Shown here piece by piece: positions 1 to 64,000 of a stretch of DNA of 64,000 nt. The notes beneath the pieces were generated by a model. It saw only the letters and a program-made list of their open reading frames with translations, was not told the DNA's origin and searched no databases. A program made the translations under genes and the position numbers. This DNA comes from a virus, in the IMG/VR virus record IMGVR_UViG_3300037337_000032, positions 1 through 64,000 of that record, one strand, 5' to 3'. Within the stretch, counting starts at the first letter, position 1, and each line of letters starts with the position of its first letter.

Positions 1-360
1 ATTAATTTCCATGCCTCGATCAGAAAAATCAAAGAATTTATCTTCTTCCTTTCCGTCTCCAGCTATTTGCTGCATTGCCCAGAGTATTTCATCTAAAATA
101 TAATTCCAGCGTTCAAAATGAAATTCATCTGTATCCCATTCTTTTTCTTTGCTTGCAGCTGAAGTAGAACGAATAGCAACTGGTACGTCTTCGTCTTCAG
201 TACAAGGAGCACCATGCTTTGTTGCTTTTAGCTGTTGAAGCATAGGTACAATAATCATCGCTAGAGTATGATCCATACTCCAGGTATCAAACTTATCAAT
301 TTTAATGCTGATTGATCGAACAGTAGTATTTTTCTTATATGCTCCGATAGAAACTTTCAC
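1..360 (-). CDS. Conserved phage protein of unknown function (3' end outside window)
   Basis: Open from a GTG at 358-360 to the window edge (120 codons, truncated). The GTG is preceded by an AAGGAG ribosome site about 7 nt upstream, and no better ATG exists. The protein begins VKVSIGAYKK and contains a WSMDHTLAMIIVPML segment followed by QLKATKHGAP and DEDVP. I recognise this pattern from a widespread phage family of unknown role, with conserved Trp and Asp residues and no known catalytic motif. It lies 2 nt downstream of the next gene in the leftward operon. Confidence 0.8.
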   Translation of the reverse strand, partial: MKVSIGAYKKNTTVRSISIKIDKFDTWSMDHTLAMIIVPMLQQLKATKHGAPCTEDEDVPVAIRSTSAASKEKEWDTDEFHFERWNYILDEILWAMQQIAGDGKEEDKFFDFSDRGMEIN

Positions 361-362
361 AC

Positions 363-623
363 TTACTCTCCTTGCTTATTATAAGTAATATGATTTTTAA
401 TTTTCCAAGTCTCAAATACTGCAGAACCATTTGCATCTTCGTCTGTACAGATCTGTACAACAGTCTTCATTACCCTTGCAAATCTTACACCATCGGTTAC
501 ATCTATCTCGTGTGTGAAACCCTGTTGATTTGCCCAATCGTTGCTAGTAAACCTATAGGTAAAATAATTACCCACAGATACCTCTTGAAACTCACCTAAA
601 TTGTGCTGCTTAAAGGAAATCAT
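363..623 (-). CDS. Hypothetical phage protein, 86 aa
   Basis: ATG start with an AAAGG site a few bases upstream. The protein is soluble and mixed-charge, with no membrane segment or recognisable motif; it looks like a small beta-rich protein. The stop lies 2 nt before the next start codon and the next gene's ribosome site is inside this gene, so the two are probably co-translated. Function unknown. Confidence 0.65.
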   Translation of the reverse strand: MISFKQHNLGEFQEVSVGNYFTYRFTSNDWANQQGFTHEIDVTDGVRFARVMKTVVQICTDEDANGSAVFETWKIKNHITYNKQGE

Positions 624-676
624 GCTGTGGCCTTTCTTTGTTTAAATGCTAATTACAAGGTAAATTATACAGCTTT

Positions 677-979
677 TTACAGCTTATGCGAAAATTCTAA
701 AACTTTACTTGCGTTGTATTTTTCATAATTTCTGATAGGACTGCGGTTGTCTGTGTGCAAATAAGTACTTTTTGCTTCCGTGCTGTACTTAGCCTTGTAA
801 GCAGACAAGAATAAATAAGTATCCCAATCTTCTTCAAGGTAGGCTGTAGAGCCTTTGATGTAGCTATAAGAGCTGATTTGATCAACAAGACCTAGTTGGA
901 TCAATTCCGTAAGCTTAACTGCCATCCAACCGTGCGCTGGATCTGCATAGAATTTGTAAGTTTTGGCTTTATGTTTCAT
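677..979 (-). CDS. Conserved small phage protein, 100 aa
   Basis: The N-terminal half reads YKFYADPAHGWMAVK then a segment with SYSYIKGSTAYLEEDWD. This matches a common phage/plasmid protein pattern (DPxHGW ... YSY ... YLEED) whose function is unknown to me. The C-terminal part is Lys/Ser-rich and less characteristic. It is separated from the upstream SleB gene by a strong terminator hairpin at 1012-1048, so it may need its own promoter; ATTATA at 1005-1010 could be a -10 on this strand but no good -35 is visible. Confidence 0.75.
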   Translation of the reverse strand: MKHKAKTYKFYADPAHGWMAVKLTELIQLGLVDQISSYSYIKGSTAYLEEDWDTYLFLSAYKAKYSTEAKSTYLHTDNRSPIRNYEKYNASKVLEFSHKL

Positions 980-1011
980 TTTAACTCCAAGTGTTTAAGC
1001 TTAAATTATAA

Positions 1012-1048
1012 CGCAAAAAAGCTCCGTAGGATATACCCACAGAGCTTT
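1012..1048 (-). terminator. Rho-independent terminator after the SleB-like gene
   Basis: On the minus strand AAAGCTC (1042-1048) pairs with GAGCTTT (1018-1024). The stem extends inward through GTGGG/CCTAC (one G-T pair) around a TATAT loop, and a T run follows (A run 1015-1020 on the plus strand). It directly follows the stop of the hydrolase gene. Confidence 0.85.
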
Positions 1049-1053
1049 AAAGG

Positions 1054-1581
1054 TTATTTAGTATCTTTGTAAAAAGTGTGAGCACCTATTACAGCATATG
1101 TATCTTTTGTTTTTGTCCAGTAGTTAGAGATTGATTTATGTGCATAAAATAATACCGAAGGATTTAGTACGTTCTTAAAAGAACCTTTCTGGATGCTCTC
1201 TACTACAGACTCTACTTTAGCATAAGCTCTGATGCTCATACGGTCGATATGCTTTACTTTTTCAACATCCGGCATATTTTTAGCTAAATAACTGAACTGT
1301 CCTTTTTGATATATTACTGCACAGTATGTCATCGGGAATTTTAAGCTATTTTTCCTATTCTCTATTACCGAAGCAACCGCCATAATGCCCTTTAGACTTT
1401 GATTGCCAGCTTCGTACCACAGTGCATTCTTCAGACAATTTGCCTGTCTTTTTTTATCCTGTTCTTGTGCTATGTAAGTATTTTTTTCTATCTTAGTATA
1501 TGCCTGATATTCAGACACAAGCATAAAAAATACAATTAACATCCCAATGTACAGCACAATGTACTTAAATAGTATAGGCAT
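1054..1581 (-). CDS. SleB-type cell wall hydrolase with N-terminal membrane anchor
   Basis: 175 aa. Residues about 5-23 form a hydrophobic segment (FKYIVLYIGMLIVFFMLV) that is either an anchor or a signal-arrest sequence. From residue about 48 the protein matches the SleB / cell wall hydrolase pattern: NALWYEAGNQ (catalytic Glu expected in this block), GIMAVASVIENR, FPMTYCAVIYQKGQFSY, and a C-terminal YAH...W. Family members cleave peptidoglycan, often as lytic transglycosylases. The start overlaps the stop of the upstream 47-aa gene (TAATG). It is far from the holin/endolysin cassette at 25.5-26.7 kb, so it may be a second lysis enzyme or act at another stage. Confident for family, not for role. 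Confidence 0.85.
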   Translation of the reverse strand: MPILFKYIVLYIGMLIVFFMLVSEYQAYTKIEKNTYIAQEQDKKRQANCLKNALWYEAGNQSLKGIMAVASVIENRKNSLKFPMTYCAVIYQKGQFSYLAKNMPDVEKVKHIDRMSIRAYAKVESVVESIQKGSFKNVLNPSVLFYAHKSISNYWTKTKDTYAVIGAHTFYKDTK

Positions 1582-1724
1582 TATTCTTCTCCACGCTTGG
1601 CCTTACGTTGATTGCTGAAGTCTTTCTTTTTTTTATCCTTCTCTTTCACACGGGACTCTTCGTAGCCTGCGTCATCAAAGCGTTTCTTTTTAGCTTTGTT
1701 GTTTTGTAGATAAGAACTCTGCAT
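1581..1724 (-). CDS. Small highly charged protein, 47 aa
   Basis: ATG at 1722-1724 with AGGA upstream. The 47 codons end in TAA that overlaps the next ATG (TAATG). The product is Lys/Arg/Glu-rich and begins MQSSYLQNNKAKKKRFDDAG. No homology is recognised. The overlaps on both sides and the ribosome site support it as a real gene. Confidence 0.6.
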   Translation of the reverse strand: MQSSYLQNNKAKKKRFDDAGYEESRVKEKDKKKKDFSNQRKAKRGEE

Positions 1725-1755
1725 GATTTTTCCTAGTTAATTAAATAAGATTGAA

Positions 1756-1929
1756 TTATACTGCAATTTCTTGCTTTGAGCTGCATTGCTCAAAAATATA
1801 CTGAGCTTCCTCGAAACTTTGCTCAATAGCTACATAATTTACAGTTTCACTGTCGTAGTCTACTTCAACTACATCATAAAGAGATTTAATTTCTTTACTG
1901 CGAATAATAACGAACTCAGTCTTTTTCAT
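1756..1929 (-). CDS. Small acidic phage protein, 57 aa
   Basis: ATG at 1927-1929 with AGGA in the leader (AGAGGATATTT). The sequence starts MKKTEFVIIRSKEIKSLYDV and is rich in Glu, Asp and Val. No motif is recognised. It sits in the same leftward run of tiny genes; the spacing to the neighbours is 14-31 nt. Confidence 0.55.
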   Translation of the reverse strand: MKKTEFVIIRSKEIKSLYDVVEVDYDSETVNYVAIEQSFEEAQYIFEQCSSKQEIAV

Positions 1930-1943
1930 AAATATCCTCTATA

Positions 1944-2108
1944 TTAATAAGATGTTTTCTTGTATTCTTTTTCAACTTCTAGTCGAAAAATTGCATCTGC
2001 CATTACTGTCTGGACTTGCAGTACAGAGTATATTTCATCTATTGTCATATCTTCTCTTGCCTCTTCAACTAATTTTTGCAAAAGAGCATCAAATGAGTCC
2101 CTATTCAT
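1944..2108 (-). CDS. Small helical phage protein, 54 aa
   Basis: ATG at 2106-2108 overlaps the stop codon of the upstream gene (ATGAATAG), a typical translational coupling. Predicted helices cover most of the protein (MNRDSFDALLQKLVEEARED ... MADAIFRLEVEKEYK). Function unknown. Confidence 0.6.
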   Translation of the reverse strand: MNRDSFDALLQKLVEEAREDMTIDEIYSVLQVQTVMADAIFRLEVEKEYKKTSY

Positions 2109-2250
2109 AGTAGTCCTTTAAATTGCTATTGTTAAAATATTGCAAACTCTCTAGTACTTCTTTTTCATCTTCTTGTGAATTAAATTCTAGAGAGTCTTCA
2201 TTATATATGGAATTTAGCTCAATTTTCTGCTCTTTATTGTTTTTATTCAA
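2101..2250 (-). CDS. Small acidic protein, 49 aa, TTG start
   Basis: No in-frame ATG exists. The reading frame opens at TTG 2248-2250, which overlaps the TGA of the upstream gene (TTGA), with GGAAG about 9 nt upstream. The product is Asn/Glu-rich (NKNNKEQKIELNSIYNEDSL). It ends overlapping the next ATG. The coupling on both sides is the main support; function unknown. Confidence 0.45.
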   Translation of the reverse strand: MNKNNKEQKIELNSIYNEDSLEFNSQEDEKEVLESLQYFNNSNLKDYYE

Positions 2251-2402
2251 AATAGTGCTTCCGGTAAGTTTGATAGATCTTTTTTAGTATCATAAGTATT
2301 CTTTGCGTCTATAAGAGCTTGGCTCTCTTTTGTACGTTCTGCATTACTTATAGGAAAAGGCCAGTTCTTAGTTTGGCTGTCGAGATGTTGTTTATCCTTC
2401 AT
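2247..2402 (-). CDS. Small hydrophilic protein, 51 aa
   Basis: ATG at 2400-2402 with AAAAGGA 5 nt upstream, inside the end of the HU-like gene. The product begins MKDKQHLDSQTKNWPFPISN. It has no membrane segment or known motif. Its TGA overlaps the TTG start of the next gene. Position and ribosome site make it a likely real gene; function unknown. Confidence 0.55.
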   Translation of the reverse strand: MKDKQHLDSQTKNWPFPISNAERTKESQALIDAKNTYDTKKDLSNLPEALF

Positions 2403-2697
2403 AGTGTCCTTTTAAGTATCTCTTCATTGCAATGTCTGAACCTACAGACAACCTGAAAGAATCATAACACACTTTTTGTAGGTCTGAGTTCAATTTCTCG
2501 TAGCTTTTTAATTTTTGCATTCTGATTGTTCCTAGACCAGTCAAGCGGACTGAACCGTTCTCAGCCAGAAGCTTTTGCAAGCATTTTGTTAGGTGCTCTA
2601 ATACATCTTCTACTTCGTAAGTGTGGTAGTTGCAGGACTTCGCTACAGCTGCAATAAGCTCGGCATTACTTACGGGAGTTTTTACTTTAGTTTGCAC
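2392..2697 (-). CDS. HU/IHF-family DNA-binding protein
   Basis: 101 aa, close to the usual HU length of about 90. Features fit the HU/IHF fold: N-terminal helices with NAELIAAVAKSCNYHTYEVE and a second helix VLEHLTKCLQKLL, then the beta turn SVRLTGLGTIRMQKLK corresponding to the conserved V-x-L-x-G-x-G-T block, followed by the arm region and a C-terminal helix with LxxS-type spacing (FRLSVGSDIAMKRYL). The Pro of the DNA-intercalating arm is not seen. Such proteins bend or compact DNA, and phage copies often assist replication or transcription. It overlaps the genes on both sides. Confidence 0.7.
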   Translation of the reverse strand: MQTKVKTPVSNAELIAAVAKSCNYHTYEVEDVLEHLTKCLQKLLAENGSVRLTGLGTIRMQKLKSYEKLNSDLQKVCYDSFRLSVGSDIAMKRYLKGHYEG

Positions 2698-2900
2698 TGA
2701 AATACTTCCATAAAATTAGGTAATGCAAATGAATTGAATATCTCTTCAGTCTCTGCAAAGGTAATCTGATTTGCAACACATAGCAAGTTAAACACTCTAT
2801 TGTCCCCGAGTACACTAAAGAAATCACCCTCTGTTAGCTTATTAAGTTTAACGGGTATAGCGATTATTTCCCAATCTTGAATGTCATGTTCGTTAATCAT
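2682..2900 (-). CDS. Hypothetical phage protein, 72 aa
   Basis: ATG directly follows the ThyX stop region (the genes share base 2900). The central part VKLNKLTEGDFFSVLGDNRVFN resembles a short phage family in which a compact beta domain follows an acidic N-terminus. No catalytic motif. It overlaps the HU-like gene by 16 nt. Confidence 0.6.
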   Translation of the reverse strand: MINEHDIQDWEIIAIPVKLNKLTEGDFFSVLGDNRVFNLLCVANQITFAETEEIFNSFALPNFMEVFQCKLK

Positions 2901-4609
2901 TATAATTCCTCCAGATTGAATACCTTACTGATAGCTTGTGCAACTGCCAATGCAATTTCACGGTGCTCTGTTTGTGTGCTTTCATCTTTACGCACTTCAA
3001 TATAATGGATAAAACTACGAATAGTCCCCTGCATGTATAAACGAGACATTGTATTACCTTCTGGTAGTACTGCACGAGCTTGTTCTTTAGCAATACCGTG
3101 TTCAATTGCCCATTTATAAGCTTCACTAGAAGCTTCAATTACGCGCTTTTGTTGTACTTCCCATTGAAATGCAAGCTTACGGTGGTCATTGTTTTGCATA
3201 TCCAGTGGAATGGAATTCTGACGGTTCTTTGTATCTTGCAGTCGAGCATCACGTAATACAAATGCTAAATCTTTTACAGGATCCGCGTAACGCTGACTAT
3301 TATGGGTAAGAATACCGTTTCCAATGTAATTATGACTCACATGGTCAACTTCCATATCATATGTCATTTGTTCCCCCATATACTTTATAGAGACAACTTC
3401 ACTCCACTCTACAGTAAGTGTATTTCCCTTAGATTTCTCCCTCCAAATTTTACAGTCTCCGTTTAAACCGTGGTGTTCTTTGTGGCACTTCTTGCAAAGA
3501 ACTTCAATGTTGTCCTTATCATAAGCAAACTCAGGATATTCAGCTACAGTTTTAACGTGATGCATTTCCAACTTCTCATTAGAAGAACACCGCTTACATT
3601 TGTAATCAACTGATTGCAAAAACTCACTCCGCAAAGAGGTACACCAATCTGCAATTTTCTGTCTCTCGCTGCGATCTACCCCACCTCTCCATAAATTAGA
3701 TTCGCTACCTTTTCTTGCAGACTTGCGCATTTTTTCAATTGTTTCCATAGAGTGTTTAGGAAGATTGTATCCATAGGCTCCTTTGTTCCAAGCAATAGTA
3801 TATGAAGCTACCTCTTGTTTTGTAAACTGAAGTTTATGAACTTTCAACCATTTGCGAATAGTATGCGTACTAACTTCAGCAGCGTGAGCAATATAATTCA
3901 AGCCCTCACCTGACGCAATAGCTTCCTCTTTTGTTGCTGAAAGCCAAGCTTTGTCTTGATGTACAGCAATACCGTTACAAGCTAAGAAAGATTTTTTACG
4001 CATTGCTGCTGTGTCATTTGACATAAATAATCCTACAGCTTCTTCCATAGTTTGAAAACCATCTTGAGTAAAGAACTTGTGTTCTTTAGTCGCGGTAATA
4101 GACTTACCATTTGCCAACGTAAGTTTAAACACAGGTTTGATACCTGTACAAAATACTTCCTTAATGCCTACAGCAGTAAACACTTTACTTTTTTCATCAA
4201 ATACACGAACATATTTTGGCAAGCTACCTTTTAACTGGAGATTGTATAAGTGCTCAATACTGCGTTTATAGGCAGATCGTTTACTATTTTTAACTCCACT
4301 TGGTAGTTCAAGTGTAATTAAAGTATCACCTGCTACACAAAACTCCTGAAATGCAAAGCTACGGTGACGCAAGATCTGTCTTGCAATATCACGGGTAGTT
4401 TCAATCTCTACCGTAGCACTTGCCATTTCAAACGGAGAAAAATGCTTATGCTTTAGTAGATACTTCAAAAGCTTATCTGCAGTGTCATTATTAAATTGAT
4501 TACTCGGATTAGATACCCTAGCACAAAAAGCAATAAGATCTTTTGCTGAACTAAAGCTTTCTTTGAATTCTTCTGCTGCTTGCGTGTAACCTACTAATTT
4601 TACTTTCAA
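2900..4609 (-). CDS. thyX: Flavin-dependent thymidylate synthase ThyX interrupted by an intein
   Basis: 569-aa precursor. Residues 1-90 and 438-569 are ThyX. The family signature RHRxxSxQExSxRY is split as RHRSFAFQEF (81-90) and SQRY (438-441), with the intein C91-N437 between them. The joined product of 222 aa has the normal ThyX length. ThyX makes dTMP from dUMP using FAD, NADPH and methylene-tetrahydrofolate. C-terminal ThyX features include EQARAVLPEGNTM and SFIHYIEVR. The start overlaps the stop of the metallophosphoesterase gene (ATGA). With RNR and the dCMP deaminase elsewhere in the window it supports a phage-run dTTP supply. Splicing is required for activity because the intein breaks the catalytic motif. 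Confidence 0.95.
   Translation of the reverse strand: MKVKLVGYTQAAEEFKESFSSAKDLIAFCARVSNPSNQFNNDTADKLLKYLLKHKHFSPFEMASATVEIETTRDIARQILRHRSFAFQEFCVAGDTLITLELPSGVKNSKRSAYKRSIEHLYNLQLKGSLPKYVRVFDEKSKVFTAVGIKEVFCTGIKPVFKLTLANGKSITATKEHKFFTQDGFQTMEEAVGLFMSNDTAAMRKKSFLACNGIAVHQDKAWLSATKEEAIASGEGLNYIAHAAEVSTHTIRKWLKVHKLQFTKQEVASYTIAWNKGAYGYNLPKHSMETIEKMRKSARKGSESNLWRGGVDRSERQKIADWCTSLRSEFLQSVDYKCKRCSSNEKLEMHHVKTVAEYPEFAYDKDNIEVLCKKCHKEHHGLNGDCKIWREKSKGNTLTVEWSEVVSIKYMGEQMTYDMEVDHVSHNYIGNGILTHNSQRYADPVKDLAFVLRDARLQDTKNRQNSIPLDMQNNDHRKLAFQWEVQQKRVIEASSEAYKWAIEHGIAKEQARAVLPEGNTMSRLYMQGTIRSFIHYIEVRKDESTQTEHREIALAVAQAISKVFNLEEL
3299..4339 (-). mobile_element. Intein with HNH homing endonuclease inside thyX
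   Basis: 347 residues. Block A is CVAGDTLITL with Cys1. Block B is ANGKSITATKEHKFF with the usual TxxH. Block F is MTYDMEVDHVSHNYIG and block G is GNGILTHN, followed by Ser+1. These are canonical class 1 splicing residues. The insert carries an HNH nuclease: CKRC at 338-341, EMHHV at 348-352 and a second CKKC at 372-375 followed by HKEHH. A helix-turn-helix-like stretch (about 235-260) and a G/S/K-rich NUMOD-like segment (about 280-305) precede it and may bind DNA. Both parts look intact, so it should splice and may still home. Confidence 0.93.
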
Positions 4610-5181
4610 GATAAATCCTTTCGATGTTGATCTGCTAAATATATTTCTTCATTCTGCATAAACTTACTAATCTCAACCTCATCAATGAATTTGTGTTTAT
4701 CGTATAGAATATATGCTGAATCTAAACCAACGTCAAGCATTTTACCACGAGAATCTTTAAAATTACCATGACAATGCCCATGTAGATGCCATGCACCATG
4801 ACTTTGACGATGCCAACTTGCAATAGGAAAGTGAAATAGTACAACGGGTATTTCACCTATTGTAATTTCTTTATAATCATACCATGCAGCAATTAGTTTA
4901 TCTTTTACAAGTTGATCTAGGTGTTCACGACGATCGTGATTCCCTTTAATAAATATCTTTTGGCCTTTCAGCTTAGATACAGCTTCCGCTAGATCTTGAT
5001 AGTTTTTATAGAATGATAAATCTCCAAGGTGATATACAATATCTCCTGAAGATACTTCTGTATTCCATAAGTTAATAATCCACCGATCGTGATTTTCTTG
5101 TGATAAACAATCAATGCCTCTATTAGTAAACTTAACAATATTTTTATGACCTAAATGTAAATCACTTGTAAAGATCTTCAT
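4606..5181 (-). CDS. Calcineurin-like metallophosphoesterase
   Basis: 191 aa with all metal-binding motifs of the family: SDLHLGH (D7, H9), LGDLSF (G53-D54), KGNHDR (N81-H82-D83), LFHFP (H117) and HLHGHCHG (H134, H136). Such enzymes hydrolyse phosphomonoesters or diesters in nucleotides, RNA ends or proteins. It overlaps thyX by 4 nt and lies directly downstream of a P-loop kinase. Kinase, binuclear metallophosphatase and RNA ligase (at 9.5 kb) are the three activities of bacterial Pnkp RNA repair enzymes, so a role in healing RNA ends is plausible but unproven. Confidence 0.88.
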   Translation of the reverse strand: MKIFTSDLHLGHKNIVKFTNRGIDCLSQENHDRWIINLWNTEVSSGDIVYHLGDLSFYKNYQDLAEAVSKLKGQKIFIKGNHDRREHLDQLVKDKLIAAWYDYKEITIGEIPVVLFHFPIASWHRQSHGAWHLHGHCHGNFKDSRGKMLDVGLDSAYILYDKHKFIDEVEISKFMQNEEIYLADQHRKDLS

Positions 5182-5192
5182 TTAATAGCCCT

Positions 5193-5618
5193 TTAAAGTT
5201 GGATACAAAACTTACTTTTCATCTTCTGTATTGTATCATCAGGGTAACCGTGGATATTTTTATTACCGTGATAATTTTCTACAACAAGGGATACAAAGTT
5301 TGCACCGGCCATCATAGCAATATCCATGTATGTTTGTACTTCCCAGTCTGTAACGCTAGTATTTGATACAGAGACATTGAAGCCCTGCTCTAAAAAGTGC
5401 AAAGCTGTACTCCTGCAATATGTATGTGCTTCTTTCAGTTTGCTAGCATCAAAATTATAGTCAAAACAATTAGTAACTGCATTATATTTATAAAAATAAT
5501 CATCAGCTTCTACATCAAGGGTAGTTACAGCGCATTTATTTAAAATAGCTGCAACTGTACTTTTTCCAGATCCAGGTAAACCACGAATTAGAAATAGTGT
5601 AGGTTTTTCTTTATTCAT
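5193..5618 (-). CDS. P-loop kinase, AAA_33 / N4BP2-like polynucleotide kinase family
   Basis: 141 aa from the ATG at 5616-5618, which has GGAG 6 nt upstream; the longer TTG-started reading is less likely. The Walker A is GLPGSGKST at residues 13-21. The lid and substrate region shows EADDYF (37-42), YNFDASKLKEAH and a conserved CR, the pattern of the N4BP2-like / AAA_33 branch of nucleotide and polynucleotide kinases. Substrate cannot be read from sequence; 5'-OH RNA or DNA ends or nucleotides are possible. Overlaps the 71-aa gene upstream and is 11 nt from the metallophosphoesterase. Confidence 0.8.
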   Translation of the reverse strand: MNKEKPTLFLIRGLPGSGKSTVAAILNKCAVTTLDVEADDYFYKYNAVTNCFDYNFDASKLKEAHTYCRSTALHFLEQGFNVSVSNTSVTDWEVQTYMDIAMMAGANFVSLVVENYHGNKNIHGYPDDTIQKMKSKFCIQL

Positions 5619-5826
5619 TAAATTCTCCAAAATGTTTTTTTACTACTGCTACACCTTCATCAACATCAGTGTAGTGCAGCATAATGTTGGTACATTCCTG
5701 CACAATCAACTGGGCAAACTCTTCCATGTATTTGACACCACTTGGCAATCCATTCTGCTCAGGTTTGTATCCAGTCTTCTCTGTGCGACATACCTGCTGG
5801 GCCAGTTGTAGAATTCGTTCGTTCAT
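5611..5826 (-). CDS. Conserved small phage protein, 71 aa
   Basis: The pattern MNERILQLAQQV ... FAQLIVQEC ... VKKHFGEFNE is that of a very common small phage protein of unknown function: N-terminal helix, central FAxLIVxEC, C-terminal HFG. The start has AAGGAGC upstream and the stop overlaps the kinase start. Confidence 0.7.
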   Translation of the reverse strand: MNERILQLAQQVCRTEKTGYKPEQNGLPSGVKYMEEFAQLIVQECTNIMLHYTDVDEGVAVVKKHFGEFNE

Positions 5827-5852
5827 TTTATGCTCCTTGGTACTAAGTGTTA

Positions 5853-5881
5853 ATTATAGTAGATTTTGGATCAATTGTCAT
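5853..5881 (-). promoter_or_regulatory. Predicted sigma70-like promoter
   Basis: Minus strand -35 ATGACA (5876-5881), 17-nt spacer, -10 TATAAT (5853-5858). It lies just past the upstream gene and 27 nt before the 71-aa gene, so it could restart transcription of the kinase/thyX half of the operon. Confidence 0.5.
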
Positions 5882-6174
5882 CCAGCAATAATTTTAATTT
5901 TGTGCCCCAGCAGCACTTCAATTTCGGCAACTGTCAACTGTTTAACTGGCTTGATTACTTCAGCTTCGGTAACTTGATTGCCATTCAAGAACCACGACTT
6001 GTCGCCACTAATACACTCAATAGCCGGTCCATCTTCACGATGCAGTAGTCCATTTAAGTACCATACCTTGTCGCCATCAGTACACTCAACTGCTGGTCCA
6101 TGTGTACGATGCAGTTGGCCATTTAAGTACCACTCGGTTTTGTCTGTGCTAACTTGTACGGTGTATTCGATCAT
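5878..6174 (-). CDS. Phage protein with WYLNG-type repeats
   Basis: 98 aa. Two near-perfect repeats (EWYLNGQLHRTHGPAVE, VWYLNGLLHREDGPAIE) and a partial third (SWFLNG), each about 21 residues, resemble MORN-like beta-hairpin repeats found in phage and bacterial proteins of unknown function. A short helical tail (LTVAEIEVLLGH) follows. AAAGGA ribosome site. The repeat number may vary between relatives; no enzymatic residue is visible. Confidence 0.7.
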   Translation of the reverse strand: MIEYTVQVSTDKTEWYLNGQLHRTHGPAVECTDGDKVWYLNGLLHREDGPAIECISGDKSWFLNGNQVTEAEVIKPVKQLTVAEIEVLLGHKIKIIAG

Positions 6175-6185
6175 TTTGGTTTCCT

Positions 6186-6599
6186 TTATTTATAGTAAAC
6201 TTTTTGTATTTCGACTGCATTGTCTTGCAAGTATTGTACACCAGAATTGTCTCTATATTCATCCCTGTAGAAGAACTTTTTGATGCCAGAGTCTACAATG
6301 TCAATTGCACAGAAGTTACAGCAAGCGTGTGTGCAGAACATTGTAGCACCAACTGCACTTTGATTACTACGTACAAGCCCCATTAGAGCGTTCTTTTCAC
6401 TGTGACGTACCCTAGGGTCAGTAGTACCGTCTTGCAGCTGATTAGGGTCGTTTATGTGCTCTGCATGTGCATTGTAACCACAAGATATGATACGGTTGTC
6501 TTTTACGATAACAGATCCTACTCTTAACCTTTTGTCATTACTACAATGCGAGAAAGCTTCTGCGCATTTCATATAAGCTTGAATGTGCTTAGACTTCAT
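6186..6599 (-). CDS. dCMP deaminase
   Basis: 137 aa. Zinc-dependent deaminase motifs: HSEKNAL (H66, E68) and a second zinc motif with C94-N-F-C97 (HACCNFC). The usual PCxxC proline is replaced by Cys93. The N-terminal block RVGSVIVKDNRIISCGYNA is typical of deoxycytidylate deaminases. It converts dCMP to dUMP, the substrate of ThyX, so it feeds dTTP synthesis. It overlaps the second deaminase gene. Confidence 0.88.
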   Translation of the reverse strand: MKSKHIQAYMKCAEAFSHCSNDKRLRVGSVIVKDNRIISCGYNAHAEHINDPNQLQDGTTDPRVRHSEKNALMGLVRSNQSAVGATMFCTHACCNFCAIDIVDSGIKKFFYRDEYRDNSGVQYLQDNAVEIQKVYYK

Positions 6600-6933
6600 A
6601 TTCTTTTACTCCGTTTTCAGTCGTATATCTTACAAGTTTAACTCCAAAACCTTTTAGCATAGCTTGGCAAGTTAGGCAAGGTTTAGCTAAGGCAAGATCA
6701 CCATTATCGTGAAAACGCTGCACCAGTATGCTATGAATATCTTTACGTCCGCATTGTAGCACAGCGGCTAACTCAGCATGCATAAAGATCTTTTCTTTAG
6801 CTTCACCTGCTTTAACCGCAAAGTGCAGCATCAGTGGATGGGACTTGTAATAATTATTAGTTCCTGCGCCTAGAATTTTACCTTTACGATCAAAGCATGT
6901 TGCAACAATAGTGTAGCGTTTTCTATCAGCCAT
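6589..6933 (-). CDS. Second cytidine deaminase-fold protein
   Basis: 114 aa from the ATG at 6931-6933, 1 nt past the upstream stop (TAAcATG); a TTG at 6970-6972 would add 13 residues. Deaminase motifs HAE (52-54) and PCLTC (85-89) are intact, and the sequence ends with YTTENGVKEYEV. It is distinct from the dCMP deaminase next door. The target could be cytidine or deoxycytidine nucleotides or a base in nucleic acid; sequence alone does not decide. Confidence 0.75.
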   Translation of the reverse strand: MADRKRYTIVATCFDRKGKILGAGTNNYYKSHPLMLHFAVKAGEAKEKIFMHAELAAVLQCGRKDIHSILVQRFHDNGDLALAKPCLTCQAMLKGFGVKLVRYTTENGVKEYEV

Positions 6934-6934
6934 G

Positions 6935-7357
6935 TTAGCGAAGTTTTTTAAGTTTACGTTGAATTTGTTCAAGACACCGCATTGAGGTTTTAATTTTTCT
7001 TTGGTGAGAACGTAGGTGGTTTAAGCCCTTGAAAGTTGTAGCTGAAGTTGAGTCCTCTGGGTCACACAAAAGCCAAGAACTCTGAATACTAGTATTTAGT
7101 TCTGCTAAGTGACTATGAGCTAAATTCAGTATAGAAGTATTAAGGTCTGTCAGGAATTGTAGTTCCTTTTTTGTAAGTGCCCCAGGGTCTTTAATTTTAC
7201 TAATACTCTTATTAGCCTTTAATAGCACAGACTCTTGGACTGGTAGACCTAGCATAGCTCGTTCAGCTTTTTGCCAGGCAATCTCTGCCAAGTTGAGATC
7301 GACCCCAGCTAGGCCCATCTTGTTAGCCATGTGTAAAAACTCACTTGTAAAAATCAT
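6935..7357 (-). CDS. Hypothetical helical protein, 140 aa, first gene of the leftward operon
   Basis: ATG at 7355-7357 with AAAGGA 6 nt upstream. It appears almost wholly alpha-helical, Lys/Leu-rich, with a basic C-terminus (HQRKIKTSMRCLEQIQRK). No known motif. Being the first gene after the divergent promoter region it is likely expressed earliest in this operon. Confidence 0.65.
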   Translation of the reverse strand: MIFTSEFLHMANKMGLAGVDLNLAEIAWQKAERAMLGLPVQESVLLKANKSISKIKDPGALTKKELQFLTDLNTSILNLAHSHLAELNTSIQSSWLLCDPEDSTSATTFKGLNHLRSHQRKIKTSMRCLEQIQRKLKKLR

Positions 7358-7389
7358 AAAAAGTTCCTTTCGTTAAAGTTTAAGGCTTG

Positions 7390-7417
7390 ATCTTAGCACA
7401 AGAATTTGCATTTGCAA
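7390..7417 (-). promoter_or_regulatory. Leftward promoter of the 7.4-1 kb operon
   Basis: Minus strand -35 TTGCAA (7412-7417), 16-nt spacer, extended -10 TGC-TAAGAT (7390-7395). About 33 nt upstream of the first leftward gene. Confidence 0.55.
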
Positions 7418-7452
7418 CAAACAACTGTAAAAATTATCTTACAAAAAAGTAC

Positions 7453-7480
7453 TTGACAAGATATGATAAACTGCTACAAT
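7453..7480 (+). promoter_or_regulatory. Rightward early promoter
   Basis: Perfect -35 TTGACA (7453-7458), 16-nt spacer, extended -10 TGC-TACAAT (7475-7480). It is the strongest match to sigma70 consensus in the divergent region and should drive the replication genes. Confidence 0.8.
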
Positions 7481-7487
7481 CCCAAAC

Positions 7488-7531
7488 GGGACGAGGGACG
7501 GAGGGACAAGTGAAGGGTGACAAGCTCGGGG
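7488..7531 (+). promoter_or_regulatory. G-rich repeated leader, possible G-quadruplex
   Basis: Starting about 8 nt after the -10, GGG runs occur at 7488, 7495, 7503, 7515 and 7528, within repeats of the form GGGACGA / GGGACGGA / GGGACAAG / GGGTGACAAG. Four GGG tracts with loops of 4, 5 and 9 nt fit a G-quadruplex pattern in the RNA leader. It is conspicuous in AT-rich DNA. Confidence 0.5.
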
Positions 7532-7546
7532 TTCATCGCTGAAGTT

Positions 7547-7574
7547 CATAACTGAAGTATAACTGCAGTTTAAC
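7547..7574. repeat. Palindrome-containing element shared with 63.7 kb
   Basis: Contains TATAACTGCAGTTTAAC (7558-7574), identical to 63719-63735; the match extends upstream (ATAACTGA...) with few differences. The core AACTGCAGTT is a perfect 10-bp palindrome, also present at 63543 and 63579. Possible protein-binding site. Confidence 0.6.
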
Positions 7575-7644
7575 ATGAGTTGAGCATAAGTTAGTACTTT
7601 ATTATTAGTTTTATAAATTTAACTCATTAACGTAAAGGGTAAGT

Positions 7645-7875
7645 ATGAAATATTCTAAAAGTAAACCTGTAGTACACTATAAAGGTGAAGCCAGTTTCTT
7701 CTATCACAGTGAAGACTCTAATGTGCTTGTAGCAAAATTAGCTTTTGTAACAGATCACCCTAAGTTGGGTAGTTGCTACAATGTAAGAACTAGTGCAGTG
7801 ATGGACGTTAGAAATGATGGTACAATTGAGACTAGAAACACAATCTACAAACCAGTGCCAGCTGATCCCCGTTAG
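7645..7875 (+). CDS. Hypothetical phage protein, 76 aa
   Basis: ATG with AAAGGGTAAG upstream. Small soluble, probably beta-rich protein (SFFYHSEDSNVLVAKLAFVT). First gene of the rightward operon. Function unknown. Confidence 0.65.
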   Translation: MKYSKSKPVVHYKGEASFFYHSEDSNVLVAKLAFVTDHPKLGSCYNVRTSAVMDVRNDGTIETRNTIYKPVPADPR

Positions 7876-7907
7876 TTGGATCTATTTTATAACTAGGACT
7901 ACATGAA

Positions 7908-8321
7908 ATGCAAGAAATGCAAGATAACATGCAAGAACACATATTACGTAATGCAATAATTACGCCAGATGGTACTTACCTAGAGAGCTTTCATAGGCAT
8001 GACTATAAGAGTCATCAGGATAGCTTAACAGGAGAACTTTACATGGTAGACGGAGGATATGACTACGTACGTAGATCAGTCAACAAAGTGCCTGCACAGG
8101 ACTTGACCGTAACAACTTTAGATCCGTTTACTTTACAACGACGTGCTTTTACCTGGGGATCTTATGGTAAAATGCAGGATCAAGAGAAGCACTATATTTT
8201 TCTGTGTGATCTGTCGGAAGAGCATATTTGTGCTATACTTAGAACTCAAGATAGACTCAAGGGTACTTACGTAGAGGTACTTCTAGAGAAAGAATTGGTT
8301 TACCGTAAAGGAGAAATTTAA
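7908..8321 (+). CDS. Conserved phage protein, 137 aa
   Basis: The pattern ITPDGTYLESFHRHDYKSH ... YMVDGGYDYVRRS ... WGSYGKMQDQ ... HICAILRTQ belongs to a common phage family that often lies near replication genes; its biochemical role is unknown to me. AGGA lies 9 nt before the chosen ATG; Met4 or Met8 are alternatives. The stop overlaps the next start (TAATG). Confidence 0.75.
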   Translation: MQEMQDNMQEHILRNAIITPDGTYLESFHRHDYKSHQDSLTGELYMVDGGYDYVRRSVNKVPAQDLTVTTLDPFTLQRRAFTWGSYGKMQDQEKHYIFLCDLSEEHICAILRTQDRLKGTYVEVLLEKELVYRKGEI

Positions 8322-8458
8322 TGTCAGATGTTGAGAAATTTTGGGCTGCTGCTTCTGTTAAATTTGGTACAACTCGTACTTGGCACGAGCTATCACCACA
8401 AGAGCAAATTCGTTTCGTAATGGGAATTAATATCTTAATGGAGATCCTATCAAAATGA
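8321..8458 (+). CDS. Small phage protein, 45 aa
   Basis: AAAGGAGAAATTTA precedes the ATG, which overlaps the previous stop. The product has WHELSPQEQIRFVMGINIL, a pattern recalled from short phage proteins next to replication genes. Stop overlaps the next start (ATGA). Confidence 0.6.
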   Translation: MSDVEKFWAAASVKFGTTRTWHELSPQEQIRFVMGINILMEILSK

Positions 8459-8565
8459 AATTTCCTGCACTAATTTGGCAATCACCTTCTATGTTCTACT
8501 ACGCAGGCTTATACCTAAAGATTGGAAATAAAAGGTATCGTATATTTAAAGTAGGAAACAAATAA
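8455..8565 (+). CDS. Very small phage protein, 36 aa
   Basis: Starts by ATGA overlap and ends by TAATG overlap with the DNA ligase gene. Aromatic, basic product (MKFPALIWQSPSMFYYAG...). No motif. Support is translational coupling on both sides. Confidence 0.5.
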   Translation: MKFPALIWQSPSMFYYAGLYLKIGNKRYRIFKVGNK

Positions 8566-9473
8566 TGACAATCCCAGAAGGTTTTAAACCTCAGCTTGCA
8601 ATCGAGCATAGCAAAGTTAAGATGGTTCCTAAAGAAATGTATATGTCAGAAAAACTAGACGGCATACGCTGTCTTATATTTTCAGGTGTAGCGTATTCTC
8701 GCAGTCTAAAACCAATACCAAATAAAAGCATTCAAGCGTATGTAAAAATGCACGCTGAATTGTTAGAAGGATTAGATGGAGAACTGATTGTAGGTGATAA
8801 GAATGCACCGGACGTGTTTAACAAAAGTACTTCAGGTGTTATGCGTATCGAAGGAGAACCTGATTTTACTCTCTGGGTTTTTGATTACTGGACTCAACTA
8901 CGGACATGGTACTGGAGATACATAGAGTTAAATCAAATTCAAAGCTACTATGGATTTCCAGATAGAGTTAAAGTTCTAGAGCACTTTCAGGTTTACACTC
9001 AAGAAAATATTGACGAGTTTGAGGGTAAAATGCTTGCTCAAGGTGCAGAGGGTATCATGCTTAGAGATACAAATGGTTACTATAAGAATGGTCGCTCTGG
9101 TACTAAGAATCCTGAGTTGCAGAAGGTCAAACGCTTTGTTGATGCAGAATTTGAAATTATAGGTTGGGAGCCTAAGTACCATAATTCAAACGAAGCGAAG
9201 ACAAATGAATTAGGCCGCACAGAGCGATCTACAGCTAAAGATGGTATGGTAGCATTAGATACAATGGGAGCGTTGATTCTACGTGACTCTAAAGGGTATG
9301 TATTCAATTGTGGGAGTGGTATGACTGATGCAATCCGAGAAGACCTATGGAACCGCAGAGAAGCATTGATGGGTCAGCTAGCTAAGGTAAAATATTTCGA
9401 CGTTGGGACTGGGTACTCAGTACCGAGATTTCCTGTGCTAGTTGGTATCCGGCATAAAGATGATATTGGTTAA
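8565..9473 (+). CDS. ATP-dependent DNA ligase
   Basis: 302 aa, a short T7-type ligase. Nucleotidyltransferase motif I is EKLDGIR with Lys30 as the adenylated residue. Motif III region is DGELIVG (71-77), motif IV EGIMLR (162-167) and motif V LQKVKR (185-190). The C-terminal part (about 195-302) is the OB domain. It seals nicks during lagging-strand synthesis, acting with the polymerase and primase-helicase downstream. Start overlaps the preceding 36-aa gene. Confidence 0.93.
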   Translation: MTIPEGFKPQLAIEHSKVKMVPKEMYMSEKLDGIRCLIFSGVAYSRSLKPIPNKSIQAYVKMHAELLEGLDGELIVGDKNAPDVFNKSTSGVMRIEGEPDFTLWVFDYWTQLRTWYWRYIELNQIQSYYGFPDRVKVLEHFQVYTQENIDEFEGKMLAQGAEGIMLRDTNGYYKNGRSGTKNPELQKVKRFVDAEFEIIGWEPKYHNSNEAKTNELGRTERSTAKDGMVALDTMGALILRDSKGYVFNCGSGMTDAIREDLWNRREALMGQLAKVKYFDVGTGYSVPRFPVLVGIRHKDDIG

Positions 9474-9501
9474 TTTGACGGAACAAAAAAAGGACAACAA
9501 A

Positions 9502-10512
9502 ATGCAAGAACGTAAATTAGCAACTATCCGAAAAATTGATGCAATTGATCCTATTGAGGGTGCAGATACAATTGAAGTAGCTACTGTAGATGGCTGGAAA
9601 GTTGTAGTAAAGAAGGGCGAATTTCCGTCTGATACTTATGCTATTTTCTGTGAAATTGATTCATGGATACCACATGAGCTTGCACCATTTCTAACTAAAG
9701 TGTATAAAGAACCACAAGTATTTGAGGGTATCAAAGGTGAAAGACTACGTACAATTAAATTACGTGGTCAAATTAGTCAAGGTCTTCTTCTTCATATTGG
9801 TTTTTTAGATGAATGGACAGTAGGGGATGATGTTACAGCGCGCTTTGGTATTATAAAGTGGGAACGGCCTATTAGCACACAGTTAGCTGGCATGGCACGA
9901 GGTAATTTTCCCCTAGAAGTACCAAAGACTTATCAAGAGCGGATTCAGAATTTGGGGCGTTCAGGTTCGTTTGAGCGTATTCAGGAAGATAATTGGAGCG
10001 TGACAGAAAAACTAGACGGTGCCTCATGTACGTTTTATTTGGACATAAATGCTGATTTTCATGTTTGTTCTCGCAATCTGGACTTAAAAGAAGATGAAAC
10101 AAATACATACTGGAGGTTAGCAAATAAGTTTAAGATTGAAGATATTATGCGTAGGAACTTTATGCTAGGTATCGCTATTCAAGGTGAGATGATTGGTTTA
10201 GGTATTCAAGGCAATCAGTATAAAAATAGCTTAGATTTCTATATTTACGATATTTATAATACAAAGATTAATCAATATCTCCTGCCTGTCCAACTTAAAG
10301 CAGCTTGTGCTAAACTTGGCTTGTCGCATGTACCTATTATATCTGAGAATACTACACTGCAGGCTACTACAATTGCACAACTAATCGAAGAAGCTGAAGG
10401 TAAATCTGTGCTTAACGGCAGTAGTCGTGAAGGTCTAGTATATAAAAGTAACACAGTACATGATCGTTCTTGGAAATGCGTTAGCAATTCTTGGTTACTT
10501 AAAAATGAATAG
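9502..10512 (+). CDS. RNA ligase (Rnl2 / DRB0094-like)
   Basis: 336 aa from the ATG at 9502, preceded by AAAGGA; a longer frame from 9442 overlaps the ligase and lacks a ribosome site. An N-terminal OB-like domain (residues 1-60, with GADTIEVATVDGWKVVVKKGEFP) precedes a nucleotidyltransferase domain with motif I EKLDGAS (Lys170), motif Ia/III (SRNLDLKE, IQGEMIG), motif IV REGLVYKS and motif V SWKCVSN. The domain order matches the family of Deinococcus RNA ligase DraRnl, which seals 3'-OH/5'-P RNA nicks. It could repair phage or host tRNAs cleaved by host defences. Confidence 0.88.
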   Translation: MQERKLATIRKIDAIDPIEGADTIEVATVDGWKVVVKKGEFPSDTYAIFCEIDSWIPHELAPFLTKVYKEPQVFEGIKGERLRTIKLRGQISQGLLLHIGFLDEWTVGDDVTARFGIIKWERPISTQLAGMARGNFPLEVPKTYQERIQNLGRSGSFERIQEDNWSVTEKLDGASCTFYLDINADFHVCSRNLDLKEDETNTYWRLANKFKIEDIMRRNFMLGIAIQGEMIGLGIQGNQYKNSLDFYIYDIYNTKINQYLLPVQLKAACAKLGLSHVPIISENTTLQATTIAQLIEEAEGKSVLNGSSREGLVYKSNTVHDRSWKCVSNSWLLKNE

Positions 10513-10520
10513 GAGTTAGT

Positions 10521-12242
10521 TTGGCTGCATTTATTAGACACACAAGTTGCCCCAAGTGTAATAGCAAAGATAATCTTGCTGTTTACGCTGATGGTAGTTA
10601 TTTTTGCTTTAGTTACTGTGGGTATAAATCGGTAAGCGAAGATTTCAAAGAAGCAAATAAAAAGAGTATTATTAAAGTTCGCTCTAGCATTAAAAAGGAA
10701 ATAGAAAATATGGAAGTTAAACCTAGTAGTAAACCTGCAATGACACCAGAAGAAAATGCAGAAATTAAATCTGAAACTTCTGTTAAGGCAAAAGGCTTTA
10801 GGGGTATTTCTGATGGCACATATTCAAAATTTGGTGTTCGTCATGCATTTGCAGAAGATACTGGAAAGGTAATTGAACAATACTATCCTTGTACTCAAGA
10901 TGGACAGCTCGTTGGATATAAGGTTCGTGAAGTGCCTAAAAACTTCTACTCAAGGGGTCGAACAGGAGCAGACTGTGAATTATTCATGCAGTTCAGGTTC
11001 AATCGTGGTGGTAAGTATGTAGTCATTACAGAAGGTGAAGTTGATGCTTTATCTGCATACGATATGTTATCTGATTACAATAAGAGTAAAGGATGGGATT
11101 TTGAAACTGCTGTTGTTTCTCCTACTACTGGAGCTGGTTCATATAAACAGATTGCAGGTCAGTATAAGTTCTTTGATTCTTTCGATAACATTATTATTGC
11201 ATACGATAATGACAAGGCAGGACAAAAGGCAACAGATCGACTTCTTAAAGTACTACCAAAAGGAAAAGTAAAGATTATGCCTATGCGTTTTAAAGACGCT
11301 AACGAATATTTAGATCAAAACGCATCTTCTTCTTTTGTGAGTGATTTCTATAGTGCTAAAAAGCAAGTACCTGTTGGTGTTCTTGCTTCTAGTAAGTTAT
11401 ACGAACGAATCATGGGTCAGTCTGCAGTATCTAAGATCCCTTTTCCTCCTTTTATGCAGAAGCTTAACGAGTTGTTTGTAGGTGGTATGCCATTAGGACA
11501 CATTGTAAATATTGCTGCAGATACAGGCGTGGGTAAAACAACTCTCGTAAATGAATTAATTTATTATTGGATTTTTAATTCACCGCATACTGTAGGGATT
11601 GTTTCAATGGAATTAGATGCAGGGCAGTATGGTGAAGTATTATTGTCTAGGCACTTAGAAAGAAAGATTGCTCTTATTGAAAGTCAAGAAGAAAAGATCG
11701 CCTATCTCAGTAGTCCGCATGTAGTTGAAAAGGCCAGAGAACTTACAATTAAAGAAGATGGAGACTCTCGCTTTTATCTTTTAGATAATCGTGACGGTAC
11801 AATTGAAGAGATCCAGGATACGGTTGAAGAACTTGTGTCTGCTTGTGGGGCTAAGGTAATTGTTTTAGATCCACTACAGGACATCCTAGACGGCCTGAGT
11901 AACGAAGAGCAAGCGGACTTTATGAAGTGGGCCAAAGGCTTTATCAAAAGTCACGGAATTACTTTCATCTTCATCAATCACATGCGAAAGACACCTGCAG
12001 GTCAAAATGGAGCAGATAGTGAGCAAAACATTATGGGGTCCAGTACAATTATTAAATCATCATCTGCAAATATTCTGCTTAAACGGGATAAGATGTCTGA
12101 AAGTGAAATTTTAAGAAATAGCACAGATATTATTGTTACTAAGAACCGTATCTGTGGTCTTACTGGTTCCGCTGGCTCTATTTACTACGACAATGCTACA
12201 CATACACTGCATAGCCTAGAGGAATGGCTAAGTAGTCACTGA
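10521..12242 (+). CDS. DNA primase-helicase (T7 gp4-like)
   Basis: 573 aa with a TTG start 8 nt after AGGAG; no in-frame ATG fits. The N-terminal zinc finger has C10, C13, C29 and C33. A low-complexity acidic/basic linker follows at about 55-95. The Toprim domain shows TEGEVDA (171-177) and AYDNDKAG (228-235). The DnaB-like helicase has Walker A ADTGVGKTT (334-342), Walker B VIVLDPLQD and a later FIFINHMRK. It unwinds the fork and makes primers; the polymerase follows directly downstream. Confidence 0.95.
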   Translation: MAAFIRHTSCPKCNSKDNLAVYADGSYFCFSYCGYKSVSEDFKEANKKSIIKVRSSIKKEIENMEVKPSSKPAMTPEENAEIKSETSVKAKGFRGISDGTYSKFGVRHAFAEDTGKVIEQYYPCTQDGQLVGYKVREVPKNFYSRGRTGADCELFMQFRFNRGGKYVVITEGEVDALSAYDMLSDYNKSKGWDFETAVVSPTTGAGSYKQIAGQYKFFDSFDNIIIAYDNDKAGQKATDRLLKVLPKGKVKIMPMRFKDANEYLDQNASSSFVSDFYSAKKQVPVGVLASSKLYERIMGQSAVSKIPFPPFMQKLNELFVGGMPLGHIVNIAADTGVGKTTLVNELIYYWIFNSPHTVGIVSMELDAGQYGEVLLSRHLERKIALIESQEEKIAYLSSPHVVEKARELTIKEDGDSRFYLLDNRDGTIEEIQDTVEELVSACGAKVIVLDPLQDILDGLSNEEQADFMKWAKGFIKSHGITFIFINHMRKTPAGQNGADSEQNIMGSSTIIKSSSANILLKRDKMSESEILRNSTDIIVTKNRICGLTGSAGSIYYDNATHTLHSLEEWLSSH

Positions 12243-12245
12243 TAG

Positions 12246-12275
12246 TTGACTTAAGACCTAAAGTTGTGATAGACT
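12246..12275 (+). promoter_or_regulatory. Promoter ahead of the DNA polymerase gene
   Basis: -35 TTGACT (12246-12251), 18-nt spacer, extended -10 TGA-TAGACT (12270-12275). It overlaps a terminator hairpin: the -10 starts in its loop. The TGTGATA element is shared with promoters at 20.9 and 22.2 kb. Confidence 0.6.
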
Positions 12276-12293
12276 TTGGGTCTTGTTTATTTG
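12253..12293 (+). terminator. Terminator after the primase-helicase gene
   Basis: AAGACCTAAAG (12253-12263) pairs with CTTTGGGTCTT (12274-12284), an 11-bp stem with one G-T pair and a 10-nt loop, followed by GTTTATTT. The promoter for the next gene is interleaved with it. Confidence 0.7.
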
Positions 12294-12303
12294 GAAGGAA
12301 CAC

Positions 12304-14601
12304 ATGCGTTACATCATTGACATCGAGAGTACAAACCTACTACAAAATGGTTTAGATTACTCTTCTATGCCTTACACTTTAAAACCAGATTATAAAGTTT
12401 GGTGCGTAGTTGTGCGTAACATTGACACAAATGAAGTGCAATCGCTAGTAAAAGAAGAGATCACTTACAAGAATTTGAGCAGTATTTTAGAGGATTGTAC
12501 GGAGCTTATCGGGCATAATATTGTAGCTTTTGACTTACCTGTTCTTATGCTCTATGGTGCATTAGACTATAGCGTAGGGTATCCAGATCAGAGTAGTACA
12601 CTCTTTGGTAAACCTGTAACTATTACAGATACACTTCTGTGGTCAAAACTTTTAAATGCAGATAGACTTGGAGGTCATAGTCTAGATGCCTGGGGTAAAC
12701 GTTTAGGAAATACAAAGGCGCACTTTAAGGAATGGGATCGTTTCTCTCAAGAAATGCTAGACTATTGCATTCAAGACACTAGCGTAAACCATTCAGTACT
12801 TACTGAAATTATTAAAGAGCAAGGTAAGACTGCTTGGAAAAGACCGTATAGTATGGAGGTAAAACTAACCGACCTTACTCTACGACAGGAACTCTTTGGT
12901 TTTGACTTTAACGTAGAACTGGCACATAAAAACGTAGCTGAACTATCTGGTTTTATGCAGGGTATTGCAAAGACCGTTGATCCTCTATTACCTAAGAAAC
13001 GCATGACACAAGGCAACGCAAGTTTCTACCAGTTACCAAAGATCCGTTTCAAAAAGAATGGCGAAGTATCGTCTAATCTCATTAAGTTCTGTGAAAAGCT
13101 GGGTGCTGTACTATCAGAAGACCACCAAACTATTTTATATGATAATAAAGCATTTCCTATAACCACAGAAGTACCTCTAAAAAGTGAAGAGGAAGCAGAT
13201 ATTGAAGATATCGATGTAGTTAAGAGTTATTTACTAACACTGGGTTGGATTCCGTCAGAAGTAAAAGAGCGTGATATCGTAAAGAAAACAGATAAAAGTC
13301 TAAGAGATTATGATGGTATCATTGAAGCGATTGATAGGTATGTAAAGCAAACAGAGAACTCTGTATTTCGTGAGTTGCGCTTAGACTTCTTAGGTGTACG
13401 CATGGACAATCTTCGTGCATTTCTTATCAAGAAGATTAACGGTACAAAACCTATTTACTTACCAACTACACCTAAACTAACTGTAGGATTAGAAAAAGAG
13501 ATATGCCCTAATCTTATTGCACTTGGTGAAAAAGGTGATTTCGTAAAAGATGTAGTGCATTATTATACCTACAGGCATCGAAAGAACTCTATCTCTGGTG
13601 GTGCATTAGATGAAGATGGCGAGCCTATGACTGGTTTTCTAAGCGCAGTACGCGAAGATGGTCGTATACCTACACCTGCAGATACTTTAGGTGCAAACAC
13701 TGGGAGATACCGCCATAAGATTGTCTGTAATGTACCAAGGGTTACTTCTTTGTACGGGGAACAGATGCGTAGTTTATTTGGGAGTGGTAAAGGCTTGTGG
13801 CAACTTGGGTATGACTTTGCTTCACTAGAAGCTAGGGTTATGGGACACTATGTACTTCCTTATACTGATGGTGTAAATCTTGCAGATGCACTAGTCGCAG
13901 AAAAACCTAATGATATTCACAGTATTAATGCAGGTAAACTAGGTATTGATCGTACATCTGCCAAAAGTTTTTCATATGCAGCCATTTACGGCGCTCAACC
14001 TAAAAAACTATCTAAGATGCTAGGCATCAGCGAAGCAGAGGGTCAAGCGTTATTTAAAGACTATTGGGATGCTGTACCTGCACTGAAGGAATTAAAAGAA
14101 CGTGTAGAACAAAGATGGGAAGCAAGTGGCAAGAAAAGCATTCCGGGTATTGACGGTAGGTTGCTATCAACCCGAAGTAAGCACAGTCTTATTAATGTAC
14201 TGTTTCAATCTGGTGGTGCTATTGCAGCTAAGTGGTCTGCTGTGCGTCTAGCTCAAGCAATGGAAGATGAGGGTATTTTAGGTGATCCTTTTAAGCACAG
14301 TAAAAAAGATGTTAAAGTCTGGTGGTTGATCCACATGCACGATGAACAACAGATGGCATGTCATCCGAGCCTACTAAAGATTAAATCTTTTGAGTCTGAA
14401 GAAGAAGCTAAAGAATTTTGCAAGTTAAATGCAGGTTGTAGTGCTATCGGTCACGGTTCAAAGGGTGCTTACGTAGGTTTGAAGACCTTACCCGTAGATT
14501 GCATTGAGAAAGGTATCAAACAAGCTTGCAATGAATTGAAACTCCGTGTAGACTTAGGCTTTGAATACATCCCCGGTGCAAATTGGGGGCAATGCCACTA
14601 A
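12304..14601 (+). CDS. Family A DNA polymerase with 3'-5' exonuclease (T7-like)
   Basis: 765 aa from the ATG at 12304, which has GGAAGGA upstream (an upstream in-frame ATG at 12283 has none). The exonuclease domain begins YIIDIEST (D6, E8) with a later IGHNIVAFDLP block. Polymerase motif A is YDFASLEARV (about residue 503), motif B RTSAKSFSYAAIYG (about 550) and motif C IHMHDEQQ (about 679). It is the replicative polymerase. It resembles T7 gp5 in length and order of motifs; whether it uses thioredoxin is not visible. Confidence 0.95.
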   Translation: MRYIIDIESTNLLQNGLDYSSMPYTLKPDYKVWCVVVRNIDTNEVQSLVKEEITYKNLSSILEDCTELIGHNIVAFDLPVLMLYGALDYSVGYPDQSSTLFGKPVTITDTLLWSKLLNADRLGGHSLDAWGKRLGNTKAHFKEWDRFSQEMLDYCIQDTSVNHSVLTEIIKEQGKTAWKRPYSMEVKLTDLTLRQELFGFDFNVELAHKNVAELSGFMQGIAKTVDPLLPKKRMTQGNASFYQLPKIRFKKNGEVSSNLIKFCEKLGAVLSEDHQTILYDNKAFPITTEVPLKSEEEADIEDIDVVKSYLLTLGWIPSEVKERDIVKKTDKSLRDYDGIIEAIDRYVKQTENSVFRELRLDFLGVRMDNLRAFLIKKINGTKPIYLPTTPKLTVGLEKEICPNLIALGEKGDFVKDVVHYYTYRHRKNSISGGALDEDGEPMTGFLSAVREDGRIPTPADTLGANTGRYRHKIVCNVPRVTSLYGEQMRSLFGSGKGLWQLGYDFASLEARVMGHYVLPYTDGVNLADALVAEKPNDIHSINAGKLGIDRTSAKSFSYAAIYGAQPKKLSKMLGISEAEGQALFKDYWDAVPALKELKERVEQRWEASGKKSIPGIDGRLLSTRSKHSLINVLFQSGGAIAAKWSAVRLAQAMEDEGILGDPFKHSKKDVKVWWLIHMHDEQQMACHPSLLKIKSFESEEEAKEFCKLNAGCSAIGHGSKGAYVGLKTLPVDCIEKGIKQACNELKLRVDLGFEYIPGANWGQCH

Positions 14602-14634
14602 CGTAAACGCAGCAATGCTACAATGCAGGAGGAC

Positions 14635-14811
14635 ATGACTTACACCTACAAATACAATGAAGAATATGGTACACTACAGCAAATAGACGAAAATAGTGTA
14701 CTAAAATCTAGCCTGAGTATGCCAAAGAGTGATCTAAATAGCATTGCTCAGTTGAACATAAAAGAAAATATTTTACGTAAAGTTGCCACAGATGTGAAAA
14801 TTATTGTATAA
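14635..14811 (+). CDS. Hypothetical protein, 58 aa
   Basis: Start chosen at ATG 14635 because CAGGAGG lies 3-9 nt upstream; an in-frame ATG at 14623 has no ribosome site. Soluble, Asn/Lys/Glu-rich. A promoter for the tRNA cluster overlaps its last codons. Confidence 0.55.
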   Translation: MTYTYKYNEEYGTLQQIDENSVLKSSLSMPKSDLNSIAQLNIKENILRKVATDVKIIV

Positions 14812-14812
14812 T
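14783..14812 (+). promoter_or_regulatory. Promoter of the tRNA / structured RNA cluster
   Basis: -35 TTGCCA (14783-14788), 18-nt spacer, perfect -10 TATAAT (14807-14812), ending one base after the stop of the 58-aa gene. Confidence 0.7.
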
Positions 14813-14888
14813 CTCTTTAGTTGGCTTGATCACCAACAACTCAGAGCTGAGATTGAGCTACTATCGGGTGCAAAGCCCGTCCAAATCT
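14813..14888 (+). other. tRNA-like or structured RNA segment without clear cloverleaf
   Basis: Contains GTTGG...CCAAC and a T-arm-like hairpin CGGG-TGCAAAG-CCCG (14865-14879) just before tRNA-Arg. Acceptor and D arms do not fold convincingly. It may be a degenerate tRNA or a leader. Confidence 0.35.
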
Positions 14889-14963
14889 ACGGTGTTCGTT
14901 CAAAGGATAGGACAAGATTCTTCTAAAATCTTAATAGAGGTTCGATTCCTCTACGCCGTACCA
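14889..14963 (+). tRNA. tRNA-Arg (UCU)
   Basis: 75 nt. Acceptor ACGGTGT/ACGCCGT (one G-T pair) with encoded CCA. D arm GTTC...GGAC. Anticodon stem AGATT/AATCT with loop CTTCTAA, giving anticodon UCU. T arm AGAGG-TTCGATT-CCTCT. UCU reads AGA, a codon favoured in AT-rich phage genes. Confidence 0.9.
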
Positions 14964-14968
14964 GTTAT

Positions 14969-15069
14969 GCAACTGTAGCTCAGTGGTAGAGCAGGAACCG
15001 ACTCATGGCGAAGGGCCAAATGCAGTCGGGTAAACTAAGCCGTTGGTTCGAGTCCAACCAGTTGCACCA
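14969..15069 (+). tRNA. Atypical tRNA with expanded anticodon region (101 nt)
   Basis: Acceptor GCAACTG/CAGTTGC with encoded CCA, D arm GCTCAGTGGTAGAGC and T arm GTTGG-TTCGAGT-CCAAC are all canonical. The 48 nt between A26 and the T stem hold no normal 17-nt anticodon arm. They form a hairpin with CCGACT/AGTCGG and an inner TGGC-GAAGG-GCCA stem, plus a single-stranded AT-rich 3' part. An insertion, an intron-like element or an inactive tRNA are possible. No anticodon can be assigned. Confidence 0.6.
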
Positions 15070-15304
15070 GTAAATTAGTCCCGGTAAGCCTGTTGCTTGT
15101 ATCCCTAAAGTTAGCGGCTCAAACCTCCGAAGCGGGTGCAATCCCCGTTAACCTCTAAGTGCAAACTTAGAATTGTAAAAATACAGTAGTGATTTGCGAT
15201 ACTACGTAGGATTTCTAGCATGAGGACTGTCGTCCAAAAAAGCGCAACGATAAATTTCTCTTACGTGCGCAAAAAGACACTATAATACTGCTTAGGGGCA
15301 GTTG
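15070..15304 (+). other. Intergenic stretch with several RNA hairpins
   Basis: No gene. Visible structures: T-arm-like GCGGG-TGCAATC-CCCGT (15132-15148); CTAAGT-GCAA-ACTTAG with a GNRA loop (15155-15170); GTAGT...ACTAC near 15187; a GGAC-TGTC-GTCC hairpin near 15225; GCGCA...TGCGC (about 15242-15270); ACTGC...GCAGT (about 15287-15303). TATAAT at 15281-15286 could be a -10 but the -35 is poor. Degenerate tRNAs or an uncharacterised RNA are both possible. Confidence 0.45.
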
Positions 15305-15421
15305 TTATAGTTCAGTATATTTCAGGTTGGACAGTATTCGCGGTACTGTTATTTGGGATGGCGATTTAGTGTTTGTTCACTGAGGGGTACCATCTAAGAT
15401 ACGGAATATACTGAACTATAA
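15305..15421 (+). ncRNA. Candidate structured RNA closed by a perfect 17-bp helix
   Basis: TTATAGTTCAGTATATT (15305-15321) pairs perfectly with 15405-15421. Inside are ACAGTA-TTCGCGG-TACTGT (15331-15349) and GATGG/CCATC (15357-15361 / 15390-15394). The latter encloses TTAGTG-TTTGTT-CACTGA (15366-15383). The result is a compact three-way junction of 117 nt. It has no reading frame of note and ends 2 nt before tRNA-Met. I do not recognise the family. Confidence 0.6.
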
Positions 15422-15423
15422 TT

Positions 15424-15498
15424 GCGACAGTAGCTCAACGGAAGAGCAGGGTACTCATAATGCCTTGGTCGTGGGTTCAACTCCCACCTGTCGCACCA
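15424..15498 (+). tRNA. tRNA-Met (CAU)
   Basis: 75 nt with encoded CCA. Acceptor GCGACAG/CTGTCGC, D arm GCTC...GAGC, anticodon stem GGGTA/TGCCT with loop CTCATAA (anticodon CAU), T arm GTGGG-TTCAACT-CCCAC. A modified tRNA-Ile(CAU) cannot be excluded. Confidence 0.88.
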
Positions 15499-15512
15499 AA
15501 TAAAGGAGTAGT

Positions 15513-16334
15513 ATGCAAAATTTATTGATAGGCTCTAGGGCTTTAGCCTATTGGAATAAAAACCTCCAGATAAGTTCTAATGCAGATTGGGACATAATTA
15601 GTGATAAGCCCATTGAAGGTGCTGAGTGGCACGACAGTAAGTTTCTAAACAATGCAGAGTTTGAACAATTTACGAATAGCAGCGATGTTATTGAATTTAA
15701 CAATAACAAGGTTAGTGTTGTAAATATTTTTGGCTTGTCGATTATTAAAAGAAGTCATCTATGGCGTAGTCTGAGTTTTCAAAAGCACATTACACATTAC
15801 CATAAATACCTGACAAATTTTAAACGCAAGCAATATAATTCATATATGGAACAAATATTGCAAGAACGTATTTTACTTACAATGCAAGCATATCCGCAAG
15901 CATATCCAAGGTTAAATAAAAGAGTAGATGAATTTTTTGACGACTATGTAACAAAAAAATATAATCACGACTATTTACACGAACTAGTCGCTTACTATGA
16001 TAAACCACTGTATACTCGTATGCAACACAATCCAGACAGAGCTTGGTGCGATAAAGATCTCTGGAATGATCTAGCACTGGAAGATAAAACAAAATGCATT
16101 GCTGAAGAAGTACAAGTAATTGCAATTGAAAGATTCATGGTGCCAAACGATTGGAAGTACTCTGTAAGACTTGCATATATAAAATCTTTAGATAAGGTAT
16201 GTACTACTCTGTGCAGTGGTTGGTTTCGTGATCACGCGATTGACTACTATCCAGAAGTTTTAGCTTTATGTGATACACTAAGAATTGCCAAGATTAGAAA
16301 GGAACTTGAACTTCAATATACTTACTTAATTTAA
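15513..16334 (+). CDS. Nucleotidyltransferase-like phage protein
   Basis: 273 aa with AAAGGAG upstream. The N-terminus reads LLIGSRALAYW ... NADWDIISD, the G-S and D-x-D arrangement of minimal nucleotidyltransferases. The rest is helical and contains many His/Tyr residues (HITHYHKYL, DYLHELVAYYDKPLYTR). I recall similar phage proteins in which this motif is followed by a helical domain; the transferred group and target are unknown. It follows the tRNA cluster directly, so tRNA modification or end-processing is a possibility only. Confidence 0.6.
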   Translation: MQNLLIGSRALAYWNKNLQISSNADWDIISDKPIEGAEWHDSKFLNNAEFEQFTNSSDVIEFNNNKVSVVNIFGLSIIKRSHLWRSLSFQKHITHYHKYLTNFKRKQYNSYMEQILQERILLTMQAYPQAYPRLNKRVDEFFDDYVTKKYNHDYLHELVAYYDKPLYTRMQHNPDRAWCDKDLWNDLALEDKTKCIAEEVQVIAIERFMVPNDWKYSVRLAYIKSLDKVCTTLCSGWFRDHAIDYYPEVLALCDTLRIAKIRKELELQYTYLI

Positions 16335-16376
16335 ATGTCAATGTTTAATAAAATTTATACATAAAAAGGAAATATA

Positions 16377-16727
16377 ATGCTAAATAATAAAGTAACTGAA
16401 ATGCTAAATAACGCTGATAATAACGTTCTAAAAGAAATGTATGGTCGGGATTTTAATTGTAAATCTGATGCATACGATAGTGAAAATACTGCAGCTTTTA
16501 AGTTAAAATTAAGGGCTGAAAATATTGCTGTATTGTTAGAAGCTGAATATGGAGGCGAAGGTGAAGGAGAGGAATTCTGGACAGTGTACTCCTTTACTAG
16601 AGGACTTGAAGTAGTATTAATTAAGCTAGATGGTTATTACCTATCCTATGACGGCTGTACTTACAAACAATTCTACGAAGTCTATCCCAAGCAAAAATTT
16701 GTAACAGTATATGAACAGAGAGCTTGA
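16377..16727 (+). CDS. Conserved phage protein of unknown function, 116 aa
   Basis: AAAAGGAAATATA precedes the ATG. The second half (YGGEGEGEEFWTVYSF, IKLDGYYLSYDGCTY, FYEVYPK) matches a recurrent phage protein with a GEGEGE loop and aromatic-rich beta strands. Acidic loop and FYEV block suggest a small beta-grasp or similar fold, role unknown. A strong promoter overlaps its end. Confidence 0.65.
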   Translation: MLNNKVTEMLNNADNNVLKEMYGRDFNCKSDAYDSENTAAFKLKLRAENIAVLLEAEYGGEGEGEEFWTVYSFTRGLEVVLIKLDGYYLSYDGCTYKQFYEVYPKQKFVTVYEQRA

Positions 16728-16752
16728 CTTATTTTTGCAAATTTGTTATAAT
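16724..16752 (+). promoter_or_regulatory. Strong promoter ahead of the ssDNA-binding protein gene
   Basis: -35 TTGACT (16724-16729), 17-nt spacer, extended -10 TGT-TATAAT (16747-16752). Confidence 0.8.
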
Positions 16753-16758
16753 TTAATT

Positions 16759-16836
16759 TACAATTAAGATTAATTGTACTAGTCCATCTAATATGGGCGG
16801 CTATTGACATTAACCGCTCTAATATGATCTAATATA
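16759..16836 (+). repeat. SSB leader: inverted repeat and three TCTAATAT repeats
   Basis: TACAATTA-AGAT-TAATTGTA (16759-16778) is an 8-bp inverted repeat. TCTAATAT occurs at 16787, 16818 and 16828. A GCGG...CCGC pair brackets 16797-16816. The whole stretch lies in the roughly 110-nt leader between the promoter and the SSB start and may be an operator or replication-protein site. Confidence 0.45.
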
Positions 16837-16870
16837 GTCCGCAACCTAAACATCCTTGAAAGGGAAATAA

Positions 16871-17533
16871 ATGAACAAACTAACTGGAACTCTTCTTTAC
16901 GTGCAATTGAATAAACCAACAAAAGCTTTTTTTAAAGCAGGAGAGGATAAAAAACCAGACGAATGGAAAGCATCTGTAGCGATTGTAGATGAAGACATTA
17001 TCGATGAATTTGAAGACTATTGCAAAACTGTAGATGCAAAAGTATCTGTAAAGAAGGTAAAAAGTACAGAGTTCAAAGCTACTTATAAAGTAGATGCACC
17101 AGAAGGCGCAGGTAAAAATCTGTGGGTTGTTACTTTCCGTAAATCCACTGAGCTAGGAAAAACTGGCCGCGCTGTCCCCGATCAGTATAAGCCAAAAGTA
17201 TTCGAGAAGATTAAAGACATTTTAGTTGACGTAACAAATACGAAACTACCTGCAAATGGATCTATTGGTTCAATTAGTATTGATGAATTTACACGCGATA
17301 ATGGAACAAGTTCAATGTACTTAAAGAATGTTCTTGTTACTAAAATGATTGAATATGTACAGGAAGAGTCTGAAGTATATATTCCAGGTAACGAGTTTAG
17401 CGAAGAAGTCCACGAAGTAGCGGCAATTGAAAAGACCCAAGTAAAAAATAAACCTGTGACAACACCTGCGGTTAAAACTAAAGCTAAAGCTAAGGTTGAA
17501 ACCGAAGATTTTGATGATGATATCCCATTCTAA
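16871..17533 (+). CDS. Single-stranded DNA-binding protein (phage type)
   Basis: 220 aa. An OB-like core (TGTLLYVQLNKPTKAFF, EWKASVAIVDED, KNLWVVTFRKS, SIGSISIDEF) is followed by a Lys/Pro/Thr linker and an acidic aromatic tail, DFDDDIPF, the hallmark by which SSBs recruit replication partners. GAAAGGGAAATAA precedes the ATG. Its own strong promoter and long leader fit the large amounts of SSB needed in replication, and autoregulation through the leader repeats is possible. Confidence 0.85.
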   Translation: MNKLTGTLLYVQLNKPTKAFFKAGEDKKPDEWKASVAIVDEDIIDEFEDYCKTVDAKVSVKKVKSTEFKATYKVDAPEGAGKNLWVVTFRKSTELGKTGRAVPDQYKPKVFEKIKDILVDVTNTKLPANGSIGSISIDEFTRDNGTSSMYLKNVLVTKMIEYVQEESEVYIPGNEFSEEVHEVAAIEKTQVKNKPVTTPAVKTKAKAKVETEDFDDDIPF

Positions 17534-17547
17534 TAGGAAAGTAAATA

Positions 17548-17745
17548 ATGAATAAACCTCTTATGAAAGTGTTAAGTATCCTACTTATAGTATTCCTGGT
17601 AATTCTATGTCTTATTTTTATACCTTTAATTACAATCTGGGCACTAAATACACTATTTCCTATTCTAGCCATCCCATATTCATTTTATAGCTGGTTAGCT
17701 GTAATTGTTATGAATGCAACGTGGATGTACAAACCTTCTTTTTAA
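17548..17745 (+). CDS. Small two-helix membrane protein, 65 aa
   Basis: Two hydrophobic segments (VLSILLIVFLVILCLIFIPL and the stretch around FPILAIPYSFYSWLAVIVM). WALNTLFPILAIPYSF is a pattern found in short membrane proteins of many phages. Role unknown; inner membrane location expected. AGGAAAG precedes the start. Confidence 0.7.
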   Translation: MNKPLMKVLSILLIVFLVILCLIFIPLITIWALNTLFPILAIPYSFYSWLAVIVMNATWMYKPSF

Positions 17746-17756
17746 AAGGACTTAAT

Positions 17757-18005
17757 ATGCAAAATCAAAATACTACCCCAAGTACCCTTCAAAGTAAAGA
17801 AGCAATTGCTCGCCTAGTAAAGCTTTATACACAAGAACAATCTCTCGGTGAGGAAATCAAGGAAGTTAAAGATGCATGTAAAGCTGCAGGTTTTGATCCT
17901 TCTGTGCTAAGTGCAGTAGCTAAAGCTATCGTAAAAGATGGAGTAGATAAACTAGTAGAAAAATCAGAGCTTACTTTAGAAGCTGTTCTAGTAGCACGTA
18001 GCTAA
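17757..18005 (+). CDS. Small coiled-coil protein, possibly GapR/DUF2312-like
   Basis: 82 aa from ATG 17757 (AAAAGGA upstream); a longer in-frame start at 17721 lies inside the membrane protein gene. A helix EQSLGEEIKEVKDACKAAGF followed by DPSVLSAVAKAIVKDG resembles the helical DUF2312/GapR domain, which clamps overtwisted DNA, but the match is from memory and partial. A terminator follows directly. Confidence 0.5.
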   Translation: MQNQNTTPSTLQSKEAIARLVKLYTQEQSLGEEIKEVKDACKAAGFDPSVLSAVAKAIVKDGVDKLVEKSELTLEAVLVARS

Positions 18006-18012
18006 CTTATTA

Positions 18013-18045
18013 CCCCTTCGGTCAAAAGCTGAAGGGTTTTTCTTT
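18013..18045 (+). terminator. Rho-independent terminator
   Basis: CCCTTC (18014-18019) pairs with GAAGGG (18031-18036) around a GGTCAAAAGCT loop, followed by TTTTTCTTT. The next gene starts 11 nt later with no clear promoter, so read-through probably supplies it. Confidence 0.8.
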
Positions 18046-18055
18046 AAGGAGAACT

Positions 18056-19033
18056 ATGACGGAAAGAATTCTAATTATTGACGCTGACCTTATTGCTTAT
18101 AGATATGCAGCTGCTAATGAAACTAGAAGTATTAATGCCAAGCATTTAAAATCAGGTAAAGAAAAAGTATTTAAGAATAGAACTGAATTAAAGACCTTGC
18201 TAAAAGAAAAAGGCTTTGAGTTTAATGCAGATAAATATTCTATTCAGGATGTTCAGACAGCTTCTTCTATCACCTTTGCATTGCGAAACGTGAATGGTCT
18301 TATTAAGCGTTTAACAGAGCATACGTGGGCCGATAAGGTTGAGCTATATCTTGGATCTGGGAAAACATTTAGACACGACCTACCTCTACCTGTGGCATAT
18401 AAAAACAATAGATCAGATTTGTTAAAACCATTACAATTACAAAATGTAAGGCGCTATATGCAAGTAAAGCACAAAGCTGTGCTTATCCGGCACATAGAAG
18501 CAGATGATATGTTGAGTATACGTGCTTACGAAGAGTTAGCTAAGGGTAACTATCCTATTATTGTTTCTGCAGATAAGGATTCGCAACAGTCCCAGGGTAT
18601 AGAAGTATTAGACTTTACGAAAGACGATTGGCAAGGTAAGGTTATACCTATTGTTGGATCTTTAACAAAAGTTAATAATGCTATTAAGGGGGATGGCTTA
18701 AAGTTTCTAGCCTTTCAAGTCCTAGCAGGAGATACCGCAGACACCTATAAAGGTTATGAATTATCTGAACTAAAATACGGACCTGTGAAAGCTATGAAAG
18801 CCCTAGATAGTGCAAATACAGAGCAAGAAATTTTACAGGTATTAATAAGTGAATTTAAACTTTTGTATCCAGATCCATTTACTTATTTTGACTGCCACAG
18901 TGTAGAACACACAGAAGTAGATTGGTTTGATATGCTGCAAATGTATTGGCAATTAGCGTATATGAAACGCAGTATAGATGATGATAGTAGTTTTGTTAGA
19001 TTTGCTTCGGAGAAAGGTATATATGTCAAATGA
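18056..19033 (+). CDS. 5'-3' exonuclease (T7 gp6 / FEN family)
   Basis: 325 aa. FEN-type acidic motifs: ILIIDADLIAYR (D9, D11), HIEADDMLSI, IIVSADKDSQQ and the later LAGDTADTYKG. GSGKTFRHDLP and AYKNNR are the usual gateway region. It removes RNA primers and degrades DNA 5' to 3' during replication and host DNA breakdown. AAGGAGAAC precedes the ATG. It overlaps the next small gene. Confidence 0.9.
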   Translation: MTERILIIDADLIAYRYAAANETRSINAKHLKSGKEKVFKNRTELKTLLKEKGFEFNADKYSIQDVQTASSITFALRNVNGLIKRLTEHTWADKVELYLGSGKTFRHDLPLPVAYKNNRSDLLKPLQLQNVRRYMQVKHKAVLIRHIEADDMLSIRAYEELAKGNYPIIVSADKDSQQSQGIEVLDFTKDDWQGKVIPIVGSLTKVNNAIKGDGLKFLAFQVLAGDTADTYKGYELSELKYGPVKAMKALDSANTEQEILQVLISEFKLLYPDPFTYFDCHSVEHTEVDWFDMLQMYWQLAYMKRSIDDDSSFVRFASEKGIYVK

Positions 19034-19244
19034 AAAAGAGCAACTAGTTTATAGGCTAAGGAAACGAGCAGAAATTCGCAGGAGTATTTCTGAGCGTAAA
19101 TCAGTACAGGAAAATAAACCCGACAGAATCTCCGAATTACTAGAAGAAGCTGCAGATGAGATTGAAAAACTAACTTCTATTTCTGCTGAGCTTGAAGAAA
19201 CTGTTAAACGGCTGTTGCTAAGAGAAGATGCAAACGACCATTGA
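19023..19244 (+). CDS. Small coiled-coil protein, 73 aa
   Basis: Start at ATG 19023 with GGAGAAAGG upstream, overlapping the exonuclease end. Basic N-terminus and a long C-terminal helix (ISELLEEAADEIEKLTSISA...) with heptad spacing. Typical of small phage proteins of unknown function; overlaps the next gene by 17 nt. Confidence 0.6.
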   Translation: MSNEKEQLVYRLRKRAEIRRSISERKSVQENKPDRISELLEEAADEIEKLTSISAELEETVKRLLLREDANDH

Positions 19245-19743
19245 TTTATACAATGCAGCAGATGTTAGGAAAGTAAGAGAGTTCCTAACAAACGAGCAGA
19301 ATAATAAATGTGCAGTAACTGGCATAGAGATAGCAGCTAAACAGCATGTAACCGACCATGCGCACGATGAAACACAACTAGTTCGTGGAGTATTACACAG
19401 GCAAACTAATAGCTTTCTTGGTAAAGCTGAGAATGCTTTTGTAAGACTAATCGCATGGTGGTATCCGAATGATCTACCAACCCTATTAAGAGAGTGTGCA
19501 GAGTACCTGGAAAAAGAACCAGACTTACGCTACCGACATAACGGATGGATCAAAAAGATAAATACGCAATTTAATAAGCTCAAAGAATCTCAGAAAGACT
19601 CTGTACTTGCTAAACTTGGTAAACCACCTGGAAAGAATGCAGTAGAGCGTAAAAAGATGTTTCAATCTGCTGTGTTAACTAAGAAGTTTAGCTATAGCGT
19701 AATCTGTAGTTTTATCAATAAAGAAAGAGTCACAACTTTTTAG
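19228..19743 (+). CDS. Endonuclease VII-like recombination nuclease
   Basis: 171 aa. The region CAVTGIEI...VTDHAHDETQLVRGVLHRQTNSFLGK follows the phage endonuclease VII pattern (metal-binding Cys, DHxH catalytic core, VRGxLxxxxN). Only one zinc Cys is visible near the core (C33 in CAVTG), so the zinc site is incomplete. The family resolves Holliday junctions and branched DNA before packaging. The C-terminus is basic and helical. AGAAGATGC precedes the start within the upstream gene. Confidence 0.75.
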   Translation: MQTTIDLYNAADVRKVREFLTNEQNNKCAVTGIEIAAKQHVTDHAHDETQLVRGVLHRQTNSFLGKAENAFVRLIAWWYPNDLPTLLRECAEYLEKEPDLRYRHNGWIKKINTQFNKLKESQKDSVLAKLGKPPGKNAVERKKMFQSAVLTKKFSYSVICSFINKERVTTF

Positions 19744-19765
19744 GCTCATTTAACAAAGGACTGGT

Positions 19766-19951
19766 ATGAAAATCCGAGTAATCAGGTGCAGTGATCCATT
19801 GCTATGGTACGCTAGCCACATAGGTCAAGAATTTGATGTAGCTTTCGTAGACCAGAATTCTTACTGGAGTCGAGAAGTAGATGGTGTATTCAATTGTTTA
19901 AATTGGTTGCACAAAGAAGACGCAATTATTACAGAAGGAAATGCAGAATGA
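19766..19951 (+). CDS. Small conserved phage protein, 61 aa
   Basis: AAAGGACTGGT upstream. The start MKIRVIRCSDPLLWYASHIG with a following QEFDV and C-terminal HKEDA is a pattern seen in short phage proteins. Function unknown. ATGA overlap with the next gene. Confidence 0.6.
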   Translation: MKIRVIRCSDPLLWYASHIGQEFDVAFVDQNSYWSREVDGVFNCLNWLHKEDAIITEGNAE

Positions 19952-20895
19952 AATATTCAAAAAATACGATTAACTTAATTAAATCAATGCAAAGCTTAGG
20001 ATTATCTTCACGAAAGATTGCAATGCAATTAGACATCAGTAAGTCAGGTGTCAATGATCTTTTTAAGCGAAAAGCTACACTGCTATGTGAGCAAGAGGCT
20101 GAAGATTCTAAGGGTAAACAACCTCGTATTCTTATCTTCGACTTGGAGACGGCAGCTGCCACTGCTCTCACATTCGGAAGATTTAAGGTGAACTTGTCTC
20201 AGGCTAATATTCTAGAGAATGGTGGTTGGATTCTTTGCGCTTGTTGGCGCTGGTTAGGACAAGAAGAGGTAGAATCACTGTGGCTCTCACCACAAGAAGT
20301 TGCTGAGTGCGATGACAGCAGGATTGTGGAGCGATTATTTGAACTATACGAAGAAGCTGATGCTGTACTAGCGCATAATAGTCTAGGCTTCGACCATAAG
20401 GTTCTACAGGCAAGGGCTATCTATAATGGATTTCCAGCTTTACCTTTGGTTAAAGTATTAGATACACTTCAACTAGCACGAAGATACTTAAAGCTCCCAA
20501 GTAATCGTTTAGACGCAATCGGTGAGTTCTTTGGCCTTGGACGGAAGATTGACACAGGTGGTATTTCTCTGTGGAAGGAAGTTCAATCTGGAGATAAAGA
20601 AGCTATGGCTAGGATGCTTGAGTACTGTAAACAAGACGTTAATTTGTTGTACGAGGTTTACCTACGGACTCGTCACTTGGGGCGAGCAGGTTCAGACTTT
20701 AATGCAGCCTTGTACTACGACGATGATAAGGTTCGTTGCCGTGTTTGTGGAAGTACTGATGTCTACGAGACTGGTCGTACTACAGAGACAGCACTGAATT
20801 CTTTCGCTGAAGTTCGTTGTAATAGTTGTGGTGCTGTTCATCGGCATCGTCAGGCTAAGACAACAAAAGAAAAACGAAAAAACTTGTTGATGTAA
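19948..20895 (+). CDS. DnaQ/RNase H-like exonuclease with HTH and zinc ribbon
   Basis: 315 aa from the ATG at 19948, which overlaps the previous stop (ATGA) and has AGAAGGAA upstream. Domains: helix-turn-helix at about 15-40 (LGLSSRKIAMQLDISKSGVN); 3'-5' exonuclease fold with FDLETAA, VLAHNSLGFDHK and EYCKQDV; C-terminal four-cysteine zinc ribbon (CRVCGS ... CNSCGA). The HTH plus zinc ribbon implies targeting to particular DNA or RNA. It is separate from the polymerase proofreading domain, so it may act in recombination, repair or host DNA degradation. Confidence 0.8.
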   Translation: MKYSKNTINLIKSMQSLGLSSRKIAMQLDISKSGVNDLFKRKATLLCEQEAEDSKGKQPRILIFDLETAAATALTFGRFKVNLSQANILENGGWILCACWRWLGQEEVESLWLSPQEVAECDDSRIVERLFELYEEADAVLAHNSLGFDHKVLQARAIYNGFPALPLVKVLDTLQLARRYLKLPSNRLDAIGEFFGLGRKIDTGGISLWKEVQSGDKEAMARMLEYCKQDVNLLYEVYLRTRHLGRAGSDFNAALYYDDDKVRCRVCGSTDVYETGRTTETALNSFAEVRCNSCGAVHRHRQAKTTKEKRKNLLM

Positions 20896-20912
20896 AGCAA
20901 CTGTGATATACT
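20884..20912 (+). promoter_or_regulatory. Predicted promoter, extended -10
   Basis: -35 TTGTTG (20884-20889), 17-nt spacer, extended -10 TGA-TATACT (20907-20912). A terminator begins about 35 nt downstream. Confidence 0.5.
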
Positions 20913-20949
20913 TATATCGTAGACCGAAAGTAACAATCTAAACATAAAC

Positions 20950-20974
20950 CCCCGGCTAATAACCGGGGATTTTT
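20950..20974 (+). terminator. Rho-independent terminator
   Basis: CCCCGG (20950-20955), loop CTAATAA, CCGGGG (20963-20968), then ATTTTT. Ends the exonuclease operon and may attenuate the promoter at 20884. Confidence 0.85.
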
Positions 20975-20991
20975 ACATTAAGGAATAAGTA

Positions 20992-21156
20992 ATGACACAA
21001 ACTTGGATCAAATGGTTAGTAAATAATAGCATGCGATTTGTTGTATATTTTGTTTGGTTTTTAGTGCTACCGCTATATCTTATTGCATATGCTAAAGACG
21101 CAGCTAGTGACGCCTCTAATGATCTTAAAAAAATTCAAAAACTCAAGAAGGATTAA
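20992..21156 (+). CDS. Small membrane protein, 54 aa
   Basis: AAGGAATAAGTA precedes the ATG. One hydrophobic helix (MRFVVYFVWFLVLPLYLIAY) and a charged C-terminal tail rich in Lys/Asp. Likely an inner membrane protein expressed early; function unknown. Confidence 0.6.
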   Translation: MTQTWIKWLVNNSMRFVVYFVWFLVLPLYLIAYAKDAASDASNDLKKIQKLKKD

Positions 21157-21157
21157 T

Positions 21158-21682
21158 ATGCAGGAAGAACCTACCAACCAAGTTAACGATTATAGTATAG
21201 AAGACTTTCAGATTGATTGTTATGCATTTAATGAAATTGCAGAAAAGCATAGTCTTACAAGTTTAAAAGATATTACATTACAGTATGAACTGATAGCAGA
21301 AGAGACTCAAGAGATTAAAGACAAGGGTATTGACTTCAACGACCCGACAGAGGTTCTAGATGGTGTGCTTGACGTTATGGTAACTGCTCTAGGCTTACTA
21401 CAGAAATTAGAATATTTAGGTATAAACGTAAATAAAGCTATGCAAGATACTGCATATAATAATTTAAGTAAGTTTCCATATTCAGAGGATATAGCGATTT
21501 CTACCGCACAGCACTACGAAACCAAGGGTGTTAAAGTAAAAGTAGAGTATAACTCAAGCTACGATCTTTTTGTAATTAAGAATGAATCTGATAAGGTTAT
21601 GAAACCAACAGGATTTGAAAGTAATAACCTAGCTAATTGCATACCACTTAACTTACTTATGGATGGATTTAAATATGACTAA
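21158..21682 (+). CDS. MazG-like nucleotide pyrophosphohydrolase
   Basis: 174 aa from ATG 21158 (AAGAAGGATTAAT upstream). The helix pair YELIAEETQEIKDKG ... EVLDGVLDVMVTALGLL carries the EExxE...D acidic motif of all-alpha NTP pyrophosphohydrolases (MazG/dUTPase-like). A second half (about 90-174) is beta-rich and less clear. These enzymes hydrolyse (d)NTPs to monophosphates, or ppGpp in phage cases. Overlaps the DUF5664 gene, suggesting joint control of nucleotide pools. Confidence 0.75.
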   Translation: MQEEPTNQVNDYSIEDFQIDCYAFNEIAEKHSLTSLKDITLQYELIAEETQEIKDKGIDFNDPTEVLDGVLDVMVTALGLLQKLEYLGINVNKAMQDTAYNNLSKFPYSEDIAISTAQHYETKGVKVKVEYNSSYDLFVIKNESDKVMKPTGFESNNLANCIPLNLLMDGFKYD

Positions 21683-22067
21683 TATGCAAAGTACTACACA
21701 AGAAATTAAAGAATGGCAGCACCCAAGTAGTTCTAAACTGGATACTACACAGCAACCTATTGGTACTAAATACGACCAAGACAAACTGCAATATACTCTA
21801 ATTCCACCTAAAGCACTAGAAGCTGTAGCTCGTAACCTAACCATAGGACTGAAGAAGTATAAAGAGCGTGACAACTGGAAAAAAGTGCCCAATGCAAACC
21901 AGCGATATCTAGATGCACTTTACAGGCATCTGGAGGCCCATAGAAGCGGTCAGTTGTATGATGTTGATAGCAGTGACCCAACTATGCCGCATATGGCTGC
22001 AGTGGCTGTAAATGCCCTATTTTTACTTGAATTTATGCTAGACCCCAACTTAAAGGAAAAAGAATGA
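21675..22067 (+). CDS. dATP/dGTP diphosphohydrolase-like protein (DUF5664)
   Basis: 130 aa from ATG 21675, with GGA 7 nt upstream; ATG 21663 would add 4 residues. The blocks KYDQDKLQYTLIPPKALEAV, GLKKYKERDNW, RYLDALYRHLEAH and AVAVNALFLLEF match the phage family annotated as dATP/dGTP diphosphohydrolase N-terminal domain (DUF5664). It probably reshapes purine dNTP pools. In phages with modified adenine such enzymes accompany PurZ, but no PurZ is seen in this window. Confidence 0.78.
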   Translation: MTNMQSTTQEIKEWQHPSSSKLDTTQQPIGTKYDQDKLQYTLIPPKALEAVARNLTIGLKKYKERDNWKKVPNANQRYLDALYRHLEAHRSGQLYDVDSSDPTMPHMAAVAVNALFLLEFMLDPNLKEKE

Positions 22068-22219
22068 TTACTACTATATTATATATTTGTCTAGCTTTAA
22101 GCGTAACTACATTTGTGCTTATCTATTTAGCTATTCTGAAAATAATTTATGAGAATAAGCAACTTTATGCTAGTCTAAAGAAAGATAAAGAAAACCTTGA
22201 TTTAACTAAAACCCTGTGA
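22064..22219 (+). CDS. Small membrane protein, 51 aa
   Basis: ATGA overlap with the DUF5664 gene and AAAGGAAAAAGA upstream. One N-terminal transmembrane helix (ILYICLALSVTTFVLIYLAI), then a Lys-rich coiled tail. Function unknown. A promoter for the RNR genes overlaps its end. Confidence 0.55.
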   Translation: MITTILYICLALSVTTFVLIYLAILKIIYENKQLYASLKKDKENLDLTKTL

Positions 22220-22225
22220 TAGAAT
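22197..22225 (+). promoter_or_regulatory. Promoter of the ribonucleotide reductase block, with operator-like IR
   Basis: -35 TTGATT (22197-22202), 17-nt spacer, extended -10 TGA-TAGAAT (22220-22225). The inverted repeat GTGAT-AGA-ATCAC straddles the -10, a possible operator. Confidence 0.65.
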
Positions 22226-22254
22226 CACTATTCTCTTAATTTTAAAGGTAGTAA

Positions 22255-22674
22255 ATGAATAAAAAAATAAAGCACCCTGTCCGCCCTAATGCTATCGTTG
22301 CTCTTTGTGTTATCTCAGAGTCGGAAATCTCAAGAGTAATGCCAAATTACAGCGCAGAGTTTGAGAACGAAGAGATTAAATTTAAGAGTTTCCTTTATAA
22401 CTTAGGTATGGACATTAATAAGCCGTTTCAACGCCAAGATGGTCTTCAGCATCGTAATCGATTGAATGAAGTGGTAGTCTGTAGTAGGTGGGTGGGAGAA
22501 GAACGACTAGACGAAGCTTGGATTTATAGCAGTTACGCAAGTAAATCTGCTATTGATAAAGCAAGTGGAAGCAAGTTAACAGAAGACTTGTACCGCGCAA
22601 GGTATGAGACAGAAGACGCGCAAAATATGTTAGAAGCACGAGAACGATATAATACAACAACTGAGGAAGAATAA
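22255..22674 (+). CDS. Hypothetical phage protein, 139 aa
   Basis: First gene after the RNR promoter; AAAGGTAGTAA precedes the ATG. Soluble, with PNAIVALCVISESEISRV and FQRQDGLQHRNRLNEVVVCS; acidic C-terminus. No known motif. The stop overlaps nrdB (TAATG), so it is co-translated with RNR and might be linked to it. Confidence 0.65.
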   Translation: MNKKIKHPVRPNAIVALCVISESEISRVMPNYSAEFENEEIKFKSFLYNLGMDINKPFQRQDGLQHRNRLNEVVVCSRWVGEERLDEAWIYSSYASKSAIDKASGSKLTEDLYRARYETEDAQNMLEARERYNTTTEEE

Positions 22675-23666
22675 TGCTAGAAAAGCACTTATTGCCAATT
22701 AACGAACGACAAGAACCCGTAGAATTTGCAGATCAACAACTGAAAGTATTCTGGTTGCCTGATGAGATTAAAGTAGAAAAAGACGTACAAGATGTACTTG
22801 TAAACTTTACACCAGCCGAGAAACATGCAGTTATCACTACGCTAAAGCTGTTCAGTATCTATGAAACACACGCAGGATCTGAGTATTGGGGTGGAAGATT
22901 TAAGAGTATCTTTGATGGTGCTGAGTTTCATAGAATGGGTTCAGTATTCTCTATGTTTGAGCTTGCAGTTCACGCTCCATTCTACAATAAGATTAATCAA
23001 TTACTACATATTGATACACCTGAGTTTTATACTTCATATTTAAACGATCCAGTACTGAAGCAACGAGTAGAGCATATTGGTGAAATTATTGCTCACCCTG
23101 ATAACCTAATCTCACTAGCTGCTTTCTCAATGGTAGAAGGTGTTATTTTATACTCTTCGTTTGCATTCTTGAAGCACTACCAATCTCAAGGTAAGAATAA
23201 GCTAATGAATATTGTACGTGGAATTAATTTCTCCGTTAGAGATGAAAATATGCACTCTGTTGGTGGGGCTTGGTGTTTTAAGTACAGACTAGAACAGATT
23301 AAGTCAACTATGTCTGCTGTAGAATTTGAAGAGTATACTGCTAGTATTGAAAAGCAAGTAAGAGAAGTAGCCCAAAAACTATATGAGCATGAGTGCCAGA
23401 TAATTCATAAGTTATTCGAGCAAGGCGAAATTAAGGGTATTACTGCACATCAACTTGAGAACTTTGTACAGTCTAGAGTTAACGAGTGTTTAAAGCAATT
23501 AGGCTTTGCTAAACAATATGATGTAAAATACAACCCAATTTCTGAATGGTTTTACAAGGGTATTAACAATTATACGTTCAATGACTTCTTTAGTGGTATG
23601 GGTAATCAATATCACCGCAGTTGGGATAGTTCACAATTCGTATGGAAAAAGGAAATAAATGAGTAA
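22674..23666 (+). CDS. nrdB: Class I ribonucleotide reductase, beta (small) subunit
   Basis: 330 aa. Helices typical of NrdB with SIYETHAGSEYWG, FELAVHAPFYNKI (His with a Tyr four residues later, the radical Tyr position), MVEGVILYSSF and NFSVRDENMHSVGG (the second Glu/His pair). The dimetal centre and tyrosyl radical are therefore likely. The Glu in the first His block is four residues before His rather than the usual three, which needs an alignment. It generates the radical used by NrdA to reduce ribonucleotides. Stop overlaps nrdA by 8 nt. Confidence 0.92.
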   Translation: MLEKHLLPINERQEPVEFADQQLKVFWLPDEIKVEKDVQDVLVNFTPAEKHAVITTLKLFSIYETHAGSEYWGGRFKSIFDGAEFHRMGSVFSMFELAVHAPFYNKINQLLHIDTPEFYTSYLNDPVLKQRVEHIGEIIAHPDNLISLAAFSMVEGVILYSSFAFLKHYQSQGKNKLMNIVRGINFSVRDENMHSVGGAWCFKYRLEQIKSTMSAVEFEEYTASIEKQVREVAQKLYEHECQIIHKLFEQGEIKGITAHQLENFVQSRVNECLKQLGFAKQYDVKYNPISEWFYKGINNYTFNDFFSGMGNQYHRSWDSSQFVWKKEINE

Positions 23667-25362
23667 TATCTATAAAGAACTAAGCGAAGAACGTAAAGAA
23701 CTACAGTTGAGAGGTTTAGTACCCCAGTGGTATACTACTGCAGGTTATCAGATGTTCAAAGAAAAGTACGAATATGAAGTTGAAGGTCAATCTGTTCGTG
23801 GGCAGTTCGAGAGAATTGCCAAGACCGCAGCAAAGCATTTAAAAGGTACTTCCTTTGAAGAAGCCGCAGAAGGTAAGTTTTTCGATCTGCTATGGGAAGG
23901 CTGGCTTTCAGCTAGCACCCCCGTGTTGGCAAATATGGGAACTAGTAGGGGTATGCCTGTATCTTGCTCTGGGACTGTAATAGAAGACTCTGTGGATGGT
24001 TTCTACAGTAATCTACGCGAAGTAGCCCTGCTTACTAAATATGGATTTGGCACGGCTACAGATTTAAGTGCAGTTCGTCCTAGAGGATCTAAGATCAGTA
24101 TCGGTGGAAAAGCAAGTGGTGTATTACCTGTAATTAAGGAGCACGTAAACGCCATGCGTAATATCGCCCAAGGAACTGCTAGACGTGGTGCCTGGGCCTT
24201 CTATTTGAACATTGAACACGGTGATTTCCATGAGATTGCAGATCATATATTAGCCGAACCAGATGATTTAAATGCAGGGTGGGTAATTAAACAGTCTTTT
24301 ATTGCTGCACTGGAAAATGGAGATAAAGAGGCAACTGAACGTTTTCAAAAGGCAATGAAGATTAAGATGGTAACTGGTAAAGGTTACTTCTTCTTTATCG
24401 ACAAAGCTAATGCTAAACGACCTTTGACTTACCAACATCACGACTTAAAGATCAACAACAGCCAACTGTGTTCTGAGATCATGCTATTCAATGATGAAAA
24501 CCACACCTATACTTGTGTACTGTCATCTATGAACGCAGCAAAGCGCAAAGAGTGGAAAGGCACAGATGCCCCTTATTGGGCTACAGTGTTTCTAGATTGC
24601 GTAGCATCTGAGTTTATAGAGAAAGCTCGAAACGTAAGTGGACTTGAAAAAGCAGTAAGATTTACTGAAAAGAGTAGGGCACTTGGTTTAGGTCTTTGTG
24701 GTATTCATACTTTATTCATGCAAGAGATGTTTACGTTTGAGAGTTTTGATGCTCATATTCTAAGTCAAGAAATTTCTGCAGATATCTGGGAGCAAGCTGA
24801 GAAAGCTACAAAAGATATGGCAATTGTGCTTGGTGAACCTGAGTGGTGCAAAGGCTTTAATCGTAGGAATAGCCACACTATTGCTATTGCCCCTACTAAA
24901 TCTACTGCGCTATTGATGGGTGGTGTCTCAGAGGGAATCAATCCAGATCCTGCTATGAGTTACAATCAGATGACAAGTGCAGGTGAGATTGATCGCTTAA
25001 ACCCTGTACTACTTGAGCTGATGAAGAACAAGGGTGTTTACTCTAAGAAGCACGTGCAAGAAATTACCGACAAGCAAGGATCAGTACAGCATGTCAGTTG
25101 GCTAGATGATGTTGAAAAACAAGTATTTAAAACTGCTTTTGAAATCAACCAGAAAGCTGTGTTAAGATTAGCCTCTGCTCGAAGTAGATATATTGATCAG
25201 TGGCAGTCTTTGAACTTATTCTTTGCTGCTGATGAAGATCCGGCATGGATTGCTGAAGTGCATTCTGAAGCTTTTCGTGACCCTAATATCTTAGCTTTGT
25301 ACTATATTTATACACAGGCTGGAGTACAAGCTAGTAAAGGCGAATGTGAAGCCTGCCAGTAA
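23659..25362 (+). CDS. nrdA: Class I ribonucleotide reductase, alpha (large) subunit
   Basis: 567 aa, short because no N-terminal ATP-cone is present, so dATP feedback inhibition through that domain is probably absent. Redox cysteines: C103 (PVSCSG) and C286 (TYTCVLSS). The catalytic loop NNSQLCSEIML holds C271 and E273; the Asn expected two residues before the catalytic Cys is Gln269. C-terminal CEAC (563-566) matches the shuttling CxxC. It makes dNDPs for replication. A bidirectional terminator lies about 90 nt downstream. Confidence 0.93.
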   Translation: MSNIYKELSEERKELQLRGLVPQWYTTAGYQMFKEKYEYEVEGQSVRGQFERIAKTAAKHLKGTSFEEAAEGKFFDLLWEGWLSASTPVLANMGTSRGMPVSCSGTVIEDSVDGFYSNLREVALLTKYGFGTATDLSAVRPRGSKISIGGKASGVLPVIKEHVNAMRNIAQGTARRGAWAFYLNIEHGDFHEIADHILAEPDDLNAGWVIKQSFIAALENGDKEATERFQKAMKIKMVTGKGYFFFIDKANAKRPLTYQHHDLKINNSQLCSEIMLFNDENHTYTCVLSSMNAAKRKEWKGTDAPYWATVFLDCVASEFIEKARNVSGLEKAVRFTEKSRALGLGLCGIHTLFMQEMFTFESFDAHILSQEISADIWEQAEKATKDMAIVLGEPEWCKGFNRRNSHTIAIAPTKSTALLMGGVSEGINPDPAMSYNQMTSAGEIDRLNPVLLELMKNKGVYSKKHVQEITDKQGSVQHVSWLDDVEKQVFKTAFEINQKAVLRLASARSRYIDQWQSLNLFFAADEDPAWIAEVHSEAFRDPNILALYYIYTQAGVQASKGECEACQ

Positions 25363-25394
25363 TAAATGTAAAATACAATGCAATAAAATGCAAT

Positions 25395-25442
25395 ATAGCG
25401 ACATCTAAGCAATTAAAAGTACTATAGCGTAATCTGCAGACG
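25395..25442. repeat. Degenerate about 29-bp tandem repeat, copy 1
   Basis: Units begin ATAGCGACATCTAAGC (25395) and ATAGCGTAATCTGCAG (25424), 29 bp apart. The same unit is tandem at 44282-44366. Confidence 0.6.
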
Positions 25443-25449
25443 TAAAAAT

Positions 25450-25486
25450 ACCCGGAGTCCTGTGAAGGATATCCGGGTTTCTTTTA
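25450..25486. terminator. Bidirectional terminator between nrdA and the lysis genes
   Basis: ACCCGGA (25450-25456) pairs with TCCGGGT (25472-25478). An inner TCCT-GTGA-AGGA helix has a GNRA loop. TTTCTTTT follows on the plus strand and TATTTTTA on the minus strand, so it can stop transcription from both converging operons. Confidence 0.85.
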
Positions 25487-25930
25487 TTTGTGTAGTCCTA
25501 AAATATATCTAGTTTTACCGTCTGTATTTTTAGCTGTCAGTACTTGGTTACGATTAGCACCTGCATTAAAACTGATATGAGTCCATGTATTAAATTCGTT
25601 TATTGCTTGATCAAATTCAATACCTAAAGTAATCAACTGCTGTACTACATCGTAAGGTTCTACACCTTGCACTACAATGTCTACTGCTTTACCTTGACTA
25701 TGCTGGCTTGTTTTAACGCCTCCTACAGCTTTATTTACAGCTGGGCTACGGTAGCCGCTTGTAACTCTTAAGGAGAGGCCTAGAGCTGTTCTAAGCGGTT
25801 GTAGGATGTTTGTTACCAACTGCTGTAGATTTTGCACTACTTCTTCAGTTGGTTCATTAGAAATACCCAATTTAACAGCAGATGCAGATTGTGTAAATTC
25901 TCCTAGAGAGAAGTTCTGAGATAGTTGCAT
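25484..25930 (-). CDS. Endolysin, M15 family peptidase
   Basis: 148 aa. Peptidase M15A pattern: FSLGEFTQSASA at the N-terminus, VTSGYRSPAVNKAVGG, SQHSQGKAVDI (zinc His and Asp) and TWTHISF (third zinc ligand). It cleaves peptide cross-links of peptidoglycan at the end of infection. No signal peptide, so it needs the holin encoded just upstream. Last gene of the late operon. Confidence 0.9.
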   Translation of the reverse strand: MQLSQNFSLGEFTQSASAVKLGISNEPTEEVVQNLQQLVTNILQPLRTALGLSLRVTSGYRSPAVNKAVGGVKTSQHSQGKAVDIVVQGVEPYDVVQQLITLGIEFDQAINEFNTWTHISFNAGANRNQVLTAKNTDGKTRYILGLHK

Positions 25931-25940
25931 ATTAAATCCT

Positions 25941-26432
25941 TTATTTAGTTAGCTTACTAATAGTATCATCTTTATTCTGAGAGCTTCTAGAAGAGCCTCT
26001 GTGAAAGTTAATGATAGTACCAGTTAAAGTCCAGAGCGAACCTAATGCCATATAAACTAGCTCTTTATTCTCTGCAGGAACTCCTTGAAAGAAAGCTAAC
26101 CAAGACACAAGTACAGCAGCACCTACTACTATAAAATCTAAAATATAAGCTGAATTCTTAGATAATAAAGATGCACTAACTGCCTCTTGAATACGAGCAT
26201 TCATGTTACGAGCATCTGCAGTATTTTTAAGATTCAATTCTTCTTGAAATTCTTCGTGCTTTAATACTGCTAGTTTTAATTCTGCAATCTTTTCTGCAGA
26301 CATATCAGGTTCAAGTTTAATACCTGTTTTCTCTTCTACGTAATCTAAACCTTTGTCTACTACAGCTTGGGCTACTTTATGCAGATTATTAGATAGAAGA
26401 GAACTGATTACACCCGCTAAGATTGGTAACAT
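25941..26432 (-). CDS. Holin of the 3-TM / DUF-type family
   Basis: 163 aa. N-terminal amphipathic/hydrophobic helix, helical middle, then two strong membrane helices (AYILDFIVVGAAVLVSWLAF and LVYMALGSLWTLTGTIINFH). The WTLTGTIINFHRGSS block is typical of the phage family annotated as 3-TM holin. It should form membrane lesions that release the endolysin. Placed between a second membrane protein and the endolysin. Confidence 0.8.
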   Translation of the reverse strand: MLPILAGVISSLLSNNLHKVAQAVVDKGLDYVEEKTGIKLEPDMSAEKIAELKLAVLKHEEFQEELNLKNTADARNMNARIQEAVSASLLSKNSAYILDFIVVGAAVLVSWLAFFQGVPAENKELVYMALGSLWTLTGTIINFHRGSSRSSQNKDDTISKLTK

Positions 26433-26443
26433 ATATTATATCC

Positions 26444-26671
26444 TTACATGCCTATGATTATTTTAAGTACATTAGTTATACCCATAGACTGAGATAGAAC
26501 TACAAATACAGCACCCATTGCTAAATATTTAATCTGATTAAGTGTCTTCTCAATGCTGCTTAAAGCCCTACGTAGATCTGTAGAAATATCTTGAAGCTTT
26601 TTTAACTCCTGTGCATGATCATCTACTTTTATTTCGAGCTTTATAACTCGGTGTTCAATTTGTTCTGACAT
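26444..26671 (-). CDS. Small coiled-coil and C-terminal TM protein, XhlA-like
   Basis: 75 aa. A coiled-coil segment (EHRVIKLEIKVDDHAQELKK...) is followed by one C-terminal membrane helix (IKYLAMGAVFVVLSQSMGIT). This matches XhlA/haemolysin-like phage lysis accessory proteins, which work with a holin. First gene of the lysis cassette, with its own promoter upstream. Confidence 0.7.
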   Translation of the reverse strand: MSEQIEHRVIKLEIKVDDHAQELKKLQDISTDLRRALSSIEKTLNQIKYLAMGAVFVVLSQSMGITNVLKIIIGM

Positions 26672-26730
26672 AGTGGTTAGTATCCTTAGCGGCTGAGATA
26701 GGAAGAAGTTATAATCTGTAATAAAAAATA

Positions 26731-26770
26731 AACCTGAGATAGTTACTATTTTATAAGTAGTATCTCAGGT
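26731..26770 (-). terminator. Terminator-like hairpin at the start of the lysis transcript
   Basis: On the minus strand ACCTGAGATA pairs with TATCTCAGGT (10 bp, 26761-26770 with 26732-26741), followed by TTATTTTTTATT. It begins about 5 nt after the expected start of the promoter at 26782-26810, so it can stop read-through from the Bug gene and may attenuate lysis transcription. Confidence 0.7.
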
Positions 26771-26781
26771 AAAGTTGAACT

Positions 26782-26810
26782 ATTATAGCATAACTATTCT
26801 AGTAAATCAA
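26782..26810 (-). promoter_or_regulatory. Promoter of the lysis cassette
   Basis: Minus strand -35 TTGATT (26805-26810), 17-nt spacer, extended -10 TGC-TATAAT (26782-26787). Confidence 0.8.
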
Positions 26811-26871
26811 GGTTTAAGCTGACATTGAGTCACTTTTAACACGAGATGTAGAATAACTATTTATCATTACT

Positions 26872-27801
26872 TTATTCTCTAGATAAAATATCCTCTATTA
26901 CTGCAAGCTGGCGTATCTGTACATCTCTTATCTTTATGCCACTTTCTATATACAGATTTTGTAATATACCACTTATTGCAGAACCTTTAATGGTTTCAGT
27001 CATAAGTACTTTTCTAAGCCCCTCAGATAGATCTGATGTACACTGCTTATCTGTATTCGTATGCACAAACAAAGCAGACCAACCGAGGTCTTCAATTTCT
27101 GCGTAACCCTGTTCCCTAAGTGTCGCTATGTTTTTTTTACCAACCAAGCTATGCTTAGGTGCTGCAATGATTCGGAGACTCCCACTATTAATTAGCCCAC
27201 TTATTAAGGGGTTATCTGGGGCTGCCACTATGTAGTCTAGGCGTCCAGCAACGAGGTCAATGACTACTTGCCCAATACTTTTGTATTTAACTACTTCTGT
27301 TTTTGTAGCTAAACTTTTATCCAGCAGCTTAATAGTAAGGTAGTGACTCTCTGTAGCCCCTCCACCAAAAAGCCCTTGCTTTGTTATGCCTGCATCTACC
27401 AGGTCCTTAGCGGTGAAGATATCTGACTTTGTGCTTACAAGTACTGCTAACGGTACTTGTATTAGTCCGTGGACAGGCGTTAAACCGCTAATCGGGTCTA
27501 ATTGAGAACTAGCATGTGTAGCTTTAAGGTAACCCAGAGTAGCACCAGCAACTAGTGCTGTGCTGCAGTTAGCTGGTAAATTTGCAAACTTGTTTAGACC
27601 TATTACGCCGCTTGCACCGGGTACGTTTACCACTACTACAGGTCTTCCCAACTCCTTCCCAAGCAGGGGTGCTAAGTATCTTAGGGCTACGTCAGTAGAA
27701 CTTCCGACTCCAGATAGCGTCATTAGTGTTAGTGGCGAAGCTAGTAAACTTGCCGAACTAAATAATAGTAAAAAAACTAAAAAGTATTTTTTATAATTCA
27801 A
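26872..27801 (-). CDS. Bug/TctC-family periplasmic solute-binding protein
   Basis: 309 aa from TTG 27801, chosen because GGAGG lies 6 nt upstream and it gives a clean signal peptide (NYKKYFLVFLLLFSSASLLA, then cleavage). The mature part follows the Bug (TctC) tripartite tricarboxylate receptor pattern: GSSTDVALRYLAPLLGKELG, RPVVVVNVPGASGVIGLNKF, KYKSIGQVVIDLVAGRLDYI and a late LRIIAAPK / EQGY block. These proteins bind small carboxylates or similar ligands in the periplasm. No transporter genes are nearby. Such a gene is unusual in a phage and was probably taken from a host; it follows the ATP-grasp gene by 1 nt. Confidence 0.85.
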   Translation of the reverse strand: MNYKKYFLVFLLLFSSASLLASPLTLMTLSGVGSSTDVALRYLAPLLGKELGRPVVVVNVPGASGVIGLNKFANLPANCSTALVAGATLGYLKATHASSQLDPISGLTPVHGLIQVPLAVLVSTKSDIFTAKDLVDAGITKQGLFGGGATESHYLTIKLLDKSLATKTEVVKYKSIGQVVIDLVAGRLDYIVAAPDNPLISGLINSGSLRIIAAPKHSLVGKKNIATLREQGYAEIEDLGWSALFVHTNTDKQCTSDLSEGLRKVLMTETIKGSAISGILQNLYIESGIKIRDVQIRQLAVIEDILSRE

Positions 27802-27802
27802 G

Positions 27803-29161
27803 TTAGCCTCCATTTTCAATATAATTAAATCTAGCCTGCACTTCTGTTTTTGTTAAGCCTATACCAGCAACCTGTACAACATCCCCTGTACTGTTAAACC
27901 TACGTGGAAACAACTGTGCAGCATACAGGTCTACCACATATATTGCGGGTATAGGTGTAGCATGGTAGCCCCTAGCCTCATAGTATGTTTGCTGTTTCTT
28001 TGGTTTATGTATGTCCATCATATGCGCTATAGCCTGATCAAGAACAGGGTGTACTGCAGCAAAAAAACGAACATGGGAATTGGCTGCACCTCGTGCGTTC
28101 CAATCTAGCAACGTCCACTTATTGTCGTACCACACAAACTGTACACTATGTAGTCCGTTTCTTAGCCCATACTTAGTACACACACCTTGCAGTAGAGTAG
28201 CTAGTTCAGATATATCGCCTGTGTATGGTGTAACACGTCCGAACTGGTTGACAGATGGCAACCTGTGCTCGTCAACAGACCATATAAGAGCCTCACTTTC
28301 ACAATTAACTGCAATGTGAATATGGAGGCTCTTTATAGGGTAGCTTAAAGCTGGCTGGATAACATACTCACCATACAGCGGGTTAGGCTTTGCTTGTTCC
28401 TCCCAGAAAGATGAGTGCATGGAATCAACAAAAGCCGAAGGGGACTCCCAAGTACTATAAGCAATTCCGTTATCTTCCTTAGAATACGTTCGTCTACGCT
28501 TAACGAATATAGGTGTGTTTGGCAACCCTAATACGTCTTCCTTTTTTAGTGGAATAGTTACGGGCAGTGAGTCAAACCCTAGGGACTTCATATCTATTCT
28601 ATCTGTTAGACTTAGTAAGACACCTGCAGTAAACGGTACGCTAACACCTGTGCTAGGGTAGGCAAGCATTTCGTACACATCTGTGTCTGATAAGAGTAAA
28701 ACGTAACCAGCCAAGCTAATATCTGTAGTTATGTCAATACCGAGGTTATGCTGCAACCCATCTAGCGTATTTTTATTTAGTAATTGCATTGTATTTTGAG
28801 GTACATACAGCGTTTTTCGATTTGTATCGCTGGCAACGTAGGCACTGGGGGAATCAAATAGTGTTGATTTGATGTACGGCACCCAAAGACAGGTTGCTTC
28901 ATCTAAGTACAGCCTTGGGTTTTTATTTGGCAAATAGAAAGCATCCCGTTCTGCATCATAAATATAACCTACCCTCGCAAAGTTTTTACGTATAGCTGAA
29001 CCACCATCTGGTTTTCCGTCTGCACTATAATGCACTCCACCTCGGGTATCAATTGAGGTCTGAACCCAAGTATCGGTCTTTGGCATTTCGTCGATGAACA
29101 ACTGTTCAGCCAGAATTACTTCGGTTACAGACCCCAATTCTACTTTTGCGTAATATGGCAT
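27803..29161 (-). CDS. Virion-like N-terminal domain fused to an ATP-grasp-like domain
   Basis: 452 aa. Residues 1-110 match a common phage tail-region domain (MPYYAKVELGSVTEVILAEQ ... WVQTS ... RKNFARVGYIYDAERDAF ... CLWVP). From about 115 the sequence changes to an ATP-grasp-like pattern: TPIFVKRRRTYSK (candidate ATP-binding Lys), YGEYVIQPALS, SLHIHIAVNCESEALIWSV and VQFVWYDNKWTLLDWNARG, where the last acidic/Asn pair would bind Mg-ATP. ATP-grasp enzymes join a carboxylate to an amine or thiol. The fusion is unusual. It ends 1 nt before the Bug gene and that gene's ribosome site overlaps its last codons. Confidence 0.65.
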   Translation of the reverse strand: MPYYAKVELGSVTEVILAEQLFIDEMPKTDTWVQTSIDTRGGVHYSADGKPDGGSAIRKNFARVGYIYDAERDAFYLPNKNPRLYLDEATCLWVPYIKSTLFDSPSAYVASDTNRKTLYVPQNTMQLLNKNTLDGLQHNLGIDITTDISLAGYVLLLSDTDVYEMLAYPSTGVSVPFTAGVLLSLTDRIDMKSLGFDSLPVTIPLKKEDVLGLPNTPIFVKRRRTYSKEDNGIAYSTWESPSAFVDSMHSSFWEEQAKPNPLYGEYVIQPALSYPIKSLHIHIAVNCESEALIWSVDEHRLPSVNQFGRVTPYTGDISELATLLQGVCTKYGLRNGLHSVQFVWYDNKWTLLDWNARGAANSHVRFFAAVHPVLDQAIAHMMDIHKPKKQQTYYEARGYHATPIPAIYVVDLYAAQLFPRRFNSTGDVVQVAGIGLTKTEVQARFNYIENGG

Positions 29162-29185
29162 ATTTCTCCTTAAACTGTAAAAAAA

Positions 29186-29497
29186 TTAAGCCACAACTGC
29201 AAATATATCTTTTAGTGCAACTGTAATAACTCTGGGAGTTATAATTGCAACTGGCTTTTGTAGATTTGTAATTGTAAATAAACCGTCGAAAGTGAAACCA
29301 ATACTTGTACTTCCAAGCTCTTCTTTTAGCTCAAATACCCCTGTAATATCGTCTAAAGCCCAAACCATGCACGGTGTAGTTTCTTGTGGTATTTGAATTG
29401 TATTGTATGGAGGTAACCATGTTTCTGTATTTCCATCCCATATACAAATATTTTCAACTACTCCATCTTTAATTATTAAATAAGATTGCTCTGTCAT
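29186..29497 (-). CDS. Tail-associated hypothetical protein, 103 aa
   Basis: Start at ATG 29497 with GAAGGTGG upstream; an in-frame TTG at 29512 would add 5 residues. The N-terminus QSYLIIKDGVVENICIWDGN resembles the opening domain of phage tail fibre assembly or tip proteins. Beta-rich remainder without motif. Confidence 0.6.
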   Translation of the reverse strand: MTEQSYLIIKDGVVENICIWDGNTETWLPPYNTIQIPQETTPCMVWALDDITGVFELKEELGSTSIGFTFDGLFTITNLQKPVAIITPRVITVALKDIFAVVA

Positions 29498-29508
29498 ATT
29501 TACCACCT

Positions 29509-30153
29509 TCAAAATTGGAAAACTACAATACCTTGCCTGCCAGCGCCGCCGCCGCCTGCGGCACCGCCAGCCTCCGGCTGGCCTTGTTTATTAAATCCGC
29601 CTGCTGAACCTCCTCCGCCCCCACCTCCTCCAGACCCATAACCACCCGCACCACCCGTGCCTCCGCTGCTTGCGGCAGATGTCCCAGCGCTAGCGCCCCC
29701 GCCAAAAGCAGCGTAGCCATGACCCCCGCCATAGAAACCGAAACAGCCTGCAGTATTTATCGATCCCCCGGAAGCGCCTCCAGATGCTGCGCTCGCAGTT
29801 GTAATACTCTGTGTCCCCGATGTTATTGTAGACGTACCACCTACCCCACCTACTGTTACGCTAATGGTTCGTCCTGCGGTTAATCCTGTAAGGAAACTAA
29901 CAGCTACTGCGCTACCGTTACCACCTTTACCAGGTAGCCCCATACTATTTCCATAACCGAGGCTGCCGGTAGCACCATTAATGCCTCCACCGACAACGGT
30001 TGCAGTAACGCGTGTCACACCTGCAGGTATTGTAAACGTACCGCTGGAAGTAAACGCTTGCCCACCACCTCCGGCGCTACTGGCTACAGCAGCTGTACTT
30101 TGCGTAGTTGCGTCATTAAATGTAATGCTTGTATTACCTACAGTAATTCCCAT
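29509..30153 (-). CDS. Glycine-rich tail protein, likely receptor-binding tip
   Basis: 214 aa. An N-terminal phage domain (ITVGNTSITFNDATTQSTAA) precedes a FTIPAGVTRVTATVVGGG segment and a long Gly/Ala/Ser-rich region with Gly runs (up to eight Gly) after residue 120, ending IVVFQF. Glycine-rich beta-helical or polyglycine-II tips of this type sit at the end of phage tail fibres and contact host receptors. GC content is raised locally because of Gly codons. Confidence 0.7.
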   Translation of the reverse strand: MGITVGNTSITFNDATTQSTAAVASSAGGGGQAFTSSGTFTIPAGVTRVTATVVGGGINGATGSLGYGNSMGLPGKGGNGSAVAVSFLTGLTAGRTISVTVGGVGGTSTITSGTQSITTASAASGGASGGSINTAGCFGFYGGGHGYAAFGGGASAGTSAASSGGTGGAGGYGSGGGGGGGGSAGGFNKQGQPEAGGAAGGGGAGRQGIVVFQF

Positions 30154-30163
30154 ATTTTTCTCC

Positions 30164-30934
30164 TTATGCGACAGTAAAGCCAGTTGTTTGGTTCATTATA
30201 AATTTAGTAACGCCTGCGTACTTAAACAGCAACTCAGCGCCTGCTTCTTCTACAGTCCAGTTGGATGTTAATACTCTGGTTGCGTTAGTAGCATTGGTTG
30301 CATTGGTTGCATTGGTTGCGTTAGTAGCATTGGTTGCATTGGTTGCAGTAGCTGCATTACCTGAGATACTAATGCCCCAAGTTCCGGTAGCATTAAGGCC
30401 CGTAGTACTAGGTGCTCCTATTGTATTATAACTAATAGTAGCACTAGAGCCACCGTTAAATGCACTACCACTTGCTGCACCTGCTCCTGTATTATTAAAG
30501 GTAGCGCTATTATTTAAGTTTAAGCTGATAGCTGCGCTGCCGTTAAAAGCTACACCGTTGATGTTTCTAGCGGTTGCTAGTACACTAGCAGTAGCTGCGT
30601 TACCAGATATATTACCTGTAATCTTAGCACCAGCCAGTGAAGTAATCCAATCAGGGTTTGCGTAAGAACCTGTAGTAACTACACCATTTGTAACTGTACC
30701 TGCATTACCACTTACACTAATAGCATAAGTTGCTGCGAGGTCGTTCCAAGCACTGCCATTATATTTCTGCCATTTACTTACTGCAGAACTCCATCGAATA
30801 GAGTTAGTAGGTACGTTTGTTGCTGAAGTGACAGCAGGGTCAAGCCCTACTGCCAAATCATCAAAGCGTAAATCTAATTCTGTTACGAAATTAGTGTAAG
30901 TACTAGTAAGTACTGGCTTTGAATGATCTGCCAT
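30164..30934 (-). CDS. Tail fibre protein with NAT repeats
   Basis: 256 aa from ATG 30932-30934 (AAAGGA upstream). N-terminus ADHSKPVLTSTYTNFVTELD is a virion-attachment type; the middle has Asn/Ser/Gly beta repeats (KITGNISGNAATAS, ARNINGVAFNGSAAISL), and about eight consecutive Asn-Ala-Thr units follow near residue 205. C-terminal EEAGAELLFKYAGVTKFIM is a common fibre end. It probably belongs to the distal tail. Confidence 0.75.
   Translation of the reverse strand: MADHSKPVLTSTYTNFVTELDLRFDDLAVGLDPAVTSATNVPTNSIRWSSAVSKWQKYNGSAWNDLAATYAISVSGNAGTVTNGVVTTGSYANPDWITSLAGAKITGNISGNAATASVLATARNINGVAFNGSAAISLNLNNSATFNNTGAGAASGSAFNGGSSATISYNTIGAPSTTGLNATGTWGISISGNAATATNATNATNATNATNATNATNATRVLTSNWTVEEAGAELLFKYAGVTKFIMNQTTGFTVA
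30278..30349. repeat. 9-bp tandem repeat inside the tail fibre gene
   Basis: Units of GCATTGGTT / GCGTTAGTA encode the NAT tripeptide run. Tandem repeats like this can change copy number by slippage. Confidence 0.75.
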
Positions 30935-30936
30935 AT

Positions 30937-33900
30937 TTAATATCCTTTTATAGCCCAAGATGCAGAACCTGATACTCTAGCACCTGTATTATCGAATAGG
31001 TAAAGTTTGAATGATTGCGGATACAATGTACCAGCACCACTTGTATTTGCAGTTGTCATATTTACAACAAAAGTGTTTGATGTAGAAGACAATACTGTAT
31101 AAACAGCAGTAATACCAGTACCACTAGAAAAATACAACTTAACTTTTTGACCTGCAATTAGCTCATGAGCAGTACTTGTTACAGTACAACTATTTGAGAC
31201 AACAGAATAAGTAGTATTTAATATACTATCCTGAAAATCATAAACAGTAGTAATAGGGGTAGTTCCTGATGGTGATAATGTAATGCTCTGTACGTCGATA
31301 AACTCTTTATTAAAGTTAACAATAGTTCCTAGAGTATCTCCAGCTACGCCAGCTACACTTCCTGCATCGTTCTTTAGTTTAGAGTCCGCTCTAACAGAAA
31401 GCTCTGCAATTTCATATAGATCTTTATCTGTCGGTGCAGTTACAGTCAACCTTACCTTAACGTATCTGAAGTTTGTTCCATATACATCGGTAACTCCATT
31501 ATACTCTACGAAGGTAGAGTTGTCAAGAGATAAACTTATTTTAGGTATTACTGTAGGGTTGCCTGCAATAATAGCCCCACGAGAGTTTAATACTACCCTG
31601 CTAGAAGATAAAACTACGCCAAAGTCAAAAGTCTCTTCATAGAATGCACTTCCATTTGTAGGTTGTACATAGATAGGGTAGCCTGCATTGACTTGTGCTT
31701 GTGGGCTTGCCCAGCTTCTTGTAGTAAAGTGCTGTTCAAAAGTCTCTGTAGTATTTACTGGTAGAGCTAAAACATTACCATCAAAAGAAGCAGAAGACTT
31801 AGTACCAGTGAAACTACTAAAGTATTCTCCATTGAAAGTAAAATCAGGTGGTTCATTTACTAGTGTAGTAATAGCAACTGGTGCGCTTTCAATAGCATCA
31901 GTATCTACAGCAGCTAACCAGTAGGTATACTCTGCTCCTACAATCTCTGTAATAGTAGTGAAAGCTCCCTTTTTATCTCCAATAACTGTAGCAGTTTCCC
32001 ACACTGCACCTCTCTTAATTAACACATGGTCAATCGGAAGAGAAGTCCTTTGGGGTAAAGTCCAGAAAAGCATAACTGTATTATCAATTACTTGTGCTCT
32101 TGCATCAGACACAGGATCTGGCGCTGCCTTAGTAACTAACTGAGAAAAACCTGAAGATTTATTCCCATGAATATCTACTGTTTTAATAGTAAATAATCTT
32201 CCACCAACCCAATCCGCTGCAATGGTAATAGTATTACCTTTTACAGTTTTTACACTACCGTTGTAAGTTAACTCATAGTAGGATATATCAAACTCAGAGG
32301 CTGTTACATCGTTCCAATTTAGATTAACTGTAGCACTTGTTAGAGCAGTATCTTCATAGTCAAATGAAAATGATTCGATATTTGAAGGTGTAGGAAGAGA
32401 GTAAGAAACACTTGTAGGATTTAAGCTATAGTTTCCAGCTGAATCAACTGCTTTAACATAGAGTGTAAAGGCAGTATTATACTGTATAAATGCACGGTTA
32501 GCATCTCCATAGAAAAGCCTACTTATATCGTTAGAACCCCAACCACTATCTGAATCTCTGACTTCATATGTATATACATCTAGTTCTGGATTATTATCCC
32601 ATGTTAGAAGTAACTGACCACTTGACTTATCCGAGAATACTTTGAAATTTGTTACATCTGAAGGTGGGTTAGTCTTTCCTACTACTGTATGATTAGAGTA
32701 AGAACTCCAGTTCCCAACAATACCATTACGACCCACATATCGCATTCTAATCTTATAAGTACTGCCCTCTTGAACGTCACCAATAGATGCAGAACCTTTT
32801 TGATACGGAACAAAGATAGATCTAAAGTTTAAGCCTGCAGTAGCTGCTAATAGGTCATATTGTACTTCTACAGATTCTACTACGGCAGGAAGCTGTGATG
32901 CGTTTACATATGCAGCTGCAATTCTATACTGAAATACACCCTTAGATATTCTCTCCATTACTGATTCATCACTTACAAATCCAGTGATCTGTGGAACCTT
33001 ATTACCAAAATTCTCAACTTGTAATCTAGGCGGCAACGTTATCTGAGATTCAAATACAACAGCTGCAGTTAGGTTTAAATACTGAGTGTATATATTATAT
33101 TCAGATGTTACGCCATAATCTACTAAAGTAAGTCTAGCTGAGTTATTTGCAGAAGGTTCGATACCTATTACAATACAGTCTTGAGCCTCTTGTTGTAATT
33201 CTCCAAATAAGAATAGATCCAGTACATCAGCTTCTGTTGTAGTCACTGCAGTAGTTAAATCAACTTCATTATAGTAACCATCTATAGTTTTAGCTACAAG
33301 AGTTCTTACTGTAGAAGCACCTAGTTTACTTCTAAATCGTAGGGTATAATTAACACCCGCTTGCATTGGAAGATCTTCGTCTAGCAGTAGCTTAGTACTT
33401 GATAACCTAGTTTTAATTCTACCGGAACCTAAACCCCACATTGGGACATCGTGCATTACTTTCACACGGTCACCTCTATTACATACTAAGTATTCTATGT
33501 CAGAATTAAGAGTATAAACTTCTGGTCTGAGTTTAATCTGTGCCATATGCCAACGAGCATGATCGACAACTAGGCTGCGTTTAGTTACACCTGGAAGAGT
33601 AATGCTTTCAAATAATGTAGCATTTGTAGCTGTCTTACCTATATCATAAACAATAGTTTCTGATTCTTGGTAATCTCTATCTTCATCGTAGAATGTTACA
33701 CGTAAACCTTCTGGACGTTTAGGCAATACTTTTGTAGCTTCAAAACCCCAAGAGTTATGTGGTGTAAAATGCTGAATTACATTTGGTTTAACTTCGTCTA
33801 TAACTACTGTCCATTTACCATCAACAAGTGCAGGACTAGCTCTACCAGCAGCACAAATATCTCTGATAACTTCTAGTATACTTCTAGCTTCTCCTAATAT

Positions 33901-35856
33901 ACCGTTGTACTCAAAACCCATGCTTTGGCAGTAATTGTAGAAGTATTGCAACTGCGCTAGATTGATTTGAGTATTTGCGTTAGTAACCTTACGTGGGTTA
34001 GCTGGATGCTCTAGTACGTAGCGCATCAAAGCTGCTGGGTTATTTGTATTACCATCTACCCATGCAGTTCCATTCCAATCTTTACACCAAGTTTGGACTA
34101 CTGCACTAATACCTTGAATGCTTCCATTTAGTTGCTCAGTAGCCTTAATTTTGAAAGCTGTCTTTGCAATCTTAGTTCCAACAGGATCAACTGCAGGCGT
34201 AGTATTACGTAAGAATGTTACATCTTGTAGAACGGAAACAAAGTAGTAACGAATATCTGGATTGTCTTCTACGTTATCCCCAGTCTCTCTTCGTGCTCTA
34301 ACTAGCATCTGTGGATTATTTAAACCTGAGTATGTACGTGTAGTAGTAAATGCATCTTTCTTAGCCGTATCTCCACCTATAGTTAATAACTCAAGTAAAG
34401 TAAAAGTAGTACCTGAATCATTCGAAGACTCTAGTCTAATATTCACTGAAGTAGCTGCAGAGTTACCTGCATTATCTCCTTTAGTGAATATCTTACGTAA
34501 ACCCTGTGGAAAATGCAAAGCTACCGTAACTGAAGTGACAGGCACAATCTCTTCATTTGTGTTAAACTCTGTTCCAGTAGCGGCCTCGAACCAAGGACCA
34601 GGAGCTACTGTTGCTTCTGGGTTGCCATCACATACTAATTCAATCTGTGTATTAATCTGTGTTATGTCGTTTCCATAGATAGAATCAAAGTCCCTCTTAG
34701 TAGTTGCAGAAGGTTCAGTTTTTCTATCAAGTGTAATGTAATTGTAATCTGTAAAGTTAGTTAAAGGTATTTCACCTATTCTTAAAGTAGCAGCATCGAT
34801 AGTTAAAGGGCCATAGCCCCAGACTAATAGCATAGATAAATAACTATCGCGTTCATTTTCGTATGTCAAGAAGTTTACGGAACCTAGTGGAGGTGTTACA
34901 CGTACTTTTCCTAAAACAACAGGGATTGCAGCATAAGGTGTAAGAGGATTAGAACCTCCATTAACCATTAATTGCTTTTCTGCAGAACCAGGGTCATTCC
35001 TATTTTGAACTACAGGTGGCCTGATTGGTGCAATAGCATTTACTAGTGCAGAACCAATCATCATAATACCTGCAGTTACTGCGATATTTAATGCAGTTAA
35101 ACCTAAAGTTACACTCCCACCCATAACACCTGCAGCTGCTGCTGCAGATGTATAACCAGTAAGAGAACCTGCAAGCATTGGAGCATAGAAAGAAATAGCT
35201 AAAACAGCTATTAATCTTACTGCATCTCCTGTAGGAACTGCTCGGTATTCGATTACGTCGTTCTTATTGATAACAGTAGTATGCCAATCCTCTTGTGCAA
35301 TAACTCTACCATTGATCATTACACTGATTCTGCTTTTAAGCTCTGCAGCTACATTATACTGCAAGCTAATATTCTGTATAAGCTCTGTTACAGTAGTACC
35401 TGGAATAACTGCTACTGTGTAGCGTTCAGTTTTTAATGGATGCGGGACTGTGTTTAGAATAGCATTTTTATTCTCAGAATACCTGAAGAAACCTACCGTG
35501 CGTTTATTCCACTTAGTTGAACTTAGTGATTCAATAGCAGTATCTTGCTTTTCTCTTACATGGATAAAGTGCGTAGGGCTAATAACTAAACCTACGTGAG
35601 ACTCTATACCTAGAATTCTAAATAGAACAATATCGCCTACTTGAGGTTCCTCTGCAGGTTCCCATCCTTCTTTATATTGTGCAATTAGCTCTTCGATTCT
35701 TTTGTTATCCTGCACAGCGTAATCTGCAGTAAAACTTGGTAGACTGATGTTCTTTTCTTCTTTGTAGATCAGACGGACTAAACCATAGCAGTCTAACCCT
35801 GAAATATCCCTACCTTTTTCAGCGTAAGGAATACCTACATATTTATCAAAATTCAT
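30937..35856 (-). CDS. Tail tip protein: NlpC/P60 peptidase + gpI-like + gpJ-like fusion
   Basis: 1639 aa. Residues 1-130: NlpC/P60 domain (GLDCYGLVRL with catalytic Cys; EPQVGDIVLF; SHVGLVISP with catalytic His), as in lambda gpK. About 135-300: gpI-like segment (VAVIPGTTVTELIQ, ISVMINGRVIAQEDW, a hydrophobic Ala/Gly/Leu stretch). From about 290: gpJ-like host specificity protein (EKQLMVNGGSNPLTPYAAIP, VLGKVRVTPPLGSVNF, RDSYLSMLLVWGYGPLTID) with at least three fibronectin III-like domains in the C-terminal half (about 1050-1350). Three lambda tail-tip genes appear merged. It initiates tail assembly, digests cell wall at injection and contacts the host. Confidence 0.85.
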   Translation of the reverse strand: MNFDKYVGIPYAEKGRDISGLDCYGLVRLIYKEEKNISLPSFTADYAVQDNKRIEELIAQYKEGWEPAEEPQVGDIVLFRILGIESHVGLVISPTHFIHVREKQDTAIESLSSTKWNKRTVGFFRYSENKNAILNTVPHPLKTERYTVAVIPGTTVTELIQNISLQYNVAAELKSRISVMINGRVIAQEDWHTTVINKNDVIEYRAVPTGDAVRLIAVLAISFYAPMLAGSLTGYTSAAAAAGVMGGSVTLGLTALNIAVTAGIMMIGSALVNAIAPIRPPVVQNRNDPGSAEKQLMVNGGSNPLTPYAAIPVVLGKVRVTPPLGSVNFLTYENERDSYLSMLLVWGYGPLTIDAATLRIGEIPLTNFTDYNYITLDRKTEPSATTKRDFDSIYGNDITQINTQIELVCDGNPEATVAPGPWFEAATGTEFNTNEEIVPVTSVTVALHFPQGLRKIFTKGDNAGNSAATSVNIRLESSNDSGTTFTLLELLTIGGDTAKKDAFTTTRTYSGLNNPQMLVRARRETGDNVEDNPDIRYYFVSVLQDVTFLRNTTPAVDPVGTKIAKTAFKIKATEQLNGSIQGISAVVQTWCKDWNGTAWVDGNTNNPAALMRYVLEHPANPRKVTNANTQINLAQLQYFYNYCQSMGFEYNGILGEARSILEVIRDICAAGRASPALVDGKWTVVIDEVKPNVIQHFTPHNSWGFEATKVLPKRPEGLRVTFYDEDRDYQESETIVYDIGKTATNATLFESITLPGVTKRSLVVDHARWHMAQIKLRPEVYTLNSDIEYLVCNRGDRVKVMHDVPMWGLGSGRIKTRLSSTKLLLDEDLPMQAGVNYTLRFRSKLGASTVRTLVAKTIDGYYNEVDLTTAVTTTEADVLDLFLFGELQQEAQDCIVIGIEPSANNSARLTLVDYGVTSEYNIYTQYLNLTAAVVFESQITLPPRLQVENFGNKVPQITGFVSDESVMERISKGVFQYRIAAAYVNASQLPAVVESVEVQYDLLAATAGLNFRSIFVPYQKGSASIGDVQEGSTYKIRMRYVGRNGIVGNWSSYSNHTVVGKTNPPSDVTNFKVFSDKSSGQLLLTWDNNPELDVYTYEVRDSDSGWGSNDISRLFYGDANRAFIQYNTAFTLYVKAVDSAGNYSLNPTSVSYSLPTPSNIESFSFDYEDTALTSATVNLNWNDVTASEFDISYYELTYNGSVKTVKGNTITIAADWVGGRLFTIKTVDIHGNKSSGFSQLVTKAAPDPVSDARAQVIDNTVMLFWTLPQRTSLPIDHVLIKRGAVWETATVIGDKKGAFTTITEIVGAEYTYWLAAVDTDAIESAPVAITTLVNEPPDFTFNGEYFSSFTGTKSSASFDGNVLALPVNTTETFEQHFTTRSWASPQAQVNAGYPIYVQPTNGSAFYEETFDFGVVLSSSRVVLNSRGAIIAGNPTVIPKISLSLDNSTFVEYNGVTDVYGTNFRYVKVRLTVTAPTDKDLYEIAELSVRADSKLKNDAGSVAGVAGDTLGTIVNFNKEFIDVQSITLSPSGTTPITTVYDFQDSILNTTYSVVSNSCTVTSTAHELIAGQKVKLYFSSGTGITAVYTVLSSTSNTFVVNMTTANTSGAGTLYPQSFKLYLFDNTGARVSGSASWAIKGY

Positions 35857-35875
35857 TTATATTCCTCTTGTTGGT

Positions 35876-36397
35876 TTAGAACATACCACTGAAATATCTT
35901 GGCGTAAAAGAATGCACCGGAAACGGCTCGCGTTCATAATCAATCATAGATAACTCAGCTGTAACAGTATCTGCATTATAAGTAAAACCAGTAATATAGA
36001 AGTCTGAGAAAGATACTTCGACTACATCGGGAGATTTACTGAGTACCAGTTCTAATTTAATTCTAGGTGGTGCTGTTAAAGTTCTAATAATAGGCGTAAG
36101 AAATCTAGTAACATCGTACATTACAATAGAACATCTGGGAGCTTGTGCTTCATCTTCAGATGGCAGGGAAATCTGCATAGGCAGGAAAGTAAAGTCCTGT
36201 GAATTACTAGTAACACCATATGTAACTTCCGCTGCATTCTCAGATAATCGCTTAGTATATCCGTCTGCTAATCTATATACAACTTGATCTTCATTAAAAG
36301 GATCATAGATAGTAAGTAGTATAAGTAAGTCATCATCTGCATCAGGAGAGAAAACTGCTCTTAACGCAGCAGGTGATAGTGAAGTTAATCTACTCAA
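35876..36397 (-). CDS. Minor tail protein (DUF1833, lambda gpL-like position)
   Basis: 173 aa. The pattern LTSLSPAALRAVFSPDADDDLLILLTI and later CSIVMYDVTRFLTP, VSFSDFYITGFTYNADTV matches the DUF1833 phage tail family. In lambda-like order it is the tail tip component next to the gpM-like gene. It overlaps the latter by 4 nt. Confidence 0.8.
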   Translation of the reverse strand: MSRLTSLSPAALRAVFSPDADDDLLILLTIYDPFNEDQVVYRLADGYTKRLSENAAEVTYGVTSNSQDFTFLPMQISLPSEDEAQAPRCSIVMYDVTRFLTPIIRTLTAPPRIKLELVLSKSPDVVEVSFSDFYITGFTYNADTVTAELSMIDYEREPFPVHSFTPRYFSGMF

Positions 36398-36756
36398 GGT
36401 AACACCTCAAATTGTAAAGAGACTTGCCAATACTCTGGTAGAAGATAAGCTAAGGAAAACAGTTGTCCGTCCCCTTGAGGTACTATTCTGACTTCGACTA
36501 CTGCTAGTGTTCTAGGATGTGTAAAGTCGAACCTAGCCGTAGCCATTAGTGTATCCTGAGTAAATACTCTGAGAGTCTCACACTGCGCCGTAGACATGTC
36601 AAACTGAACGCTAAGGGTATCTGGACGTTTACCTCTTCTGCGCATCTTTGCAGGCCCAGAATCAGTTTGAGTTCTGAGAATTATTGCACCAGAAGTCTCT
36701 GAGTAACTAGACAAAGGTCTTTGTGGTAAAGATCCAGGCCATACATAAGCTGCCAT
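36394..36756 (-). CDS. Minor tail protein (gpM-like)
   Basis: 120 aa. N-terminal YVWPGSLPQRPLSSY and KMRRRGKRPDTLSVQF, then RFDFTHPRTLAVVEVRIVPQ resemble small distal tail proteins that lie between the tape measure and tip genes. Beta-rich; no membrane segment. Placement after the tape measure gene is the main support. Confidence 0.7.
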   Translation of the reverse strand: MAAYVWPGSLPQRPLSSYSETSGAIILRTQTDSGPAKMRRRGKRPDTLSVQFDMSTAQCETLRVFTQDTLMATARFDFTHPRTLAVVEVRIVPQGDGQLFSLAYLLPEYWQVSLQFEVLP

Positions 36757-36761
36757 ATATA

Positions 36762-39700
36762 TTATCTCCTAATTAATTGTGGTTGAATACCGAATGTAGA
36801 CTTAATAGATTTCTGTGAAGAACTACCGCTGCGTGATATTTCACCTGCTTGCATTTCACCGATTACTACTTCAATCTTTCGGTTACCCTTAGAGTCCGTA
36901 GTTTCATTTGTAGTTGCTTGTGAACTGCTGTTATTAATAACTTGCACAGAAACATTACTAGAGTTACCACCGGCAGCTACTACACCCAGAGAACCATCAG
37001 ATCCTCTACGAAGTGGCATAATAGCTTCAGGACCAGCTTCACCCATCATGCCGGTGCCTTTAGCGAACTTAAACATAGTAGGAGAATCTACGATTGAGTT
37101 TGTGAATGAACCACCGTTAGCAAACTTCTGTACACCTGCATCAAATGAACCACCATTCGCAAAACCAAGTGAAGAAGATATAGCAGCTACTATACCAGAG
37201 CCACCACCTGCAGCTTTATACATGTTAGTCATAGCCATCTGCATTTCAAGTTTAATCAGACCTATGAGCATAGATTTAACCATATCTCCAAAGGATGTTT
37301 TGCCAGTTAAAGCAAAGTCTACAATTGCATCACCCATGCCTTTAAACAAGTCCTCAAAGGCAGTAGCATACGCTTGATTGCGTTTAAAACCGTCGGTTAA
37401 TAAGTACTGCTCTCTATCATAGACTTCTTGCGCTTTAGCTTTCTTGACCTCAGCTAGATTTGCGTATAGAACTTCAGCTTCAGCATATTCAGCTTGATTC
37501 ATTGTTCGGGAAGCTTCTGCTAGATTTTTCGCATACTCATTGTCAGCTTTCAAACTAGCTTCTTTAAATTTAGACAGTGAAGTAATAGATGCTTTTTCAG
37601 CTTCTGTTTTAAAGTCCATACCAGAGCTAGAACTAAGAGTTTTACGTTCTGCATTAATATCTGTAATATTTTTATCTACGGTTATCTTAACACTCTCTAA
37701 AGCTTTAAACGAATTTGAAGTTTTATAAATAATATTTAGTAGCTTACCGTATTCCTCAAGTGATACATTTCCAACTAGGAGTGCTTCATCTAGTTTTCTA
37801 AGTGTACTGTAGTATTGATCACCCATGTTATCGCTCTTACCGTATAGATCTGCAATAAGGGTTATATCTCTTTTTCTTTCGTCTTCTGTTCTCTTTAGTA
37901 TTTCATTAGCATTAGCTTCTGCATAAATTGCACTGATTGCATCTTGACGTGTTTTAGATTGACCCTTAAAAGCATCGGTTGATCGTATCTGAGCTAGCGC
38001 GATTTCTGCTTTTGTTAGATTCTCTACAGCACCAATTTGAGCTAGCAGGAAACTGGTAGCCTGTTGTAGCATCTGCTGATAAGACTGCTCTATTTTACTA
38101 GCTTCATTTTCAAGTTTATTAGCTGCTTCATCTCGCTTCTTTTTGTCGTCTTCGAACTTACTTGCTGCCTCTGAGTTCTTAGCTTCGACAGCTGCTAAAT
38201 CTTTTTTGGCAGCTATTTCATTTTTTAAATCTTCTATTAAACCTTGCGTAGCTAATATGCGATTATTTGTAGCTGAACCTTCTGTACCTGCTCCCCTACG
38301 CCCCTGCAGGAATGCTAGATTTTTTTCAACTTGAGCTAGTTCTTCTGTTAAAGTATCTCTACGTCCTATATTCATAATAGAATCCCAAGTAGCACTCCAA
38401 ATCTTACCTAGTGAAATGCCAAGCCTTGTAATACTACCAAAATTTTCTACTGTTCTATCTGCTGCAGTCTTGCCTGCATCTGCATAAGCTGCAGTAGCTA
38501 GCTCTGCAGCTTTAATAGCATTACCTGCACGCTCATAAGCATCAATTTGTTTTAGAATCTCTACCGGGATAGTACCAAGTTTAATAGCTAATTTAGTTAA
38601 AGCTTCTGTTGGTTTTTCTTGGAGTTCTTTGAACTGCTTTACTGTATCTGCAATTGGAATATCAAAAGCTGTCTTTAGTGCTTGAGCAGTTGTTGCAATC
38701 ATTTTTAAACTAGAAACAGACATGCCGCCAATCTTTGCCATTTCTGTTAGGACTTTAAGCGCATCTCCAGTGCTTACACCGAATTCATCCATACCCCTAG
38801 CTGCATCGTATGCCATATCTAGATTTAGACCCATAGCAGCACCTGTTAGGTTTAGCGCCCTGTTTAATGCATTCTCTTCTTTTACTAGCGAACTAACAGA
38901 AAAAGCTAAAGCAATAAGCGCAGCTATCGCAACAGCTGCCCCTACTCCTACAACAAAAGTTAGAGCTTTTCCAATGAGATCAAATGCTTTTACTAGCCCC
39001 GATCCCTCTCCAGATATTGCGATAAGTTTAACACGAAATATATCTAATAAAGCAGAAGTGCCTGTTATTTGCATACCGAACTTTACAATAGCACTACCAG
39101 AACCAGTAATTGCATTTACTATTAACTGACCTACAGCTAAACCAATATCTTTCACGCTGCTAACCATTGCTTTACTGGCTTGAACAAGCATGGCACCCAT
39201 TTGAGAACCTGCTACCCCAGCTAATGCAAATTGATCTCGCAACTGACCACCCTGTTGTAATAGAACAGTAAGAGGCGCCTGACCGGAGTATAAACCAACA
39301 GCGATGTCGGTAATCTGTGGGCCAAGGGCACGAGATAGGTAATCTACCTGACGATTGCCACCTGCTTTTTCAATAGAGCCTAAAGCTGTTTTATACTTTG
39401 TTAAAGCAGCCGCTTGCTCTGATGCAGTTTTACCTGAGCGTTTTAATGCCTGTTCAAACTTTATTAGTTTATTGTTTGTTGCACTTGTGATCTCTCCGTT
39501 AGAGGCAGTTAATCTAGTAGCTCTCTCCATTTCGGTAGCTACATATTCGCTAGCCTTAGCCGTTGCGTTTGTTGCTTGAACCTGATCTCGCATACTTTTA
39601 GTTCTAGCATCATTAGCCTGGTTAAGCCTTAAACTCTTCTGTACTAGTTGTTCGTACTCTGTACCAAGGCCAGTTAGACTCCTACCTTCAATGCCGTATA

Positions 39701-40259
39701 GTGCAATCAAACGCTCTTTTTCACGAGCTAGGTCGGTCATTTGCTTTTCAGTTAAACCTAGATTTCTGTTAAATAAGCTGGTGACTTCATTGGTTGTTTT
39801 ATATTCATTCTGCAGCTTCTGGAGTAACCCGATACTTTTATCAAAAGGATCTCCACCGATTAAACTACGCTGAGTTTTCAACGTATTATTCAGAGCCAGC
39901 ATATCTTCATCTAAAGCACCAGCAGCTCTAGCTGTAGCTAAGATCGAAGCTTGACCTTTGGAATTACCTTGTGCCATATACTCTAGGATAAGATTCTGGC
40001 GCTCTAGCATAGACGTAGATTTACCTACAGCAGTTGCAGATTTTTCTTCTGCTTGCTGTAATTTAACCTTAGCAAGTGCAGCCCTAGAAGCAGAGTCCTC
40101 TGCCTTAGACAATTCTTTATTAGTCTTTGCGGATTCTTTAGCAAAGTTCTGCATTGGTTTATCTAACTTAGATACTTCAACTGCTAACTTAGCAATTTCA
40201 GCTGCTGCGTCTTGTAGTTGCTTTGTATCGACGACAAATTTTAGACTGGCAAGTTCCAT
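36762..40259 (-). CDS. Tail tape measure protein
   Basis: 1165 aa, the longest tail-tube scaffold gene. N-terminal coiled coils (about 1-130, KLDKPMQNFAKESAKTNKEL), then LGPQITDIAVGLYSGQAPLT and a QQGGQLRDQFALAGV block seen in lambda-type tape measure proteins, several hydrophobic segments (350-470), and a C-terminal FKGMGDAIVDFALTGKTSF with EAGPEAIMPLRRG. It sets tail length and helps DNA passage. Length predicts a tail of roughly 170 nm if about 0.15 nm per residue applies. AGGAAA precedes the start. Confidence 0.93.
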   Translation of the reverse strand: MELASLKFVVDTKQLQDAAAEIAKLAVEVSKLDKPMQNFAKESAKTNKELSKAEDSASRAALAKVKLQQAEEKSATAVGKSTSMLERQNLILEYMAQGNSKGQASILATARAAGALDEDMLALNNTLKTQRSLIGGDPFDKSIGLLQKLQNEYKTTNEVTSLFNRNLGLTEKQMTDLAREKERLIALYGIEGRSLTGLGTEYEQLVQKSLRLNQANDARTKSMRDQVQATNATAKASEYVATEMERATRLTASNGEITSATNNKLIKFEQALKRSGKTASEQAAALTKYKTALGSIEKAGGNRQVDYLSRALGPQITDIAVGLYSGQAPLTVLLQQGGQLRDQFALAGVAGSQMGAMLVQASKAMVSSVKDIGLAVGQLIVNAITGSGSAIVKFGMQITGTSALLDIFRVKLIAISGEGSGLVKAFDLIGKALTFVVGVGAAVAIAALIALAFSVSSLVKEENALNRALNLTGAAMGLNLDMAYDAARGMDEFGVSTGDALKVLTEMAKIGGMSVSSLKMIATTAQALKTAFDIPIADTVKQFKELQEKPTEALTKLAIKLGTIPVEILKQIDAYERAGNAIKAAELATAAYADAGKTAADRTVENFGSITRLGISLGKIWSATWDSIMNIGRRDTLTEELAQVEKNLAFLQGRRGAGTEGSATNNRILATQGLIEDLKNEIAAKKDLAAVEAKNSEAASKFEDDKKKRDEAANKLENEASKIEQSYQQMLQQATSFLLAQIGAVENLTKAEIALAQIRSTDAFKGQSKTRQDAISAIYAEANANEILKRTEDERKRDITLIADLYGKSDNMGDQYYSTLRKLDEALLVGNVSLEEYGKLLNIIYKTSNSFKALESVKITVDKNITDINAERKTLSSSSGMDFKTEAEKASITSLSKFKEASLKADNEYAKNLAEASRTMNQAEYAEAEVLYANLAEVKKAKAQEVYDREQYLLTDGFKRNQAYATAFEDLFKGMGDAIVDFALTGKTSFGDMVKSMLIGLIKLEMQMAMTNMYKAAGGGSGIVAAISSSLGFANGGSFDAGVQKFANGGSFTNSIVDSPTMFKFAKGTGMMGEAGPEAIMPLRRGSDGSLGVVAAGGNSSNVSVQVINNSSSQATTNETTDSKGNRKIEVVIGEMQAGEISRSGSSSQKSIKSTFGIQPQLIRR

Positions 40260-40288
40260 TTTTATTTCCTACGTAATGAATAGTATAA

Positions 40289-40339
40289 TTCTATGTATAT
40301 ACTATTATTAATACATACATAGAAGCCCTCCTGAGAAGG
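40289..40339. other. Two hairpins between tail chaperone and tape measure genes
   Basis: TTCTATGTAT (40289-40298) pairs with ATACATAGAA (40315-40324), 10 bp. The adjacent AGCCCTC/GAAGGCT element (about 40324-40341) forms a second stem with a G-T pair. No T run; may protect RNA or set the expression ratio of the flanking genes. Confidence 0.45.
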
Positions 40340-40347
40340 CTACTACT

Positions 40348-40743
40348 TTATTTCTTAGAGGCTTTTTTTCGTTCAGCTTCAGACTCTTTTGCATATGATA
40401 GCATTGCTTCGTTATCTATGCGTTTAATTAAGCTCAGTTCCCAGTCTTCAATCTCTATACCTATGAGATCTAGATAAGCTTTAAGGTCAGAGTACGCTAT
40501 AGGGTTGACACCGTAACCATTAGATGATCTTGCATTATTAAGATCTATAAACCAACGCCAGACTTGATTGCAACTTTCTGGTAATTCTTTAATATCATCT
40601 AGCTCTTTAGGTTTCACACCTGTTTGTCGCCATATGGAGTTTAATTGATCCCGTAAGGAACCAGAGTTACCAGATTTTCTACTTAGCTCAAACTCTTGCT
40701 TTACGAACCCAATAGCATCGTCAATTTCACTCTGAGCGAAAGT
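40348..40743 (-). CDS. Tail assembly chaperone extension (T part) made by programmed frameshift
   Basis: Frame open from 40743 to the TAA at 40348 (131 codons), with no ATG near its beginning (only GTG 40617 internally). It is offset +1 (equal to -2) from the chaperone G gene, and in the T frame a TGA lies just upstream at 40744-40746. The switch must therefore occur within AAC-TTT-CGC-TCA-GAG-TGA. TTT-C could slip +1 on tRNA-Phe. The product contains SEIDDAIGFVKQEFE and, later, QVWRWFIDLNNAR, a TAC-type pattern. G and GT products recruit tape measure to tail tube in lambda. Confidence 0.75.
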   Translation of the reverse strand, partial: TFAQSEIDDAIGFVKQEFELSRKSGNSGSLRDQLNSIWRQTGVKPKELDDIKELPESCNQVWRWFIDLNNARSSNGYGVNPIAYSDLKAYLDLIGIEIEDWELSLIKRIDNEAMLSYAKESEAERKKASKK

Positions 40744-41140
40744 TCAGGAGTTGACCTGATTCCTCCATCACTGCATCTTTAATCCAAGAATATTCACTAA
40801 AAACTCGCTCTGCATTTTCTTTTGTGAATGCAACCTCTTTACCGTTCTCTGTGATATTTTCCCATCCGATTACACGGACTACGGCAGACTCTACACTCAG
40901 CTCTTCAGCTTCTTCTAGTGTCATATCTTCAGGCTCTTTGCCTCTTCGTTTTGCTTGTTGTTCACGCAGTTTAAATTCTGCGTATTTCTTACGACCAAAA
41001 GCTTTTACTGTTTTAGATTGATCGCCACGTACATTAATAAATACACCAGTAGCTTCACCAGTTCCAGGAAGTTTTAATTCAAACTTATAGCCAACTTCTG
41101 CGATCTCTGTGTAATTATGCTTTGCTAGGTCAAATTTCAT
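40727..41140 (-). CDS. Tail assembly chaperone (gpG-like)
   Basis: 137 aa from ATG 41140 with AAAGGG upstream. It begins MKFDLAKHNYTEIAEVGYKF and contains KLPGTGEATGVFINVRGD, ELREQQ-type helices and VIGWENITENGKEV, matching small tail assembly proteins. It ends at the site of the proposed frameshift. Its own promoter lies just upstream, after the tail tube terminator. Confidence 0.8.
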   Translation of the reverse strand: MKFDLAKHNYTEIAEVGYKFELKLPGTGEATGVFINVRGDQSKTVKAFGRKKYAEFKLREQQAKRRGKEPEDMTLEEAEELSVESAVVRVIGWENITENGKEVAFTKENAERVFSEYSWIKDAVMEESGQLLNFRSE

Positions 41141-41173
41141 AATACCCTTTCTATTATTTATAAACAAGAAATG

Positions 41174-41202
41174 ATTATAGCATAAATTTCGAGATAAATC
41201 AA
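41174..41202 (-). promoter_or_regulatory. Promoter of the tail chaperone / tape measure block
   Basis: Minus strand -35 TTGATT (41197-41202), 17-nt spacer, extended -10 TGC-TATAAT (41174-41179). Confidence 0.85.
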
Positions 41203-41216
41203 GAGGTGCAAATAAA

Positions 41217-41247
41217 GAAAAACCCCTTGGCTTTTGACCAAAGGGTT
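41217..41247 (-). terminator. Terminator after the tail tube gene
   Basis: AACCCTTTGG pairs with CCAAGGGGTT (10 bp with one G-T, 41221-41247 on the plus strand), then TTTTTC on the minus strand. Confidence 0.88.
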
Positions 41248-41272
41248 TATTCGTAAGTTATCTGTGCAAGTA

Positions 41273-42478
41273 TTAAGCAGCAGAATCTTGGATTTGAATT
41301 GTAGTTGCAACTAAACCTGCACTAGTTACATCGTTAAGTAAAGCTTGGAAACTGGTAGATGCGATAATACCGAGTTCGCCGTCATCTTTGGTGAAGCTAC
41401 TTAGTTTGACTTTAGGCAGTGTAAAAGTAACGAAGTCAGCAGCAGGGCTACTGTCTACAGTTACGCTAAGTACGATAGCAACAGGTGTTTCACTGTTGAA
41501 GTAACTACGGAAAGTTGAATCTTGGAAGTAAACACTTAGATTGCCAGTAACACGGATACGACCAGTGAAAATCTCAGCAATTGAATTAGAACCTACTGCT
41601 GTTGCATTCTCTGTTGCACGTTCGATTGAAAAGTCAGCAGAAGTTACCAAAGCAACAGGAGCGCCATCTACAAGCATGATACCGTTAACAGCAGCAAAAA
41701 TACCATTGGAATTCTGTGCAGTTGGTGAAGTAAAGTACTGAGTTGAACCTGTTTGTGCTAGGTCTTTACCTGCAAATCCGAAGTCTAGTGTAGTTAAGCC
41801 GGTAGCAGGTAGTTGAACAGCCATGCTGTTTATTTTCATACCCGTATAAACTTCAGATTGAGCAATATCGGAGTAGAACTCTTCTACTGTATATGAATCA
41901 TCTGTATGGCCTGAAGCAGGGACGAAGGTTTGCTTTCCTGGCGCAACTAGTGTCACAGCAGATGCAGTAACCTGTGCGGTCATTGTAGAGCTATTTAGAG
42001 GCACTACAGTTAAGTTTGTAGCTGTAATTGCAGCGACTAGCAAGTTCTTTGCATTGTCTGAGGTAGCTGTTAAACCACTAGCACGGACAATCATACCTAC
42101 ACGAACACCATCAGTTAACCATGAACCTGATGCACGAACAAGTTCGTAAGTACCAGTAGTAGAAGTAACTGTTACTTGAGCAGAAGCGCCTAGACTAACA
42201 GAAGTAAAATCACGGCCACTAATAGAACCCATGAAATCAGAGTAAGTTAAAGCAGATAACTCACCATTCAGAGAACCTTCAGCGGAACGTACGCCATGCC
42301 GAAAGTCAGAGACTTGCCGATCTGTGCGAATCTCACCAGACTCATAGGCTTCTTTTACTAAGTTAAAACTTGCAGTTACACGGCGAAGTAATTTAGCGGA
42401 TGTTGCACCGGCTACAGTGCCCCAAGTACTTTCTTTCTTGTAAGCAACAACTTTCGATGTACCTTTTGAAATTGGCAT
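41273..42478 (-). CDS. Major tail tube protein
   Basis: 401 aa. It begins MPISKGTSKVVAYKKESTWG, with the KESTWGT motif common to phage tail tube proteins. Then GEIRTDRQVSDFRHG, LNGELSALTYSDFMGS and a Thr/Ser-rich inserted region (about 95-190) that may be an Ig-like surface domain. Strong transcription is implied by a terminator right after it, as for tube genes generally. AAGGAAAATA precedes the ATG. Confidence 0.85.
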   Translation of the reverse strand: MPISKGTSKVVAYKKESTWGTVAGATSAKLLRRVTASFNLVKEAYESGEIRTDRQVSDFRHGVRSAEGSLNGELSALTYSDFMGSISGRDFTSVSLGASAQVTVTSTTGTYELVRASGSWLTDGVRVGMIVRASGLTATSDNAKNLLVAAITATNLTVVPLNSSTMTAQVTASAVTLVAPGKQTFVPASGHTDDSYTVEEFYSDIAQSEVYTGMKINSMAVQLPATGLTTLDFGFAGKDLAQTGSTQYFTSPTAQNSNGIFAAVNGIMLVDGAPVALVTSADFSIERATENATAVGSNSIAEIFTGRIRVTGNLSVYFQDSTFRSYFNSETPVAIVLSVTVDSSPAADFVTFTLPKVKLSSFTKDDGELGIIASTSFQALLNDVTSAGLVATTIQIQDSAA

Positions 42479-42543
42479 ATTATTTTCCTTAATTTAAATT
42501 TTCAACATTTGCAAATGTACTGATTTAGGTTCAGCAACCTTGA

Positions 42544-42951
42544 TTAGTATGAGTATACTTCTGCAACTAATTGAATTAGTACAGGGCAGATCACTCTTTC
42601 AGATACAATAGTATTACCTGCAATTTGCGGTGTTTTTAGCACATGTATCTTTACATTATCTTCTTCTAGTACTAAACCTTTTGCAAAGTGATTGCGAACA
42701 AGTTCAGCCTGTGTAATAACTTCAGAAGTACCTTTGTTAGCAGAACCTACAATAAACACCTGTAGAGTTACTCTTTCACGGTGGAAGCCTACGCCTAGCA
42801 CAGGATCCTCTGGGGCTTGAATTGTAAATTGAACTCTTTGATATATTGAAGCAGTAGGCTCAAAACTAACTCCCTCCCATGCTGTAGCTAAAGTAGGAGT
42901 CAAAGCAAGTAGCCTACGTTCAGCTGCTCTTTTAATTTGTATAATTGCCAT
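42544..42951 (-). CDS. Tail terminator-like protein (DUF4128 type)
   Basis: 135 aa. AAERRLLALTPTLATAWEGV followed by FTIQAPEDPVLGVGFHRERVTLQVF is the layout of gpU-type tail terminators, which cap the tail tube and join it to the head. Start shares a base with the neighbour's stop. A 14-bp perfect palindrome, ACATTTGCAAATGT, lies at 42505-42518 between this gene and the tail tube gene. Confidence 0.7.
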   Translation of the reverse strand: MAIIQIKRAAERRLLALTPTLATAWEGVSFEPTASIYQRVQFTIQAPEDPVLGVGFHRERVTLQVFIVGSANKGTSEVITQAELVRNHFAKGLVLEEDNVKIHVLKTPQIAGNTIVSERVICPVLIQLVAEVYSY

Positions 42952-43442
42952 TAACTTTCCTTATAATAATCGTCAAGATGTAATTGATATGTTCTCATGA
43001 CGGAATCAAGTGTAGGCTGCATTATTGGTTGATTTTTATTGTACCTATCAAAATTCTTCTCAAGTTCAATAATATAAGGTCCAAAGTTACTGATCATTAT
43101 AGTTTCACCTAGCTTATAATCATTTAAGTCTGATTTTATAAGTGAAGATGCCATATCGTCAGAACTGTCTCCGTATAGTGCTTGCATCTCAAGAGTGCCA
43201 TCTGTAGATACTCTCCAAGAACCTTTAGCAAAACCTTCTATAGGCTCTAGACCGATTAATTGTTGTCGCCTCAAGTACAGATCTTCCCACTTAACTGAAT
43301 CACCGATAGGAGTATTATCTATTGCGGTTACCGCTACAATGTATGAGAATTTCTCCACCATACCTTGCATCTTTCTGGTAGCTTCTTCGTGGAAGTCTTT
43401 TAAGCTTTTCTCTAGTGCAGAGGTATTTACTGATATTTGCAT
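42951..43442 (-). CDS. Head-tail joining / minor tail protein (gpZ, HK97 gp10-like)
   Basis: 163 aa. N-terminal helix LEKSLKDFHEEATRKMQGMV then AVTAIDNTPIGDSVKW and GFAKGSWRVSTDG, the arrangement of the HK97 gp10 family, which sits in the neck. GPYIIELE is a typical late motif (GxxAxxLExG equivalents). Role inferred from family and order. Confidence 0.7.
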   Translation of the reverse strand: MQISVNTSALEKSLKDFHEEATRKMQGMVEKFSYIVAVTAIDNTPIGDSVKWEDLYLRRQQLIGLEPIEGFAKGSWRVSTDGTLEMQALYGDSSDDMASSLIKSDLNDYKLGETIMISNFGPYIIELEKNFDRYNKNQPIMQPTLDSVMRTYQLHLDDYYKES

Positions 43443-43444
43443 TA

Positions 43445-43801
43445 CTAACTCTTTACGGCTAATATCTTATATAGAATTATCAGACCATCTGCAGCGTGTT
43501 CAGTTATTGAGTCTATAGTATAAGTAGTAGAATCAAGTGTTATCTTATCTTTAACAGCAGGTGTAAACGCTAGATTATTATTTGCTAGATGAAAAAGAGC
43601 AGAATCTCTTCCAATCATATTCGGAAAGTTATACTGATTAGCTCTTACGTGCTTCTTGTACATTATAAGTTGATAGCTAGTTTCCGTGTTGCTTGTAGAA
43701 CTTGTCTCAACATCATAATAACCTTCTTGAACTGCAATATAAGTACAAATTTTACCATGTTGATTTAATGCCTTAACTGTAAGAGCTAAATATCTATCCA
43801 T
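43445..43801 (-). CDS. Head closure / connector protein
   Basis: 118 aa. Beta-rich with TYTIDSITEHAADGLIILYKI at the end, as in small head-closure proteins that follow the first connector gene. No diagnostic motif; called by position between connector and gp10-like genes. Confidence 0.55.
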   Translation of the reverse strand: MDRYLALTVKALNQHGKICTYIAVQEGYYDVETSSTSNTETSYQLIMYKKHVRANQYNFPNMIGRDSALFHLANNNLAFTPAVKDKITLDSTTYTIDSITEHAADGLIILYKILAVKS

Positions 43802-43814
43802 ATACTTCCTTCAG

Positions 43815-44243
43815 TTAAATGCCAAACGAACCAAACCGTGAAGGGTAAGAAGGATTAGTCCTTGAGGTGTAGTACGTATCAGATGGTTGTTTAATTATAT
43901 TATTATCTAAGTTAGCATCATTAGCTCTCATATCGTCCTTAGATATACCGCCTGCATACCCTTGAATCTTATCATACATAGAATTAAGACCTGGACTCTT
44001 AATATATAATTGCAATGCCTGCATATAGTTCTTTGCAGCTGAGGATCCTTTAATACTAAAAATATCTACAGTTTCATCAGTACGCATAGAAAGCTTTAGA
44101 AGAATACTCTTAGCTGAATCCATAGAAGCTCGTTGGATATTCCAATCGTGCTTACCCAAGAAATATGTATACTCGTCATCTGACATAATTGGAAACTCAG
44201 TCGAAACGTCCCCAAGCTCTATTCTCAATGCATGTATTGTCAT
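43815..44243 (-). CDS. Head-tail connector protein
   Basis: 142 aa. Helical N-terminal half with RIELGDVSTEFPIMSDDEYT and helices to about 90 fits the HK97 gp6-like adaptor fold; the C-terminal part is Ser/Tyr/Asn-rich and probably flexible. First gene after the capsid terminator, under a promoter with a long repeated leader. Confidence 0.6.
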   Translation of the reverse strand: MTIHALRIELGDVSTEFPIMSDDEYTYFLGKHDWNIQRASMDSAKSILLKLSMRTDETVDIFSIKGSSAAKNYMQALQLYIKSPGLNSMYDKIQGYAGGISKDDMRANDANLDNNIIKQPSDTYYTSRTNPSYPSRFGSFGI

Positions 44244-44281
44244 AGTGTATGTCCTTTAGTGTAGCTAACATAAAAACTGAA

Positions 44282-44366
44282 ATAGTAACATCTAAGTATT
44301 TAAGTACTATAGCGTAATCTAAGTAATTAAAAAGACTATAGCGTAGTCTGTAAACTTAATAGTACT
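44282..44366. repeat. Degenerate about 29-bp tandem repeats, copy 2
   Basis: Units start at 44282 (ATAGTAACATCTAAGT), 44309 (ATAGCGTAATCTAAGT) and 44338 (ATAGCGTAGTCTGTAA), spaced 27-29 bp. They share ATAGCGTAATCT with the repeats at 25395. They lie in the leader between the promoter at 44369 and the connector gene. Confidence 0.65.
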
Positions 44367-44368
44367 AT

Positions 44369-44397
44369 AATATAACAATACTAATGCTATATTTCAA
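44369..44397 (-). promoter_or_regulatory. Promoter of the connector / tail tube block
   Basis: Minus strand -35 TTGAAA (44392-44397), 17-nt spacer, -10 TATATT (44369-44374). Just downstream of the capsid terminator. Confidence 0.65.
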
Positions 44398-44406
44398 TTC
44401 TTATGT

Positions 44407-44427
44407 TAGAAACCCGCCGAAGCGGGA
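44407..44427 (-). terminator. Terminator after the major capsid gene
   Basis: Minus strand CCCGC-TTCG-GCGGG then TTTCT. A stable UUCG tetraloop caps a 5-bp GC stem. Confidence 0.9.
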
Positions 44428-44445
44428 ATCTAAATTAACTAGCTA

Positions 44446-45459
44446 TTAGTTGCTTGAAAACAAACGAACTAGAGCTTGTGGGCGGCGAACTAGGTTCAAA
44501 AAGTTAGATTCGGTTTGAATCTCAATCTGGCTACCTTTAGGATCGCGGAAAGTGAAAGCATAAGCCTCTTCACCGATGGTGTTAACAAAGTCAAACTTGT
44601 TAGCAGGTGAAAAGTAGCTGATGAACATGTCGCTAGTACCTAGTGGCATTGCGTAAGCATCGCCAGCAGGGATTAGAACAGCACCATTGTAAGAACCACG
44701 GTATTCAATGTACTCAACACCGCCATGAGTAAAACGACGGTATAGACCAGAGCCTAGACGCTGACGTAGTGGCTCTTGAGTGCTAGAGTAGTACTTGTAA
44801 GCTTCTTTGACGCCAGCTTGAGTAATTAGCTTACCGAAGAAACCAGGTGAGCAAAGGACAGTTACATTACTTACGTTCTCACCAGAGAGGATGTTATCCT
44901 GAATGTGAGCGATAGCCTCTTCGGACTTACCGAGGACATCCGTACTTGTAGTGCCTAGTACGAAGTCAACCTCTTTGCGGGTAACACCAAAGTCTGTGTA
45001 GTAGTTACCAGCAACAGTACCGTTAGGAGCATAGATAGCACCAGTGGTAATGGCAAAGCAACGGGCAGCTTCTAGTGTAGCAGCGTGGCTACGGCGAATA
45101 CGCTCTAGCTTACGTGCAATAACAGCAGCTTCAGTTTCAGATTGATCTGGAGAGCCATAAGCACGCTTGCCTTGGACGTCTTCAGGCTTGATTGCGTCAT
45201 CAAGTGGAAAGTGCGGGATAGCAAATGAACGTAGAGCACGGGTGTCATCTTTGTTTACGTTGTTACGCTCACCACGGACTTTATCGGTAACTAGGCCGAG
45301 AGTACCTTGGCTGGATTCAACGGTAATGCTGTGCTGGGCTACACCTTCATTACGGAAAATTCCGAGTTCGTTGACTAGACCCCATGTGTTTGGAACTAGG
45401 AGTAGTTCTTCGGTATAGTCTACGAGTTCAAATGGTTTTTCAAAACTGCGAGTTTGCAT
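44446..45459 (-). CDS. Major capsid protein (lambda gpE-like)
   Basis: 337 aa. HK97-fold capsid family E: ELLLVPNTWGLVNELGIF, VESSQGTLGLV, RSFAIPHFPLDDAIKPEDVQ (a gpE-type F-x-x-PH-x-P-x-D block), and VRRPQALVRLFSSN at the end. The spaced decoration gene upstream fits lambda order (D then E). A GC-rich terminator follows it. Ribosome site AAGGAAAT. Confidence 0.92.
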   Translation of the reverse strand: MQTRSFEKPFELVDYTEELLLVPNTWGLVNELGIFRNEGVAQHSITVESSQGTLGLVTDKVRGERNNVNKDDTRALRSFAIPHFPLDDAIKPEDVQGKRAYGSPDQSETEAAVIARKLERIRRSHAATLEAARCFAITTGAIYAPNGTVAGNYYTDFGVTRKEVDFVLGTTSTDVLGKSEEAIAHIQDNILSGENVSNVTVLCSPGFFGKLITQAGVKEAYKYYSSTQEPLRQRLGSGLYRRFTHGGVEYIEYRGSYNGAVLIPAGDAYAMPLGTSDMFISYFSPANKFDFVNTIGEEAYAFTFRDPKGSQIEIQTESNFLNLVRRPQALVRLFSSN

Positions 45460-45497
45460 TATAATTTCCTTGTTTTATTATTAATATACGTTAGCTA

Positions 45498-45893
45498 TTA
45501 AACTGCATCGTTGCTAAGAATACCCTTAGCATCGAAAGCAGCATATACGGCAGCTTTTTCTGAGTCTAGGTTATAACTTGCATCTAGAATTAGACCAGCT
45601 TTAGATACGATAGCAGCACCGCGAACTAAGCATAGAACTCCGGTGGCAGTAGCAGAAGCTACAGTTTTCTCGACCATTACGATTGCATCAGCTACTTGCG
45701 AGCCATCGCTAGCAGTCTGAACTGCAATTTTATATGTACCGTCTGCGGTGACTTTACCTAAGACAGTACCAGGGACTAGGGCAGCGGCAGTACCGTTGTA
45801 GGTAACTACGAGGCGGCAATAACCTGCTTCTGGGAATAACTCTTGTTTGACTACGTTTGAAAGACGAGCGGCTTCTGTTGCGATTAGTGGCAT
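45498..45893 (-). CDS. Head decoration protein (gpD-like)
   Basis: 131 aa. Ala/Val-rich beta protein with LVPGTVLGKVTADGTYKI, AIVMVEKTVASATATG and VRGAAIVSKAGLIL, the pattern of trimeric decoration proteins that stabilise expanded heads. Directly upstream of the capsid gene. AAAAGGAAAAT precedes the start. Confidence 0.85.
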   Translation of the reverse strand: MPLIATEAARLSNVVKQELFPEAGYCRLVVTYNGTAAALVPGTVLGKVTADGTYKIAVQTASDGSQVADAIVMVEKTVASATATGVLCLVRGAAIVSKAGLILDASYNLDSEKAAVYAAFDAKGILSNDAV

Positions 45894-45910
45894 TATATTT
45901 TCCTTTTAAT

Positions 45911-47161
45911 TTACTTAGCTTGCTTTGCTTGCTTGGCTTTTAACAGTCTAGCTACAGCAGATTCTTTACTGGAGGCTTCTTCAGTAGAAGCACCTTTTTC
46001 TACAAACATATCAGAAGATTCTACAACTTGCATGATTGCTTCAATAGCAAGAACAAATGCAGTAAAATCATCTTCAGATTCTAGTGTCAAACCTGCCTTA
46101 GCGATTGCTTGAACTTTGCTTTCGTCTTTTACGATAGCTTTAATTTTTTCAGTTTTTGCCTTGTTGATAGCTTCTTTTTTATCAGCTTCAAATTTAGCAA
46201 TAGTATCCAAGGCTTTTTGTAGTTGTACTTTTTGCTCTTCTAGAGCTTTTTGCACAAGTTCAAACTGAGCTTTTTCTACAGTTTCGACTTTCAATTCGTC
46301 ATCCATCTTAGATTTCTCCAATTCTTCTTTGTTAACAGAGGTAGACACCCCTTGGCTTGTCTCAACGCTAGCGTTTGTTGAGGTATCATTATCTTCTGCA
46401 AAAGCAGTAGGTTTAGATTCTGTATCTAGAGACTTCTGTACTTTAGTAAGTGTAGAAGATTTGTGACCTACACGAACATCCGTAGGTTTATCATCTCTAT
46501 AAAGTCTAATCAACGTAGCAGGATTATCTTCAGTTCCTTTTACGCTAAAACTTGTATTGGGTACTTTGATTGTTCCGTCTTGTACAATCTTTTCAATCTT
46601 ACCAGTAGCTCTACCACCACTGGAGTTCCATGAAACCATATCACCAACTTTTGGTTTATATGCTTTTTCTAATTTGTCAAATGCTTTTTCGATCAAAGCT
46701 TGATCATTTAATAGTGCTAAGTATTCGTTTTCATCCAACTCAGATAGAACTTGTGAAAGACTCTCAGCACCGTAAGCAGACTTCATTACCTCGTAAGATT
46801 CTAACCTAGACTGAATGTAATCTTCATGATCTGCATTAGACATCATAGCACCATCAGACATCTTATGCATCGGTTCGTAACCCATCATAAGAGCTAGTAC
46901 TTCTGCATCGTCTCCATATAAAGAGAAAAACCTACGAAGAAAATCTGGTAGCTCCATTGTAACGCGAACTTGTTGCATCTTTTGCACAAACTCTTCGCTG
47001 AAATTACTGGCCTTTAATACAAGCTTATAGTCTGCACCAGAAGCAGGACCACCTTGATCTTTAGATACAAGAGCAATATGTGAACCTTCTGCACTAAAAT
47101 CGATATTACTTAGTTTGCGCTTAGTCTTAATTGTCTTTTGCGTTGTTTCCAATGTTTGCAT
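45911..47161 (-). CDS. Capsid scaffold-like protein with a Tudor-like (DUF2945) domain
   Basis: 416 aa. Residues about 165-240 (YKPKVGDMVSWNSSGGRATG ... NTSFSVKGTEDNPATLIRLY ... VGHKSSTL) match the DUF2945 / hypervirulence Tudor-like domain, which appears in phage prohead proteins. The rest is helical; a long charged coiled coil covers about 270-350 (ALEEQKVQLQKALDTIAKFE), typical of scaffolds, and a Lys-rich tail ends KAKQAKQAK. It lies between the protease and decoration genes, the expected scaffold place. Confidence 0.75.
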   Translation of the reverse strand: MQTLETTQKTIKTKRKLSNIDFSAEGSHIALVSKDQGGPASGADYKLVLKASNFSEEFVQKMQQVRVTMELPDFLRRFFSLYGDDAEVLALMMGYEPMHKMSDGAMMSNADHEDYIQSRLESYEVMKSAYGAESLSQVLSELDENEYLALLNDQALIEKAFDKLEKAYKPKVGDMVSWNSSGGRATGKIEKIVQDGTIKVPNTSFSVKGTEDNPATLIRLYRDDKPTDVRVGHKSSTLTKVQKSLDTESKPTAFAEDNDTSTNASVETSQGVSTSVNKEELEKSKMDDELKVETVEKAQFELVQKALEEQKVQLQKALDTIAKFEADKKEAINKAKTEKIKAIVKDESKVQAIAKAGLTLESEDDFTAFVLAIEAIMQVVESSDMFVEKGASTEEASSKESAVARLLKAKQAKQAK

Positions 47162-47175
47162 TGTATTCCTTTATG

Positions 47176-47937
47176 TTATTCATCTGCGTCTTCGACATTA
47201 GCCAAAGCACCGATAGATATACCTGTAATTTCATCATCTTTAATCATCTGCCAGAGAGTGTCATCGTGTACTTGCAAGGTAATTAGCCATGTGCTTTTCT
47301 TGACGAACTGTCCGTTTAATGTCATGTCACAAGCAGCTAAGTAAGATTCAATAATATCAAAAGTATCTGTCATAACTAAATGAAACAAGTTAGCTCTCAT
47401 CATGGACTTATTAAAGGACTCTTTAGCCTTACGAACTTCTTCTTCTGATGTATAATCTCCATGAAGATCTGTGTGATCTGGGAGCATTGCTACATAAGTA
47501 ACCTGCTTCAATTCTTCCTCTAAAGCCTTAACTACAGTTAATTTACTGCTGTCATGCACATAAGAACCGCCGGAGCTTTTTGTCAACTCTTCTTGCTTTA
47601 ATATTCTTCTAGACCAAGCTACACCTGCAGAGCCACCCCAAAGTAGCCAAGCAATTGTTCCTGCTGTGGGGCCACCATCCTGCATTTTCTTTTCAGGTTT
47701 GTAGTTTTTCTCATGCCTACTGAAGAAAGCTGACATTCTTTTAACAGTATCTAGGCTTAGATTACCATTAATTATATCTCTTGCTCTGGCTACGCCAGAA
47801 CCTACACCTTCTTCTTTAGCCTGAGATGCATCTAAACCACCGCGAGAGTATTTCTCTCTCATGGTTAGCCCGCGCTTTGCATTATTCTTCATTGCATCGG
47901 TGGGAGAAAAGCTTTTAGCTTTATAAATTGTTTCCAT
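47176..47937 (-). CDS. Prohead protease, XkdF-type domain with N-terminal phage domain
   Basis: 253 aa. The N-terminal part (MKNNAKRGLTMREKYSRGGL ... VARARDIINGNLSLDTVKRM ... FFSRHEKN ... TIAWLLWGGSAGVAW) is a known phage module. From about 148 the sequence resembles XkdF, a putative serine protease: VAMLPDHTDLHGDYTSEEEV, HLVMTDTFDIIESYLA, KKSTWLITLQV and GISIGALAN. It would cut scaffold and capsid precursors during head maturation. Promoter directly upstream. Confidence 0.78.
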   Translation of the reverse strand: METIYKAKSFSPTDAMKNNAKRGLTMREKYSRGGLDASQAKEEGVGSGVARARDIINGNLSLDTVKRMSAFFSRHEKNYKPEKKMQDGGPTAGTIAWLLWGGSAGVAWSRRILKQEELTKSSGGSYVHDSSKLTVVKALEEELKQVTYVAMLPDHTDLHGDYTSEEEVRKAKESFNKSMMRANLFHLVMTDTFDIIESYLAACDMTLNGQFVKKSTWLITLQVHDDTLWQMIKDDEITGISIGALANVEDADE

Positions 47938-47967
47938 ATTATCCCTATTTAACGCAATATAAAAATT

Positions 47968-47996
47968 ATTATATCACAATTTTACTAGAAAATCAA
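47968..47996 (-). promoter_or_regulatory. Promoter of the head gene block
   Basis: Minus strand -35 TTGATT (47991-47996), 17-nt spacer, extended -10 TGA-TATAAT (47968-47973). 31 nt before the protease gene. Confidence 0.8.
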
Positions 47997-48006
47997 GTAT
48001 AATAAA

Positions 48007-49008
48007 TTAAACTGCAATTAGTTTTGATATTAATTCTTCTAACTTATTGATTCTTTGCTCTTGTTCTAAGATTCGCTTAGATAATGCTATGGTTGAAACT
48101 AGTGCTGCATTTCCATAAGCTACCGATAGCCCTCCATTTTCATCCTCAAGCACTGAATTTGGAAGTACTTTTTGTAGTGCTTGGGCAGATACTCCATCTT
48201 GTGTTATAGCGACATCTAATCTATCGTAAGTGCCGTGTTTAACTCCAGACAGCTGTATAATAAAGTCTTCAGGTAAATCTCTCCAATTTGTCTTAATACG
48301 TTCATCAGAATTTGCAGTTATATTACCGCCGCAAGTTAAGTTAGTTCCATTAAAAACTAAATTGGCAGATCCTGCCATCGTTCCTGCGTTGTTGTAAGCT
48401 ACCTGAGTTGTAGTTCCAATTACTGAACCACCTAGCGCAGCAGTTGTTACAGCTGTCACTCGACCTTTGGCGTCTACAGTAACAACAGGTACTGCACCAG
48501 AACTACCATAGCTACCTGCAGTAACCCCAGACGCTGCTAGTGTAGCAATACCTGTTACGGCAGCACTACCGTTAAAACTGCCGCTAGTATAAGTAACATC
48601 TCCAGTTAAAGCGATTGTGCGGCCTGTCTGTAGATTAGTTGCAGTAGTTGCATTACCTGTAATACTAGCCGAGCTATCGATATAACCGGCTGGATTACTG
48701 CTATTGTAAGGAGTATAACCAAGAGCAGTAGTTACATTACTGCTATTAATTTCACTACGTATTGTAGCACTACTTTTATTTTCTACACTTCCAAGACCAA
48801 CGTCACTAGAAACAAGAGATACTTCTCCTGTTTTACCAGCAACTGAAGTAACAGTCCCCGTTAAGAACGAATCAATTGTTCCATTTGCTTTCTTAAAGTA
48901 CAACTTGCTATCGGCATAATTAATAGCTAACTCACCAAAATCTAAATCTCCGACTAAAGGTACTTTAGAGACTACGGATGATTTCTTTAATATAATTTTA
49001 CTTGACAT
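48007..49008 (-). CDS. Tail fibre with C-terminal S74 chaperone domain
   Basis: 333 aa from ATG 49008, with AAGGATTGCAA upstream. The start (SSKIILKKSSVVSKVPLVGD) is a virion attachment type, the middle has GTVTSVAGKTGEVSLVSSDVG and FNGSAAVTGIATLA repeats of fibres, and the C-terminal part begins NSDERIKTNWRDLP, the peptidase S74 pattern (Ser-Asp with downstream Lys), with a coiled coil (LEQEQRINKLEELISK). S74 domains help trimers form and then cut themselves off. Confidence 0.85.
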   Translation of the reverse strand: MSSKIILKKSSVVSKVPLVGDLDFGELAINYADSKLYFKKANGTIDSFLTGTVTSVAGKTGEVSLVSSDVGLGSVENKSSATIRSEINSSNVTTALGYTPYNSSNPAGYIDSSASITGNATTATNLQTGRTIALTGDVTYTSGSFNGSAAVTGIATLAASGVTAGSYGSSGAVPVVTVDAKGRVTAVTTAALGGSVIGTTTQVAYNNAGTMAGSANLVFNGTNLTCGGNITANSDERIKTNWRDLPEDFIIQLSGVKHGTYDRLDVAITQDGVSAQALQKVLPNSVLEDENGGLSVAYGNAALVSTIALSKRILEQEQRINKLEELISKLIAV

Positions 49009-49071
49009 TTGCAATCCTTAATAAAGGTAAAAAGAAAGGCTGTAAAAACCGCCTGTTATCTAGTAAATACT

Positions 49072-50403
49072 TTAGTATGTTCCACCGTCTACTTGAGATA
49101 TAGAAACCAAACCTGCTGTTACTGAAAAGTCAGTACTATCAAACTTAGAGAGACCTAGCACTGAAGTGCTTGCAGTTGGAATAGCACTTGAGCCAGCTGC
49201 AGTTACTAGCCCCTTAGCATTTACTGTAAAGTTAGGAACTGTTACTGAATTACCAAAACTCCCTACATTTCCGTTAACTGTAGTTAGAGTTAACGCAGCC
49301 GATACAGCAGCACTTCCATTTACAGCAGAAAGAGTAGCAGTAGCATCGCCAGTTAAGCTTAGATTACGTGCAGTTTGCCATGTTGTTGCAGTACTAGCAT
49401 TACCAACCAGAGCAGCATAAACAGTAGCTACATTTAGATTCTTATTTAAGTTCCAGCGATCATCTACACTTGAATAAGTTAAAGTCGCTGGTACAGTTGG
49501 GCCGATAATAGTTAAGCCACCACCATCAGCACCCGCTGCATCAACAGCATCTTTAGCTAATTCAATATTCTTGTCGCCTACAGCTACAGTAGTACTGTTT
49601 ACAGTAGTAGTAGTACCCTGTACAGTTAAGTTCCCTGTAATTACTGCATTGCCTGTTACATTGATATTAGCTGAAGTAATATCATCACTTGTAAAAGTAC
49701 CATTTACGTTTACGTTATTAAATACTACGTTACTTGTTGGAGCAACTTCTTGTCCAATCGCTAATGTTACAGTATTATTTGTAACTGTAGCAGCTACACC
49801 AGTTCCTCCTACAAAGGTTAGAGTATCTGTTAATAGGTTAACACTGTCTGTACCAGTACCTCCTGCAATGCTAAGGCTACTAGCTACGCTAGCTGTACTT
49901 ACAGCAGTTACTAGACCTTTAGCGTTCACAGTAACAATTGGTATTGTAGAAGCACTACCGTATGTGCCTATACTTGAGTTAACAGTAGCTAGGGTCAAAG
50001 CAGTAGAAAGATTTGAATTACCGTCTACAGCAGCAAAAGTTGCAACAGCATCTCCAGTTAATCCTAGACTACGTGCGTTTAACCATCTTGTAGTTGTGCT
50101 TGAGTTACCAAGCAACGCTGCAGTAATTACGTTAGCTGCAAAGTTGCCTGAAGCATCTCTCTTTACAATAGTACTTACTGTATTATCTGCAGTTCCAGCA
50201 TCAAGCATATCAGTATAGCGCTTACCGCCAATGATTGTGTGATTTACTGCATTACCTGAAGTCTCAGTACCAGTTCCTATGTATAATCTGTCGCCACCAT
50301 TTGAGCCATTATCCCCCAAAGAAGAGTAAGCTAGTACGCCCTGTCCTAAGACAGCAGGATTACCAGATACCTCTGATCGTTTGATTCTTAAAATTGAAGC
50401 CAT
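49072..50403 (-). CDS. Tail fibre / appendage protein with repeated motifs
   Basis: 443 aa. Several copies of VTVNAKGLVTAVS / FTVNAKGLVTAAG, TARNLSLTGDATATLSAVNG and ITGNLTVQGTTTTVNST are typical of phage fibre shafts and head/tail fibre proteins. N-terminal ASILRIKRSEVSGNPAVLGQ is a common phage tail domain. No enzymatic residues. It is next to the S74 fibre. Confidence 0.8.
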   Translation of the reverse strand: MASILRIKRSEVSGNPAVLGQGVLAYSSLGDNGSNGGDRLYIGTGTETSGNAVNHTIIGGKRYTDMLDAGTADNTVSTIVKRDASGNFAANVITAALLGNSSTTTRWLNARSLGLTGDAVATFAAVDGNSNLSTALTLATVNSSIGTYGSASTIPIVTVNAKGLVTAVSTASVASSLSIAGGTGTDSVNLLTDTLTFVGGTGVAATVTNNTVTLAIGQEVAPTSNVVFNNVNVNGTFTSDDITSANINVTGNAVITGNLTVQGTTTTVNSTTVAVGDKNIELAKDAVDAAGADGGGLTIIGPTVPATLTYSSVDDRWNLNKNLNVATVYAALVGNASTATTWQTARNLSLTGDATATLSAVNGSAAVSAALTLTTVNGNVGSFGNSVTVPNFTVNAKGLVTAAGSSAIPTASTSVLGLSKFDSTDFSVTAGLVSISQVDGGTY

Positions 50404-50415
50404 TATTTTCCTTGG

Positions 50416-50670
50416 TTAGTATTGTCCAGACTCTATTGTCTGTTGTTCTAATAATCTAGTTGCTTTCCATTTTTGATCTGCAACAGAATACACTAAGATA
50501 GAACCCTCTAGCTTATCTGTAGTATCTACATCGGCAGCATCTGCTAGATTTTGAATACCATCTGCCCCGGGTGGCCCTTGTTCAGCTGTAGTAATAACTG
50601 AAGTACTAGTGGGGGCTTCATCTATAATTATAGTCTCGTATACTGTATCTACGAGTACATCAGTTGTCAT
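50416..50670 (-). CDS. Short fibre-like protein with a GPPG motif, 84 aa
   Basis: Begins MTTDVLVDTVYETIIIDEAP and contains EQGPPGADGIQN, like the start of the collagen-like protein at 55882-56352 (ISIAEQGVPGAQG). C-terminal VYSVADQKWKATRLLEQQ resembles the fibre block YSSVDDRWN. Probably a small tail appendage protein. Confidence 0.65.
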   Translation of the reverse strand: MTTDVLVDTVYETIIIDEAPTSTSVITTAEQGPPGADGIQNLADAADVDTTDKLEGSILVYSVADQKWKATRLLEQQTIESGQY

Positions 50671-50712
50671 ACAGCTTCCCCTTTGTTTTTTGAATGAATA
50701 GGTTTATTGCAA

Positions 50713-51204
50713 TCATCTATGTGCTTCCCTGCTATTAAAGTAGTCTTTAGTTATATTTTGACCTATACTCATACAAATTGCAGCTAAATGGTGCGGCCCG
50801 AAATTAGCCGCAGACTGTAAATAAGGATAGGCTACCCATTCATTACAGAACCATTTATTACTTACTTGTTTACCGGGTAATACAGTAGCCAAAGCACCGC
50901 GCCAATCGTAGGTTTCATTTTTAGTGCAAGACAATAAATCAATAGATGCAATAACACTCCACTGGGGAACATCAGCAATTATCCAGCTATCTTTGGTAAG
51001 TGTCACTTGCTTAGAGCGAACACCCCCTTCACGTAAGCTAGAACTTGCAATTATTACCGAGCCATCTGCCTGTTCCGAATGAATAGCTTCTACGTGTGTA
51101 ACATAACTGTATTGACCCTTTTGTGCCAATTTTGTGAGTCTCCAACCAGACCTCACTATAAAGCTGTCCTTAGCGTGTGTGCCAACGTAGAAGGCTATTT
51201 TCAT
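50713..51204 (-). CDS. Permuted papain-like cysteine peptidase family protein
   Basis: 163 aa. IAFYVGTHAKDSFIVRSGWR, then YVTHVEAIHS (His) and, near the end, KWFCNEWVAYPYLQS with a candidate catalytic Cys following YDWRGA. His before Cys is the permuted NlpC/P60 (YiiX-like) arrangement found in phage tail regions. May trim peptidoglycan or be structural. It overlaps the next gene by 4 nt. Confidence 0.6.
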   Translation of the reverse strand: MKIAFYVGTHAKDSFIVRSGWRLTKLAQKGQYSYVTHVEAIHSEQADGSVIIASSSLREGGVRSKQVTLTKDSWIIADVPQWSVIASIDLLSCTKNETYDWRGALATVLPGKQVSNKWFCNEWVAYPYLQSAANFGPHHLAAICMSIGQNITKDYFNSREAHR

Positions 51205-51653
51205 AATTTTTCTGTGTAACTCAACGGCCAGCCGCTGGTGAAGTTGTAGGTACTTGGTGACATACTCTTCATAAGTTCTAATCTATGCTTCTCTGCAGTA
51301 ACAAATACTGCTTGCTCGCGAATAACCATAGCTTGAAATATCTGAGTAGCTATTTTACTAGTCATAGTAACAAAAGAGCCATCCATAGTCTTCCATTGCA
51401 AACCAGCGGGAATATTATCTCCCATAATCATTAAACCAAGGTGTTGAATCTTTGAGCTTGCATCGGAATGAAACCATTTACCATCCACTTCTGCACCTCC
51501 ATCTTGAACTCTAGTTCGGTGATCTTTAATAAGCTCCCACTCAATTGGGGTGGATTGTCTTAACTCTTCGTAGTTATCAAAGTGATTGCTCTGCATGAAA
51601 GCTGCAGTAGCTTGTATTGTAGCTCCTGTGCTATTTATTTTATATAGTGGCAT
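51201..51653 (-). CDS. Phage tail-region protein with DUF4376 domain
   Basis: 150 aa from ATG 51653 (AAGGAAAGTAAA upstream; a longer frame from 51698 reads through the neighbour). The block GKWFHSDASSKIQHLGLMIM ... WKTMDGSFVTMTSKIATQIF matches DUF4376, common in phage tail appendage genes. N-terminal LYKINSTGATIQATAAFMQS is also recurrent. Function unknown. Confidence 0.75.
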   Translation of the reverse strand: MPLYKINSTGATIQATAAFMQSNHFDNYEELRQSTPIEWELIKDHRTRVQDGGAEVDGKWFHSDASSKIQHLGLMIMGDNIPAGLQWKTMDGSFVTMTSKIATQIFQAMVIREQAVFVTAEKHRLELMKSMSPSTYNFTSGWPLSYTEKL

Positions 51654-51663
51654 TTTACTTTCC

Positions 51664-53409
51664 TTACACCATTGAAACGTAAACAATACGAGATACACCT
51701 GTAATAGCGATTACTGCTGCAGCTGTTTTAACTGTAAGATTCTCGTACATGGCAAAGTGCGGGTATGGATTTTGGTCTAGAGCTAAAGCAGCAACGCCTA
51801 CTAAACTCAACTCTGCTCCGCCCTGTGAACCTGCTGTTGCAGTTGCGAATTGAAAAGAAGTTGGAATTGCTGCAATGCCAATTTGAGTTGCAGCTAGCAT
51901 TAGAATCTTAGATGGCACCCCACCACCATACGGGTCAAATGCACCCACACGTCCAATGCCGTTAGGTACTGTAGTACCTGTGGTAATAATTGCCCGACCA
52001 CTTGTTGTTTTCAGCCAAGTTACCATAGCTGCTGTTGCTGCCATTGTGTTCGTAGCTACGTTAGATACAAACATAGCTGCTCTAGCATTAGCAGATGCAA
52101 ACATGGCAGCGCGGTTAGCATCTGTTGCACCGGAACCCAGTAGTCTTGTCATGGCGGCTTGTCCGCCAGTTAACGCTGCGATTGCAACGCTACTATTAGT
52201 AGCAACCGTAAAGTTTGCATGGTCAGCTAATGCGCCTACTGCTGCAACATTACCTGCAAAGGCAGACATAACAGTAGCGTTTCCTGCTATGACCGAGAAG
52301 TTTGCGCTGGTCGCAAGAGTGACCAGCGCAGAAGAGTTGCTTGAGATAGCTGAAACCATTGCGGTACTAGCCAAAGCTGCTGTCAAGTTAGCGGAATTGT
52401 TTACAAGCGCAGAGATTGCAGCACTGTTAGAAGCGATGGCGTTAGTTACAGTAGCGTTCCCAAGAACTCTGAAAAAGTTTGAATTAATTGCAAGTGCAAT
52501 CATGGTTGCCGAGTTGGTTGCCATTGCCTCGGAAGCCCCACCACTAGCTAAAACCTTTACCAAAGCCTCGGGGTCGTCTACCATTGAAATAAGCGTAGGA
52601 TATAATGCAGGAACTAACCCAGCTAATGTAGCAGCAGTTGCTGGAACGCTTGCGATAAAGTGCAAACTTGCCTTATATGCAATCCAAGCAGCAGGATTTG
52701 AGTATACAGCATCGATTGCGACTTTGGTATTTGCAATAGCAGTCATTGCATCTAGCACTGGAGTTACTACAGACATTGCTGTAGTAGATGCAGCAACATA
52801 AGGAAATGCTTCACTAGACTCAGCAAATAAGCGAATAGAGACTGGATTGTTTGCAATCTCCGACATCATTGTTGCATTCGATGCAGCTACACCAACAGAA
52901 GGTAAACTTGCAATTAAAGCCCGTGTAGCACGACGGGATGCAACTACTGCTGCCTTTGCCACTGGGTTGGCAATAAGAGCATTTATTGTAAAGTAGTTTG
53001 CAGGAACTAGACCAGCTAGAGTTGCAATAGCATTCTTAGAATTTACCTCATAATTAGCACTAGTAGTAAGCAACCTCCAAGCTGTAGGGCTACTCTCTGC
53101 AGCACGTAAAGCCCCGATATTTAGGGCCACTGCTTCCATAGCAGAAGGCACATCAAGTATAGATTTGCAAGCCGTAAAGTTATCTTCAGTAGCTTGTGCA
53201 AATACTGTATTTATAGCTGTAGTGCTGCCAAGTAATGTAGTAACAGTAGTAGAGTTCGAAGCAATCCTTCGGGTTGTACCGCGCATAGTAAGAAGAACTT
53301 TAAATTCTCCAAGTCTTCCGCCGTCTGTTAATGTAGTTTCTAGTTGTGAACCAGTAACACTGCCATTTTCAATTGCGTTTAATAGTCGAATAGCTCGTAA
53401 TGCAGGCAT
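51664..53409 (-). CDS. Large Ala/Asn/Ser repeat protein, probable tail appendage
   Basis: 581 aa. Many degenerate units of about 11 residues of the type A-x-N-S-x-x-(M/A)-x-x-(L/V)-x occur, for example NSAAISALVNNSANLTAALA, SSNSSALVTLATSANFSVIA. These predict a regular helical solenoid through about residues 50-460, followed by a GGGVPSKILMLAATQIGIAA domain. I recall similar repeats in tail-region proteins of aquatic phages. No enzymatic residues. Copy number probably varies. Confidence 0.7.
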   Translation of the reverse strand: MPALRAIRLLNAIENGSVTGSQLETTLTDGGRLGEFKVLLTMRGTTRRIASNSTTVTTLLGSTTAINTVFAQATEDNFTACKSILDVPSAMEAVALNIGALRAAESSPTAWRLLTTSANYEVNSKNAIATLAGLVPANYFTINALIANPVAKAAVVASRRATRALIASLPSVGVAASNATMMSEIANNPVSIRLFAESSEAFPYVAASTTAMSVVTPVLDAMTAIANTKVAIDAVYSNPAAWIAYKASLHFIASVPATAATLAGLVPALYPTLISMVDDPEALVKVLASGGASEAMATNSATMIALAINSNFFRVLGNATVTNAIASNSAAISALVNNSANLTAALASTAMVSAISSNSSALVTLATSANFSVIAGNATVMSAFAGNVAAVGALADHANFTVATNSSVAIAALTGGQAAMTRLLGSGATDANRAAMFASANARAAMFVSNVATNTMAATAAMVTWLKTTSGRAIITTGTTVPNGIGRVGAFDPYGGGVPSKILMLAATQIGIAAIPTSFQFATATAGSQGGAELSLVGVAALALDQNPYPHFAMYENLTVKTAAAVIAITGVSRIVYVSMV

Positions 53410-53419
53410 AATAAATTCC

Positions 53420-54016
53420 TTATTTAGTTGTAAATATTGCAGCTAAACGGATAGTTTCATCCTCGTCTAACTCATCTCTGAATGCTTCTTCTATACTGTT
53501 AATTGCAGCTAAAAAATCCTGTGCTGGTACAGCTAGAAGCCACTGACCTAATGCATCCGTAAAGCAAGTTTCATCGTCATCTGGCTCAATCTGTGTATTA
53601 TACCACATAAATAGACCAAGACCTTCAATTACTACTGAGTCATCTAATTGTCTCGGTAGAGCAGGAATATCGCGTAGCATACCTCTACTTTCATATTCAA
53701 GGCTATTCAGGGATGTAGCTCCGCGTGGGATTACCGTATCACCTTCACCCAACAGAGATAGACCGTTAACAGTCCTAATCGTTAGGCCAGACACAAGAGT
53801 GTCTTGCTTTAAGCCAATTGCTATCCCTTGTGCGGTGCTGATGGGCTTGCTGGCATCGGACGTATTACTTACGTTGTTTAATGCGTTTACGCGGGCTGTA
53901 GTAGCTGCAAACGTAGCCTGAGCCTCAGAAACTGCAGTATCTCTTGCTAGTACTGCAGTTGTAAGTAGGTTATTTGCGGTGGCTAAATCCGCTACTGTTT
54001 GTTCTAAAGTTGGCAT
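53420..54016 (-). CDS. Tail fibre-like protein, 198 aa
   Basis: A helical N-terminus (LEQTVADLATANNLLTTAVL) is followed by VSNTSDASKPISTAQGIAIG and GLTIRTVNGLSLLGEGDTVI, a fibre linker pattern. The C-terminal part is acidic and may be a globular tip (FMWYNTQIEPDDDETCFTDA). Function inferred from context. Confidence 0.65.
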   Translation of the reverse strand: MPTLEQTVADLATANNLLTTAVLARDTAVSEAQATFAATTARVNALNNVSNTSDASKPISTAQGIAIGLKQDTLVSGLTIRTVNGLSLLGEGDTVIPRGATSLNSLEYESRGMLRDIPALPRQLDDSVVIEGLGLFMWYNTQIEPDDDETCFTDALGQWLLAVPAQDFLAAINSIEEAFRDELDEDETIRLAAIFTTK

Positions 54017-54017
54017 T

Positions 54018-54200
54018 TCATCCTCCTGTGCGAGTTATTAGCGCGGCTTGTGTATTGGTCATGGCAGTAACGATTTGGATTAGTGGCAACTGCACCGTAG
54101 AAGACATAACTGCCTCTACGCTTGTTCGCTGTGTTGTAAATAGCTCAACCGCTTCGGTTACTACAGCTGTAAGTTCGATAATAGTTATATCTGTGCTCAT
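54018..54200 (-). CDS. Hypothetical protein, 60 aa
   Basis: ATG overlaps the stop of the upstream 66-aa gene. Thr/Val-rich (STDITIIELTAVVTEAVELF), possibly one amphipathic helix pair. No homology recognised; coupled to its neighbours. Confidence 0.5.
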   Translation of the reverse strand: MSTDITIIELTAVVTEAVELFTTQRTSVEAVMSSTVQLPLIQIVTAMTNTQAALITRTGG

Positions 54201-54397
54201 AATTCCCCCGAAATAAGTTGCGCCATATATATGTTCTGAAACCTGATGGTGTTGTACGCTCTAGCTATTTCAACTTTTGCAATATGTGACACCTGTGGTA
54301 TATTTATCTGAAAAAAGTCACTCGGATGATTCAATTCCATGTATTCAATCGTAGCCAATATTGAATGCCCGGTACTGATAAATTGAAAATTCAGCAT
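54197..54397 (-). CDS. Hypothetical protein, 66 aa
   Basis: Starts 2 nt after the large GC-richer gene upstream and overlaps the next gene by 4 nt. Begins MLNFQFISTGHSILATIEYM. No motif. Part of the appendage block. Confidence 0.5.
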   Translation of the reverse strand: MLNFQFISTGHSILATIEYMELNHPSDFFQINIPQVSHIAKVEIARAYNTIRFQNIYMAQLISGEL

Positions 54398-54399
54398 GA

Positions 54400-55869
54400 T
54401 TATGTTGAAATCAATGAAACGCTAAAATCAGGAGAAGTAGCCGTAGGCGTAACATCATTATTGGCTGCACCCAGCGTCATAGTAGCCCCGATACCGTTAG
54501 AGAAAGCAAAGCCCTCTACTGGTAGTGGATAAACCAAAGTACCGCTCGCCGGTAAGCTGCAAACAATCACGGGCGTACCGTTACCAGCTGTTGGTACGGA
54601 AGCAGTATCATACAATTTTAAGTGCCGTGCTGTTGCTGTGTAGTTCGTAAATACCACGGTGCGCAAGATAGCGGGCACGTTGCGGATGGAAACAGAGTTC
54701 ACATTCACCGCTCCCTGATTCCCCAATATAAACAACGGGATTAGCGCATCCGCCGACGCTGGTAATGACCGAACCGAGCCTATTACGTTTGATCCAGCGG
54801 GAAGCGCACCGAACGAGACAGGAACCAAGTCGTCTGTGGCAATAGACACTCGTTGTACGCCTGCACCACGCACACCGCCACCAGTAGCGACTACCGTGCC
54901 GAGGATTTCCATCAACGCCGAAGGCGAGTTGTTCAGCTGGGTGGCGGCAGGAATAGTGCCAAACGCAGTATCAAGTTCAAACAACGCTGTTAATGAACCA
55001 CTGTTAAGGAATGTGACCCGAATATAGTTGCCGTTGATAACACCCGAACGGGCGAACCCGACATTCGCCGAAACAGCGTAAGCCAAAGTTTGATTTACTT
55101 TTGTGCCCAACTCGTCGGAGAACTGTTCAATCGTAATCACGCCATCCTTGTCAGAGAACGCCAAAATGATGAACGCCTGCTGAGACACAATCGACTCAAC
55201 AGCACCAACGAACGATGCACCCGAAGCTAGCTGGGCCGAAGACGAGTTAGCCGTACTGAAATGGTATACCTGACCTGCAGGTATCACGTTTAGATTTTTC
55301 TGGCCGGTGCCTGCCTCTGTTGTTTCCAGCAGGTTTCCCGCTCCGTCTGCGAGTCTTACAACGCCAATAGCCTTCGTGGTTTCGGCCGCCAGCGTAACTG
55401 AACCAACTGCCGAAATCTGCCCGTTGGTGTTGAGTTCTTTGTACCCAAACGCCACACCCTGGATGATGCCGGACGTAAATGCAATCACGCGGACTCGCAA
55501 AAACTTCATACTGATCGGTACGGTAATGATTGCGTTGGCTGTTGCTGACAGCACGTATGGCGAAAGGATAACCCCCATGTCCTGCACGGTCAGCGGGACG
55601 AACGTCCCGTTATCATTCGATCCCTGAAACTGAACCGAACCCACCCACGTACCAGTGAGTTGCACCGAGATGAACTTATAGGCGGATGCGTCAAACGAAG
55701 CGATCAGGTCGTTGTTGGCTACTGTTACGTTTGATACCTCAATGCTGATCGGCAGCGATGGGACTATCTCAACACCTGCGCTGTCGTATTGTGTAACACG
55801 AATAGCCTTGCTAATCGCATCTATTGTTGCTAGGTCACTTGACGTACCCGACTTTATTTCTACAGCCAT
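54400..55869 (-). CDS. Virion structural / appendage protein with unusually high GC
   Basis: 489 aa. Beta-rich, Ser/Ala/Val/Thr-rich, with GSVQFQGSNDNGTFVPLTVQ, AAETTKAIGVVRLADGAGNL and GGVRGAGVQRVSIATDDLVP, a pattern recalled from structural proteins of mosaic phages. The nucleotide sequence is visibly richer in C and G than both neighbours, with CCG and GCG codons, consistent with recent acquisition. Function in host contact or capsid decoration is unknown. Confidence 0.7.
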   Translation of the reverse strand: MAVEIKSGTSSDLATIDAISKAIRVTQYDSAGVEIVPSLPISIEVSNVTVANNDLIASFDASAYKFISVQLTGTWVGSVQFQGSNDNGTFVPLTVQDMGVILSPYVLSATANAIITVPISMKFLRVRVIAFTSGIIQGVAFGYKELNTNGQISAVGSVTLAAETTKAIGVVRLADGAGNLLETTEAGTGQKNLNVIPAGQVYHFSTANSSSAQLASGASFVGAVESIVSQQAFIILAFSDKDGVITIEQFSDELGTKVNQTLAYAVSANVGFARSGVINGNYIRVTFLNSGSLTALFELDTAFGTIPAATQLNNSPSALMEILGTVVATGGGVRGAGVQRVSIATDDLVPVSFGALPAGSNVIGSVRSLPASADALIPLFILGNQGAVNVNSVSIRNVPAILRTVVFTNYTATARHLKLYDTASVPTAGNGTPVIVCSLPASGTLVYPLPVEGFAFSNGIGATMTLGAANNDVTPTATSPDFSVSLIST

Positions 55870-55881
55870 TTTATTATCCTT

Positions 55882-56352
55882 CTATTGTAAAAGCCAAGCT
55901 ACACCATATGTGCCGTTTGCACTGGCATTGCCCATCTCACCGTAAAGTGTAAAGCCAACACCCTGTACTATACTGTGTGCCGCAAGTCGTATAGGGTCAA
56001 CTAACATATCATCTACACTGTGAGACACTGTTGCTATGTTCCTCATACTAAGTAATATAGTAGAGGTTGCTAATATTGTATCAACACCTGTAATAATTAC
56101 TTGTGCTGTCTTACTACTTAATCCAAAATCTAATGTAGCAGTTCCTGCTGTACCATTTATACCTTGAGCACCAGTTAAACCTGTCGGGCCAATCTCTCCT
56201 TGTATACCTTGAGCGCCAGTATCGCCAGTTAAACCTGCAGGGCCAATCTCTCCTTGTATACCTTGTATACCTTGAGCGCCCGGTACGCCTTGTTCAGCTA
56301 TGCTAATAACTGTGGTAATACCCGGAGTCCCTACAACTACCCTAGTTGTCAT
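55882..56352 (-). CDS. Collagen-like tail protein
   Basis: 156 aa. About sixteen G-x-y triplets (EQGVPGAQGIQGIQGEIGPA and later GEIGPTGLTGAQGINGTAG) form a collagen-like shaft, followed by a C-terminal globular domain (LDFGLSSKTAQVIITGVDTI ... ISMRNIATV-like ... TYGVAWLLQ) found at the end of phage fibres. Imperfect DNA repeats underlie the shaft. Start overlaps the previous gene (ATGA). Confidence 0.8.
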   Translation of the reverse strand: MTTRVVVGTPGITTVISIAEQGVPGAQGIQGIQGEIGPAGLTGDTGAQGIQGEIGPTGLTGAQGINGTAGTATLDFGLSSKTAQVIITGVDTILATSTILLSMRNIATVSHSVDDMLVDPIRLAAHSIVQGVGFTLYGEMGNASANGTYGVAWLLQ

Positions 56353-56705
56353 CTAGTTACCTCTGGAGCTGCTGTAAGACTTCCCTCTATAACTCTAGTG
56401 ACTGTTCCATCAGCAAATACAATCTCTAAATCATATGCTGCACTTGAGAATGTATATGCAGTAGATACGCCAGATGGAATTACAATCTTAAATTTACCAT
56501 TTAAAGCATCGTGAATTTCTAATCTTAAGTTTTCTGTAGTAAGGGCATCTAGAATGGTAGTATCAGTTACAGTTCTTCTTATTTGCATTCTAGCAGTGCA
56601 ACCAGTAAGATTAACTGCTACAGCTGGTACTCCTGTTTTCCATTGGATAATTTTAACAAACGTAGAACCTTTGTAAATCTCCAGATCAATATGTGCGGGT
56701 TGCAT
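56349..56705 (-). CDS. Tail / baseplate-type protein, 118 aa
   Basis: Pattern DLEIYKGSTFVKIIQWKTG, VNLTGCTARMQIRRTV, KFKIVIPSGVSTAYTF, YDLEIVFADGTVTRVIEGSL: the known small beta-sandwich phage protein with a KGSTF start and a YDLE block, found next to baseplate or fibre genes. First gene after the promoter at 56763. Confidence 0.75.
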   Translation of the reverse strand: MQPAHIDLEIYKGSTFVKIIQWKTGVPAVAVNLTGCTARMQIRRTVTDTTILDALTTENLRLEIHDALNGKFKIVIPSGVSTAYTFSSAAYDLEIVFADGTVTRVIEGSLTAAPEVTR

Positions 56706-56730
56706 TTTTATTCCTTTTAAAACAACAATA

Positions 56731-56751
56731 ACCCTGAGTATTACTCAGGGT
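56731..56751 (-). terminator. Terminator-like hairpin just after a promoter
   Basis: Minus strand ACCCTGAGT (56743-56751) pairs with ACTCAGGGT (56731-56739), 9 bp with a 3-nt loop, then TATTGTTGTTTT. It starts about 5 nt after the expected start of the promoter at 56763-56791, as at the lysis cassette. Confidence 0.7.
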
Positions 56752-56762
56752 ATTTGTAAATT

Positions 56763-56791
56763 ATTATAGCATAGAATTTATAATAATTCAA
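56763..56791 (-). promoter_or_regulatory. Promoter of the tail appendage block
   Basis: Minus strand -35 TTGAAT (56786-56791), 17-nt spacer, extended -10 TGC-TATAAT (56763-56768). Confidence 0.8.
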
Positions 56792-56798
56792 GTAACAT

Positions 56799-57167
56799 TT
56801 AATGTTTATTTAATCTGTATCTTACACTATCAGGTAGTTTACCACCTTCACTGGTATTCCAGCCCATATTCTTAAAAGGTCTGAAAATACTCTCTATGTA
56901 GTATGCTTGAGCTGCTGTGCATACGCATAATCTAGATATTATAATATCTTCTATTGCATATTCATTAAGTACAGTATGTAGTGCACTATAACTACTAGAA
57001 GTACTTTTAGCTTTTCTACAGTGCTCTTTAAATCTAACCTCTATTTCTCTAGTAGTAACACCAACGTATCCTTCTGAGAATACGTCAGTGTGTTCTTTTA
57101 AATGCAGCCAATATACATAAGCTGTTTTCTGGTTAGCCTGCGATAGACTACCTACGTTAGCCTGCAT
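56799..57167 (-). CDS. GIY-YIG endonuclease
   Basis: 122 aa. The fold motif is AYVYWLHLKEHTDVFSEGYV, where the GIY and YIG equivalents are VYW and GYVG, then REIEVRFKEH (catalytic Arg/His region) and AYYIESIFRP (Glu). Such free-standing nucleases home into neighbouring genes. It is inserted between portal and tail genes and starts within the last codons of the portal gene. No DNA-binding extension is seen beyond GGKLPDSVR, so activity is uncertain. Confidence 0.8.
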   Translation of the reverse strand: MQANVGSLSQANQKTAYVYWLHLKEHTDVFSEGYVGVTTREIEVRFKEHCRKAKSTSSSYSALHTVLNEYAIEDIIISRLCVCTAAQAYYIESIFRPFKNMGWNTSEGGKLPDSVRYRLNKH

Positions 57168-58632
57168 TTTCTAAGTTGTTACTAGAAGTATCTGCACCTG
57201 TTGGCCCAAGCGAAGTACCTTCACCTGCTGTCTTAAAGCCGTCTCCACTTCGAGAAGTCATATCAGGCAAGTACTCTGCATTAGGTTCTTGCTCTGCAGG
57301 TAGACTATCTACTCCAATAGCTTCACGAACTCTATTTAGAACTGCACGATCAACTTCAAGAACAGAAGTACTTGCAAAACGCTGAATTGCTTTAGAGAAT
57401 GACTCAAGATCTTCAGCATCTAGGTTATCAAAGTCCATGTGACCCATTCTAGATATGTCCCATGAATTTAGTTCATAAGTTTGCTTGATCAAATCTTCGT
57501 TAATTACATCACGAATTTTCCTCAGCATTGCTTCGGCTGCAGTAGCTGAAAGTGAATTCTTAACTTGGCCTAAAGCATTAGATCCACCCCCAGACTGTCC
57601 TAGTACGAGAATATCTGCAAATAAGGAAGTTAAGATTGAATTCTTGTAGTACTCTTTAATCTTAGAAGTATCCATTGCTTTACTACCATTTAACGACAGT
57701 AGCTCTAATTCAAATAGAGGCTGTTTGGTATCTGGATCATGAGCTTGAGGTAAAATTAGAGCAGATTGTTGATTTAGCTGCATATTTCGCATTACGTTTT
57801 CATAGTACGATCTAATAGCTTTTTGATCCGTAGATGCATCTGCAGATAAATACTGCGGAGGTAGCTTTAGCACAGGAAGTCCAACTAAATCTTTAGCTAC
57901 ACCGTTAGCTTCAATCTCTTCGATTACACTTAGAAACCGCCAAGACAGATACGCATCTCTTAGCATGGACTTACCAAAAGGATCTCCTTTGTGCTTACCT
58001 GCTTTAAATAAGATAATCTTACTTCTACCTAAAATGACTTCGTTATTAGTACGTGTACTATAGCGATTATAGACGTCTGAAATAGCAGATAAATTCTGCT
58101 TGACGCCTTTCACTTCGTTACCATCTTCACTGAATATAAACTTCTCAATTGTCTCTTGACTTCTGATTGGTAGCTTTTTCCATCCAATGATACCGTCGTT
58201 ATATTTAGATCCATTGGATTTTAAACGCCTACGGTATACTTTTTCATGCACAGAGAAACCATACATATTTGCAGAAAGAGCTTCAGATATAAAGTCAGAC
58301 CAGCTGTACTCCTTCATATCTTGCATCATTTCATTTATAATCTCAGCTTCACGAAGCTCTTTAGCTGAAGCTCCAGCTACTGGTTTAAATATCCAATCAG
58401 CTTTTCCGATTAAGTTATCAAATAATGTTAAAGCTGAGTTAATTGTTCCGTGGTAAGACATTTGCTTATAAGTAGCAATACTGTGCGGAAAGTTCAACTC
58501 GCGTTTTAATTCATCGTTAGATACGCCATTAAAGACATTCAAACCAAGATAGCCTGTTTCACTTAATTTAAAACGCTCTGGATCTTCGCTAAATGATTTC
58601 TGTACTAAATTACTATTTGATTTACGTGCCAT
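57157..58632 (-). CDS. Portal protein
   Basis: 491 aa, usual portal length. DELKRELNFPHSIATYKQMS, MYGFSVHEKVYRRR, KFIFSEDGNEVKGVKQNL, ANGVAKDLVGLPVLKLPP and NQQSALILPQ fit the phage portal family (DUF935/gp-B-like order). The dodecamer ring at one vertex passes DNA and binds terminase. Located after the terminase as usual. GGAGCCGTTA precedes the start. Confidence 0.9.
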   Translation of the reverse strand: MARKSNSNLVQKSFSEDPERFKLSETGYLGLNVFNGVSNDELKRELNFPHSIATYKQMSYHGTINSALTLFDNLIGKADWIFKPVAGASAKELREAEIINEMMQDMKEYSWSDFISEALSANMYGFSVHEKVYRRRLKSNGSKYNDGIIGWKKLPIRSQETIEKFIFSEDGNEVKGVKQNLSAISDVYNRYSTRTNNEVILGRSKIILFKAGKHKGDPFGKSMLRDAYLSWRFLSVIEEIEANGVAKDLVGLPVLKLPPQYLSADASTDQKAIRSYYENVMRNMQLNQQSALILPQAHDPDTKQPLFELELLSLNGSKAMDTSKIKEYYKNSILTSLFADILVLGQSGGGSNALGQVKNSLSATAAEAMLRKIRDVINEDLIKQTYELNSWDISRMGHMDFDNLDAEDLESFSKAIQRFASTSVLEVDRAVLNRVREAIGVDSLPAEQEPNAEYLPDMTSRSGDGFKTAGEGTSLGPTGADTSSNNLENAG

Positions 58633-58647
58633 TAACGGCTCCTTTTC

Positions 58648-61334
58648 TTATGATACTAATGAACTGCGATACTCAGGTATTACACCAGAAGCACCCGATC
58701 CAAAGGGGTTTGAACCTGTGAAGTCAGGTAGTGAAAACGTAGGAATAACTAGCTCTTTATTTAACAAAAGAAAGGCATCTGAACAAACGTCTGCAATGTC
58801 ATCTTTCTTTTTAGGGTCACCATCGAATACTTCAAGTTCATCATAAAACGCTTTGTTCCAGTCTGCTTTTACTACATTAATAAAACCAGCTTGTGCTACA
58901 CTTGAGAATGGTGCAAAGCGAGTAACCTTTGATTTAACTGGTTTAGACAACCTTACGTTGAAGCCCATCTCTCCTAATTTGCGCTGTAAATCTCTTGCAT
59001 AAGCTCCAGCAGCAGCAGCAGGATCAAGAGGGATAGATACTGTTACATCTTGACCATCATGCACTGCAGTCTCAAAGATCATTTTCTCTACGTTATGCAC
59101 TCTATCTCTCATAGACCGTAGATCTTCTACAGTATACACATTAGTACTATCCTTTGACATTAGCACGCCACGAGTCCAGTCTGGATTAGGGTACTGCTCC
59201 GAAGGCAAGCTAAAGGCAAGATCCCATGCTCTAATGCGCTTCTTAGCTCTTCCGTTAGGTAGCTCTACCTCTTGTACCCACTCGCGTTTAAACAGCCCAG
59301 AGGACTGCTGACGAGCGTACCATGAACCTAGTAGCAACCGTTCCATTTCTACTCTAGGCAATGCCTTGAGTTTAGATATATAGGTAGGATCTGCTTTCAT
59401 CAGTGGAGGGTTATCGTAGATTGTACCCGGTATGAACTTAAAGGTAAGAATACCAGATTGATCTCCTCCACCGTAAGTATCTTCTAGCTCTCGCTTAGTA
59501 TCCGACCACACAAGAGATCCACCTGCTACTTGCACCATGTAGCGCATCGGGTATATTTCTTTTCTAATTGGTATACCACGTTCATCTAATGCGAATTCTA
59601 CCCACTCTCTGATAAAACTATCATAGTCTGGATTGCCTGTAGCAAATGCTTGCTTCTTATAATCCACAGAAGTAGACCGTAGACGTGAAAGCAGGTAAAC
59701 TACGTTATCTTGATTCAACTGCTGTATTTCATCAAAGCCTAGAAACGTTATTTCTGAACCTTGATAGTTATACTTATCTGAAGCAGTATCTAAATATCCA
59801 AAACGTAATTTAGCTCCAGAACGAAAGATTAGCTCCTGCTCGCGCACTTTTACTCTCAGCTTAGGATCTACTTTTTTATACAGATTTACTGCTGAATCAA
59901 ATAAACCGCCTGGATTAGATATCTGTTTAGTAGTTCTTCTGAAGATTACACCACGAGTTCTAGGGTGGTGACAGAACTTCAGGAATGCACCTAAAAGACA
60001 GTGCGAATTATGAGTAACAATGTAATTACTCGTTAAGAATAATCTGTCTTCACCTGAAATACTTATGCATGTAGCGTAATCTGAGGCAACTTTTGTTATG
60101 CTGATTATGCGATTGCCAGTAATCTTGAACTTAGTCCTTGTACTTTTTCTAGGTAAGCTGAAGAGTTTGCTCTGATATTTACCTCTGATATATAAGTTGT
60201 ATGAATCTAAGCATGGTACCTTAGCACCTAACTTGTTTTTGTAATACGTCTTTTTAACCTTAATAGAACAAGTAAACCCAAGCGAATGCAATACCTGTTT
60301 GATATCCGAAGCTAGTACCTCAGATGCAGTAGAATAATAACAAGCACCGCCTGCGTCTACATAGCCGTCTGTATCCATCAAACCTTGTAGAAGGTTGAAA
60401 CGATCCTCTACTGTACTTCTTTTATATTCTTCTGGTATGAACTTAGTTTCAGACCTTTTACCATATAAGTTTAATTTCTTTAGTGCAGGTACTAGTTTTT
60501 GAACACCATACATAAATACATTATTAGGTTTCTCCGATGAGTACCTATTTACAGTATAACCTTCACTGCGAATTCTATCGATAATCTCTACATCTTGAGA
60601 GGTAATAGTAGCAATAGTTGACACTAAGCAGCCATCACCAATAAGCGCACCAAGTGTATATGGGGCTATATCTAACTGCTCTTTATCAAAGCCTATAGGC
60701 TCTGTAAGAGGTAGTATAGGTCTGAAACCTTTACCTAGTCTATTCAAAAGATGAAGAGTTGTATCAACCTTAACCTTGCCTCTGCCTCTAGCTTCATGGT
60801 AAGACCAAAGGTGCTCACCGCAAACATCTACAGTAGAAGCATCTTGCATCTCAACCCTGTAAATATCTACTACACCCTGTGGGAATATACCTGTTACTTT
60901 TTCCTTTGTGTTCTTGTGGGTTATTACTGTTTCGCCAATATAGATATCTTCTACATTCTTGAAACCAACATCAGTGAGCACTTTTTCACCATGTCTAAGT
61001 GCTTTACCAGAACCAGCTGCCTTTACTGTTATATGCTTCGTTAGAGCATCCCAAGTTTCCTTGGGTGTCGGACTATATCTTTGCAACTCAATGCACCTAC
61101 TGTTTCAGCTCCACTTGGAGCTTACTCCCTTGCGGGATAGTCTCTACACACGCCCGAAGTTTCCTTCTGCTTGGCTCGGTATTGCCCTCGTCTTTACGTT
61201 AGGGTTTCACCGAATTAAATAGGTTTTAAATGGAGGCGCATATGTTCACCACCATAGAATGTAATATCTGCATCACTCATTAAGAATTGTTCCTGAGCAC
61301 TAGATGCAGGTGAAAATACAATGTTACTTGACAT
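58648..61334 (-). CDS. terL: Terminase large subunit, split by a group I intron and an intein
   Basis: Exon 1 is 61334-61248 (29 codons, ending FYGG). After removal of the 227-nt intron (61247-61021) exon 2 runs from 61020. Six codons (AAGSGK) follow, then the intein (61002-60007), then SHCLLGAFLKF. The joined protein is 487 aa, normal for TerL, and restores the Walker A GGAAGSGKS. Walker B region: ITFLGFDEIQQ. The nuclease domain has RIRAWDLAFS and later DIADVCSDAFLLL. It packages DNA. Without both splicing events no ATPase motif is made. The start has AAGGATATAA upstream. Confidence 0.93.
60007..61002 (-). mobile_element. Class 3 (WCT-type) intein with LAGLIDADG endonuclease inside terL
   Basis: 332 residues between Lys and Ser of the Walker A. 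It starts with Ala1 (ALRHGEKVLTDVG), so there is no nucleophile at position 1. Block B has GEHLW (Trp at B:12), block F ATCISI (Cys at F:4), block G VTHN (Thr at G:5), then Ser+1: the WCT triad of class 3 inteins. The DOD endonuclease motifs are LGALIGDG (117-124) and LQGLMDTDG (205-213). Looks complete. Confidence 0.9.
61021..61247 (-). mobile_element. Group I intron, 227 nt, in terL
   Basis: Exon 1 ends GGU, and its last nt pairs as U-G with the guide (GCGCCTCCAT) about 15 nt inside the intron. P4 TCGGT/ACCGA with GAAA/GCAAT joins, P5 CCCT/AGGG, P6a GAAG-GAAA-CTTC, P7 GACTAT/ATAGTC, and P9 CCCAAG-GAAA-CTTGGG and ATGCT/AGCAT are all present. The last nt is G. No reading frame fits inside, so it has no homing gene of its own. 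Confidence 0.92.
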
Positions 61335-61342
61335 TTATATCC

Positions 61343-61687
61343 TTAATCCGAGTTAATTACTTTTAAGCTAAATACTGGAGCATTCTGCTGCTGAATCTCA
61401 ATACCTGCTTCATCTTGTGCTTCTTCTGTGTCATACATATCTAAAGTTAATCTGCGATAGTTATCCAAAAGGATAGTTGCAGCTTTTAGCTGATTTTGAT
61501 GCGAAGCTTCTTGGTTCTTCATGATACTTGCAGCCTGTACAATAGCTTCAGCGATATGGGGCTTAATTCGCCTTAACAGCATAACCAACTCACGTTCTTT
61601 TAGTTCGCGGTTAGTTGGCTTATCACCTACAGTGTCTTGTCTAGGTGGTCTTCCCTGCGGGTTACCTGATTTACCTTTTATAAACAT
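61343..61687 (-). CDS. Terminase small subunit-like protein
   Basis: 114 aa. N-terminal KGKSGNPQGRPPR is the start typical of a family of phage proteins next to terminase large subunits. Helical middle (LLRRIKPHIAEAIVQAASIM) and an acidic tail. GGAGAG precedes the ATG. Ends 8 nt before terL, so it is called small terminase by position and motif; DNA recognition is not shown. Confidence 0.65.
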   Translation of the reverse strand: MFIKGKSGNPQGRPPRQDTVGDKPTNRELKERELVMLLRRIKPHIAEAIVQAASIMKNQEASHQNQLKAATILLDNYRRLTLDMYDTEEAQDEAGIEIQQQNAPVFSLKVINSD

Positions 61688-61689
61688 TT

Positions 61690-61903
61690 AATCTCTCCTA
61701 TGTTAGCTCTGGTTACGATTCCAGAATAGCCCTCTCGTAGCTATCGCCGATTAATACGCTGTTACTTTGAATAAGTACTTGGCTTGCTATGGCAGCAAGC
61801 TACCATCTGCAATACTCAGCTGAAGTGCAAACTTCATGTTACCTCGCAACAGATTCGAGGGACGCCTAAAACCGCAGCGACAACGTACCCAAGGTAGAGT
61901 TCC
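61690..61903 (-). other. Leader with hairpins upstream of the small terminase; possible packaging site
   Basis: No coding sequence of note. Minus strand hairpins: TCTGG...CCAGA (about 61708-61725), ATAGC...GCTAT (about 61727-61745), GCTTGCT-GCCAT-AGCAAGC (about 61781-61799), TGAAGT-TTGC-ACTTCA (about 61821-61836) and CCTCG...CGAGG (about 61842-61860). Such a location just before terS is where cos or pac sites are found, but no cut site can be read. Confidence 0.4.
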
Positions 61904-61988
61904 TGGTGGATATTCTAGGAGTCGAACCTAGTTGCCCGAAGGCCACAGATTTACAGTCTGCTGCAGTCGCCAATGCTGCTCAACATCC
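61904..61988 (-). tRNA. tRNA-Tyr (GUA)
   Basis: 85 nt with encoded CCA. Acceptor GGATGTT/AATATCC, anticodon stem AGCAGA/TCTG.. with loop CTGTAAA (anticodon GUA), long variable arm GGCCTTCGGGC, T arm CTAGG-TTCGACT-CCTAG. Confidence 0.92.
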
Positions 61989-62019
61989 TTTTCTGTTTGC
62001 TATTGTGTAATATCGTATA

Positions 62020-62090
62020 TGGTAGCAGAGGAAGGACTCGAACCTTCTGCATCGAGCTTATGAGACTGACGGATACCCTGAATCCCTGCG
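62020..62090 (-). tRNA. tRNA-Met-like (CAU), reduced D arm
   Basis: 71 nt with encoded CCA. Acceptor CGCAGGG/CTCTGCT (one mismatch), anticodon loop CTCATAA, T arm GAAGG-TTCGAGT-CCTTC. The D arm is poor and the anticodon stem has wobble pairs and a mismatch, so it may be partly degenerate. Confidence 0.65.
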
Positions 62091-62105
62091 TTAATTTAGT
62101 ACTTA

Positions 62106-62294
62106 CTAATCTTCTGTAATTGCGTTATCATAAAAGACAACTCGTGTCTTTCCGTTTGGGCGCTTTAATAATTCTAATTCTACTTGCATTTCAGAATCAA
62201 TGTCATCTAGAGCATCAGCTTGACAGCTTTCGCACTCAGAGCCTTGATCGAATACTACAAGTTTAAAATATTGGTTGCAACTTGTGCATCTCAT
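62106..62294 (-). CDS. Small zinc-ribbon protein, 62 aa
   Basis: Start at ATG 62294, with GAAAG upstream. Four cysteines as CTSC and CESC (MRCTSCNQYFKLVVFDQG...) form a one-finger zinc ribbon, followed by an acidic and then RPNGKTRVVFYD tail. Frame can be extended upstream through a 27-bp tandem repeat but without a ribosome site. Function unknown; transcriptional or nucleic-acid binding role possible. Confidence 0.65.
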   Translation of the reverse strand: MRCTSCNQYFKLVVFDQGSECESCQADALDDIDSEMQVELELLKRPNGKTRVVFYDNAITED

Positions 62295-62309
62295 AATTGT
62301 TATTATTCT

Positions 62310-62363
62310 TTCTTTGTATATAGCTACGAAGATAATTTCTTTGTATATAGCTACGAAGATAAA
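62310..62363. repeat. 27-bp tandem direct repeat, two copies
   Basis: TTCTTTGTATATAGCTACGA is the start of both copies (62310 and 62337, period 27). It lies in the leader of the zinc-ribbon gene. Confidence 0.8.
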
Positions 62364-62383
62364 CCTCGTATACTTTTGTAAGT

Positions 62384-62565
62384 CCCGGTTACTTATCCGG
62401 GTCACACTGAAGCATCTAGAACTGAAAGGAGTGAAAGGGTAGCTAGACTAACGTATGAAGATTGTCTTCTTTGTAGTGTTAAGCTTTTTCTGTCTTAAAC
62501 AGGTTTGCACCTCTTAATAGTGCAATTTATTTTAGATCTTGTACTTAATTCACAAAGAAGTCTCG
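62384..62565 (-). other. Structured leader of the zinc-ribbon gene
   Basis: Minus strand, between the promoter at 62566 and the gene. CCCGG/CCGGG hairpin (62384-62401), TTGCAC/GTGCAA hairpin (about 62505-62526) and a long-range 9-bp pairing CTTCTTTGT/ACAAAGAAG (about 62465-62473 with 62551-62559). Role unknown. Confidence 0.45.
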
Positions 62566-62594
62566 ATTATAGCACAAGATATGCTGTATTTCAA
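62566..62594 (-). promoter_or_regulatory. Promoter of the zinc-ribbon / tRNA / terminase block
   Basis: Minus strand -35 TTGAAA (62589-62594), 17-nt spacer, extended -10 TGC-TATAAT (62566-62571). Nothing else obvious drives the terminase genes downstream. Confidence 0.8.
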
Positions 62595-62628
62595 GAGCAA
62601 TATCAATTAATATCCAATATATCTGATA

Positions 62629-63120
62629 TCAATCGAATATACAATATCTGTTTAAAATCTTAGCGTATTTAAGTTGTATCCTAGAATACAGTATTTTAGC
62701 TATTACTACATCTTGCACTACTCTTACTTTATCCTTTGAATTCTCTTTCCATATCAGAAGATATGAAAACATATCCTTAGAATGCGGCTGCAGTTTTAAA
62801 GCACCTGATAAGTTTCTATGTGCTTCTTTGATAATATTATATATATTCTTAGGTAATAGTTTTAAGTTTATATACCTATAATCATCTTCATTTAAATTTC
62901 TATGCAAGACTACTTTATCTTTTTGCACTATTATATTTTGCACAAGTTGTATTGCTGTCTTATTAGCTTTAAACTTTAATCTCTTACCATTCTTATAAAA
63001 TATAATATAACCCTCTTCATTTGGAAATATCCTACGGTATCTTAAATTATTCTTTATTATAAAGAAAGCACCTTCAATCATGTCATAATCTAAAATTAAA
63101 CTTATTTCTGTTATTGTCAT
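62629..63120 (-). CDS. Degenerate HNH-like phage protein, 163 aa
   Basis: Starts MTITEISLILDYDMIEGAFF, like HNH-type phage endonucleases, and contains VVLHRNLNEDDYRYINLKLL (the region where HNH residues lie, with His-Arg-Asn-Leu), then AHRNLSGALKLQPHSKDMFS. Zinc cysteines are absent. I recall the pattern from phage proteins of unknown role, possibly decayed homing nucleases or RNA-binding proteins. Confidence 0.6.
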   Translation of the reverse strand: MTITEISLILDYDMIEGAFFIIKNNLRYRRIFPNEEGYIIFYKNGKRLKFKANKTAIQLVQNIIVQKDKVVLHRNLNEDDYRYINLKLLPKNIYNIIKEAHRNLSGALKLQPHSKDMFSYLLIWKENSKDKVRVVQDVVIAKILYSRIQLKYAKILNRYCIFD

Positions 63121-63159
63121 ATTGCACCTAATAAATAATAAAAGAATATACTTAGTATA

Positions 63160-63233
63160 TTAATATAGGATATCAATGTAGGTTATATTAATATTGTAAT
63201 TATAGTTAAATCTACATTGGTATCCTATATTAA
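63160..63233. repeat. 22-bp inverted repeat with 30-nt AT-rich loop
   Basis: 63160-63181 pairs with 63212-63233, with a single G-T mismatch. The loop contains ATATTAATAT. A stable cruciform or RNA hairpin is expected. Confidence 0.85.
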
Positions 63234-63441
63234 CTATATTACTTGATCTGATTAACTAAAAATTACAGCTTTGATAGAAGCCTCTACAAGCTCTTTGTTG
63301 ATGTTCAGGCTACACACCCATCAACTTAGTCTCTACGAACCGTCTGAGAGCGTTCTAGAGCACCTGTTGAGCCTTTCTGACGATCTGCACCAACTACAAG
63401 TTCAGTATTGCACTAAAATTCAGTTTATTAGCACTAATCTT
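63234..63441. other. Mixed-composition stretch without a convincing gene
   Basis: Less AT-rich than the flanks. GTTGATG (63297-63303) pairs with CATCAAC (63319-63325). The only frame (70 aa) needs a TTG start and ends in the simple repeat. Nothing else supportable. Confidence 0.4.
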
Positions 63442-63481
63442 ACTTTATTACTTTATTACTTTATTACTTTATTACTTTATT
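63442..63481. repeat. Five tandem copies of ACTTTATT
   Basis: Perfect 8-bp direct repeats, a simple iteron-like array. Confidence 0.9.
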
Positions 63482-63505
63482 AAATAATAATAATATCACG
63501 AGCTG

Positions 63506-63577
63506 AATATAGATTATTAATATATATAATATATATAATAACAACTGCAGTTATACTATATATTAATAATCTATATT
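63506..63577. repeat. Perfect 21-bp inverted repeat, 30-nt loop
   Basis: 63506-63526 is the exact reverse complement of 63557-63577. The loop ends in AACTGCAGTTATAC. Confidence 0.9.
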
Positions 63578-63594
63578 AAACTGCAGTTATACTA
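63543..63594. repeat. Two copies of AACTGCAGTTATACTA
   Basis: Direct repeats at 63543-63558 and 63579-63594, both containing the AACTGCAGTT palindrome. Confidence 0.85.
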
Positions 63595-63707
63595 GTAGTT
63601 ATTTATATCTTAGTTATATATACAGTTTATTAATGTTACTATCTAATGTTAATATGTATAGTACTATCAGATGTTACTATTAATATATAACACATGATTA
63701 ACCTATA

Positions 63708-63735
63708 TATAACTGAGATATAACTGCAGTTTAAC
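63708..63735. repeat. Second copy of the palindrome element of 7.55 kb
   Basis: TATAACTGCAGTTTAAC at 63719-63735 is identical to 7558-7574; the preceding TAACTGA is also shared. Both copies lie upstream of plus-strand genes. Confidence 0.75.
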
Positions 63736-63877
63736 GTATAGTATTAATATAGGTATTATTAACGTTAATAATAATATACGTATATAATATACATATATAC
63801 CTATATATATACGTTAGTATATTCTTAGTGTAGCACAGGTTTTTACACTTGTCAAGCTATTTCTATAAATTGTTTAC

Positions 63878-63906
63878 TTGACTTGTGCAAAAGCTTATGT
63901 TACAAT
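63878..63906 (+). promoter_or_regulatory. Rightward promoter at the end of the window
   Basis: -35 TTGACT (63878-63883), 17-nt spacer, extended -10 TGT-TACAAT (63901-63906). 47 nt before the last gene. Confidence 0.8.
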
Positions 63907-63952
63907 AATTTAACATTAAGAGATTAACCCACATAACCCACAAAGGAGAGCT

Positions 63953-64000
63953 ATGAATATTAAGAAAATTGAAGCATATAGTTTATTTGAATTCTGCCAA
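63953..64000 (+). CDS. Start of a plus-strand gene (3' end outside window)
   Basis: ATG after AAAGGAGAGCT; 16 codons (MNIKKIEAYSLFEFCQ) are visible, too short to classify. It is the first gene of a new rightward transcription unit. Confidence 0.75.
   Translation, partial: MNIKKIEAYSLFEFCQ

Follow-up and report, generated by a model that had tools for sequence, protein, structure and literature searches.

The 64,000 nucleotides analysed here (the window; positions 1 to 64,000 of IMG/VR virus record IMGVR_UViG_3300037337_000032) carry, among phage genes, a gene for a Bug/TctC-type solute-binding protein (SBP) of 309 aa, at 26872..27801 on the minus strand. What would a phage do with a nutrient receptor that comes without a permease? 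The reading we favour, and to which we give about an even chance, is that of a periplasmic scavenger with an altered ligand, loading host TctAB transporters during infection. Nutrient-uptake receptors of phages are known mainly from cyanophage phosphate binding, and the present findings suggest that phages repeatedly borrow the nutrient-catching proteins of their hosts. A recurrent class of phage Bug proteins that lack a transporter, are linked to adenylating enzymes, have a changed pocket and find their cellular relatives mostly in Burkholderiales would mean that phages draw on a very large family of host receptors, and ligand screening could then ask directly what they take up.

Gene and predicted protein

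The minus-strand ORF at 26872-27801 is intact. Its longest form begins at TTG 27819, and the preferred start is TTG 27801, which has a GGAGG ribosome-binding site (27807..27811, minus strand) five bases ahead of it, within the end of the upstream gene. From TTG 27801 the translation begins MNYKKYFLVFLLLFSSASLLASPLT..., which is signal-like, and inspection recognises a signal peptide in residues 1-21 (MNYKKYFLVFLLLFSSASLLA|S; 27739..27801, minus strand), with a hydropathy maximum of 2.55 and a probable cut after LLA. No lipobox or membrane anchor was seen in the protein. Judged by this N-terminus, the product would be exported to the periplasm via a Sec-type signal. Pfam assigns it to TctC (PF03401, E=7.6e-17, 62.2 bits against a curated cut-off of 27), and in a sequence search of the PDB every match was Bug/TctC, with Bug27 at the top (8e-13) and BugD, a MatC entry and TphC among the other solved relatives; PHROGs and NCBIfam held nothing matching it. 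The nearest relatives found are about 30% identical. The closest by sequence come mostly from Burkholderiales, in line with the link between the Bug family and this group drawn in the first-pass annotation.

Is the protein a complete two-lobed receptor? An AlphaFold2 model built from 44 aligned sequences reached a pLDDT of 89.3 and a pTM of 0.85, with a pLDDT of about 60 in residues 1-21. Bug27 (2qpq) matches the model with a Foldseek TM of 0.84 and a VIA Z of 34.2 (rmsd 2.0 over 287 residues), and structural ranks 1-11 are taken by eleven TTT-receptor entries (Bug/TctC/TphC/TBP/MatC; Z 30.6-34.2), the next family following at 17.3. The predicted two-lobed Bug fold spans the whole mature protein. 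A complete secreted Bug/TctC protein had been proposed from the DNA alone, with structure prediction as a check; ORF, Pfam and fold agree with it, the signal peptide being read by eye and hydropathy, and the model gave the two-lobed shape rather than another.

A variable late slot

The viral record to which the window belongs is 74,497 bases long and encodes a portal protein, a terminase, a DNA polymerase, a ribonucleotide reductase and tail proteins; the virus is a tailed phage, its host probably a Burkholderiales bacterium. Elsewhere in the window, a ThyX thymidylate synthase gene (569 aa; 2900-4609, minus strand) is interrupted by an intein carrying a domain of the HNH endonuclease type. 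The position first given for the TctC gene, between tail genes and lysis genes, holds: upstream lie a tail fibre protein (264 aa) and the central tail protein J (1639 aa; PHROGs phrog_31, central tail fibre J) at 30164..35856, and downstream, at 25484..26671, a 75-aa XhlA/holin-like protein, a 163-aa conserved phage protein and an M15 endolysin, all on the minus strand. A terminator-like hairpin followed by a T-run (26732..26770, minus strand; fold z-score -3.28) lies behind the TctC gene, is common to the related phage L023, and would fit co-transcription of TctC with the tail genes. Ahead of the lysis genes there is a promoter-like site, TTGATT-17-TATAAT (26782..26810, minus strand), the count of such sites being not above shuffled expectation.

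Comparison with L023 delimits a variable slot from the fibre gene to the lysis genes (26819..29970, minus strand). Outside it the two phages are 95.8% identical at 29971-33332 and 96.9% identical at 25385-26818; inside it, at 4169-5528 of L023, cupin-like (by eye), Asp/Arg-hydroxylase (PF05118) and oxygenase-like (by eye) genes replace a 452-aa gene and TctC, with a weak 69.7% match persisting at 29333-29566. Near-identical flanks around different genes mean that TctC is swapped cargo of a late accessory slot, embedded among phage genes and variable between close relatives, and for practical purposes exclude the host contamination that had been named as a possible flaw. A search of 41 related phage records, many of which are short fragments, found the gene in none, and it is likewise missing from Curvibacter phage P26059A, which shares 51% identity with the window phage in the J protein.

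The 452-aa gene lies directly upstream of TctC (27803..29161, minus strand). Its N-terminal ~120 aa are found in other phages; for the C-terminal 328 residues (27803-28789, minus strand) no relative was found in the PDB, Pfam, plasmids or 399 genomes. An ATP-grasp identity was considered from motifs seen by eye and set aside, all these searches being empty, and comparison with phage R2K ATP-grasp showed no similarity. A single-sequence model of the product was unusable (pLDDT 29.5).

The ligand pocket

In characterised relatives the PFxAGGxxD loop, almost ubiquitous but with substitutions described, keeps two water molecules in place against the carboxylate of the ligand (PMC5812351); in TphC, F30 borders the pocket and is positioned by G178 (PMC8556258). 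Alignments place the equivalent domain-1 loop of the window protein at residues 29-37, LSGVGSSTD (27691..27717, minus strand), in which the first glycine (G33) and D37 are kept, the P, F, A and second G are changed, and the aromatic has become S30. The domain-2 loop, residues 172-177, KYKSIG (27271..27288, minus strand), has S175 in place of the usual glycine. At the aligned positions, aromatic and glycine are both kept in 98 of 128 bacterial relatives against 7 of 27 phage proteins, and both are missing in 3/128 against 16/27, the window protein likewise lacking both; the bacterial rows were selected for matching one common pattern best, a single large clade makes up part of the phage rows, and at about 20% identity alignment columns can be misplaced. 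The changed pocket offers a hint about ligand specificity without proving it: it suggests a ligand different from the dicarboxylates of characterised Bug proteins, and since the pocket-shaping aromatic and glycine are missing, this ligand may be something other than a carboxylate.

Bug proteins in other viral contigs

Is this phage alone in carrying such a receptor? When viral contigs were scanned with an alignment, Bug proteins came up in about 25 other records of 4-374 kb, with five copies in a 337 kb record and three each in records of 374 and 320 kb; scans of viral contigs with single sequences turned up no close relative of either the window TctC or the 452-aa protein. Most of these records present unmistakable phage settings. 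In L063 the Bug gene stands beside a T4-type terminase and structural genes; in L059, L064, L149, L152, L158, L164 and L167 it lies in the replication module, between genes named gp47 and gp46 by sequence resemblance; and in L147 and L160 it follows fibre-like genes. L062 was left out as probable host DNA (GC 0.61). The cellular relatives of phage Bug proteins are mostly Burkholderiales.

Several other genes were seen at these loci. The 337,119-base record (L059 and L065) holds, in addition to its five TctC matches, a DctP-type TRAP receptor with no obvious signal peptide (L065 4100-5047). In the interval between TctC and gp46 of this jumbo phage lie a ring-hydroxylating Rieske dioxygenase alpha subunit (L059 8885-10623; PF00848/PF00355) and a small beta-like gene. 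In L147, the gene separating TctC from the fibre-like gene (4974-5969) encodes a protein that weakly matches the Hint domain.

The first reading of the DNA had also noted that no transporter accompanies the gene. A PF01970 search bears this out: TctA was found in 0 of 25 viral records tested, namely 24 others and the window phage's own 74.5-kb record, itself possibly a fragment, so that a complete tripartite tricarboxylate transporter is not encoded there. That TctC recurs without TctA in the 24 other viral contigs speaks for a function that has been kept.

Phage databases had been named as a place to look. Searches of GenBank phages by tblastn, with the window protein and three jumbo- or large-phage TctC proteins, found no such protein and returned only MT836965 and MT835824. 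MT836965 (L002; MT836965.1, "Bacteriophage sp.") was rejected as a phage relative, since its ORFs read as a piece of bacterial chromosome that includes TctC, TctB- and TctA-like genes. In addition to the viral contigs, BFVD holds five Bug_TTT entries from uncultured Caudovirales phages (A0A6J5T247, A0A6J5L7K0, A0A6J5T9X7, A0A6J5M1T7 and A0A6J5LDG7), and phage Bug proteins thus already exist as database annotations. In the open-access papers searched for Bug proteins in phages, a tctA domain hit was the only find, and no description of the pattern seen here was met with.

Phage TctC rows cluster in both trees that were built, with one clade of 11 supported at 100/100. The quick tree gave the window TctC a weak attachment to a long-branched phage group, and the careful tree left it unplaced, on a long branch meeting another long branch; a one-clade test did not reject its grouping with the main phage clade, but showed merely that the free search was poor. 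Several separate captures of Bug genes by phages are likely.

What might the protein do?

We infer export, ligand class, loading of a host permease and phage benefit as follows. The protein would probably be secreted to the periplasm of the infected cell, where its two lobes would close on a small solute, likely a carboxylate; the solute would be handed to the host TctAB permease, and the added binding specificity or capacity would help phage production. Family, fold, the signal-like N-terminus, the cleanly exchanged slot and the retained G33 and D37 all speak for this reading. Can a receptor work without its transporter? In three sampled genomes that hold relatives, which are not known hosts, the window protein has 55, 104 and 114 matches against 2, 5 and 3 TctA; an SBP can therefore come without a transporter of its own. 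With so many receptors and so few permeases, the receptors of such cells must either share a permease or go without one, and a lone phage receptor could thus work by loading a host permease. Against this role count the missing pocket residues, which leave a carboxylate ligand in question, the position in a tail operon, which implies late synthesis, when extra uptake would help least, and the absence of the gene from the related phage records, fragmentary as many of them are. Among the jobs first proposed, boosted carboxylate uptake is nonetheless the likeliest, and we place scavenging, at its roughly even chance, ahead of the two explanations that follow.

The first of these, which we consider unlikely, is that of a sensor or decoy: by capturing a solute or signal, or by engaging a sensor kinase of the host, the protein would alter host regulation and would feed no transporter. 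Bordetella BctC engages the sensor kinase BctE, and Bug proteins can signal besides transporting (PMC5812351). Pockets often changed among the phage relatives would also suit such a decoy, as would the many bacterial Bug proteins that are orphans, but no phage regulator or sensor was identified beside the TctC gene, and bctDE-like control is described for citrate systems only.

The second, more doubtful still, is that the Bug protein imports a carboxylate which a neighbouring ATP-dependent ligase activates or attaches. An AMP-forming ligase or SGGxDS gene directly adjoins 21 of 28 phage TctC genes (one near-copy removed) and 0 of 80 bacterial relatives, and of the 50 ORFs adjacent to TctC 20 are of these kinds, compared with 3 of the 264 others (Fisher 3e-15). 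Relatedness among the phages inflates these counts, and the models, seeded from genes beside TctC, favour phage versions. The AMP-binding enzymes are confirmed by Pfam; the SGGxDS proteins have no Pfam match, PP-loop being a motif-level name. Some phage TctC loci also hold radical SAM or Rieske enzymes. Against this, the window of the present phage has no AMP-ligase or SGGxDS gene, and its 452-aa neighbour resembles ATP-grasp by eye only, with every search of that domain empty. A broader form of the idea, improbable to the same degree, is that a separate class of Bug receptors has been built up in phages, its pocket remodelled and several copies present per jumbo genome. Such a receptor and an ATP-dependent ligase of the phage would work as a pair, taking hold of a compound from outside the cell and joining it to a molecule of phage or host.

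Accessory genes in the neighbourhood of tail and lysis genes often have roles on the surface of the cell. From the late position the first-pass annotation had derived a part in virion release, superinfection exclusion or ligand binding on the tail. This step finds no support: a Sec-type signal would direct the protein into the periplasm and hence away from where virions are assembled, and lateness is no general property, as homologues in other phages sit beside gp46 and gp47. The export signal and the replication-module copies argue against a part in the virion. That the secreted protein excludes superinfecting phages or masks a receptor would suit both the neighbourhood and the N-terminus that points to export, and is very unlikely for a protein without membrane anchor or lipobox, with its binding fold predicted to be intact and with homologues among replication genes. 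Least likely of all is a host gene not yet lost and of no benefit to the phage: it is present in one phage of its group, in a slot whose contents turn over, but its frame and pocket-loop residues are intact, it has its own ribosome-binding site, its distance from the nearest relatives makes it no recent copy of anything sampled, and its family recurs in many phages.

Comparison with known systems

The scavenger reading can be set beside several known proteins. Bug27 of Bordetella pertussis (PDB 2qpq) shares the two-lobed fold over the whole length, the orphan type of SBP gene and, by prediction for the window protein, export; it is 21% identical to the window protein, which differs in being phage-borne and in having serines for the aromatic docking residue and the domain-2 glycine. 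TphC and other ligand-bound TTT receptors (AdpC, MatC, BugD) have the same fold, with Z of about 31, and the window protein keeps G33 and D37 of the PFxAGGxxD loop; the F30/G178 pair of TphC is S/S in the window protein, with its LSGVGSSTD loop, and a differing ligand specificity would therefore be expected. The Bug_TTT proteins of uncultured Caudovirales in BFVD have the same Bug fold (Foldseek E from 1.3e-19) and are assigned to phages; they are 14-20% identical to the window protein and exist as annotations, with no paper found discussing them. Viral DNA of another kind, a SUP05 viral contig, likewise holds a tripartite tricarboxylate transporter component, a tctA domain (PMC4164917); this is the membrane subunit and not the SBP, known from a domain hit, whereas the window phage has the receptor without TctA. 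For the role proposed here there is a precedent in cyanophage PstS (PMC6359870): like the window protein as read here, it is a phage-borne periplasmic receptor meant for the transporter of the host, from which it differs in SBP family, in its ABC transporter and in its phosphate ligand.

Follow-up and report, generated by a model that had tools for sequence, protein, structure and literature searches.

The terminase gene terL of the virus studied here is interrupted twice within its Walker A motif, by a group I intron and by a class 3 intein that lie 18 nt apart. Very probably, these are two independent mobile elements that entered the same P-loop hotspot, and RNA splicing followed by intein excision would restore the motif. 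The gene lies in the window, by which we mean the whole 64,000-nt stretch that was analysed (positions 1 to 64,000 of IMG/VR record IMGVR_UViG_3300037337_000032, which holds 74,497 bases). TerL is encoded there in three separated pieces on the minus strand, from 61334 to 58648. Exon 1 (61248..61334; 29 codons, 87 nt) encodes MSSNIVFSP...DITFYGG and ends with TTC TAT GGT GGT. It is followed by the 227-nt intron, which lacks an ORF (61021..61247), by 18 nt encoding AAGSGK (GCAGCTGGTTCTGGTAAA; 61003..61020), which form both the start of RNA exon 2 and the end of the N-extein, and by the 332-aa intein, which contains a LAGLIDADG homing endonuclease (60007..61002). The C-extein begins with Ser +1 (SHCLLG) and runs through the stop codon (58648..60006), encoding what remains of the ATPase domain together with the nuclease domain. 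Pfam matches downstream of the intron (Terminase_6N, E 2.5e-16; Terminase_6C, E 1.8e-14) correspond to the ATPase and RNase H-like nuclease domains. Joined together, the three pieces encode a TerL of 487 aa; with the intron removed and the intein still in place, the precursor has 819 aa.

The nearest named relative is Limnohabitans phage DC31, whose TerL is 61% identical and uninterrupted, and an uninterrupted GGAAGxGKS is seen in relatives. A PDB sequence search with the spliced TerL as query gave no match. The coordinates, lengths and sequences of exon 1, the intron, the AAGSGK stretch and the intein agree with the original prediction, which was made from the letters of the window. That prediction also spoke of an 18-nt exon fragment, a description that holds for the distance between the two insertion points but not at the RNA level, where there is no micro-exon: exon 2 measures 2.37 kb and includes the intein. 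The possibility that the reading frame starts elsewhere had been raised as well. The candidate is an 812-aa ORF from a TTG at 61086, inside the intron; its product would be missing residues 1-29 and with them the Walker A GG. We rejected this start because intron-less relatives use the start in exon 1.

Several kinds of evidence identify the intron. A covariance-model search matched Rfam RF00028 at 61257-61049 over the full model (1-253) with 64.3 bits (E 5e-14; gathering score 50), and this is the sole group I match across the virus record. Against model R1, the intron scores 275.9 bits. The 5' strand of P1 is formed by the last 8 nt of exon 1 (61255-61248, AUGGUGGU), which pair with the guide strand GCCUCCAU at 61237-61230 with one U-U mismatch. 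As predicted, U-G is the pair at the 5' splice site and the intron terminates in G, as do 9/9 of the introns extracted. The two strands of P7 lie at 61142-61137 and 61076-61071 (GACUAU/AUAGUC). When seven related introns were aligned to the named structure including the P7 pseudoknot, 90.8% of cells were paired, and 26 of 58 core pairs showed compensatory changes on both sides, a number reached by none of 500 shuffles. The core helices also emerged from an unguided fold, which contained P1, P3, P4, P5, P6, P7.1, P7.2, P8, P9 and P9.1 (z = -3.1). P7.1 and P7.2, two extra hairpins between P7 and P3 that appear in the fold and in the alignment, are a mark of group I subgroup IA. By its sequence, the terL intron is a group I intron, IA-like, and self-splicing is predicted.

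A search for an ORF inside the 227 nt found none. The intron contains an in-frame UAA at nucleotide 31, and an unspliced message would truncate the product at 39 aa. An in-frame stop falls within the first 40 nt of all nine introns extracted; therefore, an unspliced message yields a truncated product in each case. The earlier view that TerL needs both elements removed is upheld by this stop. The further claim that virion production would stop if a single step were lost applies to failed splicing, but not to precise loss of an element.

The intein was likewise predicted to be of class 3, a class defined by a W-C-T motif together with the block B His (PMC7664689). It starts with ALRHGEK and ends with VTHN, and Ser is the next residue. 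Its first residue is Ala1 rather than Cys or Ser, and the C-terminal His-Asn followed by Ser is also as found in class 3. His64 and Trp66 (60813-60805), Cys312 (60069-60067) and Thr330-His331-Asn332 (60015-60007) are invariant among 23 related inteins, and the H-x-W spacing matches that of MchDnaB1 (H65/W67). The endonuclease (Pfam LAGLIDADG_3, PF14528, E 8.8e-9) has its two motifs, LGALIGDG and LLQGLMDTDG, at 60654-60631 and 60393-60364, and both keep their acidic residues. An AlphaFold2 model of the intein has a pLDDT of 93. Foldseek places PI-SceI at the top for this model (E 8.5e-18) and also finds the class 3 intein MchDnaB-1, with target-normalised TM scores of 0.73-0.80. In sequence and in the model, this is a class 3 intein with a Hint fold, for which protein splicing is predicted.

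How precisely can the element boundaries be placed? The IMG/VR contig L002, at 99.2% identity to the window, carries the intein and lacks exactly the 227 nt of the intron, reading ...GGTGGT^GCAGCTGGTTCTGG... (GGTGGT^GCAGCT); its exon 1 differs from that of the window by one base. Both insertions recur in L003, which comes from a different metagenome. Only the intein is present in L004 (96%), and only the intron, at the identical site, in L013, L014, L015 and L058. L005 and L016 (86-87% TerL identity) have neither element and read ...GCAGGTAA(A/G)^TCACAT... where the intein is absent as well. All four allele states, both elements, intein only, intron only and neither, are thus found among relatives. 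Read as sequences, these natural alleles prove both element boundaries and bear out the view that two unrelated elements sit in one conserved P-loop. Of the changes in terL between the two double-insertion alleles, the window and L003, 7 are synonymous and 3 non-synonymous (dN/dS ~0.13 for terL plus intein). This mostly synonymous pattern is that expected of a working gene under purifying selection.

The alleles also suggest an order of arrival. The intein is present in all four nearest alleles (4/4) and the intron in two (2/4), so the simplest order is intein first and intron later. On that reading the intron would have inserted into an allele with the intein in place; a recent precise intron loss is a possible alternative. 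Comparison of the window, L003, L002 and L004 for a co-conversion tract flanking the intron gave one linked SNP, ~33 nt upstream, too few to inform.

We propose the following mechanism. The transcript would lose the ORF-less intron through ribozyme splicing, which would join FYGG to AAGSGK, and the spliced mRNA would be translated into the 819-aa precursor. The intein would then excise through a branch at Cys312, joining GGAAGSGK to S, giving an intact Walker A motif in the 487-aa TerL and the joined peptide FYGGAAGSGKSHC. The two splicing steps would not conflict, because the intein lies in RNA exon 2 and the steps act on different molecules. The conserved Gly-rich codons of the P-loop (GGNGGN...GGNAAR) are matched by the intron guide (GCCUCCA with UGGUGGU), and the same codons would be natural DNA targets for homing endonucleases, whether borne by an intein or free-standing upstream of terL. 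We propose that unrelated elements meet at the P-loop because its Gly codons serve as both P1 target and homing-endonuclease target. An intron without its own endonuclease probably spread in trans with a neighbouring enzyme, that is, by collaborative homing. From the sequences we infer splicing in vivo, homing by neighbouring endonucleases and the order of arrival, and by analogy with relatives the collaborating enzyme for the window intron.

The same pair occurs elsewhere. When IMG/VR was scanned with a DNA pattern describing inteins of this family that follow the P-loop lysine, 16 contigs matched; the same pattern found no match in contigs of the genome collection. A group I intron lies immediately upstream of the intein in 6 of the 16 (L003, L080, L081, L127, L133 and L142), at a spacing of 18 nt (for example GG|GAGGGK in L127) or 15 nt (GGG|AGxGK). 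TerL identity among these pair-bearing lineages is 27-52%, the L080/L081 pair aside. On a 53-row TerL tree, for which most loci with both elements or with the intein only were collected through the intein, the state with both elements needs at least five changes, and its cases lie near intein-only relatives. Judged on this tree, the pair has at least five separate occurrences.

Each element is also found at the P-loop on its own. A sample drawn with a TerL profile contained many more P-loop introns without an intein, inserted after GG, GGG or GGxA and apparently further in, and P-loop inteins occur at G|S and at K|S/T. Among the TerL-sampled loci, an intron is present in 2/7 with an intein and in 22/128 without one (Fisher p = 0.6). 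In this sample the two elements coincide no more often than would be expected if they invaded independently. An attraction between intron and intein, for which this comparison found no excess, was therefore rejected, and the coincidence needs no special attraction. Among loci found through the intein, introns are commoner (6/16, p = 0.04 with kinship ignored), and a slight dependence between the two elements may exist.

Homing endonucleases are frequent next to interrupted terL genes. A homing endonuclease-like ORF lies directly upstream of terL in 14/21 intron-plus loci versus 29/102 intron-minus loci (p = 0.002, with kinship ignored and an endonuclease query panel drawn largely from intron-plus loci). 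These ORFs mostly end ~80-130 nt before the P-loop and belong to NUMOD4-HNH, HNH-AP2, GIY-YIG-like and other families. Free-standing genes of this kind stand between terS and terL in L005, L007, L010, L013, L014, L016, L054, L074 and others, and in the first sample NUMOD4-HNH genes were found only beside intron-bearing terL. Taken as sequences, these loci mark the TerL P-loop as a hotspot for repeated invasion by mobile elements.

In the window, the small terminase-like gene (DUF5681; 61343..61687, minus strand) lies directly upstream of terL and ends 8 nt before it, and the gap holds no endonuclease gene. A search of the virus record for a relative of the NUMOD4-HNH enzymes found none. The closest endonuclease candidates within the window are two ORFs on the minus strand. 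One, of 163 aa, lies 1.3 kb upstream of terL (62629-63120); its match to HNH_3 is weak and below threshold, PHROG and Pfam gave no match, and it is perhaps a decayed homing endonuclease. The other is a small ORF after the portal gene (56799-57167) with a weak GIY-YIG match, and phage DC31 has a gene of equal size in its position.

Could the two elements instead move as a unit? The intein's LAGLIDADG endonuclease might cut an empty terL, and an intron 15-18 nt away would then be copied along by co-conversion. The spacing is short enough for this, the endonuclease motifs are intact in an intein under purifying selection, the pair recurs across several lineages, and introns are over-represented among the loci found through the intein. 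However, the intein occurs without the intron in L002 and L004, and the intron without the intein in L013, L014, L015 and L058. Moreover, the TerL-based sample shows no excess of co-occurrence, and many intron-plus terL genes adjoin endonuclease genes of other kinds. We therefore regard joint movement as improbable; if it were true, an ORF-less RNA parasite would travel on a protein parasite, and intron and intein would be a cooperating pair.

A regulatory role for the two steps is less probable still. The original prediction had suggested that they could act as a timing control, and a switch that keeps TerL inactive until late in infection would fit the need for both removals before an ATPase-competent TerL is made; beyond that need, we found no evidence of such a function. 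"Molecular on-switch" ideas have been proposed for phage introns (PMC11878797) and inteins (PMC5050341). However, we found no regulatory feature, and the intron is absent from the 99.2%-identical L002, as are both elements from the close relatives L005 and L016. The splicing steps are therefore dispensable over short evolutionary times. The patchy distribution, with all four combinations, is that of parasites, and we consider a timing switch very unlikely. Independent invasion remains the reading we favor, and the elements look, from their sequences, like mobile DNA that has settled in a hotspot. That the double insertion is a decaying or mis-assembled terL that is never spliced is hardly credible: this terL is known from sequence alone, but the independent assembly L003 repeats the identical structure, which rules out an assembly error, the frames are intact at the low dN/dS given above, and the intron core is kept through compensatory changes.

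An intron and an intein in one gene, inteins in the P-loop of TerL and spliced terL introns are each already known separately. The "intron-intein coincidence" was described for bnrdE of Bacillus phage SPbeta (Lazarevic 1998; Derbyshire and Belfort 1998, both as cited in PMC3653736 and PMC1654191). On the SPbeta record (L229), we measured an Rfam intron at 11544-11759 and the intein at 12226-13380, sites ~460 nt apart in a ribonucleotide reductase gene, whereas in terL the sites are 18 nt apart, share one nine-residue motif and recur. The terL pair is a much tighter, recurrent form of that coincidence. Mycobacteriophage TerL1-a and TerL1-b are similar in being inteins in the Walker A motif of TerL, with TerL1-a between Lys and the nucleophilic Thr, and class 3 inteins occur in mycobacteriophage TerL; the available text of the source describes no adjoining intron (PMC5050341). 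The host gene here differs in being of Terminase_6 type, and the intein belongs to another family (GK|ALxHGEKVL). Group I introns split terL of SIOphi and other Bastillevirinae (PMC11878797) and of Jug phages (PMC12363816), and their splicing was demonstrated by RT-PCR or metatranscriptome reads in the same studies; none is reported beside a P-loop intein. In haloarchaeal MCM, also an ATPase gene, several mobile elements likewise lie close to one another, as neighbouring inteins of which one follows the Walker A lysine (PMC10643990), but these are two inteins and not in one motif. The present case also resembles the collaborative homing described for ORF-less introns and endonucleases encoded by free-standing genes (Bonocora and Shub 2009; Zeng et al. 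2009, as cited in PMC2814812), in that the terL intron has no ORF and homing endonuclease genes adjoin intron-bearing terL in relatives. It differs in that the window has no adjacent endonuclease gene, and site cleavage by the relatives' enzymes is putative. In our literature search, no report described a P-loop that holds both an intron and an intein, or the repeated occurrence of such a pair.

Why does this arrangement matter? Over ~30 nt of terL, parasites acting at the RNA level and at the protein level have met time and again and in every allelic combination, with endonuclease genes a short distance upstream. Phages that are nearly identical but differ in having the intron open two long-debated questions to a direct test: whether a neighbouring element can mobilise an ORF-less intron, and whether splicing elements control the gene that holds them or only shelter there. 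There is also a warning for annotators in a deposited record. Rheinheimera phage Barba1S (L115; record 48465-50234) has an unannotated group I intron at the same P-loop site. With that intron overlooked, its TerL (gp095) was given a start downstream of the Walker A motif. Once the exons are joined, ...VIGGAAGSGKSYLL reappears in a single frame, and the intron was matched in 115 Rheinheimera records.

Further arrangements were seen along the way. In Vibrio phage VEN (L116), a related group I intron, which scores 112 bits with model R1, interrupts a DNA packaging gene and is followed by an annotated homing endonuclease gene. Second group I introns occur within terL in the Walker B region of L058 (2750-2978; TFIG...VDEIQQ) and at the nuclease DD motif of L015 (2981-3242), where extra sequence may hold an endonuclease gene, and also in L133 and L142. 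Within the window, ThyX (thymidylate synthase complementing protein; 2900-4609, minus strand) holds a second intein with an HNH domain, QEF|CVAGDT...THN|SQRY (Pfam Thy1, Intein_splicing and HNH). Finally, one TerL P-loop (L064, 2800-4000, the same contig as L136) appears to contain two inteins 9 nt (SGK) apart in the arrangement GGSAG[C...GN]SGK[A...HN]T: the first, a candidate Cys1 mini-intein, ends SGN|S and has no Pfam match, and the second, a class 3 intein lacking an endonuclease, ends THN|T.
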